A stretch of 38,650 nucleotides of DNA, taken from assembly GCA_022729855.1 (NCBI GenBank), contig DZBG01000013.1:1-38650 (forward strand), read 5' to 3'. Made by a program: the position numbers and the translations under genes. Of the stretch, positions 1 through 38,650 are shown piece by piece; the first letter of the stretch is position 1, and each line of letters begins with the position of its first letter. A model generated the notes under the pieces. The model was not told the origin of the DNA and made no database searches. It saw only the letters and a list, made by a program, of their open reading frames with translations. Source of the DNA: Bdellovibrio sp. (GTDB taxonomy: Bacteria; Bdellovibrionota; Bacteriovoracia; Bacteriovoracales; Bacteriovoracaceae).

Positions 1-102
1 TTGGATTTACTACCGGTCAAGATCTAGATCTATGGTTTGATGGATCGCTTACCCTAATTTTGAGATAAGGGTTACTTTATAGATAAGATTTTATTGATGG
101 GT

Positions 103-141
103 AGGGGTGATTAGGAGAAAAAAATCTCCCCTCGTTTTTTT
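103..141 (+). terminator. Probable intrinsic terminator facing sbcC
   Basis: Arms AGGGGTGATT (103-112) and AATCTCCCCT (123-132) pair with a single mismatch around a 10-base A-rich loop. They are followed by CG and seven Ts (135-141) on the plus strand. The T run overlaps the sbcC stop codon. The direction suggests it ends a plus-strand gene lying left of the window, convergent with sbcC. On the minus strand the hairpin has no T run after it. Confidence 0.5.
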
Positions 142-3100
142 AGTTATAGATAAGGGAAGTTGTTGAAGTTCCATCAGACTTCTTAGTCAGCCTGAGATTG
201 ATTGAGAGCCTAGAGGTAAGGGCCTGGATGTGTGAAATCAGTCCGATCTGAAGACCACGCGCTTGTATATGCTGGAGCATATCCAGCACTTCATCAAGTG
301 AGTCCTGATCAAGAGTCCCGAATCCTTCATCAATAAAGAGTGAATCAATCTCGGCCGTTCCACGAGTCATCTCACCTAAAGCGAGGGCCATACAAAGGCT
401 GACCATGAAGGTTTCTCCACCTGAGAGTGTTGAAACCTTGCGGACTAAACCTTCGCGGTATTTATCAAGAATATAAAACTCTGGGGCGAGCTTCATTTTA
501 CGAGTTTGGTGAAGGATCTGGTATCTGCCATTACAAAGTTTTTCAAGCTCAAGATTAGTCTGCTTAATGAGGTTCTCTTCAACCATAGATAGGGCAAAAT
601 TTCTGAGATCATCTTTGCCTAAAACATCAAAGAGTCTTTCTGCGCGATTATATTTAAGGTTAATTTCATCAAGCTGCTTAAGGATAAGCTGGACTCGATC
701 TGTTCGGCGTTCTGTCTCAGTGAGAAGTTGTTGAAGCTCGCCAAGTTTACCCAGAAGAACTTTGTTCTCCTCACGCAGATTGGCCACATTTTGATTCAGC
801 ATCTCTTCCAGTGGAATAAGCAGTTCAATAGGAGCCGTGAGAGTGATCTCAAGCTTCTCCAGTCTCTCCCAGATGAGTTCATAATTTGATTTTCTGAGTT
901 TAGATTCTGAAGCAATCGCCGACACTTCATGAGTATGTTGAATATAGGCCGTCTCTAGATCTCTGATTTGATCGTCAAAGGTATAAAGTCTTGATTGAAT
1001 CTCTTTTTGACTCAGTTGAATGACTTTTATTTCTGCTTCAAGACTCCTATGCTTTTCATCGGCAAGTTTAAAATTTTCTTCAAGTTTGGTCCATTGGGTG
1101 CGGGCCGATTCACCATTTAAAGAAGCACTAAGCTCCTCTTGTATATCTTTAGAGTCAGTTGTTTTTTGATTAACCTCAGATGTGATACTCGCCAAATCGA
1201 TTTTATTCTTTTCAATCATCTGAGAAATAAATTCAATCTCTTGTTTGAGGTGAGTTTCTTTTTGCTCATGAATGAGAACTTCGTCACGTTTAGTCGCTTC
1301 ATCTTTGACGATTTGAAGATCAGGAAAACTGATGGGTCCCAAAAGAGTTAAGATATCAGCTTTAAGCTTATTAAGTTCAGTTTCTCTTGCGGCCTGTTTT
1401 GTGTCTTCTGATTTCAGTTTTTGGTACTGAGCACGCCTTTCTTCAATCTCTTTTTCTTTGAGAGTGATCTCTTTGCCAAGAGATTTAATCTCGTCAAAAA
1501 TTTGTTGGGCCTGAAGACTGAGGGTCTTTAAGGCTTCAATTGATCCCGTCGTTGATGCTGATTTATCAAGTTTTGCGATGATTGATTCAGCTTTTTGCAG
1601 CTTTTCAGCCTCAGCATTTTTTTGCGATTTAATTAAATGGAGTTCAGTGCTTGTTTTCTCTTTTCTTGTTCGGAGATCTTTTAATTTTACGGCATCAAAG
1701 AATTTAAGTTTTTCATTAATTTCTGATTTTAGTTTTTCAATCTTTTGGGCCCCTAAAGTCGTGTGACAGACAGGACAGGCATCAGTCTCATGTGTGAAGC
1801 AAGTGCTCACTGCACGGGCCAGATCAATGGTCTCAGATAATAACTCTAAAGGATTGAGGTCTCCCTCAATTTTTAAAATAAGATCTTGGTGTTGATTTTC
1901 TTTTAGCTTTAAGTCTTGAATATTTTTAGTGGACTGATCAATTTCATTTTTAAGAAGGCCCGTTTCAATAACTGCTTTTTGTGTCTGCTCAATTTGAGTT
2001 GCAAGCTGACCTTTCCATTCATCAAATTGCTCAATATTCTCATTGGCCGTTTTTTCTTTCAGATTCTTTTTCAAAACTTCATGTTTAGACTCAAGTCCCT
2101 TTTTTTCTTCTGCTTTCTTCTTACCAGTCTCTTCGATCTCTTTTAGCTGAGTTTGAAGGGCGAGTTTTTCTGAACTCAAGATTTGAAGAGAAGTATAGTA
2201 GTCTTGAATCTTAGGGGCGCAGTTTTTAAAATCTTGATTTGAAAGATCTGGAAAATTTAAAGCGGCTTTGAGAGTCTGAAGTGATTCACCATTCTTAGTG
2301 ATCTGGCCTGCGGCAGCCGTTTTTTTATCGAGTAATTGCTTTTGTTCAAACTGAAGTGAGTTTTGCTTTTTTGTCAGCTCAACAAGATTGAGCTTAATCG
2401 CCTCAAGTCTTTCTTCTTTTTGTAGAAGAAGTTGCAATTTAGGCGCCTTCACGATTCGTTCGGCCTTAATCACTTCAAAGGCTTCAAGACTTTTTTCAAT
2501 CTTAAAGCTTTGCTCATTAATTTGGTGAGTGATCCCTTTGAGTTCATCAAAGAGTTTTTCTTTTTTTAATTTTGTTTCTTGAAATTTAAGAAGATAAGTT
2601 TTGAGAGAAACAATTTCTCTGGAAGCTTTCTCCTGGGCAATTTGTTCTTGATCAACAGTTTTCTGCTTAGATTTTATCTTGGCAAGCTCAAGCTTTAAAT
2701 CTTCAAGGGAGTAGTGATGATTCGCACTAATGGCCTCTCTCTCTATCTCAAGACGTTGTTTCTGAGATTGATACTCGCTTAATTCTTCTCTGATGAGTTT
2801 TGAAAGATTCTCTAGCATTTCACCAGGGTAGAGTCGCTCTAAAATTTCTTTTCTCTCAGTGAATGAACTCATAAGAAAACGGGCAAACTCACCTTGGTTG
2901 AGAATGATACATTTACAAAACTGATCAAAATTCAGACCTAGAAGATTCTCTGCCTTATCCTCGATAAGTATTTTTTCAGAATCAAAATTGCCTTTTTCAA
3001 GCTTATAGAGATAACGAACAATTTGTGCTTGTTTTAAAGGTTCACCATTTTGTTTGCGTACTCGGGCCCGCCAGTCTGCTAGATAGTATTGATTCTTTAA

Positions 3101-3346
3101 GGCAATAATCAGTTGAACACTGGCCTCTTTCTCACCGAGGGTCACAACATCAGTTTGAGTGACCTGTGGGCGATAGAGATTGCCATAGAGAGCGAGACCT
3201 ATAGCATTGAGGATGGTGGACTTTCCGGCCCCGGTTTCTCCAGTGATGGCAAATAGAGGAGAGACTTTCTGAATTTCAGAAAAGTCTATCTCATGCTCAC
3301 CCTTTAGAGAGGCGAGATTATGAATCTTGATTTTTATCAGACGCAT
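140..3346 (-). CDS. sbcC: SbcC, ATPase subunit of the SbcCD (Mre11-Rad50-like) nuclease
   Basis: SMC-like ATPase that partners SbcD to cut hairpins, palindromes and protein-blocked DNA ends in the cytoplasm. The 1068-aa protein shows the family layout. The Walker A loop GETGAGKST is at residues 36-44. Long coiled coils flank the zinc-hook CPVC at 524-527. The ABC signature LSGG begins at 974, and the Walker B/D-loop FIDEGFGTLD is at about 1004-1013. The length is typical of SbcC. The ATG at 3346 lies 29 bases inside the end of sbcD, so translation is probably coupled. It is the last gene of a minus-strand run that begins at 8694. Confidence 0.95.
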   Translation of the reverse strand: MRLIKIKIHNLASLKGEHEIDFSEIQKVSPLFAITGETGAGKSTILNAIGLALYGNLYRPQVTQTDVVTLGEKEASVQLIIALKNQYYLADWRARVRKQNGEPLKQAQIVRYLYKLEKGNFDSEKILIEDKAENLLGLNFDQFCKCIILNQGEFARFLMSSFTERKEILERLYPGEMLENLSKLIREELSEYQSQKQRLEIEREAISANHHYSLEDLKLELAKIKSKQKTVDQEQIAQEKASREIVSLKTYLLKFQETKLKKEKLFDELKGITHQINEQSFKIEKSLEAFEVIKAERIVKAPKLQLLLQKEERLEAIKLNLVELTKKQNSLQFEQKQLLDKKTAAAGQITKNGESLQTLKAALNFPDLSNQDFKNCAPKIQDYYTSLQILSSEKLALQTQLKEIEETGKKKAEEKKGLESKHEVLKKNLKEKTANENIEQFDEWKGQLATQIEQTQKAVIETGLLKNEIDQSTKNIQDLKLKENQHQDLILKIEGDLNPLELLSETIDLARAVSTCFTHETDACPVCHTTLGAQKIEKLKSEINEKLKFFDAVKLKDLRTRKEKTSTELHLIKSQKNAEAEKLQKAESIIAKLDKSASTTGSIEALKTLSLQAQQIFDEIKSLGKEITLKEKEIEERRAQYQKLKSEDTKQAARETELNKLKADILTLLGPISFPDLQIVKDEATKRDEVLIHEQKETHLKQEIEFISQMIEKNKIDLASITSEVNQKTTDSKDIQEELSASLNGESARTQWTKLEENFKLADEKHRSLEAEIKVIQLSQKEIQSRLYTFDDQIRDLETAYIQHTHEVSAIASESKLRKSNYELIWERLEKLEITLTAPIELLIPLEEMLNQNVANLREENKVLLGKLGELQQLLTETERRTDRVQLILKQLDEINLKYNRAERLFDVLGKDDLRNFALSMVEENLIKQTNLELEKLCNGRYQILHQTRKMKLAPEFYILDKYREGLVRKVSTLSGGETFMVSLCMALALGEMTRGTAEIDSLFIDEGFGTLDQDSLDEVLDMLQHIQARGLQIGLISHIQALTSRLSINLRLTKKSDGTSTTSLIYN

Positions 3347-4493
3347 GATTTGCCTTCGCTAAAAGTCCTAAGAAATCAGATTTTAATTCATCTGGTACCG
3401 ATGATTCATCTGGATATTTACTCTTATAGAATTCTTCAAATAATTGAAAGGGAGAAAGATCAACTAAGCTTCTCACTTCTTTTTGTTCGTATTCTTTTTC
3501 CTCATAGACAGGGATGAGTGAGAGGAGTTCAACTCCTTGCTTGAGGCATTGCTCTTTTATCTCATCAGTCAGCCCCACTTGAGGAGCTGGTAAGTGTAGG
3601 ATGACTTCCACTTGAGGAGTGAGAGGGGATGATGACTTAAGCTCTTTGAGATCTTTTTTATAATCGGCCAGAGTTGTCTCTAGTCTTAAAAGTTCTCTAA
3701 AAAAAGGAATCGTTTTTTTTGTGATTTTGAGTTCACCATCAAAACTTAAAATCTGAACGGACTTTTCATGTTGCTCAGAGAAGCGCATCTGTAGTGGAGA
3801 ACCAGAGTAGTTTATCTCTGGATCGCGACTGATGCGTTGAGGTTTATGAATATGGCCCAAGGCCCCGTAGATAAAATAAGGTGTGAGTGCTTTGGTAGGA
3901 ATGCTATCAAGGCCCGAGAGACTTACCACCTGCTCAGAACCGGCAGCTTCAAACATTCCAAACAAATGATGGCCCATAAAAATTTTGGGCAATTCTTTAT
4001 TTGGTGGATTTTCAAAATACTTAATCAACTGTCCCAAGAGTTCTTCGCCACTCTCCATCTCTTGCGAGAGTTCATAATGACGAAAAAAAGGAATGGCACA
4101 AAGTTGGAGAACTTCTTTACCCGTTTTATCTTTTAAAATTTTCCAGTGTTTTGGAATCTCTTCAAGTTTTCCCCAGACATTCACTCTATGTTCGTCATAG
4201 AGTGCCGCAGGAGCATTAATTAAGGCCCCTGAGTCATGGTTGCCAGCAATGATATAGCATGAGCAGTCGGTCTCTTTTGAGAGACGGCCCAAGAAATCAA
4301 AAAACATTTTGAGTGCTGAATGAGGGGGAGTGGGGACATCAAAAATGTCTCCGGCCACAAGAAGATAATCAATGGATTCTTCTTTAATGGTTTGAATTAA
4401 CCAATCTAAAAATAAAGCGTGCTCCTCACCTCGATCGAGGCGAAACAGGCGTTTGCCTAAATGCCAGTCTGAGGTGTGAAGCAGTTTAATCAT
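3318..4493 (-). CDS. sbcD: SbcD, Mre11-like nuclease subunit
   Basis: Metallophosphoesterase nuclease subunit of SbcCD. The metal-binding motifs are in order: the DWH motif (D9, H11), GDIFD (D49) and GNHD (N85, H86, D87). A later GALGHIHKPQ motif supplies further histidines. The length of 391 aa is normal. The ATG shares one base with the stop of the upstream PSP1 gene (TAATG), and the 3' end overlaps sbcC. This fits stoichiometric expression from one transcript. Confidence 0.95.
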   Translation of the reverse strand: MIKLLHTSDWHLGKRLFRLDRGEEHALFLDWLIQTIKEESIDYLLVAGDIFDVPTPPHSALKMFFDFLGRLSKETDCSCYIIAGNHDSGALINAPAALYDEHRVNVWGKLEEIPKHWKILKDKTGKEVLQLCAIPFFRHYELSQEMESGEELLGQLIKYFENPPNKELPKIFMGHHLFGMFEAAGSEQVVSLSGLDSIPTKALTPYFIYGALGHIHKPQRISRDPEINYSGSPLQMRFSEQHEKSVQILSFDGELKITKKTIPFFRELLRLETTLADYKKDLKELKSSSPLTPQVEVILHLPAPQVGLTDEIKEQCLKQGVELLSLIPVYEEKEYEQKEVRSLVDLSPFQLFEEFYKSKYPDESSVPDELKSDFLGLLAKANHASDKNQDS

Positions 4494-6016
4494 TAGTTGC
4501 TCGGCTTATTACCACCGCCGCCTTTATTTTGGTTATTATTCGGGCGTCTGTTATTGTTATTTTGTCTTTGCGGTGGACGAGGACCAGGTCCTGGGCCACT
4601 TGCATTTTGTGGGCGATTATTATTGTTGTTATTACGATTCTGGTTAGGATTCGGTCTACGGTTGTTGTTATTATTGTTATTCTGGCCTTGATTTCTAGGC
4701 TGATGATCATTACGAGTTTCACGAGGAGCACTCGTTCTCACCACAACTTCTTCCTGTCTATAATCGTCTTCATCATCAAGAAGATCATCATCACTGGCTT
4801 CTTTGCGGTATTGGATTTCATCTTCTTCATCCGGAGTGACTACTTTATTATTCTTCTTCTCGTTAGGATCAATGATCTCTGGAAGTGAGTACTCAAGTGA
4901 AGTTGTTCCGAAGAGAGATTCAAAAACATTTTCAGCAAATTTTTTGCTCTTGTCTTGGTAAGCGATGACTTCTTGTTCAAAACGTTTTGTTTTTTTCGTT
5001 TGCGCCTCATCAAGACCCACGATCTTGTGAGTTTCATCTGAGACGTTATCAAAGAATTCTGGAAATTTTGGATTGTCGATAACATGCTTGAACATATCAA
5101 TAGTGTAGCGTCTTCTGATTCCACGATCAGTCATCCCTACAAATTGTTCACTTAAAATAATGAGGCGATCAACACGAACAACATCACCTGTTGTAGACAT
5201 GATAATCTCACCTTCGTGAGGAAGACGTTTACGTTTTTCTGCATAAACTTCATCTTCATATTGAAGACAACATTTGAGCTGTCCGCAAGCACCATTTAGT
5301 TTTGAATAATTAAGAGTGAGATCTTGGTTCTTGGCCATTTTAATTGAGACGTTTCCGTACTTCGCTAAAAATGATGAACAACATAACTCACGGCCACAAG
5401 GACCGAGACCACCAACAGAAGCAGCACGATCTCTTACTGAAATCTGACGAAGCTCAATACGCATCTTCAGTTCAGTGACTAGTTGTTTTACAAGATCACG
5501 GAAGTCTACACGAGCTGGAGCGATGAAATAGAACACGGCCTTTTTCCCAAATTGAGTAAACTCAACGTGAGTCAGATACATATCTAATTCATATTTATCG
5601 ATAAGCGCTTGGCAAAGAGTTTCAACTTCCTTCTCACGAAGATAAGTCTCATGCTCTTTTACGATATCTTCTTCCGAAGCAATTTTGCTGATACTTTTAA
5701 TAGGAAGCATTGATTTGTCGAAGGCCACTTCATAAGGAAATGAGTTCACATATCCCACGGCCATCCCGCGGTCAGACATGGCCACCACTTTTTGTCCGTA
5801 TTCAATACGGCGCTTTCCAACAAGGAAAGGAAAAGACTTAGCGTTCCCAGGAAATCTTACGCGAACGAAGCGAAGGATCTGGCCCTCTTTAAAACGAGTG
5901 TCTTCGCGAGACGCTGTTCCATCTTCATTCAACTCAATATCTGGAGCATCAATTTCTATATCTGTCGCGGGTGGATTGATTTTGCTATCAATCTCCACGT
6001 TTTGCTGATCATTCAT
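4493..6016 (-). CDS. PSP1-domain protein (RicT/YaaT-like) with Asn-rich tail
   Basis: The PSP1 C-terminal domain is clear. The two Cys clusters GPCGRELCC (C207, C212, C213) and GACGQLKCC (C244, C249, C250) are the family signature. In Bacillus, RicT works with RicA and RicF, bears Fe-S clusters and helps RNase Y process RNA; applying that role here is inference. The gene order tmk-holB-ricT-like is the usual bacterial neighbourhood. Unusually, the 507-aa protein is almost twice the usual length. It has an acidic N-terminal leader (about 1-40), an acidic stretch near 405-430, and a 70-residue tail of Asn runs mixed with Arg, Pro and Gly (about 437-507), which is surely disordered. The ATG at 6016 has AAGGTGG upstream. 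Confidence 0.85.
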   Translation of the reverse strand: MNDQQNVEIDSKINPPATDIEIDAPDIELNEDGTASREDTRFKEGQILRFVRVRFPGNAKSFPFLVGKRRIEYGQKVVAMSDRGMAVGYVNSFPYEVAFDKSMLPIKSISKIASEEDIVKEHETYLREKEVETLCQALIDKYELDMYLTHVEFTQFGKKAVFYFIAPARVDFRDLVKQLVTELKMRIELRQISVRDRAASVGGLGPCGRELCCSSFLAKYGNVSIKMAKNQDLTLNYSKLNGACGQLKCCLQYEDEVYAEKRKRLPHEGEIIMSTTGDVVRVDRLIILSEQFVGMTDRGIRRRYTIDMFKHVIDNPKFPEFFDNVSDETHKIVGLDEAQTKKTKRFEQEVIAYQDKSKKFAENVFESLFGTTSLEYSLPEIIDPNEKKNNKVVTPDEEDEIQYRKEASDDDLLDDEDDYRQEEVVVRTSAPRETRNDHQPRNQGQNNNNNNNRRPNPNQNRNNNNNNRPQNASGPGPGPRPPQRQNNNNRRPNNNQNKGGGGNKPSN

Positions 6017-6078
6017 TTAAACCACCTTAGAAGCACAAGGTGTTGATCATCAAAGGTTTTACTCATGAAGTCAATGAC

Positions 6079-6858
6079 TCATGCGTGATAGCGGGGGAGA
6101 ATATGGGATTTCAAAAAGGCGTAGAGAAGAGTTGATTTCGTTGCCGCACTTTGACGAAAAATTTCGCATTCACGCCAAACAATGAGAAATTCGGCGAGGG
6201 CCTTTTTATCACTAAACTCATCGTGTTGAGTGGTCTCCCAATCAATCACGGCCTGAATCAGGTCATTCAGATCTCTAGGGCCATCTTTAAATTTTTCGAC
6301 GAAAGCTGAGAGAGTTAAATCACTTGATTTCCAAGCAGTCATGAGATCTGTGAGTTTAGTCATCTCAAGCGACCATTCGCCAGGGAGAATAAGTGACTGA
6401 GCGCGAGATAAGAGAGTTGGTAGCAATTTAATTCGTTTAGAATTGAGCATGAAAATAGTGACGATCTGAGTCGGCTCTTCAAGAATTTTAAGCCATTTAT
6501 TGGCCACGGTGGTTCCAACTTTATCAGCTTCAGTAATAACCACAAATTTTCTTTTAGACTGAAGGGCCTTGAACTCTAGAAAACGAGCAAGATCTGCAGC
6601 TTCGTCAACTTGATAACTTTGACGAGTATCTTCACCAAACTCTGTGGAGCCGATCCAGAGGACGTCTGGATGATCAATAAGTGATTTGGGAGTATGAGAT
6701 TTTTCAATTTCTGTGTAATAGCGATTAATAAAGGTTTCAGCAAAATAAAGAAGATCTTTAAAGGCCGTCTCAGCACTAGATTTTCCTGACTCAAGAATAT
6801 AAAAATGGGCGAGTTTATCTTCGGCCCCACTGACAAGAAGTTTATCTAAAAGTTTCAT
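6079..6858 (-). CDS. holB: DNA polymerase III delta-prime subunit (HolB-like)
   Basis: Clamp-loader subunit of the replicative polymerase. The AAA+ fold is recognisable from ITEADKV (sensor/Walker B region), NKWLKILEEP and the SRAQ motif where clamp loaders have SRC. The protein is short (259 aa) and lacks both a P-loop and the Zn-binding cysteines, as expected for a non-ATPase delta-prime. The Ala in place of Cys in SRC is a slight deviation. Its ATG overlaps the tmk stop by four bases (ATGA), so the two are coupled. The position between tmk and a ricT-like gene supports the call. Confidence 0.8.
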   Translation of the reverse strand: MKLLDKLLVSGAEDKLAHFYILESGKSSAETAFKDLLYFAETFINRYYTEIEKSHTPKSLIDHPDVLWIGSTEFGEDTRQSYQVDEAADLARFLEFKALQSKRKFVVITEADKVGTTVANKWLKILEEPTQIVTIFMLNSKRIKLLPTLLSRAQSLILPGEWSLEMTKLTDLMTAWKSSDLTLSAFVEKFKDGPRDLNDLIQAVIDWETTQHDEFSDKKALAEFLIVWRECEIFRQSAATKSTLLYAFLKSHILPRYHA

Positions 6859-7535
6859 GAGCTCATTCCCAGTCTGCTTTTTAAAATATTCTGTATTTGT
6901 TCAGTCACTGAATCAATATCTTTTTTAGCATCAATGAGGGCAATTCTCTGAGGGAAAAGGTGAACAAGATCGTCATGCCCTTGAATCAGTGATTCATAGA
7001 ATTGACTTGTTTCAGACTCAAAATAGTCTTTTTCCTGACCACGTTTAAGTTGTCTCTCCATTGATGTTTTTAGATCAATTTGTAGATACAAAGTGAGGTT
7101 CGGAAGAATATTTAAAGGGGCAAATTGATGAAGTGTCAGAACTTTTTCAAAGCCAAGCTTTCTTGCAATTCCTTGGTAAACCAAAGTGCTATCAATATAG
7201 CGGTCCAAAAGAACTACCGTGTTTTTTTTGCTGAGAAGAGGAAGAACTTTTTCTTTTAAAAGTTGCGCCCGCGAGCTTAAAAAAAGGTGACACTCACTCA
7301 TGGGATCCAAGGGAGATTCAGAATGAAGAATTGCCTCACGAAGCTTTTCTCCAAAGACCGTTCCCCCAGGTTCTCTGAAGCGATGGACTTCAAAACCATT
7401 TGCTTTCAAAAAAGTTTCGGCGTTTGTGATCTGAGTTGATTTTCCAGAACCTTCGATCCCTTCAAAAGAGATGAAAAAACTATTTTGTGTCGTGTCGGGA
7501 GATTGATATTTTGAGATTAAATGCGTTAGTTCCAT
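6855..7535 (-). CDS. tmk: Thymidylate kinase
   Basis: Phosphorylates dTMP to dTDP for DNA synthesis. Visible motifs are the P-loop FEGIEGSGKST, the REPGGT substrate loop and the DRY motif (DRYIDSTLVYQG). I chose the ATG at 7535 (226 aa). A GTG at 7550 would add five residues, but AGGA would then directly abut the start codon. No other in-frame start lies between 7535 and the P-loop. The N-terminus is about 15-20 residues longer than usual. The start codon and the nearest AGGAG both lie inside a 15-bp inverted repeat (see separate entry). The gene is followed by holB with an ATGA overlap. Confidence 0.9.
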   Translation of the reverse strand: MELTHLISKYQSPDTTQNSFFISFEGIEGSGKSTQITNAETFLKANGFEVHRFREPGGTVFGEKLREAILHSESPLDPMSECHLFLSSRAQLLKEKVLPLLSKKNTVVLLDRYIDSTLVYQGIARKLGFEKVLTLHQFAPLNILPNLTLYLQIDLKTSMERQLKRGQEKDYFESETSQFYESLIQGHDDLVHLFPQRIALIDAKKDIDSVTEQIQNILKSRLGMSS

Positions 7536-7563
7536 GAGTAGTAGTATCACTCCTCATGGAACT
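7528..7563 (-). promoter_or_regulatory. Hairpin enclosing the tmk ribosome-binding site and start codon
   Basis: Two 15-base arms (7563-7549 and 7542-7528, read on the minus strand) pair at 14 of 15 positions around a GATACT loop. The 5' arm contains AGGAG and the 3' arm contains the tmk ATG (7535). Transcribed from the upstream gene, it starts 9 bases after that gene's stop. There is no T run after it on the minus strand, so it is not a normal terminator. Translational control or RNA processing is inference. Confidence 0.55.
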
Positions 7564-7572
7564 TTTTGGCCA

Positions 7573-8694
7573 CTAGAAATCAGAAACTTCTTCAACTACA
7601 GGGATCGGTTCTGGAATTCCTTCCTCGATGGGCTGGAAGGCATTATCTAGGGACTCACCAGGCATGCCACCTTGAACAAGAGAGTGCTCTTCGGGCATTG
7701 AAGGTGCTTCGACTTCACCATAGGGTTCAGGTACTGGTGGTTCTTGGTAATTACTATGAGATTCGCGGTAAACTTCTGGGGCGTAAGTTGTGTCACGCTC
7801 AATCACTTGCTGGCGTGGACGAGGAACTTGGGCCTGAGGTTGAGGAACACTGGCCGGTGCTCTGACCGCCGCCTGAACTGGTCTTTGTCCTGCAATATTT
7901 CTTCCTAATTGGATATCATCTTCAATTCCAGCAAGGTCTACATTCCTATTATCATCAGAGAGTAAAAGCCATGAACTAAAAGCTCCAACAAGAACAACTG
8001 CAGCAGCTGAAAATCCAATCTTTTTACGTTTTTCCATTTGAAAAACTTCCTCATCTGTTTTGGGTGCATGAAAAGGAATTTCTTCAATATTAAGTTTCAC
8101 TTTCATGTCACGGTGATGATTAATATAGGCCAGTGAAGCCAGACCATTTGAGAGATTTGGTCTTTCATCTTCAGATTCCCATTTCTCAGTAGTCTCAGCT
8201 TCAGAGTGAAGAAACGATGATTCCACCGGCAGAGCAGGAAGACCCATAGTCTCACGATGTCTGCGATCAAATTGTGGATGGAGATATAATTTTGTCCATT
8301 GATGGCCATCATCCCAAGTAATCAAATCCGTCAGTGCGAGCTCTTTTGTTGCCCACATCGTCTCAATGTCTTTAATTGAGTGAGGACCATTTTTTACGCC
8401 ATCAACAAGGGCATAATAACTTGCCTTCTCCCAGTCAGTATTGGGAAGAATTTCGGGAGTACGGCGCTGAAATTGGACTAATGAGAAAAAGGGTTGCCAG
8501 CTAGGTGACATCATAGGCGAGGCCATAGCGTCATCGAACTGCTCAGGGAATTTTCCCGAATGAAGTTTAAGAGCACCCGTTTCAAAGGGGCCATAGACTT
8601 TTTTATCAATTTTTACCAACCAGAGACTATTGGAATCAAGACCTAAATCGTTAATAGTCTCATCTGTTAGAGCTTGCAGGTCTAACGCCGCCAT
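7573..8694 (-). CDS. Single-pass membrane protein with two GYF-like domains
   Basis: No assigned function. Two N-terminal repeats (about 24-75 and 92-140) each carry the YGPF / NGPHS pattern and a tryptophan, as in GYF_2 (DUF4339-like) domains. GYF domains generally bind proline-rich peptides. A low-complexity linker follows, then a single membrane segment at about 226-246 preceded by EKRKK. The C-terminal 120 residues are rich in Pro, Gln and Glu (for example PVPEPYGE). The positive charge before the membrane segment puts the GYF domains in the cytoplasm and the Pro-rich tail in the periplasm. It is first in the minus-strand run ending with sbcC. AAGG lies 5 bases before the ATG. Confidence 0.6.
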   Translation of the reverse strand: MAALDLQALTDETINDLGLDSNSLWLVKIDKKVYGPFETGALKLHSGKFPEQFDDAMASPMMSPSWQPFFSLVQFQRRTPEILPNTDWEKASYYALVDGVKNGPHSIKDIETMWATKELALTDLITWDDGHQWTKLYLHPQFDRRHRETMGLPALPVESSFLHSEAETTEKWESEDERPNLSNGLASLAYINHHRDMKVKLNIEEIPFHAPKTDEEVFQMEKRKKIGFSAAAVVLVGAFSSWLLLSDDNRNVDLAGIEDDIQLGRNIAGQRPVQAAVRAPASVPQPQAQVPRPRQQVIERDTTYAPEVYRESHSNYQEPPVPEPYGEVEAPSMPEEHSLVQGGMPGESLDNAFQPIEEGIPEPIPVVEEVSDF

Positions 8695-8799
8695 AAATAC
8701 CTTCTTTTGAGAGAGGATTCGCTATTCTTTATTCGGCGCTTATATAAGATTCTTTAACCTTGAGTTGAACTTTACTATTGATTATCTGAGGGCCATACT

Positions 8800-9252
8800 A
8801 TGAATCAAACAGTTAGGAGACAATACTTGACTATTCAAGAGAGAATTGAGGCCGTTAAGGCCCGCTTACAGCAGTTCACGGACTGGGAAGATCGGTACAA
8901 AGAGCTGATCCAACTAGGGAGAGCTTTGCCATCAATCACTGATGAACAGCGAGATGAAAAATATAAAGTGAAGGGATGCCAATCCCAAGTTTGGCTCATT
9001 CCAGAATTCAAAGATGGAAAAGTTTTTTTTCATGCTGACTCTGATGCGGTTTTAGTGAAAGGTATTATTGCACTTTTAGTCAATGTTTACTCAGGGGCAA
9101 CTCCCGATGAAATTTTAACCAACAAGCCAGACTTTTTAAAAGAAGTTGGAATCACAGATCATCTATCCATGAATCGCACGAATGGTCTTGCCTCAATGAT
9201 GAAGCAAATCCAAATGTATGCGGTAGTGTTTAAATCAATGCAAAAGGTTTAA
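8800..9252 (+). CDS. sufE: SufE-family sulfur acceptor
   Basis: SufE accepts persulfide sulfur from the cysteine desulfurase SufS for Fe-S cluster assembly. The 150-aa length is typical. The conserved acceptor cysteine is C60 in the motif KGCQSQVWL. A second family feature is the LLVNVYSGATPDEI stretch. No sufS or csdA is adjacent; it sits just before hemB, with a two-base gap, so the two are likely co-transcribed. The start ATG follows GAGGG. SufE versus the paralogue CsdE cannot be separated here. Confidence 0.88.
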   Translation: MNQTVRRQYLTIQERIEAVKARLQQFTDWEDRYKELIQLGRALPSITDEQRDEKYKVKGCQSQVWLIPEFKDGKVFFHADSDAVLVKGIIALLVNVYSGATPDEILTNKPDFLKEVGITDHLSMNRTNGLASMMKQIQMYAVVFKSMQKV

Positions 9253-9254
9253 GT

Positions 9255-10232
9255 ATGCATATTCGTCCACGTCGAAATAGAAAAAATGAAGTTATGAGAA
9301 ATCTTGTCAAAGAAACTTATTTGGGAGCAGAACATTTGATTGCTCCTTTATTTGTCGTGGCCGGAATAAATCAGAAAATCGCCATTAAATCGATGCCAGA
9401 TTGTTTCAGACTCTCAATTGATAATTTAATTATTGAGGCCCGCGAACTTTTTAATCTTGGTGTGAAAACAATTGCACTTTTTCCGGCAGTAGACGAATCA
9501 CTGAAAACTCCCGATGCTCGTGAAGCTTATAATCCAAATAATATTAATCATCAGGCGATGCGTGCTTTGAAAGAGGCCTTACCTGAAATGATGATCATGG
9601 GTGATATCGCTCTTGATCCATACTCAAGTGATGGACACGACGGTATTGTTGATCCCAAGACTGGGGAGATCTTAAATGATCCTTCTCTAGAAGTTCTGGC
9701 AAAGATGGCCGTGGCCCAAGCTCATGCGGGTGCGGATATTGTTGGGCCATCGGATATGATGGATGGACGTATTGGTTATATTAGAAATGCTCTGGATAAA
9801 GAGGGATTCACAAATATTTCAATTATGTCTTACACTGCAAAATATGCTTCGGCTTTTTATGGCCCTTTTAGAGACGCTCTCGATTCTGCTCCTAAGAAAG
9901 GTGATAAAAAAACTTATCAAATGGATTTTGCCAATGCCCGTGAGGCCATTCGTGAAGCTGAATTAGATGAAATGGAAGGGGCCGATATTTTAATGGTAAA
10001 ACCAGGGCTACCGTATCTTGATATTATTCTTCGTCTTAAAGAACATTCAACTCTTCCGATTGCTGCTTATAATATTAGTGGAGAGTACGCCATGGTGAAG
10101 GCTGCGGCCCAAAATGGATGGATTGATGAGAACAAGGCCGTGATTGAAGTGCTGACTAGTTTTAGAAGAGCTGGGGCCGATATCATTCTTACTTATCATG
10201 CAAAACTAGCGGCCCAGCTGCTGAGCAAGTAG
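9255..10232 (+). CDS. hemB: Delta-aminolevulinic acid dehydratase (porphobilinogen synthase)
   Basis: Condenses two 5-aminolevulinate molecules to porphobilinogen in haem synthesis. The two active-site lysine regions are visible: SYTAKYASAFYGPFRD and MVKPGLPYLD. The metal-site stretch reads DIALDPYSSDGHDGIVD, with aspartates where Zn-dependent enzymes have cysteines. This indicates the Mg-type subclass (family knowledge). The length of 325 aa is normal. The gene lies between sufE and the heptosyltransferase; the next gene's AGGAG overlaps its stop. Confidence 0.95.
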   Translation: MHIRPRRNRKNEVMRNLVKETYLGAEHLIAPLFVVAGINQKIAIKSMPDCFRLSIDNLIIEARELFNLGVKTIALFPAVDESLKTPDAREAYNPNNINHQAMRALKEALPEMMIMGDIALDPYSSDGHDGIVDPKTGEILNDPSLEVLAKMAVAQAHAGADIVGPSDMMDGRIGYIRNALDKEGFTNISIMSYTAKYASAFYGPFRDALDSAPKKGDKKTYQMDFANAREAIREAELDEMEGADILMVKPGLPYLDIILRLKEHSTLPIAAYNISGEYAMVKAAAQNGWIDENKAVIEVLTSFRRAGADIILTYHAKLAAQLLSK

Positions 10233-10239
10233 GAGTCCT

Positions 10240-11310
10240 GTGCATCTATTACTTGTACGATTCTCGAGTATGGGAGATGTAGTCCTTCAGACAGCAACTA
10301 TTAATTGGTTGAAGTCCCTCTATGGTGCCCATATTAAAATTAGTTTTCTTACCTCTAAGGAATTTTCCTCGCTCATTGAGGATCATCAGTACGTTGATAA
10401 TTTAATCACCTTTGATCGCAAGAAAGAAAAGTGGCCTGAACTCTCGGCCAAAATTAAAAAACTCCATCAAGAATCTAAGATTGATATGATTATCGATCTT
10501 CATGCCACACTTCGTTCTTGGAGACTCAGACAAAGCTTTTGGTTTATTCCATCTTTGACTGTAGATAAAAGGCGAGTAGAGAGATTTCTTCTGACAAAAA
10601 TTAAAATCGGCTTTGTAAAAAAGTTTCTAGGCCTTCCCATCTTTGCCATGGAACCTCAGGTCGAGAGAATTATTTATGACTGGAAAGATATTTTTGGAGA
10701 AGGGAATAATCTCTCTGCTCTTAGGAAATTTATCGGGTCAGATTTTGGGTTAAAGCAACTGACATTTCTGAAAAAAGAAAAACAATCTCCTCATGCTAAA
10801 CCGTATATCGTGATCGCTCCTGCGGCTTCCTTTGCTCCTAAAAGATGGCCAATTGAGAAATTTGCGGAACTGATTGAAATGGTTTTAGCGGAGAGTAGCT
10901 TAAATAAATTTGATCTGGTTATTCTGGCCGGACCGGCCGATGAGTATTGTAAAAATCTGAACTCTATCACTAGTGAGCGACTGGTTAATCTACAAGGAAA
11001 AACTTCTCTGCATGAATCAATGAAATATCTTGCTCATGCGAGTCTTTGTGTTGGAAACGATTCGGGGATGAATCATATCTCTGAGGCCTATGGGAATCCT
11101 GCCATCACGATCTTTGGGCCCACAGATGAAAAATTTGGGTTTGCTCCTCATGGAGTCAACTCTGAGGCGATCTCCATTCCATTGTGGTGCAGGCCATGTT
11201 CGACCACTGGAAAAAAAACTTGTTTTCGAGATCAGCAGTACTGTATGAATGGCATAAGTGCTGAAAGAGTTTTTCTCTCAGTAAAAAAGTGTATCCTTCA
11301 TGCTTTATGA
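10240..11310 (+). CDS. Glycosyltransferase family 9, LPS heptosyltransferase-like
   Basis: Transfers heptose from an ADP-sugar to the inner core of lipopolysaccharide (family role; WaaC versus WaaF is unresolved). Family marks are the N-terminal RFSSMGDVVLQT motif, GNDSGMNHISEA with the FGPTD motif in the C-terminal nucleotide-sugar domain, and a Cys-containing tail RPCSTTGKKTCFRDQQYC. It starts at GTG 10240 with AGGAG four bases upstream. It overlaps the Kdo transferase gene by 11 bases, which supports an LPS-core role. Confidence 0.85.
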   Translation: MHLLLVRFSSMGDVVLQTATINWLKSLYGAHIKISFLTSKEFSSLIEDHQYVDNLITFDRKKEKWPELSAKIKKLHQESKIDMIIDLHATLRSWRLRQSFWFIPSLTVDKRRVERFLLTKIKIGFVKKFLGLPIFAMEPQVERIIYDWKDIFGEGNNLSALRKFIGSDFGLKQLTFLKKEKQSPHAKPYIVIAPAASFAPKRWPIEKFAELIEMVLAESSLNKFDLVILAGPADEYCKNLNSITSERLVNLQGKTSLHESMKYLAHASLCVGNDSGMNHISEAYGNPAITIFGPTDEKFGFAPHGVNSEAISIPLWCRPCSTTGKKTCFRDQQYCMNGISAERVFLSVKKCILHAL

Positions 11311-12613
11311 TTTAATCATGCTCCCTCTTCTTTTTGTTCTCAGAGTCTTGGTGATCCCATGGATTCCCAAAGCTCGTGAGAGAGTCTTTTATGAGAAGCG
11401 TGCTAGTCACTATAAGGGTGGAGTCAGTTTTCATGAGGATGGGGTTCAAGCTGATATTGCTTTTGAATTTTCATCTGAGGGTGAGCTTCAGCAGTGTCTT
11501 CCTTTAATTGAAAGTGCTATCGCAGAAAATCAAAAAATTGAATTGATCTATTTCTCTCCGAGTGTGGAGAAGGGTGTTCATAGTCTTTACGAAAAGTATC
11601 CGGCCCAAATCAGGGTGCTGGCCTTTCCACTTCTGACTTACGGAGTGCAGAGAAATCAATCCTTCCGCCGCTGGGTTACCGCCAAAAAATTAATTCTTGT
11701 AAGATATGATTTTCTCCCTGAAATTTTTCTGTGGGGCAGATCTGCTGAGCATGAGCTTATTATTATTTGGGCAAGTTTTAAGAGAAAACGGCTTCAAGGG
11801 AAAAGGCTCTCAGTTTATCAGATGTTATTTTTAAAACTCGCTAAAACGATTGTGGCCGCAACTGATAAAGACGCTGACTATATCAAAAATCACGGATTGA
11901 GTGTTCTTGAGACATTTGATTTTCGAATGATTCAAATTTCAAATCGAGTCAAAAAAATTGATCACACTTTGAAGGAGAAGTTTCCTTCATGGCCTATATT
12001 TTCAGAGATTCTTGAATCACTTCCTCTTGAGAATCGATTTTTATTCGGAAACGCCTGGCCAGTTGATCTAGATCTTATTGATGATGGATTTTGCGATCAA
12101 GTAGAGAAGGGCGCGAAATTCTTTTGTATCGTTCCCCATCTGGTGGGTGGAGAGCATCTTCAAGTCTGGAGAGAAAAGCTCAAAGAATTAAATTTAACTT
12201 ATTATGAAATGACTCCTGAAACACCTGTGCAGGAGATGCTTTTGCAATTTAAATCCCAGCCGGGGGTTATTGTCCTTCATTTGAAGGGAGTCCTCTGCGA
12301 GCTCTATCATTATTTTGGATACGCTTATGTTGGAGGCGGATTCGGTCAATCTGTGCACTCACTTCTTGAGCCCTATGTTTCAGGATCGCAGTGGATTAGT
12401 TGTGGCCCTAAATCCCTTCGCTCAACAGAAATTGACTTATGTAATCAAGAGGGACTGGTTGTCAGTACCTTGCTGAATGCCTCAGAGTTTAATCAGTGGA
12501 CCAAAACCCCAAGGCCAGATATCCTAGAGAAGAGAGCAGATAACGTTTTATTCTTAGAAACAAAATTTGAAAATTTAAAACAAAGACTTTTGCATGTTAA
12601 AAAATCATTATAA
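11300..12613 (+). CDS. waaA: 3-deoxy-D-manno-octulosonic-acid (Kdo) transferase
   Basis: Adds Kdo to lipid A precursor at the inner face of the inner membrane. The N-terminus has a hydrophobic anchor (about 5-20). The C-terminal domain shows YVGGGFGQSVHSLLEP, which matches the WaaA pattern around the conserved GG..H..LEP, followed by CGPKS. At 437 aa it is of usual size. The N-terminal half is quite divergent from well-known WaaA proteins, and the family Arg/Glu motif is less obvious. The ATG at 11300 lies within the end of the upstream glycosyltransferase, so they are coupled. Confidence 0.75.
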   Translation: MLYDLIMLPLLFVLRVLVIPWIPKARERVFYEKRASHYKGGVSFHEDGVQADIAFEFSSEGELQQCLPLIESAIAENQKIELIYFSPSVEKGVHSLYEKYPAQIRVLAFPLLTYGVQRNQSFRRWVTAKKLILVRYDFLPEIFLWGRSAEHELIIIWASFKRKRLQGKRLSVYQMLFLKLAKTIVAATDKDADYIKNHGLSVLETFDFRMIQISNRVKKIDHTLKEKFPSWPIFSEILESLPLENRFLFGNAWPVDLDLIDDGFCDQVEKGAKFFCIVPHLVGGEHLQVWREKLKELNLTYYEMTPETPVQEMLLQFKSQPGVIVLHLKGVLCELYHYFGYAYVGGGFGQSVHSLLEPYVSGSQWISCGPKSLRSTEIDLCNQEGLVVSTLLNASEFNQWTKTPRPDILEKRADNVLFLETKFENLKQRLLHVKKSL

Positions 12614-13925
12614 TTCTCTACTCATTGGAAAAGGATTTTTATCTTTGCTCCAAGGACTCAAGTCAACAGGGGAGAGTAAATCAGTTCTTCTTGTGGATGA
12701 TCCACGATTTGAGACAGTGGCCCATCAAACGGATTATATTTCAGATTTAGAACTGCGGTTTCTTACAGAGATCGGAATTAAGTTTAATCTTAACGAATTG
12801 GTTGATCTGGATGATTGCTTGAGCTTGCGTCCTTATCAATTACATGGGGCCGATAAATCAGTTCTTCTTGGGATGTCGCCTTTTCACAATGCGAAAGAGT
12901 TATGGAGAAAGTTTTCTCACTTTATTGGAAAGGAGACTGCTGAGCTTCTCATGACTATTAAGGAAGAAGACTTTAATCATTGGTATGACTCAGAGATCCT
13001 GCGTTTTACTGCGGAACTTAAAACAAGTTATCAGAAAGGCCGTCCTTTAAAATTTAACTTTCAAGGACCACACTATATTTTAGAGTGGATTGAAGGGTTT
13101 AAAAAATGGTTAGCGCAAAGTTATAATGGGGAGAAGTCTCTCGAGGGCAGACTTTTTGTTCATCTCTCATCAAGTTTATTTGAAGATAAAATAAAAAAAT
13201 ATTTAGATAATGGTGATTTTGCTTATTATTTTTTAAGATGGCTCTCGCCTTTATATCAAGTGGACAATAACCGCTTAGGAATGATGCTTGAGAGAACTCT
13301 TACAAGTCGCGGAGGGGATATTAAAAAGACCTCGATCCAAGACTGGCAGATTCATGAAAATAGATTATTTCATATTCTTCTCTCAACTTATGAGGGTGTG
13401 ATTTCAATGGATGAAACCGATATCTTCGGACATCTTCCAGAGGATGCTCCTTTTGTTTCAATGACTCCTTATCAGCTTTATCAGTTTGCGAGTGTGGGGA
13501 ATTTAAGTGATGAGGAGATTCACTCTCCTGGTCAGCTTTTAGAGCTACATTTTATTACTGAGACTGAACGTCTAGGTGGAGAGAGGCCACTCAGGCATTT
13601 TATTTTTAATCAAAATGGGATTCGCGCTTATTATCCTTATCTTATGATGCCGGGAACCCGTGCGGTCTTTTCTCAGGATCTGATTTACCGTGATGCCGCC
13701 ACTGATTTTGCGCGTTTTCATCGCCCTCTTCAAAAAATCAATTTCACTGCTTCAAGAAGACAGATGATGGATGCTGAACTCATTCCACTTAAAGAGGCTT
13801 TCAGTATAAATAATTGGCCACTGAGGGATGCTCAGGGTGAGCGCCAGATTTTAGGGGTAAACTACCAAGGGCCATTTAAGTTTCAACGATTTGGAATTAT
13901 TGGCCACTTACTCTCGTTTCTTTGA
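12594..13925 (+). CDS. Unrecognised 443-aa protein, possible Rossmann-like N-terminus
   Basis: I do not recognise this family. The start overlaps waaA by 20 bases and has no clear ribosome-binding site, so coupled translation is likely. The N-terminus (about 8-36) reads LLIGKGF, then a short helix, then VLLVDD. This resembles a degenerate dinucleotide-binding beta-alpha-beta unit, as in FAD/NAD oxidoreductases; it is a guess. No signal peptide or membrane segments are evident, so it should be cytoplasmic. Its place directly behind two LPS-core genes suggests an envelope-related job. Its 3' end is close to the small prepilin gene. Confidence 0.6.
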   Translation: MLKNHYNSLLIGKGFLSLLQGLKSTGESKSVLLVDDPRFETVAHQTDYISDLELRFLTEIGIKFNLNELVDLDDCLSLRPYQLHGADKSVLLGMSPFHNAKELWRKFSHFIGKETAELLMTIKEEDFNHWYDSEILRFTAELKTSYQKGRPLKFNFQGPHYILEWIEGFKKWLAQSYNGEKSLEGRLFVHLSSSLFEDKIKKYLDNGDFAYYFLRWLSPLYQVDNNRLGMMLERTLTSRGGDIKKTSIQDWQIHENRLFHILLSTYEGVISMDETDIFGHLPEDAPFVSMTPYQLYQFASVGNLSDEEIHSPGQLLELHFITETERLGGERPLRHFIFNQNGIRAYYPYLMMPGTRAVFSQDLIYRDAATDFARFHRPLQKINFTASRRQMMDAELIPLKEAFSINNWPLRDAQGERQILGVNYQGPFKFQRFGIIGHLLSFL

Positions 13926-13941
13926 TTTGGGTTATAATGAG

Positions 13942-14163
13942 ATGATGAAATTTTTAAAGTCCCTCAAAGAGAAAGGCCAGACATCCATTGAGTATTTGCT
14001 CCTCTTGAGTGTGGCCATTGCTATGGGGCTTACTTTTAGTAAAAAGTTCGAAGAATATCTCCTCACTAATCCAGATAGCTATATCAATAAACATCTTAAA
14101 ATCTACGATCAATCCTTTAATGACCCTTCTAAGGCCTATAAAACTTTTTCTTTTCCTCGCTAA
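13942..14163 (+). CDS. Small class III-type prepilin (Flp/archaeal-like)
   Basis: About 73 aa. A short basic leader ends in KEKG, followed by QTSIEYLLLLSVAIAMG. This matches the class III signal peptide seen in archaeal and Flp-type pilins: cleavage after Gly, Gln at +1, Glu at +5, then a hydrophobic helix. The remainder is a short polar tail with no cysteines. I start at the ATG pair 13942/13945; a TTG at 13891 would extend into the upstream gene by 17 residues and spoil the leader. It lies 16 bases after the upstream stop. No peptidase, ATPase or assembly genes are nearby. Confidence 0.65.
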   Translation: MMKFLKSLKEKGQTSIEYLLLLSVAIAMGLTFSKKFEEYLLTNPDSYINKHLKIYDQSFNDPSKAYKTFSFPR

Positions 14164-14362
14164 TCATATCGGCATGTTGCGATGCGTACTTCTCTAAGTG
14201 TCTAATATTATTATCGCCAAATCTTATCCTTTACCCCTGTAAAATGTACACGAGTCCTCAGATTTATGTGTGACTCAATGCGTAAATTGTTTATCCTCTC
14301 ATCAAACTTGAATTATGGGTGGATGCCCAAATAAAAGCATTACGAGAGTATGAGGAGGATGT

Positions 14363-15499
14363 ATGAAAAAATCTGTATTGGCCGTATTAATCGGTCTGAG
14401 CTTCTCGGCGGCGTACGCCCAGACAGCGACACAAGAGAAGGTTCTGAACTCGGCCCCTATCGATGTTGATGGGTACTTAGCAGAACAAAGAGTAACGGAT
14501 GGAGAGCTAGAGTCAATTAACTCTACAGTGAGAAAGTATCAAACTGATAACACTCTCTACAAAGAAAAAGCAAAAGCACTGAACAAGCTTACTAATGAAG
14601 CTGAAAAAATCGGTGAAAATGCTGAAGAAAAAATCCACGCTAACGTTGAAGCAAAACGTGCTGAGAAAAAAGCGATGGCCAAAATTAAAAAAGCAGAAGA
14701 AAAACTCAAATGCTTGATGGATGAGAATCCAGGTGCTGATTGTGATCAGTACGGAATGGGTAATCAAGATGAAGTAAGAGTTCAGCAAGCGGCTCCGCAA
14801 ACAACTGCGGTAAGTACTGCTGAAGTTGCACCAGCAGCAGCGGGTGGTTTACTTGAGACAATCAAGTTACTTCCTTATGCAGGAGCAACTACATATAGAG
14901 GTAAAGTTGAATCACTTGAAACAAGTTTTGCAGGTGGTTTAAAAGTTGAATCTCAAATCAATAACCGTTTCAGTATGGGGATTGGTCTGAATTATAACCA
15001 ACTTAATACGCAAGATTTTGCTAACAACAGTCTTTATGGACAAACATATACTAACCAGTATTTCGGTCAGTATGGTCAGCAAGGGCGTGAGATTAGCTAC
15101 AGTAGCATGGGTCTAGATGTTTACGGAAAATTCTTCATTACAAATGGTGAGAGATTCCGTCCATATATCGGAGCTGGGCTTGGTTACAATAGAGCGAACC
15201 TTGAATACGCTGGGAATAATCAGCAAAATGTATTTGCAGGAAATCGTTTTGGAAATGAAAAGTATAATACAAGTTTTGCTTCTGGTTTCTTAACTGCTGG
15301 TTCTGAAATCATGATCACTAAAATGTTCGGGATTAACTTAGAAGCAGGGTATTCAACAGGTCTTGGAAGTAGTCTTTCAAGTGCAAATAGTCAGAATGCT
15401 TTTACTTCGCCAGATCAGCGTCGTCTAAACCAGCTTGGTGACGAAATCATTAATGCTAACGCATTATCGATTAACTTAGGTCTCTTGATTGTATTCTAA
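14363..15499 (+). CDS. Outer-membrane beta-barrel protein with periplasmic coiled coil
   Basis: A signal peptide is clear (MKKSVLAVLIGLSFSAAYA, cleaved near 19-20). Residues about 30-115 form a Lys/Glu/Ala-rich helix, probably a coiled coil. Two cysteines in KLKCLMDENPGADC may form a disulfide. A Gln/Pro/Ala linker follows, then about 210 residues of alternating strands typical of an 8-stranded barrel (GIGLNYNQ, YIGAGLGYNRA, NLEAGYSTG), ending in Phe as expected for insertion by the BAM complex. A strong AGGAGG precedes the ATG. A solitary transcript is likely because a terminator follows. The coiled coil could contact peptidoglycan, but no OmpA-type binding domain is seen. Confidence 0.8.
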   Translation: MKKSVLAVLIGLSFSAAYAQTATQEKVLNSAPIDVDGYLAEQRVTDGELESINSTVRKYQTDNTLYKEKAKALNKLTNEAEKIGENAEEKIHANVEAKRAEKKAMAKIKKAEEKLKCLMDENPGADCDQYGMGNQDEVRVQQAAPQTTAVSTAEVAPAAAGGLLETIKLLPYAGATTYRGKVESLETSFAGGLKVESQINNRFSMGIGLNYNQLNTQDFANNSLYGQTYTNQYFGQYGQQGREISYSSMGLDVYGKFFITNGERFRPYIGAGLGYNRANLEYAGNNQQNVFAGNRFGNEKYNTSFASGFLTAGSEIMITKMFGINLEAGYSTGLGSSLSSANSQNAFTSPDQRRLNQLGDEIINANALSINLGLLIVF

Positions 15500-15538
15500 G
15501 AAAGAATATAAATAACGCATCCTCATTCTCATCCTCGT

Positions 15539-15569
15539 AAAAACCCCAGACTTAGTTCTGGGGTTTTTT
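15539..15569 (+). terminator. Strong intrinsic terminator after the beta-barrel gene
   Basis: CCCCAGA (15544-15550) and TCTGGGG (15557-15563) pair perfectly around CTTAGT. The stem is extended by flanking As and Ts and ends in six Ts (15564-15569). It separates the barrel gene from the fatty-acid genes. Confidence 0.92.
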
Positions 15570-15598
15570 ATTGCATAGATAAAAACTCGGGTATTGGG

Positions 15599-15683
15599 TT
15601 TCTTCTCAAAATCTCTTGATATTCACTCGCTAGTTTTTGACCCTTGGGTTAAAATTTTTAAGTAAATTTCTTCTTAAAATTTC
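15599..15683 (+). promoter_or_regulatory. Candidate operator region upstream of the thiolase gene
   Basis: A 17-base direct repeat (15599-15615 and 15667-15683, 15 of 17 identical, core TTTCTTCT-AAAAT) flanks an imperfect palindrome TTGACCCTTGGGTTAA (15637-15652). The left end of the palindrome could serve as a -35 element (TTGACC), but no convincing -10 was found. A fatty-acid-responsive repressor site is inference. Confidence 0.3.
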
Positions 15684-15700
15684 ATAACAAGGACGTCGTC

Positions 15701-16990
15701 ATGAAACCAGTTTATCTCGTTGATGGGAAACGCACTCCCCAAGTTAAAGCAGGTGCAGATCTTAAAGAAATTGCAGCTCCATATTTAGGCCATTATTTAA
15801 TACGTCACTTAATGGATAAGTATGCCATCCCAAATGATATGATTGATGAAGTGATTGTGGGAAATACTGGAACTCCTGCGAAATATCCCAACGTTGGCCG
15901 CGTGATCGCTCTTGAAGCTGGACTTAATAAAAAAACTTCTGGTTATTCAGTTCATAGAAATTGTGCCTCTGGTATGGAAGCACTTTCTCAGGCCTATGTG
16001 AAAATTGCTCTTGGCCGCAGTGATCTTTTATTTGCTGGTGGTGTTGAGAACATGACTCAAATGCCTCTTATGTACAACAAAGAGATGACTGATTTTTTCA
16101 TGGAATTGATGAAGGCAAAATCTCCTGCTCAAAAATTAAAAATCATGACTTCTTTCCGTCCGCACTTTCTGGCGCCAGTGATTGCTATTGAGCAAGGTTT
16201 GACTGATCCTTTCTGTGGAAAAAATATGGGACAGACGGCAGAGACACTTGCTCGCGAGTTAGGAATTTCTCGTCTTCAGCAAGATGAATTTGCCAATCGC
16301 TCTCATCAACGTGCCACGGCTGCCACTAAAGATGGAAAATTCAGAGATGAAATTCTTCCTATCACAGCAGGTTACAAAATGGACAAGATGATCGCTGATG
16401 ATATTGGCCCACGTGGTAATTCAACAGTTGAAGGTCTTGGTAAAATGAAGCCTTATTTTGAAAAAGAAACAGGAACAGTGACTGTTGGAAATGCTTGTCC
16501 ACTGACTGACGGTGGTTCAATGTGGCTTTTAGCTTCTGAGGAAGCTGTGAAAAAATATAATCTTGATCCGATGGCCCGTATGGTTGATTACCATTTCCAT
16601 GGACTTGAGCCTGAGAGAATGGGACTCGGTCCAGTTCTTGCGACTCATGGTGTGCTTAAGCGCACAGGGATGAAGCTTTCTCAAATGGATCTTCTTGAAA
16701 TTAACGAAGCCTTCGCGGCTCAAGTTCTTGCTTGTAAAAAAGTAATGAGTGACCGCAGTCTAGCTAGCCGTTGGGGAATTGATGAAGTGATCGGTGAGAT
16801 CGATGATTCAAAAATGAATGTAAATGGTGGAGCGATTGCTCTTGGTCACCCAGTAGGATCAACAGGATCACGTTTAGTGGTGACTCTTGCTCATGAGCTT
16901 AAGCGCCAGAAGAAGAAGTATGGTCTTGCCTCACTTTGTATTGGTGGCGGCCAAGGTGGTGCTGTGATTATTGAAAATCTTAAACTTTAA
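15701..16990 (+). CDS. fadI: Acetyl-CoA acyltransferase (3-ketoacyl-CoA thiolase)
   Basis: Last step of fatty-acid beta-oxidation, splitting 3-ketoacyl-CoA with CoA. Thiolase hallmarks are the nucleophile C88 in NCASGMEA, H383 in GGAIALGHPVGSTGSR and C413 in CIGGGQGG. The length of 429 aa and the pairing with a FadJ-type protein fit FadI better than the shorter FadA. The start ATG follows AAGGA. The hydratase/dehydrogenase gene follows after 12 bases. Confidence 0.9.
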   Translation: MKPVYLVDGKRTPQVKAGADLKEIAAPYLGHYLIRHLMDKYAIPNDMIDEVIVGNTGTPAKYPNVGRVIALEAGLNKKTSGYSVHRNCASGMEALSQAYVKIALGRSDLLFAGGVENMTQMPLMYNKEMTDFFMELMKAKSPAQKLKIMTSFRPHFLAPVIAIEQGLTDPFCGKNMGQTAETLARELGISRLQQDEFANRSHQRATAATKDGKFRDEILPITAGYKMDKMIADDIGPRGNSTVEGLGKMKPYFEKETGTVTVGNACPLTDGGSMWLLASEEAVKKYNLDPMARMVDYHFHGLEPERMGLGPVLATHGVLKRTGMKLSQMDLLEINEAFAAQVLACKKVMSDRSLASRWGIDEVIGEIDDSKMNVNGGAIALGHPVGSTGSRLVVTLAHELKRQKKKYGLASLCIGGGQGGAVIIENLKL

Positions 16991-17002
16991 GAGAGGCCAG
17001 TT

Positions 17003-19129
17003 GTGACTTATAAACATATTAGTTTTGAAATTAAAAATGATCTTTTGTGGATTGGTTTAGGGCTTAACGAAACTAAATCAATGACGACTTTGACTCGTGA
17101 TTCACTTGAGGAATTAAAGAGTGCATTTAATGAAGCGGCTGCTTTAGATAAAAAACAAGGGGTCAAAGGTCTCTGTCTCTTCTCTCATAAAAAAGGTGTG
17201 TTCTTAGCTGGGATGGATATTTCAGTGATCAATGGTCTAAAGAATGAAGCAGAAGCCTTAAGAAGCCTAGAAGAGGCCCATACAATTTTTAATACTCTTG
17301 AAGATTTGAAAATGCCAACAGTGGCCTTGGTCGATGGAGTTTGTTTGGGTGGTGGTCTTGAGATGAGTCTATGTTGCAAAAAGATTTTTGTTTCAGACAA
17401 TCCTAAAACGGCCTTGGGACTTCCTGAAGTGATGCTTGGAGTTCTTCCTGGTTTTGGAGGAACTTACCGTCTACCTAAAAAAGCAGGTCTTCCGACAGCT
17501 CTCGATATGATTTTGACCGGTAAACAAGTGAAAGGTAAAAATGCTTTTAAACTTGGAATTGCGGATGCCATTTTACCAACAGAAAGAATGATTGAGCTCG
17601 CACCGACTTATCTTCTTGAGAAAAAAACAGGAAAGAAAAAAACACTTAAAGATAACCTCACTGATGCGGCCATGGATAATTTTGTGACTCGAAAAATTAT
17701 TTTCCAAAAGGCCCGTGAGAAAGTTTTAGAAACGACAAAAGGTTTTTATCCAGCTCCCCTTAAAATTCTTGAAGTGCTTGAAACTGGTGCAGGTAAAAAT
17801 AGAACCTCGTATCTTCAAATTGAGGCCCAGGCTTTTGCTGAATTGTCTCAGTCTGAGCAATCAAAAAACCTTCAAAACGTTTTCTTTTTAACAGATGCTT
17901 CTAAGAAATTAGATAATAAAGATCAGCTTCCAAGTGTTCACCGTGGTGCTGTTTTAGGTGCTGGTGTAATGGGTGGTGGTATTGCGTGGCTTTTTGCTCA
18001 CAATAATCAAGCACCACTCATGAAAGATTTAAATCAAGCAGGACTTGAGTTAGGTCTTAAGCAATCTGCACAAAATTTTGCAGGAGCAGTGAAGAGACGT
18101 CGTATGTCTCAAGATGATTTTGATCGTAAGCAACGCTCGATCACTCCCACAATGACTTTTGACGGATTCAAGGCCGTGGACTTAGTGATTGAAGCCGTTG
18201 TTGAAAATATGGATGTGAAGAAAAAAGTTTTTAGCGAAGTAGAGAACTATGTTCGCCCTGATGCACTTTTAACATCTAATACATCATCACTTTCAGTTGA
18301 AGAGATGAGTCAGGCCCTTAAAAATCCTGAACGTTTCTGTGGTCTGCATTTTTTTAATCCAGTTAATAAAATGCCCTTAGTTGAAATCATCACGCATTCA
18401 AAAGTAGATCAAAAAACTGTTGATTCACTGGTAAAATGGGTTCTTGATGTAAAGAAAACACCGATCGTTGTCAAAGATGGCCCGGGATTTCTTGTGAATA
18501 GAATTCTTGCACCTTATCTGAATGAAGCGGCTTTCCTTCTTGAGGAAGGGGTTTCTGTGGATGCTCTTGATCAAGCAGCTCTCAATTTTGGGATGCCAAT
18601 GGGGCCATGTCGTTTGATGGATGAAATCGGAATTGATGTGTGTGTGAAAGTAGGAAAAATCATGCATGATGGATTAGGCGAGCGTGCGACTCCTTCATCA
18701 TTATCAACAAAACTTTATGAAACAGGTCTTCTTGGGAAGAAAAATAATAAAGGTTTTTTCCTCTATGATGAGAAAGGCAAATCACTGGGAAATAATCCTG
18801 AGATTGATAAGCTTATCGGAAATAATCAGAAAACGATGGATGAAACAACAATTCAAATGCGTCTCTTTTTACCGATGATTAATGAAGCCTCTTATATCCT
18901 GGCAGACAAAATTTGCGATAAGGCCGCAACGGTAGATATCGGGATGATTTACGGAACAGGATTCCCTCCTTTCCGTGGTGGACTTCTTAAATACGCAGAT
19001 CAAGAAGGATTAGATAGAATTGTGAATGCTATTGAGCGTTTTGCCACTGAGGTAAATGCTCATCGTTATATGCTCTCGCCATTTTTAAAAGATCTGGCAG
19101 CAAGTGGCAAAAAATTCTACGATTTATAA
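17003..19129 (+). CDS. fadJ: Multifunctional enoyl-CoA hydratase / 3-hydroxyacyl-CoA dehydrogenase
   Basis: Carries out the two middle steps of beta-oxidation. The N-terminal crotonase domain (about 1-190) has the oxyanion-hole region GVFLAGMD and catalytic glutamates near E120 (GGGLEMSL) and E142 (GLPEVML). The NAD-binding motif GAGVMGG is at 319-325. The dehydrogenase histidine lies in CGLHFFNPV, and two C-terminal 3HCDH domains follow. The 708-aa length matches FadB/FadJ. It starts at GTG 17003 with GAGAGG upstream. It forms an operon with the thiolase gene. Confidence 0.92.
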   Translation: MTYKHISFEIKNDLLWIGLGLNETKSMTTLTRDSLEELKSAFNEAAALDKKQGVKGLCLFSHKKGVFLAGMDISVINGLKNEAEALRSLEEAHTIFNTLEDLKMPTVALVDGVCLGGGLEMSLCCKKIFVSDNPKTALGLPEVMLGVLPGFGGTYRLPKKAGLPTALDMILTGKQVKGKNAFKLGIADAILPTERMIELAPTYLLEKKTGKKKTLKDNLTDAAMDNFVTRKIIFQKAREKVLETTKGFYPAPLKILEVLETGAGKNRTSYLQIEAQAFAELSQSEQSKNLQNVFFLTDASKKLDNKDQLPSVHRGAVLGAGVMGGGIAWLFAHNNQAPLMKDLNQAGLELGLKQSAQNFAGAVKRRRMSQDDFDRKQRSITPTMTFDGFKAVDLVIEAVVENMDVKKKVFSEVENYVRPDALLTSNTSSLSVEEMSQALKNPERFCGLHFFNPVNKMPLVEIITHSKVDQKTVDSLVKWVLDVKKTPIVVKDGPGFLVNRILAPYLNEAAFLLEEGVSVDALDQAALNFGMPMGPCRLMDEIGIDVCVKVGKIMHDGLGERATPSSLSTKLYETGLLGKKNNKGFFLYDEKGKSLGNNPEIDKLIGNNQKTMDETTIQMRLFLPMINEASYILADKICDKAATVDIGMIYGTGFPPFRGGLLKYADQEGLDRIVNAIERFATEVNAHRYMLSPFLKDLAASGKKFYDL

Positions 19130-19132
19130 TTC

Positions 19133-20299
19133 ATGAATTGGACTTTTTTTAAGTATTTTTATTCTTATATCTTTCAGTCTAAAACCCGCCAACGATTGCT
19201 CTTTATTGCAGTCGTTGGTTTGTTTCTTTCGACTTTTGCCCTGATGGTTATTCAAGGAATCATGGGTGGACTTCAGCGTGGCCTCATCGCTCGCTCAAAA
19301 CTCATTCATGGAAATGGAATATTAAGACTTAATGAGTATGATCCAAATGAGCTGAATTCATTTCTTTTAAAACTTAAAGAGTCTAAAACTATTTTTACCG
19401 CCGAATATGAATTAGAAGTGATGCTTAAGCACAAACAATTCATGGCCCCGGCCAAGATTCATGGAATTGATTTAGAGTGGGAACTTCCACCTTTTCTTTA
19501 TGATCGTGATCTCTCTCAACTAGTGGTTGGTTCTGATCTCGCTAATAAACTTAAACTTCAATTCTCAGATGAGCTACAAATCATCTCTCCGGCCCATACT
19601 GATTCTTTATTAGGTGATATCCCTCGTTTTACGAGTGTGGATGTCTCAGATTATATGTTTAGTGAACTGGCCGAGGTAGATGGCTTTGAGGCCTGGGTCA
19701 GGCTTCCAGTTATTCAAAATCTAGTCAGAGAGAACTTAATTAATCAAGTCAGGTTTTATCGTCCCATCAAATCAAGTGAGCTTGATCAATGGAGAACTGA
19801 TTATCCGAGCTTTGTCTTCCAATATGAGTCTTGGGAAAAACAGAACTCATCTTTGGTGATGGCCCTTAATCTTGAAACCAGAGTTATGCTTTTTTTATTT
19901 ATAAGCATGGCCCTTTTAGTGGCAGTGGCGATCACTTCAGGACTTCTGATTTTTTACAGCAAGGTCAAAACAGACTTAATGAGTTTTTGGATTTTAGGAT
20001 TGTCTGAGTCTAAGCTTTTGAAACTTGTTTATCGGTTTACCCTTTCACTCAGTGCTATGACCTGTTTTGCAGGACTTATAGGGGGAGTGGTCACATTAAA
20101 ACTCTTAGAAAAGTACGGACACAAGTTAATGCCTGATATTTTTATTGAGAGACATCTTCCAGTTGATTTGCATCTAGCTAATATTGCTCTTAGTTTTTTT
20201 ATACCCTTCGCAATCTCGTGGATTTTCTCATTTTTCTCGTTTCAACAGTTTAAAAAAGACCATAACAGTTTTATTAGTATTATTCGTGGTGTGAGTTAA
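19133..20299 (+). CDS. FtsX/LolC-E-like ABC permease without a partner ATPase
   Basis: Membrane protein of 388 aa. One N-terminal membrane helix (about 20-44) is followed by a large periplasmic domain and three C-terminal helices (about 243-265, 290-312 and 337-360). This is the MacB-core plus FtsX topology of lipoprotein-releasing permeases. It lacks the expected neighbour LolD, so its ATPase must be elsewhere, or it is a divergent member with another task. The ATG is three bases after the fadJ stop and has no ribosome-binding site of its own, so translation is probably coupled. Confidence 0.65.
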   Translation: MNWTFFKYFYSYIFQSKTRQRLLFIAVVGLFLSTFALMVIQGIMGGLQRGLIARSKLIHGNGILRLNEYDPNELNSFLLKLKESKTIFTAEYELEVMLKHKQFMAPAKIHGIDLEWELPPFLYDRDLSQLVVGSDLANKLKLQFSDELQIISPAHTDSLLGDIPRFTSVDVSDYMFSELAEVDGFEAWVRLPVIQNLVRENLINQVRFYRPIKSSELDQWRTDYPSFVFQYESWEKQNSSLVMALNLETRVMLFLFISMALLVAVAITSGLLIFYSKVKTDLMSFWILGLSESKLLKLVYRFTLSLSAMTCFAGLIGGVVTLKLLEKYGHKLMPDIFIERHLPVDLHLANIALSFFIPFAISWIFSFFSFQQFKKDHNSFISIIRGVS

Positions 20300-20385
20300 A
20301 GTTTCCTCTCGAAAATGCCGTTTTAATTCTATACTACCGAGCTCATCTTCAATTGAGATTTTGAATCGTACAGGAGAATTTGTTT

Positions 20386-21324
20386 ATGGCCTACCGCCTG
20401 TCTGGTGTGAGTGATTTTTCAGCCGATTCAAATGCATTTAATGAGCAGCCATTGTTTGGGCAGAAACTTGGTGATGCCTTCTCCCTTTCTCATCTTGGAC
20501 TTGTGGTATTTCATTGGGCCGATTTTTCTGAAACATGTGAGCTATTAGAAAAACAAATGAAGGGAGATGAAACTCTCTCTGGTGATTTTGTCGCTATGAA
20601 AGAGCGTGTTCATTCTTTACGCCAAATTCCTATTTGGGTTCAGTGCGGGAGGAAAGTTCGTCAGTTTAATCTGTTTGATTTGTATGCGAGTTATATTTTA
20701 AACCAAGGGCAAGAGAGACTTGATCCTCATCTCCCTATGGATATCTCTTTTATTTCTGGCTCTGGGCCATTTAAAAATATGGCCATTTCAGAATGTTTTA
20801 ATCACCAGCTCTATCACGATATGGTGATGGTTCTTTTACTTGAACAGAAGATTCCTAAACGTGATTTTAGAATTCGTGTGAAGGCGAAACTTTTGGTTGA
20901 GTATGGAGAGAATTTTGAGAAAGGTCATTTATTTCAATTAGAGCAAATGACAGGGCATGGTCTTTTATTTTCATGTGATTCTGAGTTCTATTTTAAAGAG
21001 TGGGCCGGAATCAAAAATATGAGGGTCTTGATAAATTCAGAGATGATGAATGATGCTTCTAAGATGAGCTTAGATGAGATGAGACATTATTTTGATCAGT
21101 TTCCTTTTAATCTGATGTACTCTTCTCGCAAAGAAGATGCAGTAACTTTTAATACTGTAGATGTGCATAGCAATTCTGGCTTTGATTATTTTCTTCACAA
21201 AAAAGTTTATCTCTTTCTTCCATTTGAGAAAATTGAGGATTCGCACCAACATGCTGTAGGAAATCTTAAAATGTTTATTAATACGGCAAAGTCATTGGTG
21301 AGAAAAATCGCCACTAATCTTTAA
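20386..21324 (+). CDS. Unrecognised 312-aa protein with a possible degenerate PilZ domain
   Basis: No confident family. The ATG at 20386 is nine bases behind AGGAG; a TTG two codons earlier is less likely. The middle of the protein (about 165-215) reads KRDFRIRVKAKLLVEYG and then QMTGHGLLFSC. This resembles the PilZ pattern of a basic RxxxR loop followed by DxSxxG, with the Asp and Ser replaced. c-di-GMP binding would therefore be doubtful. There is no signal peptide or membrane segment. It converges on the recombinase gene, with one base between the stops. Confidence 0.5.
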   Translation: MAYRLSGVSDFSADSNAFNEQPLFGQKLGDAFSLSHLGLVVFHWADFSETCELLEKQMKGDETLSGDFVAMKERVHSLRQIPIWVQCGRKVRQFNLFDLYASYILNQGQERLDPHLPMDISFISGSGPFKNMAISECFNHQLYHDMVMVLLLEQKIPKRDFRIRVKAKLLVEYGENFEKGHLFQLEQMTGHGLLFSCDSEFYFKEWAGIKNMRVLINSEMMNDASKMSLDEMRHYFDQFPFNLMYSSRKEDAVTFNTVDVHSNSGFDYFLHKKVYLFLPFEKIEDSHQHAVGNLKMFINTAKSLVRKIATNL

Positions 21325-21325
21325 A

Positions 21326-22363
21326 TTACGAAGTCTTCTTATAATCCACATGGTAGGCCGCAGAATTTTTTAAATTTTCTCTGCGCTTATCATAGCGCTC
21401 AGTAGTGGTGATATTGGCATGCCCTGCAAAGATGGCGACATCACGAATGGGAGCCGACTGTGTGTCAAGCAGATGTGAGATCACAGTGGCGCGACATGAG
21501 TGGGGTGAAACTCTCTTATTGATGCCGAGGTTTCTCGCATACTTTTCAATGATTCTGTAAATGGTTGATCCATCAATTGGTTTTTCATTTTTTACTTTGA
21601 TATCAATTTGCAAAAGATAATCTTCAAAATCTAAAGTCACACCATTCTCTTTTAAATGATCAAGATAAGTTTGAATCTCTTGGTGAACGATATCATTAAT
21701 GGGAATAAGTCTAACCTTATCACCCTTACCATGAATACGAAGAACCGTGTGGCCTCGCTCTTTGGCAAAATCCATGAGTCTGATATGAGTGAGCTCTGAG
21801 CGACGAAGGCCTAAATTAAAAAGAAGCGCCATGCTTATTCTATGAAGAGCACCACGATGAGTTTTTGTATCAGGAGCATTAAGCATCTGAACAACTTCTT
21901 CATCATCAAAAGCAAGTGTAGGGGATTCAGTTTGTATTTTAGGCAGCTTCACCACATCCAGAGGATTGTGATCAATGAGTCTTGCGGCCACTGACCATTT
22001 CATAAATGAGCGAATACAAACCAGCCTGCGATTCACTGTCGCAGAAGCAAGGCCTCTTTCAATTAAATGATCACGGTATAAACCAAAATGAAAAGACTGA
22101 ATCTCATTAGGGTGAGTAACGGCGGCATTTCCTGATCTTAAAAAATCAAAAAAGAATTGAAGATCTTTCATATAGGCCGTTTTTGTATCAGGAGACAAAA
22201 ACTGCATGAGAAATTCGTTCATGAAATCATTGATGGATGTTTTTTTCTGTGAGGCCTCAGCAAATTTTCGGGCAAGGTCTTCATTGATTTGAACCCGGCC
22301 GTGCAGGTCTACTGCCTTGGTCTTTTGCTGGATGATGAGGTCTTTAGATGCTTTTTTGCCCAT
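21326..22363 (-). CDS. Tyrosine recombinase, XerC/XerD-like
   Basis: Site-specific recombinase of 345 aa. The catalytic set is visible: R187 (LGLRRSEL), K216 (GKGDKVRLIP), H288 and R291 (HSCRAT), H315 (GHANITTTERY) and nucleophile Y324. An N-terminal SAM-like core-binding domain spans about 45-140, preceded by some 40 extra residues. Length and motifs fit Xer or an integron/phage-type integrase. No tRNA, attachment repeats or excisionase were seen nearby, so chromosome-dimer resolution and mobile-element roles remain open. It is divergent from the metal-efflux genes. Confidence 0.85.
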   Translation of the reverse strand: MGKKASKDLIIQQKTKAVDLHGRVQINEDLARKFAEASQKKTSINDFMNEFLMQFLSPDTKTAYMKDLQFFFDFLRSGNAAVTHPNEIQSFHFGLYRDHLIERGLASATVNRRLVCIRSFMKWSVAARLIDHNPLDVVKLPKIQTESPTLAFDDEEVVQMLNAPDTKTHRGALHRISMALLFNLGLRRSELTHIRLMDFAKERGHTVLRIHGKGDKVRLIPINDIVHQEIQTYLDHLKENGVTLDFEDYLLQIDIKVKNEKPIDGSTIYRIIEKYARNLGINKRVSPHSCRATVISHLLDTQSAPIRDVAIFAGHANITTTERYDKRRENLKNSAAYHVDYKKTS

Positions 22364-22443
22364 ATTAGTATTCTATTCTCTCTTTTGTGGAGCGCAAGCA
22401 GGAAGTGATTATCAAAGTTTACAAAGAATTAACATTGAGGGCA

Positions 22444-22472
22444 TTGATTTTACTCAGGTTTTGGCCGATAAT
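22444..22472 (+). promoter_or_regulatory. Candidate promoter of the metal-efflux operon
   Basis: TTGATT (22444-22449), a 17-base spacer and GATAAT (22467-22472) resemble a sigma-70 promoter. Transcription would start near 22479, only about two bases before the ATG at 22481. This agrees with the lack of a ribosome-binding site there, that is, a leaderless or near-leaderless message. Confidence 0.4.
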
Positions 22473-22480
22473 TGAGATGT

Positions 22481-22834
22481 ATGAGATTAATCAGTGGTTT
22501 AATCCTATTTGTTGTTCTTTTAATAAGCTCTTTTTCAGGGTCTAGAGTTGAGGCGCATACTGCTCACGAAAAAGAAGATCAGTCTCATTCTCAAGATATC
22601 ACTTATCATTCACACGATCATGTTGATCAGAGATCTTCGTCACAAGAAGATCCAACTGGCACCAAATGTCCTCATTTTCATATTCATGGGTCACCTGTTG
22701 TTTTGGCCCCTTTTTTAACTGATCATTTTCTAGATGTTTCACTACATTCATTTTCAAAAAATATTATCTACGATGTGAAAACACTTCGCCCCCAAGACTA
22801 CTCAATGTCGCTTTATCGTCCACCTATCGCTTAG
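22481..22834 (+). CDS. Small exported His-rich protein heading the metal-efflux operon
   Basis: 117 aa from the ATG at 22481; a TTG at 22472 is an alternative start. The N-terminal hydrophobic segment (about 4-25) reads as a signal peptide or anchor ending near VEA. The next 45 residues hold nine histidines (H26 to H69), including HSHDH and a CPHFHIHG element, which could bind copper, silver, zinc or similar ions. The C-terminus ends in YRPPIA. No enzyme domain is present. Position immediately before an RND metal pump suggests a periplasmic metal buffer or sensor; this is inference. Confidence 0.6.
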   Translation: MRLISGLILFVVLLISSFSGSRVEAHTAHEKEDQSHSQDITYHSHDHVDQRSSSQEDPTGTKCPHFHIHGSPVVLAPFLTDHFLDVSLHSFSKNIIYDVKTLRPQDYSMSLYRPPIA

Positions 22835-22883
22835 TATTCTAAATAGCACTTTAGTTTATTAAATTTCTGATAGGACTTATTTT

Positions 22884-25800
22884 ATGTTGAATTCAATTAT
22901 TCGTTTGGCCTTGCGCCAGCGCTTGTTCGTATTGGGCCTGTCCCTTTTATTAATTGTGGTGGGAACATGGCAAGCACTTCAATTACCCGTGGATGTCTTT
23001 CCCGATTTAAATAGGCCGATTGTGACGGTGATGACAGAGGCGAGAGGCCTTGCCCCAGAGGAGACTGAGATTCAGGTTACTATTCCTATTGAAAGTGTTT
23101 TGAATGGTTTGCCCGGACTCATCAGACTACGCTCATCAAACAGTGCAGGGATCTCAATTGTCTATGCTGAATTTGATTGGGGAACTGATGTTTATCGTAA
23201 TAGGCAGATTGTGGCCGAAAGACTGGAGCTGGCCAAAGAAAAATTACCTCCAGGAGTTTCACCTGTAATGACTCCAAGCTCATCTGTCATGGGTGAGATT
23301 ATGTTTGTAGGACTGACTTCTCCAAGTGGTGAAGTCTCGCCAATGGATCTCAGAACTCTCGCTGAGTGGACAGTAAGACCCAGACTTCTTGCTATCTCAG
23401 GAGTGAGTCAGGTTATTACAATTGGGGGAGATCTTAAGCAGTATCAAATTTTGGTTTCTTCAAACAAGATGCAGAAAAAAGGTTTGACTGTAGAGGACTT
23501 GAAGCATTCATTGGAAGAAATTGGTTTAAATACTTCAGGTGGGTTTATCAATATTGGTGAGAAAGAATATCTCATTCGCACCTTGGGTCGCGTGGAGAGT
23601 GTGGAACATATCCGCGAGGCTTATGTAGGCACTCACTTAGGAAATCCCGTTTCTGTTAAAGATATTGCCGAAGTTAAAATAGGCGCCCATTTTAAACGAG
23701 GTAATGGGTCAGTGAATGGAAAACCCGCTGTGGTGATGACTATTCAAAAACAACCAACCAGTGAGACTCTCGGACTGACAAAACGAATTGAGGCCGAGCT
23801 CAAACTTATCACTCAGACTCTTCCTAAAGGGGTGGAGATCAAGTCAGATCTTTTTAAGCAGTCTCATTTTATTGAGAACTCAATTGGGAATGTGACGGAA
23901 GCACTGAGAGATGGAACCATTATGGTGGTCATTATTTTAATGCTCTTTCTACTTAATTGGAGAACCACATTTATCACTCTTACGGCCATCCCATTATCAT
24001 TTGTTTTAACGGCACTCATTTTTAAACTTTTTGGCATTGGTGTGAACACCATGACTCTGGGAGGATTGGCGGTTGCTGTAGGAGAGTTAGTGGATGATGC
24101 CATTGTGGATGTGGAGAATGTTTTCAGGCGATTAAAAGAGAATAAAGAATTAGGAAGTCCAAAATCAACTTTAAAAGTTATTTATGAAGCTTCAGCCGAA
24201 ATTAGAAACTCTATTGTTTTTTCAACCATGATTGTGGTTTTAGTTTTTGTTCCACTTTTTGCTCTCGACGGTCTTGAAGGAAAACTTTTTGCTCCCATGG
24301 GGCATGCCTATATCATCTCTATTCTTGCCTCATTATTTATCTCTTTAACTGTCACACCAGTTCTTTGCTATTATCTCTTAGGAAAAAAATCTAATTCAAA
24401 AGATTCAGTCCATGAAAAAGATGGTTTTTTTGTCAGAGGATTAAAAACAGCCGCCGAGAAAGTCCTTCACTTTACGCTTAGAAGACCCCTCATTATTTTA
24501 GGAGGAACTCTCGTTTTGTTCCTCTTTACCATTAGTCTTACTCCATTTATGGGACGAAATTTTCTCCCCTCATTTAATGAAGGTTCGGCCACTCTTGGTC
24601 TTCAGGCCACGCCAGGTATCTCTCTTGATGCTTCAAACCAAAAAGGGCTTGAGGTTGAGAGAGCACTTCTTACTATTCCAGAGGTCAAGTCCACAACGAG
24701 ACGTGTAGGAAGGGCCGAGATGGATGAGCATGCTGAAGGTGTGAACTGGAATGAAATTGATGTGGATTTTCATAAAGAAGGCCGCTCTAAAGATGAGATC
24801 TTCTCTGAGATCCGTGAAAAAATTAAAGCAGTTTGGCCTGAGGTTTATGTTAATGCTGGTCAGCCCATTTCACACCGACTTGATCATATGCTCTCTGGTG
24901 TACGTGCTCAAATTGCACTTAAAATTTTTGGGCCTGATATTGTGGAACTTCGCCGACTTGGTGGGGAGCTTTATTTAAAGATTAAAGACATTAAAGGCAT
25001 TCGTGACGTGCAAGTGGAACCACTGGTTCAAATTCCTCAACTTAAAATCTTTATTGATAAAGAAGAAGTTAAGAAAGCGAGAATGAGTGCCGGAACCATG
25101 GCCAATGAGCTTGAGGCATTACTTAATGGTTATGATGCTGGCCAGGTGATTGAAGGACAGAAGATTTTCGGGATTCTTTTACGACTAGATGAAGAGTCGA
25201 GATCTAACCCTGAGCAAATTGAAAATATAAATCTAAAACTTCTTCCTACTGGAGATCACGTCAAAGTAAAAGACTTGGCCAATGTCTATAAAGGAAATGG
25301 GCCTAACATGATTAACCGTGAAGGATTGCAAAGACGACTTGTTGTTTCTGCCAATTCTGAGAATGTTGATTTAAAAGTTTTAGTGGATGCTATTCAGAAA
25401 GGATCTGAAGAAATTGATTGGCCAGCGGGGTATCACTTGGAAGTAGGTGGCCAGTTTGAAAGTCAGGTGAAGTCATCACAAAAAATGATATGGCTTGGTA
25501 TTATCTCTATCATTATTATTTTTCTTGTTCTCTTCCTACACTTTAACTCTAGTGTTCTTTCGTTTCAGATTATGTTGAATATTCCTTTAGCTCTTATAGG
25601 AAGTATTCTGGCCATCTATTTTACTGAAAGATCATTCTCACTGGCCTCACTCATTGCTTTTGTGACCCTTTGTGGAATTGCTTCTCGAAATGGAATCATG
25701 ATGATCTCACACTATCTTCATTTAATGACTGAAGAAGGATATGAATTTGGTGACAAATTAGTTATTCAAGGGACTCTTGATCGTTTGGTTCCTGTTTTAA

Positions 25801-26024
25801 TGACGGCCTTGACTTCAATTTTGGCCCTTCTTCCTTTACTCTTTGCCAGAGGTGAACCAGGCAAAGAAATTCTTCACCCCGTAGCGGTTGTTATTGTGGG
25901 TGGTCTTATTACTTCAACCCTTTTGGATCTTTTAGTGACTCCTGCGTGCTTTCGTCTTTTCGGTAAAAAAGCAGCAGAAAAATCAATGCAAAAACATCAA
26001 CAACAATTAACAGAGGAATTTTAA
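22884..26024 (+). CDS. Heavy-metal RND efflux permease (CusA/CzcA family)
   Basis: Inner-membrane proton-driven pump of 1046 aa, the standard size. It has the N-terminal helix with PVDVFPD, two large periplasmic loops and the two six-helix bundles. The TM4 motif GELVDDAIVDVEN replaces the DFG-DGA-VEN motif of CzcA. It belongs to a separate heavy-metal subgroup whose substrate I cannot name; monovalent or divalent ions are possible. GRAEMDEHAEGVN and PISHRLDHMLSG are further subgroup-type stretches in the periplasmic domain. AGGA lies eight bases before the ATG. Its stop overlaps the next gene by one base (TAATG). No adaptor gene accompanies it. Confidence 0.88.
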   Translation: MLNSIIRLALRQRLFVLGLSLLLIVVGTWQALQLPVDVFPDLNRPIVTVMTEARGLAPEETEIQVTIPIESVLNGLPGLIRLRSSNSAGISIVYAEFDWGTDVYRNRQIVAERLELAKEKLPPGVSPVMTPSSSVMGEIMFVGLTSPSGEVSPMDLRTLAEWTVRPRLLAISGVSQVITIGGDLKQYQILVSSNKMQKKGLTVEDLKHSLEEIGLNTSGGFINIGEKEYLIRTLGRVESVEHIREAYVGTHLGNPVSVKDIAEVKIGAHFKRGNGSVNGKPAVVMTIQKQPTSETLGLTKRIEAELKLITQTLPKGVEIKSDLFKQSHFIENSIGNVTEALRDGTIMVVIILMLFLLNWRTTFITLTAIPLSFVLTALIFKLFGIGVNTMTLGGLAVAVGELVDDAIVDVENVFRRLKENKELGSPKSTLKVIYEASAEIRNSIVFSTMIVVLVFVPLFALDGLEGKLFAPMGHAYIISILASLFISLTVTPVLCYYLLGKKSNSKDSVHEKDGFFVRGLKTAAEKVLHFTLRRPLIILGGTLVLFLFTISLTPFMGRNFLPSFNEGSATLGLQATPGISLDASNQKGLEVERALLTIPEVKSTTRRVGRAEMDEHAEGVNWNEIDVDFHKEGRSKDEIFSEIREKIKAVWPEVYVNAGQPISHRLDHMLSGVRAQIALKIFGPDIVELRRLGGELYLKIKDIKGIRDVQVEPLVQIPQLKIFIDKEEVKKARMSAGTMANELEALLNGYDAGQVIEGQKIFGILLRLDEESRSNPEQIENINLKLLPTGDHVKVKDLANVYKGNGPNMINREGLQRRLVVSANSENVDLKVLVDAIQKGSEEIDWPAGYHLEVGGQFESQVKSSQKMIWLGIISIIIIFLVLFLHFNSSVLSFQIMLNIPLALIGSILAIYFTERSFSLASLIAFVTLCGIASRNGIMMISHYLHLMTEEGYEFGDKLVIQGTLDRLVPVLMTALTSILALLPLLFARGEPGKEILHPVAVVIVGGLITSTLLDLLVTPACFRLFGKKAAEKSMQKHQQQLTEEF

Positions 26025-26470
26025 TGAAAACAATTCTAGTAGGCCTTCTTGCTCTTTTTACTCTTAACTCTTTTGCTCACGAAGGTGGTCATGGTGAAGT
26101 ATCTGAAGGGGGAAAATTTGGAGGAATCACGTCTCCTATCGTTCTTAATTCAGATGCCGGCAAAGGTGATCAAGCCAAAGTTTTATTTAAGGCCGAGCTG
26201 GTTCGTGCTGAATCGGGTAAATTAAGTCTTTATATCTTTGATAATGAGATGATGCTTTTACCACTTGATAAATTTGGTAATGAAGTGACTGCAAAACTTG
26301 AAGTGAAGAAAAAAGGAAAATTTACTTATTTTGGAGAATTTAAACTTACAAAACATGGAAACCATTTTATGGGCCAACTTCCTAAAGTTGAGTATAAACC
26401 CTTTAATATTGATATTTATCTTTCAGAGCAAAAACAAAAACTTTTTGTTGGTTTCTCTAACCTAGACTAG
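26024..26470 (+). CDS. Exported 148-aa protein of the metal-efflux operon, unknown
   Basis: A signal peptide is evident (MKTILVGLLALFTLNSFA), and the mature protein begins HEGGHGE. The rest is predicted to be mostly beta strands (VLFKAELVR, KLSLYIFDN, KFTYFGEFKL), with a Met-Met pair in NEMMLLPLDKF and more histidines in KHGNHFMG. It occupies the slot between pump and outer-membrane channel where a CusB/CzcB adaptor would be expected. At this length it lacks room for the hairpin, lipoyl and barrel domains of an adaptor. It may be a metal chaperone like CusF or a minimal adaptor. Both are inference. It starts within the pump's stop codon. Confidence 0.6.
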   Translation: MKTILVGLLALFTLNSFAHEGGHGEVSEGGKFGGITSPIVLNSDAGKGDQAKVLFKAELVRAESGKLSLYIFDNEMMLLPLDKFGNEVTAKLEVKKKGKFTYFGEFKLTKHGNHFMGQLPKVEYKPFNIDIYLSEQKQKLFVGFSNLD

Positions 26471-26481
26471 AAGAGGGATTT

Positions 26482-27723
26482 ATGAAGTATCTATTAAGTA
26501 TTCTTATGACTTTCTCTCTCGCTTATGCGGTAGAGAAGGTTGATGCAAATAATCTTGAACAATTGGTGAATGATAATCCTAATGTTCAGTCTTATCTTGA
26601 AAGACTCAAGAGTGCTGAACAATTAAAGGGACGTCTCACAAGATCATTTCTGCCTAAGGTGACTTTGTCTTATGGACATGAAAAATTCACAACTGGACCT
26701 TATTATAACACCAATCAACCATATGGTGGAGTTGAGGCCAGTTTGAATGTTTTTCATTCAGGGAAAGACAAAATAGAGAATGATAAACGTGAACGCGAAG
26801 CAGAGATTGCAAAGATTGATTCAGAAATGACAAAATCCTTAGTCCTTGCTGAACTTCGCAAATCGCTTTCTCATTATGCTTATCTTGAAGAAATTTGTTT
26901 AATAACAAAAGATGCTATTAAGCAAAATAATGTGAATTTAAAACGAGCTCAAAAAAGAATTCAAGCAGGTCTGGCCACAAGAACAGACCTTCTGGATTTT
27001 AAGCAACAGGAAGTTCAGTTAAGTCAGGAACTTGCTACTTTAGAATTTGAATTAGGAGTGACACAGAGACTAGTTAATACATTATTGGGATCTGATCCTA
27101 AGTCTGATTTAATCATCTCGTTTATGAATGCTCACCCTCAACATTCAGATGAAGAGTCACTCCATCTAAATGGAAAATCTCTTATTACTAAGCGTGCAGA
27201 ACTTACTCAAGAAGTGGCCAAGCTTGATTTAAAACAAAATGAAAGATGGTGGGCACCAAGTTTAGATGTCTATGCTTATGCACTGAGGTTTACTCAAAAA
27301 GAAAGAGAATACACCTCTACAGGCCAAAGAAATGATGTGACCCTGGGTTTTAAGTTTACCTTTCCCATTTTTGATGGAGGAGAAGGGAGAACTGTGGCCA
27401 AGTCATCTCTGGCCCTGGCCCGTGCTCAAGAAGGTCTTGTTCGTTCAAAAAATTTGGAGATTCAAAGAAATACTCAGGATGCACTTAAACGACTAGAGCT
27501 GGCCCATAATCTTATTCATGGATCTGAGGAGAATGCAAAGCTCATGTCAGAGTATCGTGCTGGGATTCTCACAGAGTACTCAAAAGGTGTTAAAAACTCA
27601 CCAGATGTTCTTCAGGCCTCTCAGCGTTGGATTCAGGCCCAGACTCGCTATGCAGAGGTTAAGAAGAACTATCAGTTTGCAAAAGTGGATGCAGTCTATC
27701 TTTCAAGTCTTCAAGGAAAATAG
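26482..27723 (+). CDS. TolC/CusC-family outer-membrane efflux channel
   Basis: A 413-aa outer-membrane factor that would form the exit duct of the metal pump. The signal peptide is MKYLLSILMTFSLAYA. Two repeated helical units are visible, each with the long amphipathic helices and Ala/Gln/Leu heptads of the OEP family (for example QAGLATRTDLLDFKQQEV and YSKGVKNSPDVLQASQRW), and beta segments such as VTLGFKFTFPIFDGG. No lipobox cysteine is seen, unlike CusC. GAGGG precedes the ATG. It ends the efflux operon at a terminator. Confidence 0.85.
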   Translation: MKYLLSILMTFSLAYAVEKVDANNLEQLVNDNPNVQSYLERLKSAEQLKGRLTRSFLPKVTLSYGHEKFTTGPYYNTNQPYGGVEASLNVFHSGKDKIENDKREREAEIAKIDSEMTKSLVLAELRKSLSHYAYLEEICLITKDAIKQNNVNLKRAQKRIQAGLATRTDLLDFKQQEVQLSQELATLEFELGVTQRLVNTLLGSDPKSDLIISFMNAHPQHSDEESLHLNGKSLITKRAELTQEVAKLDLKQNERWWAPSLDVYAYALRFTQKEREYTSTGQRNDVTLGFKFTFPIFDGGEGRTVAKSSLALARAQEGLVRSKNLEIQRNTQDALKRLELAHNLIHGSEENAKLMSEYRAGILTEYSKGVKNSPDVLQASQRWIQAQTRYAEVKKNYQFAKVDAVYLSSLQGK

Positions 27724-27730
27724 TTTATTA

Positions 27731-27766
27731 AAAAGATCAGCTCTCCCTATGGGGGACTGATCTTTT
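27731..27766 (+). terminator. Intrinsic terminator ending the efflux operon
   Basis: AAAAGATCAG (27731-27740) pairs perfectly with CTGATCTTTT (27757-27766), with an inner CTCCC/GGGGG stem and a TAT loop. It starts seven bases after the channel gene's stop. It lies between the pump genes and the two-component genes, so these probably have separate promoters. Confidence 0.85.
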
Positions 27767-27844
27767 CCATCCTCGTTCCATAATATTTTGGCATTCTTAT
27801 GAAAGGATTTAGACTTTTTCACGGTTTAGCCGAAAAGTAGACTT

Positions 27845-28516
27845 ATGAACTCGATATTATTAGTGGAAGACGATCCTATTCTTGGTGAGGGCTTGGTTCT
27901 TAGCTTACAGCTTGAGGGCCATAATGTGGATTGGGCCAAATCAATTTCATCAGGACATGAGAAATGGAGTTCAAAACAATTTGATCTCGTTCTTTTAGAT
28001 ATGGGTCTACCAGATGGAATAGGTCTTGATCTGTGCCGTCTCATTAGAAAAAAAGATCAGAAGCTTGCTATTATTTTTCTCACTGCTAAAAATGATGAGC
28101 AAACTATTGTTGAATCTCTCAATGAAGGGGCCAATGATTTTATTAAAAAACCCTTCTCTCACCGTGAACTTATGGCGCGAATTAGAGCGGCCCTAAGGAT
28201 TAGTATTGCCACTCCTAAGCTTCTTAAATTTGGTGAGCTCGCGATTAATATTGATAAGCGTGAAGTGACTTTTCAGGAAGATAATATTGGACTCAATCGA
28301 AGACAATTTGATCTTCTGGCCTATTTTATGAAAAGACAGGGTGAGATCATTACCCGTGATCAATTGATTGAGCATCTCGGACAAGAGAATGAAATTTATG
28401 ATCGCACCATTGACTCTCACTTAAGTCAGTTAAGAAAAATTTTTAGAACCCATAAAATAAATAGCATTCAAATTAGTCCCGTTTACGGAGTAGGGTATCG
28501 ACTTGAAATTGTCTAA
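27845..28516 (+). CDS. OmpR/CusR-type response regulator
   Basis: 223 aa. The receiver domain has the acidic pair in LLVEDD, phospho-acceptor D52 (LVLLDMGLPDG) and Lys in IKKPF. The C-terminal winged helix (about 125-223) ends in GVGYRLE, typical of OmpR/PhoB regulators. It lies just downstream of the metal pump and overlaps the kinase gene by 14 bases, so it probably controls the efflux operon (inference by context, as for CusRS). No direct-repeat operator was identified. Confidence 0.9.
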   Translation: MNSILLVEDDPILGEGLVLSLQLEGHNVDWAKSISSGHEKWSSKQFDLVLLDMGLPDGIGLDLCRLIRKKDQKLAIIFLTAKNDEQTIVESLNEGANDFIKKPFSHRELMARIRAALRISIATPKLLKFGELAINIDKREVTFQEDNIGLNRRQFDLLAYFMKRQGEIITRDQLIEHLGQENEIYDRTIDSHLSQLRKIFRTHKINSIQISPVYGVGYRLEIV

Positions 28517-29891
28517 GATAATTCCTCTTTATACACGTTGGTTTATGCTTAGTGCGGCCCTCACCTTAGGGACAGTCCTTATCGGGTTTTATGTGACTCA
28601 TAAGCTGACTGAGGATGATCGAAATAAAGCGATGGGATCTCCTGCAAGAACTTTTCATCAACTCGTCTTGGATTTTTCAGTGAAAGGAAATATGTCCTTA
28701 GATGAGGCCTACCAATTAGTGGATAAGGCCTACGGCGAGAAGTTCCCTTTCACACGTATTCTGATTGATCCCAAAATAACTAAAATTAATAAAGATGATC
28801 CAGTCTTTGAACGCTATAAACTACCCGATGGGCGAGAGATTGTTTTTTATAAAGATCATATGATGAGACACGAAAATCGTGGACCGCCAGCGGGTGGACA
28901 TCATCATCGTAAACATGGCTTTGGCCCTCCTCCACCTCCAAGAGGTGAGACAGGGCCATTTAGACGTGGTTCATTTTATATCAGTATTATTACTATGCTT
29001 TGCTCTATTGTGGCAGGAGTTGGTTTCTCGGTGATGTTTATTGGTCTCTATTTGAGAAAAAAATCTAAACAAGCAGAGAAAATTATCTCTCGTTTAAAAT
29101 CAGGAGACTTAAAGGCGAGATTTGATCTCGGTAAAAGTGATGAAGCCAGTCTTCTGATGATTAAGTTTAATGAGATGGCCGACGCCATTGAGGGACTTGT
29201 TGAAAATCTTCGTGAAACTGAACTTGCACGAAAAACTCTTCTTCAAGAACTAGCTCATGATCTAAGAACACCTGTTGCCTCTCTTAAAAATTTACAAGAA
29301 ATGCTCATAGAGAAGGGTGATCTTTTAACCGCAGACAAGAAAAAACATGTTCAAGAAATGGCCTTGGGTGAGGTGATCTATTTTGAACGATTGGTAGAGG
29401 ACTTATTATTCTTATCTGGCGTGAATGATCCTAAGTATGATCAGTCATTTACTGATGTAGACTTAAAATCTCTTGTTTCACAAGAAATTGAACTTGTGGA
29501 ATCTGGAGAGATAGATGTTCTCTTTGAAGCGGATGAAAATATGACGATTAAAGGGAATGAACACCTTGTGCGCAGGCTTATTAAAAATGTTTTTTCAAAT
29601 GCTCACCGCTTCTCTCAAAAGAAAATGACGGTGTCATTAAAATCAGCTGAAAATGCAGTGATTCTCTCCGTTTTGGATGATGGGCCAGGCATGAGTGAGG
29701 ATTTGATTCGCACGTTTGGGGCCAAAAAATTCTCTCGAAATATTGATCACTCAAATAAGGACTATATATCTATAGGACTTGGCTCAGTGATTATGAAAAA
29801 AATCATGACTTTGCATGAAGGAGAAATGGAAGTGATAAGTCACCAAAATCCTTCAGGTTTAGAAGTTCTCTTTAAATTCAAACTTAACTAA
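28503..29891 (+). CDS. Sensor histidine kinase with His-rich periplasmic loop
   Basis: Starts at TTG 28503, with TAGGG seven bases upstream; the next ATG would cut into the first membrane helix. Membrane segments are at about 12-33 and 157-184. The periplasmic loop between them carries a His/Pro-rich stretch (H119, H123, HHH at 133-135, H138, then PPPPP). A HAMP domain precedes the H-box with H252 (ELAHDLRTP). An N-box (NVFSNAHRF) and G-boxes (DDGPGM, GLGSVIM) complete a HisKA-type kinase. The G2 box is weaker than the usual GxGLGL. Metal sensing is inferred from the loop and from the adjacent pump. Confidence 0.88.
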   Translation: MKLSKIIPLYTRWFMLSAALTLGTVLIGFYVTHKLTEDDRNKAMGSPARTFHQLVLDFSVKGNMSLDEAYQLVDKAYGEKFPFTRILIDPKITKINKDDPVFERYKLPDGREIVFYKDHMMRHENRGPPAGGHHHRKHGFGPPPPPRGETGPFRRGSFYISIITMLCSIVAGVGFSVMFIGLYLRKKSKQAEKIISRLKSGDLKARFDLGKSDEASLLMIKFNEMADAIEGLVENLRETELARKTLLQELAHDLRTPVASLKNLQEMLIEKGDLLTADKKKHVQEMALGEVIYFERLVEDLLFLSGVNDPKYDQSFTDVDLKSLVSQEIELVESGEIDVLFEADENMTIKGNEHLVRRLIKNVFSNAHRFSQKKMTVSLKSAENAVILSVLDDGPGMSEDLIRTFGAKKFSRNIDHSNKDYISIGLGSVIMKKIMTLHEGEMEVISHQNPSGLEVLFKFKLN

Positions 29892-30008
29892 TTTTCTTTC
29901 CATCATTATTTCATCATTTTTTGTCATAATAGTTCTATGGGGAATTCGAGGGGATTCTTTTGTGAAATTCTACAGGGGGAAAGGGATCTCAACCTTTCTT
30001 AGGGTTTC

Positions 30009-30054
30009 GAAACTGAGTGGTGAAGAGGAACTTTACCACTCTAGTTTCTTTTTT
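30009..30054 (+). terminator. Intrinsic terminator overlapping the 3' end of the HAD gene
   Basis: GAAACTGAGTGGT (30009-30021) pairs with ACCACTCTAGTTTC (30035-30048) with a single-base bulge, followed by six Ts on the plus strand. The right arm and T run encode the last codons of the minus-strand HAD gene. It most likely stops read-through from the two-component operon. Confidence 0.75.
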
Positions 30055-30686
30055 AAGTCTTGGTATGAATCTATTGTGAAATCAGCACCTACAGATTTTA
30101 ATTTATCCGAATCAAATGATGTCGTCAGTCCTACCACAAAAAATCCAGCGGTCTTAGCAGCTTTGATCCCACTGGGTGAGTCTTCAATGACAAAAGTCTC
30201 TGTCGTCTTTGCCTGCATGAGTTCTTTCATTTTGAGGTAAGGCATTGGGTCTGGTTTATGTTTTGTCACAGCATCAGCATTTACAAGATGATCAATAAGG
30301 CTATTCACTCCTAGAAAATCAAAAGCAATGGATTGATAAAAAGTATCTGAAGAAGTCACCACTCCAGTGACGATTCCTTTATTCTTGGCCTCTGTCACAA
30401 ACTCCACAGAACCAGTGACAGGTTTAAGCTCACTGGTGAGTGTTTGATAAACTTCTTTTTTGAGATTGTTCAAGGTGAGAATATCTTCTTTGATTTCTGG
30501 ATGAGAAAGTTTGATCTCTTCCCAAAAAACTTGATCTGTACGTCCAGTATAGGAATCAATAAATTCAAGGGTGAGATTTATCCCAAGAGGAGCCAGAGTT
30601 TTTTGCTTAGCCACTGCATGAAGGTGTTCTGAAAAAATCAGAACACCATCAAGATCAAAAATGATATTTTTTGGGATAGGAAACAT
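30033..30686 (-). CDS. HAD-superfamily phosphatase/phosphoglucomutase-like
   Basis: 217 aa. HAD motif I is FDLDGVL (nucleophile D11, acid/base D13), motif II is in VTSSD, the motif III Lys is in KHKPDPMPYL, and motif IV is IEDSPSGIKAA. A helical cap sits between motifs I and II (about 17-80), as in beta-phosphoglucomutase and phosphoglycolate phosphatases. The substrate cannot be named. The ATG shares one base with the tex stop (TAATG), so it is the second gene of a tex-HAD unit. Confidence 0.85.
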   Translation of the reverse strand: MFPIPKNIIFDLDGVLIFSEHLHAVAKQKTLAPLGINLTLEFIDSYTGRTDQVFWEEIKLSHPEIKEDILTLNNLKKEVYQTLTSELKPVTGSVEFVTEAKNKGIVTGVVTSSDTFYQSIAFDFLGVNSLIDHLVNADAVTKHKPDPMPYLKMKELMQAKTTETFVIEDSPSGIKAAKTAGFFVVGLTTSFDSDKLKSVGADFTIDSYQDLKKKLEW

Positions 30687-33025
30687 TATTTAAGTTTTAT
30701 GTCTTTCAGTCCAGCAAATGGATTATTCTTAAATTGGTTTTGCGGCATTTGTGGCTGTCCACCAGACTGAGGACGTGGACGTCCTGGGCCTTGAGTTTTT
30801 ACACCTGTGATACCTTCGCCTTTAGAATCTGACTTACAAGAAAGAGACATCCTCTTGCGGTCCATATCAATCCCTAAAACTTTTACTTTAAGCTCTTGGC
30901 CTACTTTAAGAACATCCATAGCATTTTCAACAAATGAATCACTCATCTCTGAAATATGTAAAAGACCATTCTCTTTAATCCCGATATCAACGAAGGCCCC
31001 AAACATCGTAATATTTGTCACGACTCCGTTATACCACTGATCAATTTTAATATCTTTAAGATCTGTGATGCCCTTAGTGAACTCAACTGACTTAAAGGCA
31101 GTACGTGGATCTTGAGTAGGTGCTTTAAGACATTTAATAATATCTGTGAGTGTCATCTCTCCAATTTCTGCTTTGAGAGCTTTATCGTTTGCAAGTTCAT
31201 TTTGTAGATCTGCATCTGATAAGAGATTGGCCACATCACGATTCTTTGCCTTCGCCCATGTTTCTAGAGTCGCATAGCGCTCAGGGTGAATGAATGTTCC
31301 ATCAAGTGGATGAGCAGCATTATAGATTCTTAAAAATCCTGCGGATTGCTCAAAAATTTTCTGAGAAAAACGAGGAACTTTTAAAAGCTCAGCGCGGTTT
31401 TTAAAGCCGCCAGTTGTCTCACGAAACTTTACTACGTTTTGGGCCACAGTTGGGCCAATGCCTGATACATATGAAAGGAGAGGTGCAGAAGCAGTATTTA
31501 AATCAACTCCTACAAAGTTCACACACGATTCAACCACTGCTTCAAGATTATGCTTAAGTTGGATTTGATTCACATCATGCTGATATTGACCTACTCCAAT
31601 TGATTTTGGATCGATTTTTACCAGTTCTGCGAGAGGATCTTGGAAACGTCTGGCAATTGAGATTGCCCCACGAACAGTCACATCTTTTTCTGGAAATTCT
31701 TGGCGAGCAATATCTGAAGCTGAGTAAATAGAAGCTCCGGCCTCAGAGATCATTGTGGCCTTAACTTTTCCATCTTTTACTTGCTGTATATAAGTTTCAA
31801 CAAATTCTAAAGTCTCACGTCCATAAGTTCCGTTTCCGATGGCCACATATTCAATATTGAACATATCAATCATCTTAGTCAGAATTTGGGCTGAACCAAC
31901 AAGATCATTTTTTGGAGGGAATGGGTAGACCACATGATCACCCATGAATTTTCCAGTGTGATCGACGATCACAACCTTACATCCTGTTCTTACTCCTGGG
32001 TCAATACCAAGGACGGCCTTCGATCCGAGATAAGGTTGAAGAAGAAGATTTTTTAGATTGATTCCAAAAACTGAAATTGCGGCAGTGTCTGCAATCTTTT
32101 TGAGATCATTTTTCACTTCAAGATCAAGTGAGGGCTGAATATGATTATTATAAGCTTTCTCAGCACATTTTTTAAGAACGTCATAATTGGCAAGGGATCC
32201 TTTCTTAGGAAAGAAATCTTCCTCAATCATTGTTGTTCCAATCTCTGGAGCAATCTCAGAATCTACTTTAAGGACTTTCTCATTCATTCCACGTCTCATG
32301 GCCATATAGCGGTGAGAAGATTTTGGATCTTTAATTTTTGAAAGTGGTTCAGAGAATTCAAAGAAGTCTTTATATTTAAGATAATCAGTAATTTTATCTG
32401 CATCTTTGCGGATACCAGATTTGATTACACCTGAAGACCAAAACGTTTGACGGATTTTTTCTTTAAGCTCGAGGTTATGAGAAAAAGTTTCGATAAGGAT
32501 ATCACAAGCTCCGGCCACGGCTTCGTTAATATCTTTAACTTTACCTTCGCTTCCGTTGACAAATTTTTCAACGATTTCAGCTTGAATATCTTTAAGGGCC
32601 TTGGTGCCTTTGAGGATCATATCAGAAAGTGGCTCAAGTCCATTTTCCTTAGCAATCATCGCTTTAGTTTTCTTTTTAGATTTATAAGGAGCGTAGATAT
32701 CTTCAAGTTGATTGAGTGTCGTCGCCGCTTTAATTTGGCGCTCAAGCTCAGGTGTAAGAGCTTCCATCTTTTTGATGGCCTCAAGAACATAAGCACGTCT
32801 TTTTTCAGTTTCTACATAATCATTATATGAATCTTGGATATCACGAATCTGAACTTCATCTAGTCCACCTGTGGCTTCTTTACGGTATCTTGAAATGAAG
32901 GGGATAGTTGATTCATCTTCAAAAAGAAGTTTGCAAACACTCATGACTGAGGCGGCTGCAATACCAAGTTTTTTAGTGACAAAAATCAAAGCTTTTGGGT
33001 CTAAAGTAATAGCTGCCATAGGCAA
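30686..33025 (-). CDS. tex: Tex-family RNA-binding protein
   Basis: Conserved nucleic-acid-binding protein of the Spt6-like Tex family, associated with transcription. Domains in order are the N-terminal Tex helical region with RYRKEATGGLDE (about 45-57), a YqgF/RNase H-like domain starting near GIDPGVRTGCK (about 345), helix-hairpin-helix segments with LSYVSGIGP, and a C-terminal S1 domain (about 655-725, MFGAFVDIG). A Gly/Pro/Gln tail follows. The length of 779 aa is normal. The TTG at 33025 lies five bases behind AGGAG; an ATG two codons further in is an alternative start. Confidence 0.95.
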   Translation of the reverse strand: MPMAAITLDPKALIFVTKKLGIAAASVMSVCKLLFEDESTIPFISRYRKEATGGLDEVQIRDIQDSYNDYVETEKRRAYVLEAIKKMEALTPELERQIKAATTLNQLEDIYAPYKSKKKTKAMIAKENGLEPLSDMILKGTKALKDIQAEIVEKFVNGSEGKVKDINEAVAGACDILIETFSHNLELKEKIRQTFWSSGVIKSGIRKDADKITDYLKYKDFFEFSEPLSKIKDPKSSHRYMAMRRGMNEKVLKVDSEIAPEIGTTMIEEDFFPKKGSLANYDVLKKCAEKAYNNHIQPSLDLEVKNDLKKIADTAAISVFGINLKNLLLQPYLGSKAVLGIDPGVRTGCKVVIVDHTGKFMGDHVVYPFPPKNDLVGSAQILTKMIDMFNIEYVAIGNGTYGRETLEFVETYIQQVKDGKVKATMISEAGASIYSASDIARQEFPEKDVTVRGAISIARRFQDPLAELVKIDPKSIGVGQYQHDVNQIQLKHNLEAVVESCVNFVGVDLNTASAPLLSYVSGIGPTVAQNVVKFRETTGGFKNRAELLKVPRFSQKIFEQSAGFLRIYNAAHPLDGTFIHPERYATLETWAKAKNRDVANLLSDADLQNELANDKALKAEIGEMTLTDIIKCLKAPTQDPRTAFKSVEFTKGITDLKDIKIDQWYNGVVTNITMFGAFVDIGIKENGLLHISEMSDSFVENAMDVLKVGQELKVKVLGIDMDRKRMSLSCKSDSKGEGITGVKTQGPGRPRPQSGGQPQMPQNQFKNNPFAGLKDIKLK

Positions 33026-33061
33026 TCATGCTCCTGATAAGATAGAGAAAAAGGAATAAAA

Positions 33062-33091
33062 AGCATAGGCCGTGGCCCTTGGAAATGGCAA
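33062..33091 (-). promoter_or_regulatory. Candidate promoter for tex
   Basis: On the minus strand TTGCCA (33091-33086), an 18-base spacer and TATGCT (33067-33062) match a sigma-70 promoter moderately well. They lie about 40 bases upstream of the tex start. Confidence 0.45.
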
Positions 33092-33137
33092 GCCAATGTG
33101 AGAAAATGAGAGTGATTTAAACATAAAGGGTTGAGTT

Positions 33138-34142
33138 TTGAGCTCATATTTAGTGATTGGTGCGGGTCTGGCCGCAGAAAATTTTATTTTTGCACTTGCA
33201 GGTGCAAAATCAGGTAGACACTCTGTTATTCAGTTAGCCGATGATGTGTTTTATCCTGCATGCTCCCTTCGCTCCACTGCTGTAGTCGCTGCGCGTGGAG
33301 TGAGTCTAGGCCATTCGGAATTAGGGGATACTCTTTTTCAGGGGTACCAGCGGTTTCAAAAACATGTTCTTGAAGACAATCCTCAAGGTGTTTTTGTTGG
33401 TGAGCAGTGGAGTGGAGTGAGTCGTAAAATTCCTGAATTTAAAAAAAGATATCCTCAGAATCTCACTCAAAATGAAATCCCTTCTCTTGGAATTGAACTT
33501 GCCACTGAGCTTTGTCTCTCCTCTGAGCCTTGTTATATCATTGATCCTGCTCTTTATCTTGGATGGTTAAAAGATCAATCGGTGAGTCTGCCCATCGAGC
33601 GTTATAAGGACATTGTGATCAATATCCAGAGGGAAAACGAGCTTTGGGTAGCGACATCTCTATCTGGAAAAATATTTAAAGCTGAAAATTTATTTTTAGG
33701 CCTTGGAAGTTACCAGCGTTTCTGGAAAGAATTCTTACCAGTCGTCTCCAAACCTGTTCATGGAAGTTATCTTGTTTACGAGAATATTTCTTGGGGAGTG
33801 AAATCATTTTCACTTACTTTAAATGGTCATAATTTAATTTATCGTTCTTACTCAAATGAATTGGTGATCGGGTCAACAAGTGAAGAGGGAGGCCATTTTA
33901 TGGCATCTGAATCAGAGCTTAGAGAAATTGATCAAGATCTTCGCACAATGCTTGTGAATAAAAGCTGGCCCAGTTTTGAGAAGGCCAAAATCCTCACTGG
34001 AATCAGGGAGAAAGGTAAGGGGCGAAGACCTTATCTAGAATCAAAAGATAGGTTTGTGGCCGTTGGGGGGCTTTATAAAAATGGCTTCTCATTAGCGCTT
34101 TATCTAGCAGAAATTGCAAGGGCTCACCTAAAAGAAGACTGA
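33138..34142 (+). CDS. FAD-dependent oxidoreductase, DAO family
   Basis: 334 aa. The N-terminal FAD-binding motif is VIGAGLAAEN, and a C-terminal DAO-type ending GGLYKNGFSLALYLAE is where such enzymes bind the flavin again. Members include glycine oxidase (ThiO), D-amino-acid oxidases and the oxidase part of MnmC. No thiamine or tRNA-modification gene is near, so the substrate is open. It is on the short side. It starts at TTG 33138 with AAAGGG seven bases upstream. It is divergent from tex and followed by the L,D-transpeptidase-like gene after about 50 bases. Confidence 0.7.
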   Translation: MSSYLVIGAGLAAENFIFALAGAKSGRHSVIQLADDVFYPACSLRSTAVVAARGVSLGHSELGDTLFQGYQRFQKHVLEDNPQGVFVGEQWSGVSRKIPEFKKRYPQNLTQNEIPSLGIELATELCLSSEPCYIIDPALYLGWLKDQSVSLPIERYKDIVINIQRENELWVATSLSGKIFKAENLFLGLGSYQRFWKEFLPVVSKPVHGSYLVYENISWGVKSFSLTLNGHNLIYRSYSNELVIGSTSEEGGHFMASESELREIDQDLRTMLVNKSWPSFEKAKILTGIREKGKGRRPYLESKDRFVAVGGLYKNGFSLALYLAEIARAHLKED

Positions 34143-34195
34143 ACTAGTCCAGAAAAAACTCATGTGATCTTTATCTGAATCCGATAGGATTTTTG

Positions 34196-36022
34196 ATGAG
34201 ATTTTTAATACTATTGCTAATCAGTTTACTCACTCAACAGACATGGGCCGTGACTCAGGTTGAGATGGTTATTGAACTCAAGCATTTCATCAGTGAAGTT
34301 GAAGAAAAATCCACTTTTCATGATCTGGTGACCTTTGAATCTAAATTCCAATTTTTTAATGAAGCCTATGCCGCTGACCTTAATTGTTTTTATGGTGGAT
34401 GGCCCAGTACTTTGGTGAAACAAGGAAGTCGAAAATATTGTACCAATCCTAAAAAAGCATCCCCTTTATATTCTCAAACTTCTTGTGCAAATAATGAAAT
34501 TGCCTGTCAGCCTCTTCTTTTTGGCGATGGAATTTGTGCTCCTTCAAACTCTGCTCAGCAGAGGCAGTCATCATTTAAGTATTGTGAGAATGCCTTTAAG
34601 AAAAAAGGTGAAGACTATAGCTTTGTGAACAAATGGGATGATGAAAAGAAAAATGATTTTAATCAAATGTTAAATCTTGCACATCAGGTTTGTGTGAGTG
34701 GGGATATTGGAACTCAAAGTAAGACAGGAATGTGTAAAAATCTTTGGAAGAAGATGGGGGAATTTCAGTTAGAAAAAACAAAAGTCGAAAAAGCTGAAGT
34801 CTGTGTTGATGAAACTCCCGTGACAAAGATTGAAAAAAATATTGAGAATGTCCTTGAAGTCACTCGTAAAATTGCTTCAGAAGAGAAAATGCAAGCCGCT
34901 GATCCTCATAGTGTTTATCAAAAATTAAAAGAGGATTTTGAGACGTCACCTTATTGTGATCCCATCAATAATTATGATGAAAAAGGGAAAAATCTGATGT
35001 TTTTCTCGGGTGTGGCCAGTCGCCTAAGAGTCCTTCAGCCAACAAACTCAGCAGAACATAAATCTGATATCTATAATGCGCTTTTAGATGAGCTCTATAC
35101 TCATTTTGATTTTAGTGATGGGGATAAAATTGAGCCTTATCGTTTGGCCGCGCAGTTAAAGATGACCACTCAAGGAACTCAGGATTTTTTAAGGACTTCT
35201 CAAAAACTTCAGGCCAGTGTTCTTGATGTTATTTATAAGAAAGTAAAAGAGAAGCCTATTCTCAAAGATCGCTATGTCGAAGTGGCCTTAGAGAATGCAG
35301 GTGTGGTCCATGTCGATGATCAGGATCGTGTGGTCTGTCCTTTTGTAGATGAAGAGACGTTTGTGAAGGCCTATCAGGGCTATGAAAAATTAGAGTCAAA
35401 ACTAAAAAAACCGTATCTCACTATTGTTGATTATACTAAGCCCTCTAATGAGCGTCGTTTGTTTGTTTTTGATATGAAAAAGGGCGAAGTTCTAGGGAAT
35501 ACTTGGGTTTCACAGGGAATGGGAGATGGAAGCCAGACTCAAGGGAGTGATGGTTTCGGTTCAAATCCCACAGTTTCAAATACGAGTAATAGTCAGCTTT
35601 CATCAGCTGGGTTTATTATGACTGAACAGGCCTCTGTCGGAAAAGAATGGGGCGAGAATATTATTTTAAAAGGTTTAGAGAAACAAAATTCTAATATTAA
35701 ATCTCGAGCAATTATTATTCACGGCTTTGATAGTCAGCCACTTCCTCCATCGGGACTTGAAGAGGATTTTGATTTATTTGATCGTTGGGAGCAGGCCTCA
35801 ACTCTGGAAGAGAAGGCCGGTCTAGTCTGGGAATTTAAATCCCTTAAGCCTCGTCCATTTATCAATGCGACTTACGGATGTTTGGGAGTTGCACGTCACC
35901 CAACAATTGACCGTGAAACAGGAAAAAAAGTAGATCAACTAGATTACTTGCGATCTAAAATCAGCAACGGCTCACTTATCTATTCTCACGCTTCAGAAGA
36001 TCAGCAGTCTGATTTTTATTAA
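34196..36022 (+). CDS. Exported L,D-transpeptidase-like (YkuD_2) protein with Cys-rich N-terminal region
   Basis: 608 aa from the ATG at 34196 (AGGAT upstream), with signal peptide MRFLILLLISLLTQQTWA. The C-terminal 200 residues fit the murein L,D-transpeptidase catalytic family: a strand-rich start (YLTIVDYTKPSNERRLFVFD), H509 in AIIIHGFD and probable nucleophile C562 in NATYGCLGV. The N-terminal 180 residues contain about ten cysteines, including CQPLLFGDGICAPS, and are not recognised; disulfides are likely in the periplasm. A helical region (about 190-390) links the two. The protein probably edits or cross-links peptidoglycan, useful for a predator, but this is inference. Its stop codon overlaps the stop of the convergent kinase gene. 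Confidence 0.72.
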   Translation: MRFLILLLISLLTQQTWAVTQVEMVIELKHFISEVEEKSTFHDLVTFESKFQFFNEAYAADLNCFYGGWPSTLVKQGSRKYCTNPKKASPLYSQTSCANNEIACQPLLFGDGICAPSNSAQQRQSSFKYCENAFKKKGEDYSFVNKWDDEKKNDFNQMLNLAHQVCVSGDIGTQSKTGMCKNLWKKMGEFQLEKTKVEKAEVCVDETPVTKIEKNIENVLEVTRKIASEEKMQAADPHSVYQKLKEDFETSPYCDPINNYDEKGKNLMFFSGVASRLRVLQPTNSAEHKSDIYNALLDELYTHFDFSDGDKIEPYRLAAQLKMTTQGTQDFLRTSQKLQASVLDVIYKKVKEKPILKDRYVEVALENAGVVHVDDQDRVVCPFVDEETFVKAYQGYEKLESKLKKPYLTIVDYTKPSNERRLFVFDMKKGEVLGNTWVSQGMGDGSQTQGSDGFGSNPTVSNTSNSQLSSAGFIMTEQASVGKEWGENIILKGLEKQNSNIKSRAIIIHGFDSQPLPPSGLEEDFDLFDRWEQASTLEEKAGLVWEFKSLKPRPFINATYGCLGVARHPTIDRETGKKVDQLDYLRSKISNGSLIYSHASEDQQSDFY

Positions 36023-37470
36023 GCTTGATCGAGTTTGAGATAGCTCATTGAAAAAATAATTGAAAATTCACTTCCGGGATGTAAATGGCGATAGCTAATT
36101 TTGGCCTTGTGATGTCTGGCGATTTTGGCGGCGATAGAAAGGCCAATTCCTGTCCCAGGGATTCCGACATGGCCTGAGCCTCGCTGGAACCGCGTGAAAA
36201 GAGTGGCTGCTTGACTGTCATCAATTCCGCTTCCTTGGTCACTAATTGTGACCACAAGCTGATGATCCGACGAGGAGATATTAATCTTAATCACACTGTC
36301 TTCAGGAGAGTATTTGATGGCATTTTCTAGAATGTTTTCAAAAAGGCATTCGAGAAGCTGCTTTTCTCCTAAGACAACTAAAGCATCGGGAACTTCGTCT
36401 AGGTTTGGATCAATATTAAATCTAATATTGATCTTTTTGTCTCGGGCCTTTAAATGAAGTCTCTCAGTGGTTGAGAGAAGTACCTCATCAACTCGTTGAG
36501 GGGAGTAAATAAAATCTTCCTGACCGGCTTCTACTCGAGAAATCATCAAGAGATTCTTCACGAGATCAATCAGGCGATTTAATTCTTCTTTTAAAGATTT
36601 ATGAAATTTTTCGATTTCCTCATCCGAGCGCTTCTTTGATTCTAAAACTTCAAGCTCGCCTTTAATAATTGAAAGGGGGGTATTGAGTTGGTGAGAAGCA
36701 TTGGCGACAAAATTTTCCTGGGCCTTAAATGAGTGCTCAAGACGTGCCAGAAGCATATTAAAGGTATGGGCCAAGTTTGAGATCTCATCTTGGGTCTCAG
36801 GGTCTTTAATACGGAGAGAGAGATTGGTGGCGGCAATCTTATTAACCATATCGGCCACAGCATTGACTGGTGAGAGTGCATTCCCTGCAACTACAAATCC
36901 CGCAATAGAGCTGATGAGAATGAGAAAGGGAATCATGAGAACATTGATCAGGATTAAATTGTTTTCTTGTTCCTCAAGATCTTTGACTGAAGTGGCCACT
37001 TGTATAATATGAGGAGTGACTTGAGGATCACGGATTTTCATATTTACCCCTCGCATTTTTTGACCGTGGTAATTAAAGAAAAGAAAACGATTGGTATAAT
37101 CTTTTCTTAATGCGAGTTCAGAATTATAGGGGATTTTTAATCCTGCATCATCTGTATTTGTGATGAGAATTTTACCCTCTAAATTTCTCACGAGAAATAA
37201 AGTTTGGGTAATAGAGAAGGGAAGTTTCTTTCGATATTCATAGGCCGGGATATCTACATCGAGACCTTGATGATTATGTTTAATATCCGAGGCCAGATCG
37301 ATGGCATAGTTTAGCAGGGCAGAATCAAAACGATCCCGGCCTGCTTGAATATATTGTGAAGTTAAGACATAGGCAAAAATACAAATGAAAAGACCAAAGA
37401 GTGCGGAATAGACAAATGCTAGTCTAAAACGAATCCCTTTTAAAAGCTTACTCAGCTTTGGAAAGAACAT
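36019..37470 (-). CDS. Sensor histidine kinase (HAMP, HisKA, HATPase)
   Basis: 483 aa. Membrane segments are at about 17-38 and 172-195, flanking a periplasmic domain of about 130 residues with no recognisable ligand motif. HAMP covers about 196-248. The H-box is ANASHQLNTPLS with H260, the N-box NILENAIKYSP, and the G-boxes DQGSGID and GTGIGLSI. It lies downstream of its regulator with a 23-base overlap. The stop TAA falls inside a TTAA shared with the convergent transpeptidase gene. The signal is unknown; a cell-envelope role is only suggested by the neighbour. Confidence 0.92.
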   Translation of the reverse strand: MFFPKLSKLLKGIRFRLAFVYSALFGLFICIFAYVLTSQYIQAGRDRFDSALLNYAIDLASDIKHNHQGLDVDIPAYEYRKKLPFSITQTLFLVRNLEGKILITNTDDAGLKIPYNSELALRKDYTNRFLFFNYHGQKMRGVNMKIRDPQVTPHIIQVATSVKDLEEQENNLILINVLMIPFLILISSIAGFVVAGNALSPVNAVADMVNKIAATNLSLRIKDPETQDEISNLAHTFNMLLARLEHSFKAQENFVANASHQLNTPLSIIKGELEVLESKKRSDEEIEKFHKSLKEELNRLIDLVKNLLMISRVEAGQEDFIYSPQRVDEVLLSTTERLHLKARDKKINIRFNIDPNLDEVPDALVVLGEKQLLECLFENILENAIKYSPEDSVIKINISSSDHQLVVTISDQGSGIDDSQAATLFTRFQRGSGHVGIPGTGIGLSIAAKIARHHKAKISYRHLHPGSEFSIIFSMSYLKLDQA

Positions 37471-38119
37471 AACCTTGGCCTACCACTGTTTTAAGAAGCT
37501 TACGCGCAAATGGCGAATCTATCTTTTTTCTTAAATGGTTGATGTAAACATCAATGACGTTTGAATCAGGATCAAAATCTGTTCCCCAAACTTGACGTGC
37601 AATTGAATTACGATCAACAACTTTATCCAAGTGTCTCATAAGAAATTCTAAGAGGGCAAATTCTTTTGTTGTGAGCTCAATTTTTGAACCTTCACGACTG
37701 ACCATACGGCTAATAAGATCCATTGAAAGATCTCCGTTAGAAAGAACCGCAGTGTCTTCACCTTTGCGTCTTGAAAGTGCGCGAATACGAGCAAGAAGTT
37801 CTTCAAACTCAAAAGGTTTTGCAAGATAGTCATCTGCACCAGCATCTAGACCGATAATTTTATCTTTTGTCGTCGAAAGGGCAGTAAGCATAAGAATACT
37901 TCCTTTGAAGTTATTCCCGCGTAGCTCTTTCGCAAAATCAATCCCCGAAATTTCCGGAAGCATGACATCTAAAATAAGAATGTCATAAGTATTTTTCTTT
38001 AAAAATTCACGAGCGTCTCTTGGCATATCTGCCACATCTACAGTGTGACCTACTTCAGTAAGCCCTTGCTGAATAAAGCCTGACATTTTTTTTTCATCTT
38101 CGATTACCAGAATTCTCAT
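37448..38119 (-). CDS. OmpR-type response regulator
   Basis: 223 aa. The receiver domain has acidic residues in VIEDEK, phospho-acceptor D51 (ILILDVMLPEISG) and Lys in LAKPF. The C-terminal winged helix carries TTKEFALLEFLM, VIDVYINHLRKKID and VVGQGYVLS, as in PhoB/CusR-like regulators. GAGG lies about six bases before the ATG. It forms a unit with the overlapping kinase gene and is divergent from the protease-like gene at 38231, which it might control. Confidence 0.92.
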   Translation of the reverse strand: MRILVIEDEKKMSGFIQQGLTEVGHTVDVADMPRDAREFLKKNTYDILILDVMLPEISGIDFAKELRGNNFKGSILMLTALSTTKDKIIGLDAGADDYLAKPFEFEELLARIRALSRRKGEDTAVLSNGDLSMDLISRMVSREGSKIELTTKEFALLEFLMRHLDKVVDRNSIARQVWGTDFDPDSNVIDVYINHLRKKIDSPFARKLLKTVVGQGYVLSKAE

Positions 38120-38230
38120 AGCTACCTCTCAGGATTAGTTGGCATAGGTCATGCAATCCATATCAAGATTAGTCCTCTTTTAGGCTTTTGACCTCTTAAT
38201 TTTGTTTAATGTCTAGACAGGTGTAAATTT

Positions 38231-38638
38231 ATGAAGAAATCCATTTATTTAGCAATTTCTCTCCTTCTCTCGGTGCCGGCCATGGCCAGCTGTAATTATG
38301 GAGAAACTGTTGATTTGAGAAAAATTCATGCCAGTGTGATGGACAATATTGGAGTTAAGGACCAAGGGGATTATGGACTCTGCTATGCTTATGCAGGAGC
38401 GGCCATCGTGGATTTTCACCGTATGAAAGGCGGCGGTAAAAAGGGAAGTGAGATCTCGCCTATTGAGTCTGGTCTTCTCAGTGCCATTTATGCAGAAAAT
38501 GATTCTGAAGAGGGTGGAGATGTTTGTGATGTGGTGAATTCTCTTTCAAAACGTGGAAGCGCTTGCCCTAATTCGGCCATCCGTCGGGAGAGCCTTTATA
38601 AAGACAGTGTAAGAAAGCAGCATCGCCTCAGAGCATAG
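38231..38638 (+). CDS. N-terminal part of an exported papain-like (C1) cysteine protease, frame closes early
   Basis: The signal peptide is MKKSIYLAISLLLSVPAMA. The sequence KDQGDYGLCYAYAGA matches the papain-family active-site pattern, with C51 as nucleophile. The frame ends at TAG 38636-38638 after 135 aa, long before the His and Asn of the catalytic triad. Another frame is open from 38602 to the window end, so a frameshift, a real truncation or a sequence-end error are all possible. No clear ribosome-binding site precedes the ATG. Confidence 0.55.
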   Translation: MKKSIYLAISLLLSVPAMASCNYGETVDLRKIHASVMDNIGVKDQGDYGLCYAYAGAAIVDFHRMKGGGKKGSEISPIESGLLSAIYAENDSEEGGDVCDVVNSLSKRGSACPNSAIRRESLYKDSVRKQHRLRA

Positions 38639-38650
38639 TCCACATGGGCC

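Follow-up and report, generated by a model that had tools for sequence, protein, structure and literature searches.

A heavy-metal RND efflux operon of Bdellovibrionota in which no adaptor gene is found

Introduction

The CusCBA and CzcCBA systems, which pair a pump of family TIGR00914 with a channel of family PF02321, contain the same two families as the operon described here; the latter differs from both in having no adaptor gene and in the motifs of its TM4 and metal site, which are those of the NieA group. Adaptors, which tripartite RND pumps normally need, are viewed as their core connectors, and the contact between RND pump and TolC has long been debated, with deep-interpenetration models set against tip-to-tip models (PMC4446572, in the parts available). 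The NieA group, HME5 or 'class 6', is represented by the nieIC cep nieBA system of Cupriavidus neocaledonicus. According to the available portion of its description (PMC7060636), HRLDH is a named motif of this group and nickel is proposed for NieA. The present operon shares the pump group by the motif HRLDH and, less clearly, HAEGV(H/N), and resembles the nie system further in having a leader gene (there nieI), an extra exported protein and a channel gene. The nie system includes an adaptor, NieB, as the same portion of PMC7060636 relates, whereas the present operon has none, and channels of its type form a separate group.

Two other systems bear on the comparison. In the CrdA-CrdB-CzcB-CzcA copper system of Helicobacter pylori, a small periplasmic beta protein is likewise encoded with an HME pump and efflux parts, but that system keeps an adaptor, CzcB (PMC9182242, available sections). 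Among reduced adaptors, the nearest parallel is BesA of the Borrelia burgdorferi RND system BesABC, which has no helical hairpin in the accessible text of PMC4446572 and PMC3807786; the former notes that BesA is incompatible with tip-to-tip models, leaving room for direct binding between pump and channel. BesA is nonetheless still an adaptor, whereas in operons of the present type the adaptor gene is wholly absent. The operon described below is a CusA/CzcA-type RND system in which a search for one of the defining parts, the adaptor, came back negative. The open-access library searched yielded no account of an RND system lacking an adaptor gene; the available parts of PMC8277102 and PMC13328181 contain no PAP-free wording, and those of PMC10872679 do not mention Bdellovibrio.

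Layout of the operon

The operon lies in the window, the 38,650-nucleotide stretch of DNA that was analysed (Bdellovibrio sp., contig DZBG01000013.1), within an assembly of 2.8 Mb in 177 contigs that is 99% complete and has its closest named matches in Bacteriovoracaceae and Bdellovibrio. A His-rich protein of 117 aa is followed by an RND pump of 1046 aa, an exported protein of 148 aa and a TolC-family outer-membrane channel (OEP) of 413 aa, with these features:

22481..22834, forward strand: exported His-rich leader, 117 aa, weakly CzcI-like, with the C-terminus RPPI, found likewise in several relatives
22884..26024, forward strand: HME-RND pump, 1046 aa, of the NieA-like group and the adaptor-less clade (TIGR00914; clade support 0.988)
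23439..23687, forward strand: pump docking subdomain DN, residues 186-268 (AcrB-based boundaries via alignment; conservation)
25035..25301, forward strand: pump docking subdomain DC, residues 718-806 (AcrB-based boundaries; constant length in the clade)
26024..26470, forward strand: exported 148-aa protein, predicted CrdA-like beta-sandwich with N-terminal HEGGHG (AF2 model; CrdA 9ll2, Z 9.9)
26482..27723, forward strand: TolC-family OEP, 413 aa, dedicated to the pump (PF02321, 5e-39; AF2 model and TolC match; own clade)
26968..27000, forward strand: first periplasmic tip of the OEP, GLATRTDLLDF, residues 163-173 (conservation and AF2 model)
27574..27618, forward strand: second periplasmic tip of the OEP, EYSKGVKNSPDVLQA, residues 365-379 (where conservation along the channel peaks; AF2 model)
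27735..27766, forward strand: terminator-like stem and T run 3' of the OEP (from a scan in which the terminator count equals background)

Open reading frames and profile matches agree with the gene order and coordinates given by a first-pass annotation, and the overlap it noted between the 148-aa start and the pump stop amounts to one base shared by ATG and TAA. The operon leaves no space for an adaptor gene. At 16.7 bits against the NCBIfam CzcI model (NF045614, cut-off 100), the leader falls outside that family; leaders resembling it are found 5' of related pumps. The promoter and terminator scan returned 19 promoter-like sites, where shuffled sequence gives 13.0 ± 3.4. Genes for a response regulator and a histidine kinase lie 3' of the operon (27845-29891).

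The pump scores 747.7 bits against TIGR00914 (CusA/CzcA), above the curated cut-off of 701.45, and is thus a member of the HME-RND family. The presence of HRLDH, the motif at the proposed proximal site, places it in the NieA group; at the HAEGVH position it reads HAEGVN, the former being found in many clade members. A TM4 motif that had been flagged as uncommon, GELVDDAIVDVEN, is present in the pump, but it is not special to this operon: adaptor-containing sister pumps share it, in a comparison for which 11 adaptor-containing pumps were thinned out and loci L072, L082, L099 and L142 omitted. The motif belongs to the wider pump group and was rejected as a mark of the adaptor-less form.

Distribution and descent of the adaptor-less form

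The pump search (59 relatives) yielded a group at 46-80% identity followed by a gap, with the rest at or below 33%; those of the fetched neighbourhoods that are complete contain pump, small protein and OEP, with no dedicated adaptor. Six-frame maps of 80 loci from named genomes reveal an adaptor in 58 and none in 18, the other four (L072, L082, L099 and L142) having been set aside for contig ends or missing parts. All 18 adaptor-less loci come from relatives of Bdellovibrio, Bacteriovorax and Oligoflexus; L131, a further locus that bears the label Bdellovibrionales, does have an adaptor, and its pump falls among the adaptor-containing ones.

Across the phylum of the window, a pump of the adaptor-less group occurs in 100 of 290 genomes. 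This survey furnished 98 loci, 77 flanked by 3 kb or more on each side and 21 partial, comprising every match outside the neighbourhoods fetched before, apart from some overlap with named records; several of them apparently duplicate named loci, so that neither the 98 nor the 77 are all new relative to the set of 80, and G059 and G060 are apparently the same genomes as G179 and G270. No adaptor lies in the fetched flank of 76 of the 77 full loci, the OEP adjoins the pump in 77/77, and a small protein is encoded between or beside the two in every case (74 by profile, 3 on reading). In the sole full locus with an adaptor, L194, that gene is flanked by another OEP and another pump, of CusA type, and belongs to this neighbouring Cus system, and none of the 21 partial loci has one. 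Gene order compared among relatives thus shows the pump, small protein and OEP recurring phylum-wide, a repetition that makes the pattern more than chance; the adaptor-free RND operon of the first-pass annotation is strongly upheld and reaches far beyond the window.

A FastTree phylogeny of 91 pumps and three outgroups, from which three duplicates and the short pumps L063 and L064 were dropped, unites 29 adaptor-less pumps with L072, which is truncated, in one clade (support 0.988) that holds no adaptor-containing pump. The OEPs of adaptor-less pumps likewise fall in one clade (26/26, support 1.0), separate from the channels that go with adaptor-containing relatives or with MacA, EmrA and Cus systems. 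Confinement of the adaptor-less pumps to one clade is consistent with a single loss, and the simplest reading of the two trees would be one loss of the adaptor, after which pump and channel descended together. With no adaptor gene, pump and channel may join directly. The reading favoured here, at what we would call even chances, is that this heavy-metal RND system has permanently lost its adaptor and that the pump docks directly on its own TolC-type channel.

The CrdA-like small protein

The 148-aa protein has no meaningful match in Pfam or NCBIfam, adaptor models included. Its AF2 model is a beta-sandwich with a pLDDT of 86.9, falling below 50 at residues 18-25, which include HEGGHG, and it contains no helical hairpin. 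The top VIA-align match is H. pylori CrdA (9ll2, Z 9.9, rmsd 2.7, 99 aligned residues, 4% identity), followed by CrdA with silver (9ll4, Z 9.8), copper-bound FetP and HftA (Z 8.7-9.3) and then relatives, by which the predicted model has the CrdA fold. Plain Foldseek with the same model returned nothing below 0.001, PDB sequence searches with small-protein profiles gave no matches or chance-level ones, and CrdA and the window protein have no match at the sequence level. CrdA is Met-rich without His and has the copper-site motif MMXEMPGMXXMXEM (PMC9182242, in the sections available), whereas the window protein lacks this motif and carries a stretch of His near its N-terminus.

Profile comparisons connect the protein with standalone proteins encoded in adaptor-containing operons, at probabilities of 98.8 (Bacteroidota) and 98.5 (Proteobacteria and others), and more weakly, at 97.1, with an extra N-terminal domain of some adaptors or a standalone form of that domain, signal peptides adding to all three values. 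The comparison with an adaptor aligns only 30 columns, the signal peptide and HEGH, and for this reason a shortened adaptor core was rejected. The first-pass suggestion of a small metal-binding protein standing in for the adaptor, or shortening it, is not sustained as worded, given the lack of core alignment, the CrdA-like predicted fold and the occurrence of relatives beside adaptor-containing pumps in other phyla. Since such relatives accompany pumps that have adaptors, the small protein would predate the loss and is probably no purpose-made substitute; it is best read as an older, putatively metal-binding accessory kept after the adaptor departed.

Co-option of this protein as a minimal bridge, with several copies ringing the pump funnel, holding the channel tips and taking over some of the adaptor's task, would suit a gene that lies between or beside pump and OEP in all full loci and overlaps the pump stop codon, but it appears unlikely: the protein is older than the adaptor loss, as its relatives beside adaptor-containing pumps indicate, its sequence varies (15-62% identity) where a bridge might be constrained, and its model has no hairpin.

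Regulators of the CsoR family lie near the pump at six loci, and in five of the six they show the C / H-x3-C pattern of Cu(I) sensors. These regulators, together with the copper-protein fold predicted for the small protein, would make copper a first guess for the substrate; for the nearest group in the literature, nickel has been proposed.

Adaptors elsewhere in the genomes

Adaptors were sought with TIGR01730, PF16576 and a profile built from HME adaptors. By the first two, credible adaptors lie on only four contigs of the window genome, where their neighbours, labelled by eye from sequence, are an RND pump of the adaptor's own (C162), an MFS-type transporter (C20), ABC genes (C19) and a MacB-like gene (C114); the HME-adaptor profile adds one match only, of lipoyl type (E=6.6e-4). 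Of the parts of a canonical tripartite RND system, a channel encoded with the pump is present (PF02321), and a periplasmic adaptor (MFP) is found neither in the operon nor unassigned in the window genome. In ten further pump-carrying genomes, the 20 regions read around matches to the three profiles, a set that excludes the matches of G028 and some lipoyl-type matches, hold no unassigned adaptor. The matches in them belong to MacA-MacB, EmrA-MFS, HlyD-ABC or secretion systems, or are a CusB beside its own CusA or short adaptors next to an RND pump of theirs; the remainder are a 586-aa membrane protein and a lipoyl enzyme. An adaptor encoded elsewhere in the genome was rejected on this basis, the profile matches read within that scope all belonging to other systems; no co-occurring adaptor came to light, and the adaptor-less claim stands.

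As controls, the profiles detect an adaptor at the 58 named loci outside the clade and in one operon of G250, whose recovery at E=3e-85 indicates that the profile works. G032, which is 99% complete and has the pump, yields no adaptor, with only a lipoyl-type match to TIGR01730 (E=3.3e-4) and none to PF16576; G131, a single contig at 100% completeness among 12 further genomes, has two adaptor-profile matches only, which coverage and length suggest to be of the ABC and 586-aa types.

Most pump-carrying genomes have MacA- or EmrA-type adaptors, which in principle could be shared; G032 has none. A pump that borrows a MacA/EmrA/HlyD-type adaptor from elsewhere would find candidates in most genomes, and in enterobacteria different pumps are known to share an adaptor (PMC8446912, in the part available). 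Such borrowing, or use of an adaptor too divergent to recognise, is nevertheless improbable: G032 lacks any adaptor by two families and one profile, the matches of G131 are probably confined to the two types named, and the profile used catches adaptor-like proteins down to 220-229 aa.

Docking domain and channel tips

Conservation was compared between 108 adaptor-less and 58 adaptor-containing pumps, binned by identity of the rest of the protein; near-identical pumps, those with stops and those below 1000 aa were left out, and the counts are not phylogenetically independent. The limits of DN, DC and the other pump domains were transferred from AcrB by alignment. DN is more conserved in the adaptor-less clade in 7/7 bins, by 0.07-0.13, and DC in 6/7, by 0.04-0.13, the exception being the lowest-identity bin (0.318 vs 0.393), while PN2 and PC2 differ little between the two sets. 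DC is 89 residues long in 108/108 adaptor-less pumps and 86-88 in 58/58 others, and 8 of 13 clade-diagnostic columns fall in the docking domain, which makes up 17% of columns (hypergeometric P=3.2e-4). Decay of the docking domain after loss of the adaptor was rejected, conservation showing the opposite; loss of contact with the other components would predict drift, and none is seen.

The channel is ordinary for TolC in fold and length, which implies no extra reach to replace an adaptor. Among 109 OEPs, the top 15-residue window is EYSKGVKNSPDVLQA (consensus EYxRGVKNSPDxxxA), scoring 0.644 against a mean of 0.233, whereas the equivalent window in 43 OEPs of adaptor-containing relatives scores 0.303 and has different residues. 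The AF2 model of the channel places this window and the other conserved one at helix-turn-helix tips (breaks at 368-372 and 163-166). Covariation between pump and OEP is weak, linking docking domain and tip in 6% of the top 100 pairs, where 2.6% are expected, the docking domain as such not being enriched. A docking domain better conserved than in adaptor-containing relatives, and a channel whose most conserved part is a periplasmic tip, favour direct docking. That pump and channel are instead uncoupled, with metal pumped to the periplasm and bound by the small protein while the channel acts separately, has in its favour the missing adaptor and a putative metal-binding periplasmic protein at hand, but is very doubtful, given that the OEP adjoins the pump in 77/77 full loci, that OEPs, like pumps, form one clade, and that docking domain and tips are conserved, not relaxed.

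Under direct docking, the pump would take up toxic metal ions, the CrdA-like protein would bind periplasmic metal and buffer it or hand it over, and the funnel (docking) domain, reshaped in the clade, would engage the periplasmic tips of the pump's own TolC-type channel for export across both membranes. The small protein may perhaps also steady the joint between pump and channel.

Other RND operons and implications

Among the other complete RND operons of the window genome, those on C100, C63 and C112 each pair an OEP with an RND pump and lack an adaptor; only that on C162 has one. A survey of further RND regions, a sample and no census, covered 14 in B. bacteriovorus kdesi, Bdellovibrio sp. 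qaytius, G041 and G032; none has an adaptor gene by profile, and in seven a same-direction OEP adjoins the pump. In G250, one of six RND regions has an adaptor. Adaptor-less OEP-RND regions beyond the window pump suggest that loss in the phylum may extend to several RND families. More tentatively, at somewhat short of even chances, RND efflux in Bdellovibrionota could be largely without adaptors, several pump families docking straight on their own TolC-type channels. If so, the phylum as a whole would have a naturally occurring trans-envelope pump of only two parts, and the NieA-type metal pump of the window would be its best conserved case. In a phylum with cultured members and adaptor-less pumps, what an adaptor is for becomes testable, as do the recruitment and opening of a channel without one and the route by which metal leaves such cells.

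Small exported proteins and gene neighbourhoods of the NieA-like pump

Near the pump of the NieA-like group, five loci encode a second small exported protein of the HGEDKPGPNGGFVRMPGAFHTE type, which profile comparison identifies as kin of the CrdA-like protein.

Second small exported proteins, HGEDKPGPNGGFVRMPGAFHTE type (positions within each locus)
L070:7552-7977
L071:7562-7984
L077:4573-5019
L055:11399-11788
L057:8601-9053

In a Bacteroidota MAG (L082:6253-7969), a related small protein and a 418-aa protein that matched no Pfam family are encoded upstream of the pump, and neither an adaptor nor an OEP was found in the 8-kb flanks examined. A tandem pair of pumps of this group (L207 and L243) occurs in a single genome, on contig C90 of G290, the second pump having an in-frame TGA inside the match. 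Two other genes of the window precede the operon in coordinate order, and the 314-aa ORF among them has no Pfam or NCBIfam match.

Window genes ahead of the operon
20380-21324 (+), 314-aa ORF
21326-22363 (-), XerC/XerD-like tyrosine recombinase, ordinary, divergent from the operon

Other RND operons and short adaptor-like proteins

The window's genome carries three more RND-OEP operons in which the adaptor gene is absent (contigs C100, C63 and C112; loci L268, L265 and L266), accompanied by MarR-, TetR- and ArsR-like regulators; among these and C162, only C162 (L269) has one. Several other RND pump kinds, many adjoined by an OEP, are found elsewhere in Bdellovibrionota (L270-L283, L285-L289), and a profile search of their flanks recovered no adaptor. 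In Bdellovibrio sp. qaytius, a 180-aa exported His-rich protein (L275:4796-5338) sits between RND pump and OEP, with the adaptor absent.

At two loci, a very short adaptor-like protein is encoded between RND pump and OEP.

Short adaptor-like proteins (positions within each locus)
L054:11808-12497, 229 aa
L156:1649-2311, 220 aa

Both are below full-adaptor length and possibly represent an intermediate stage.
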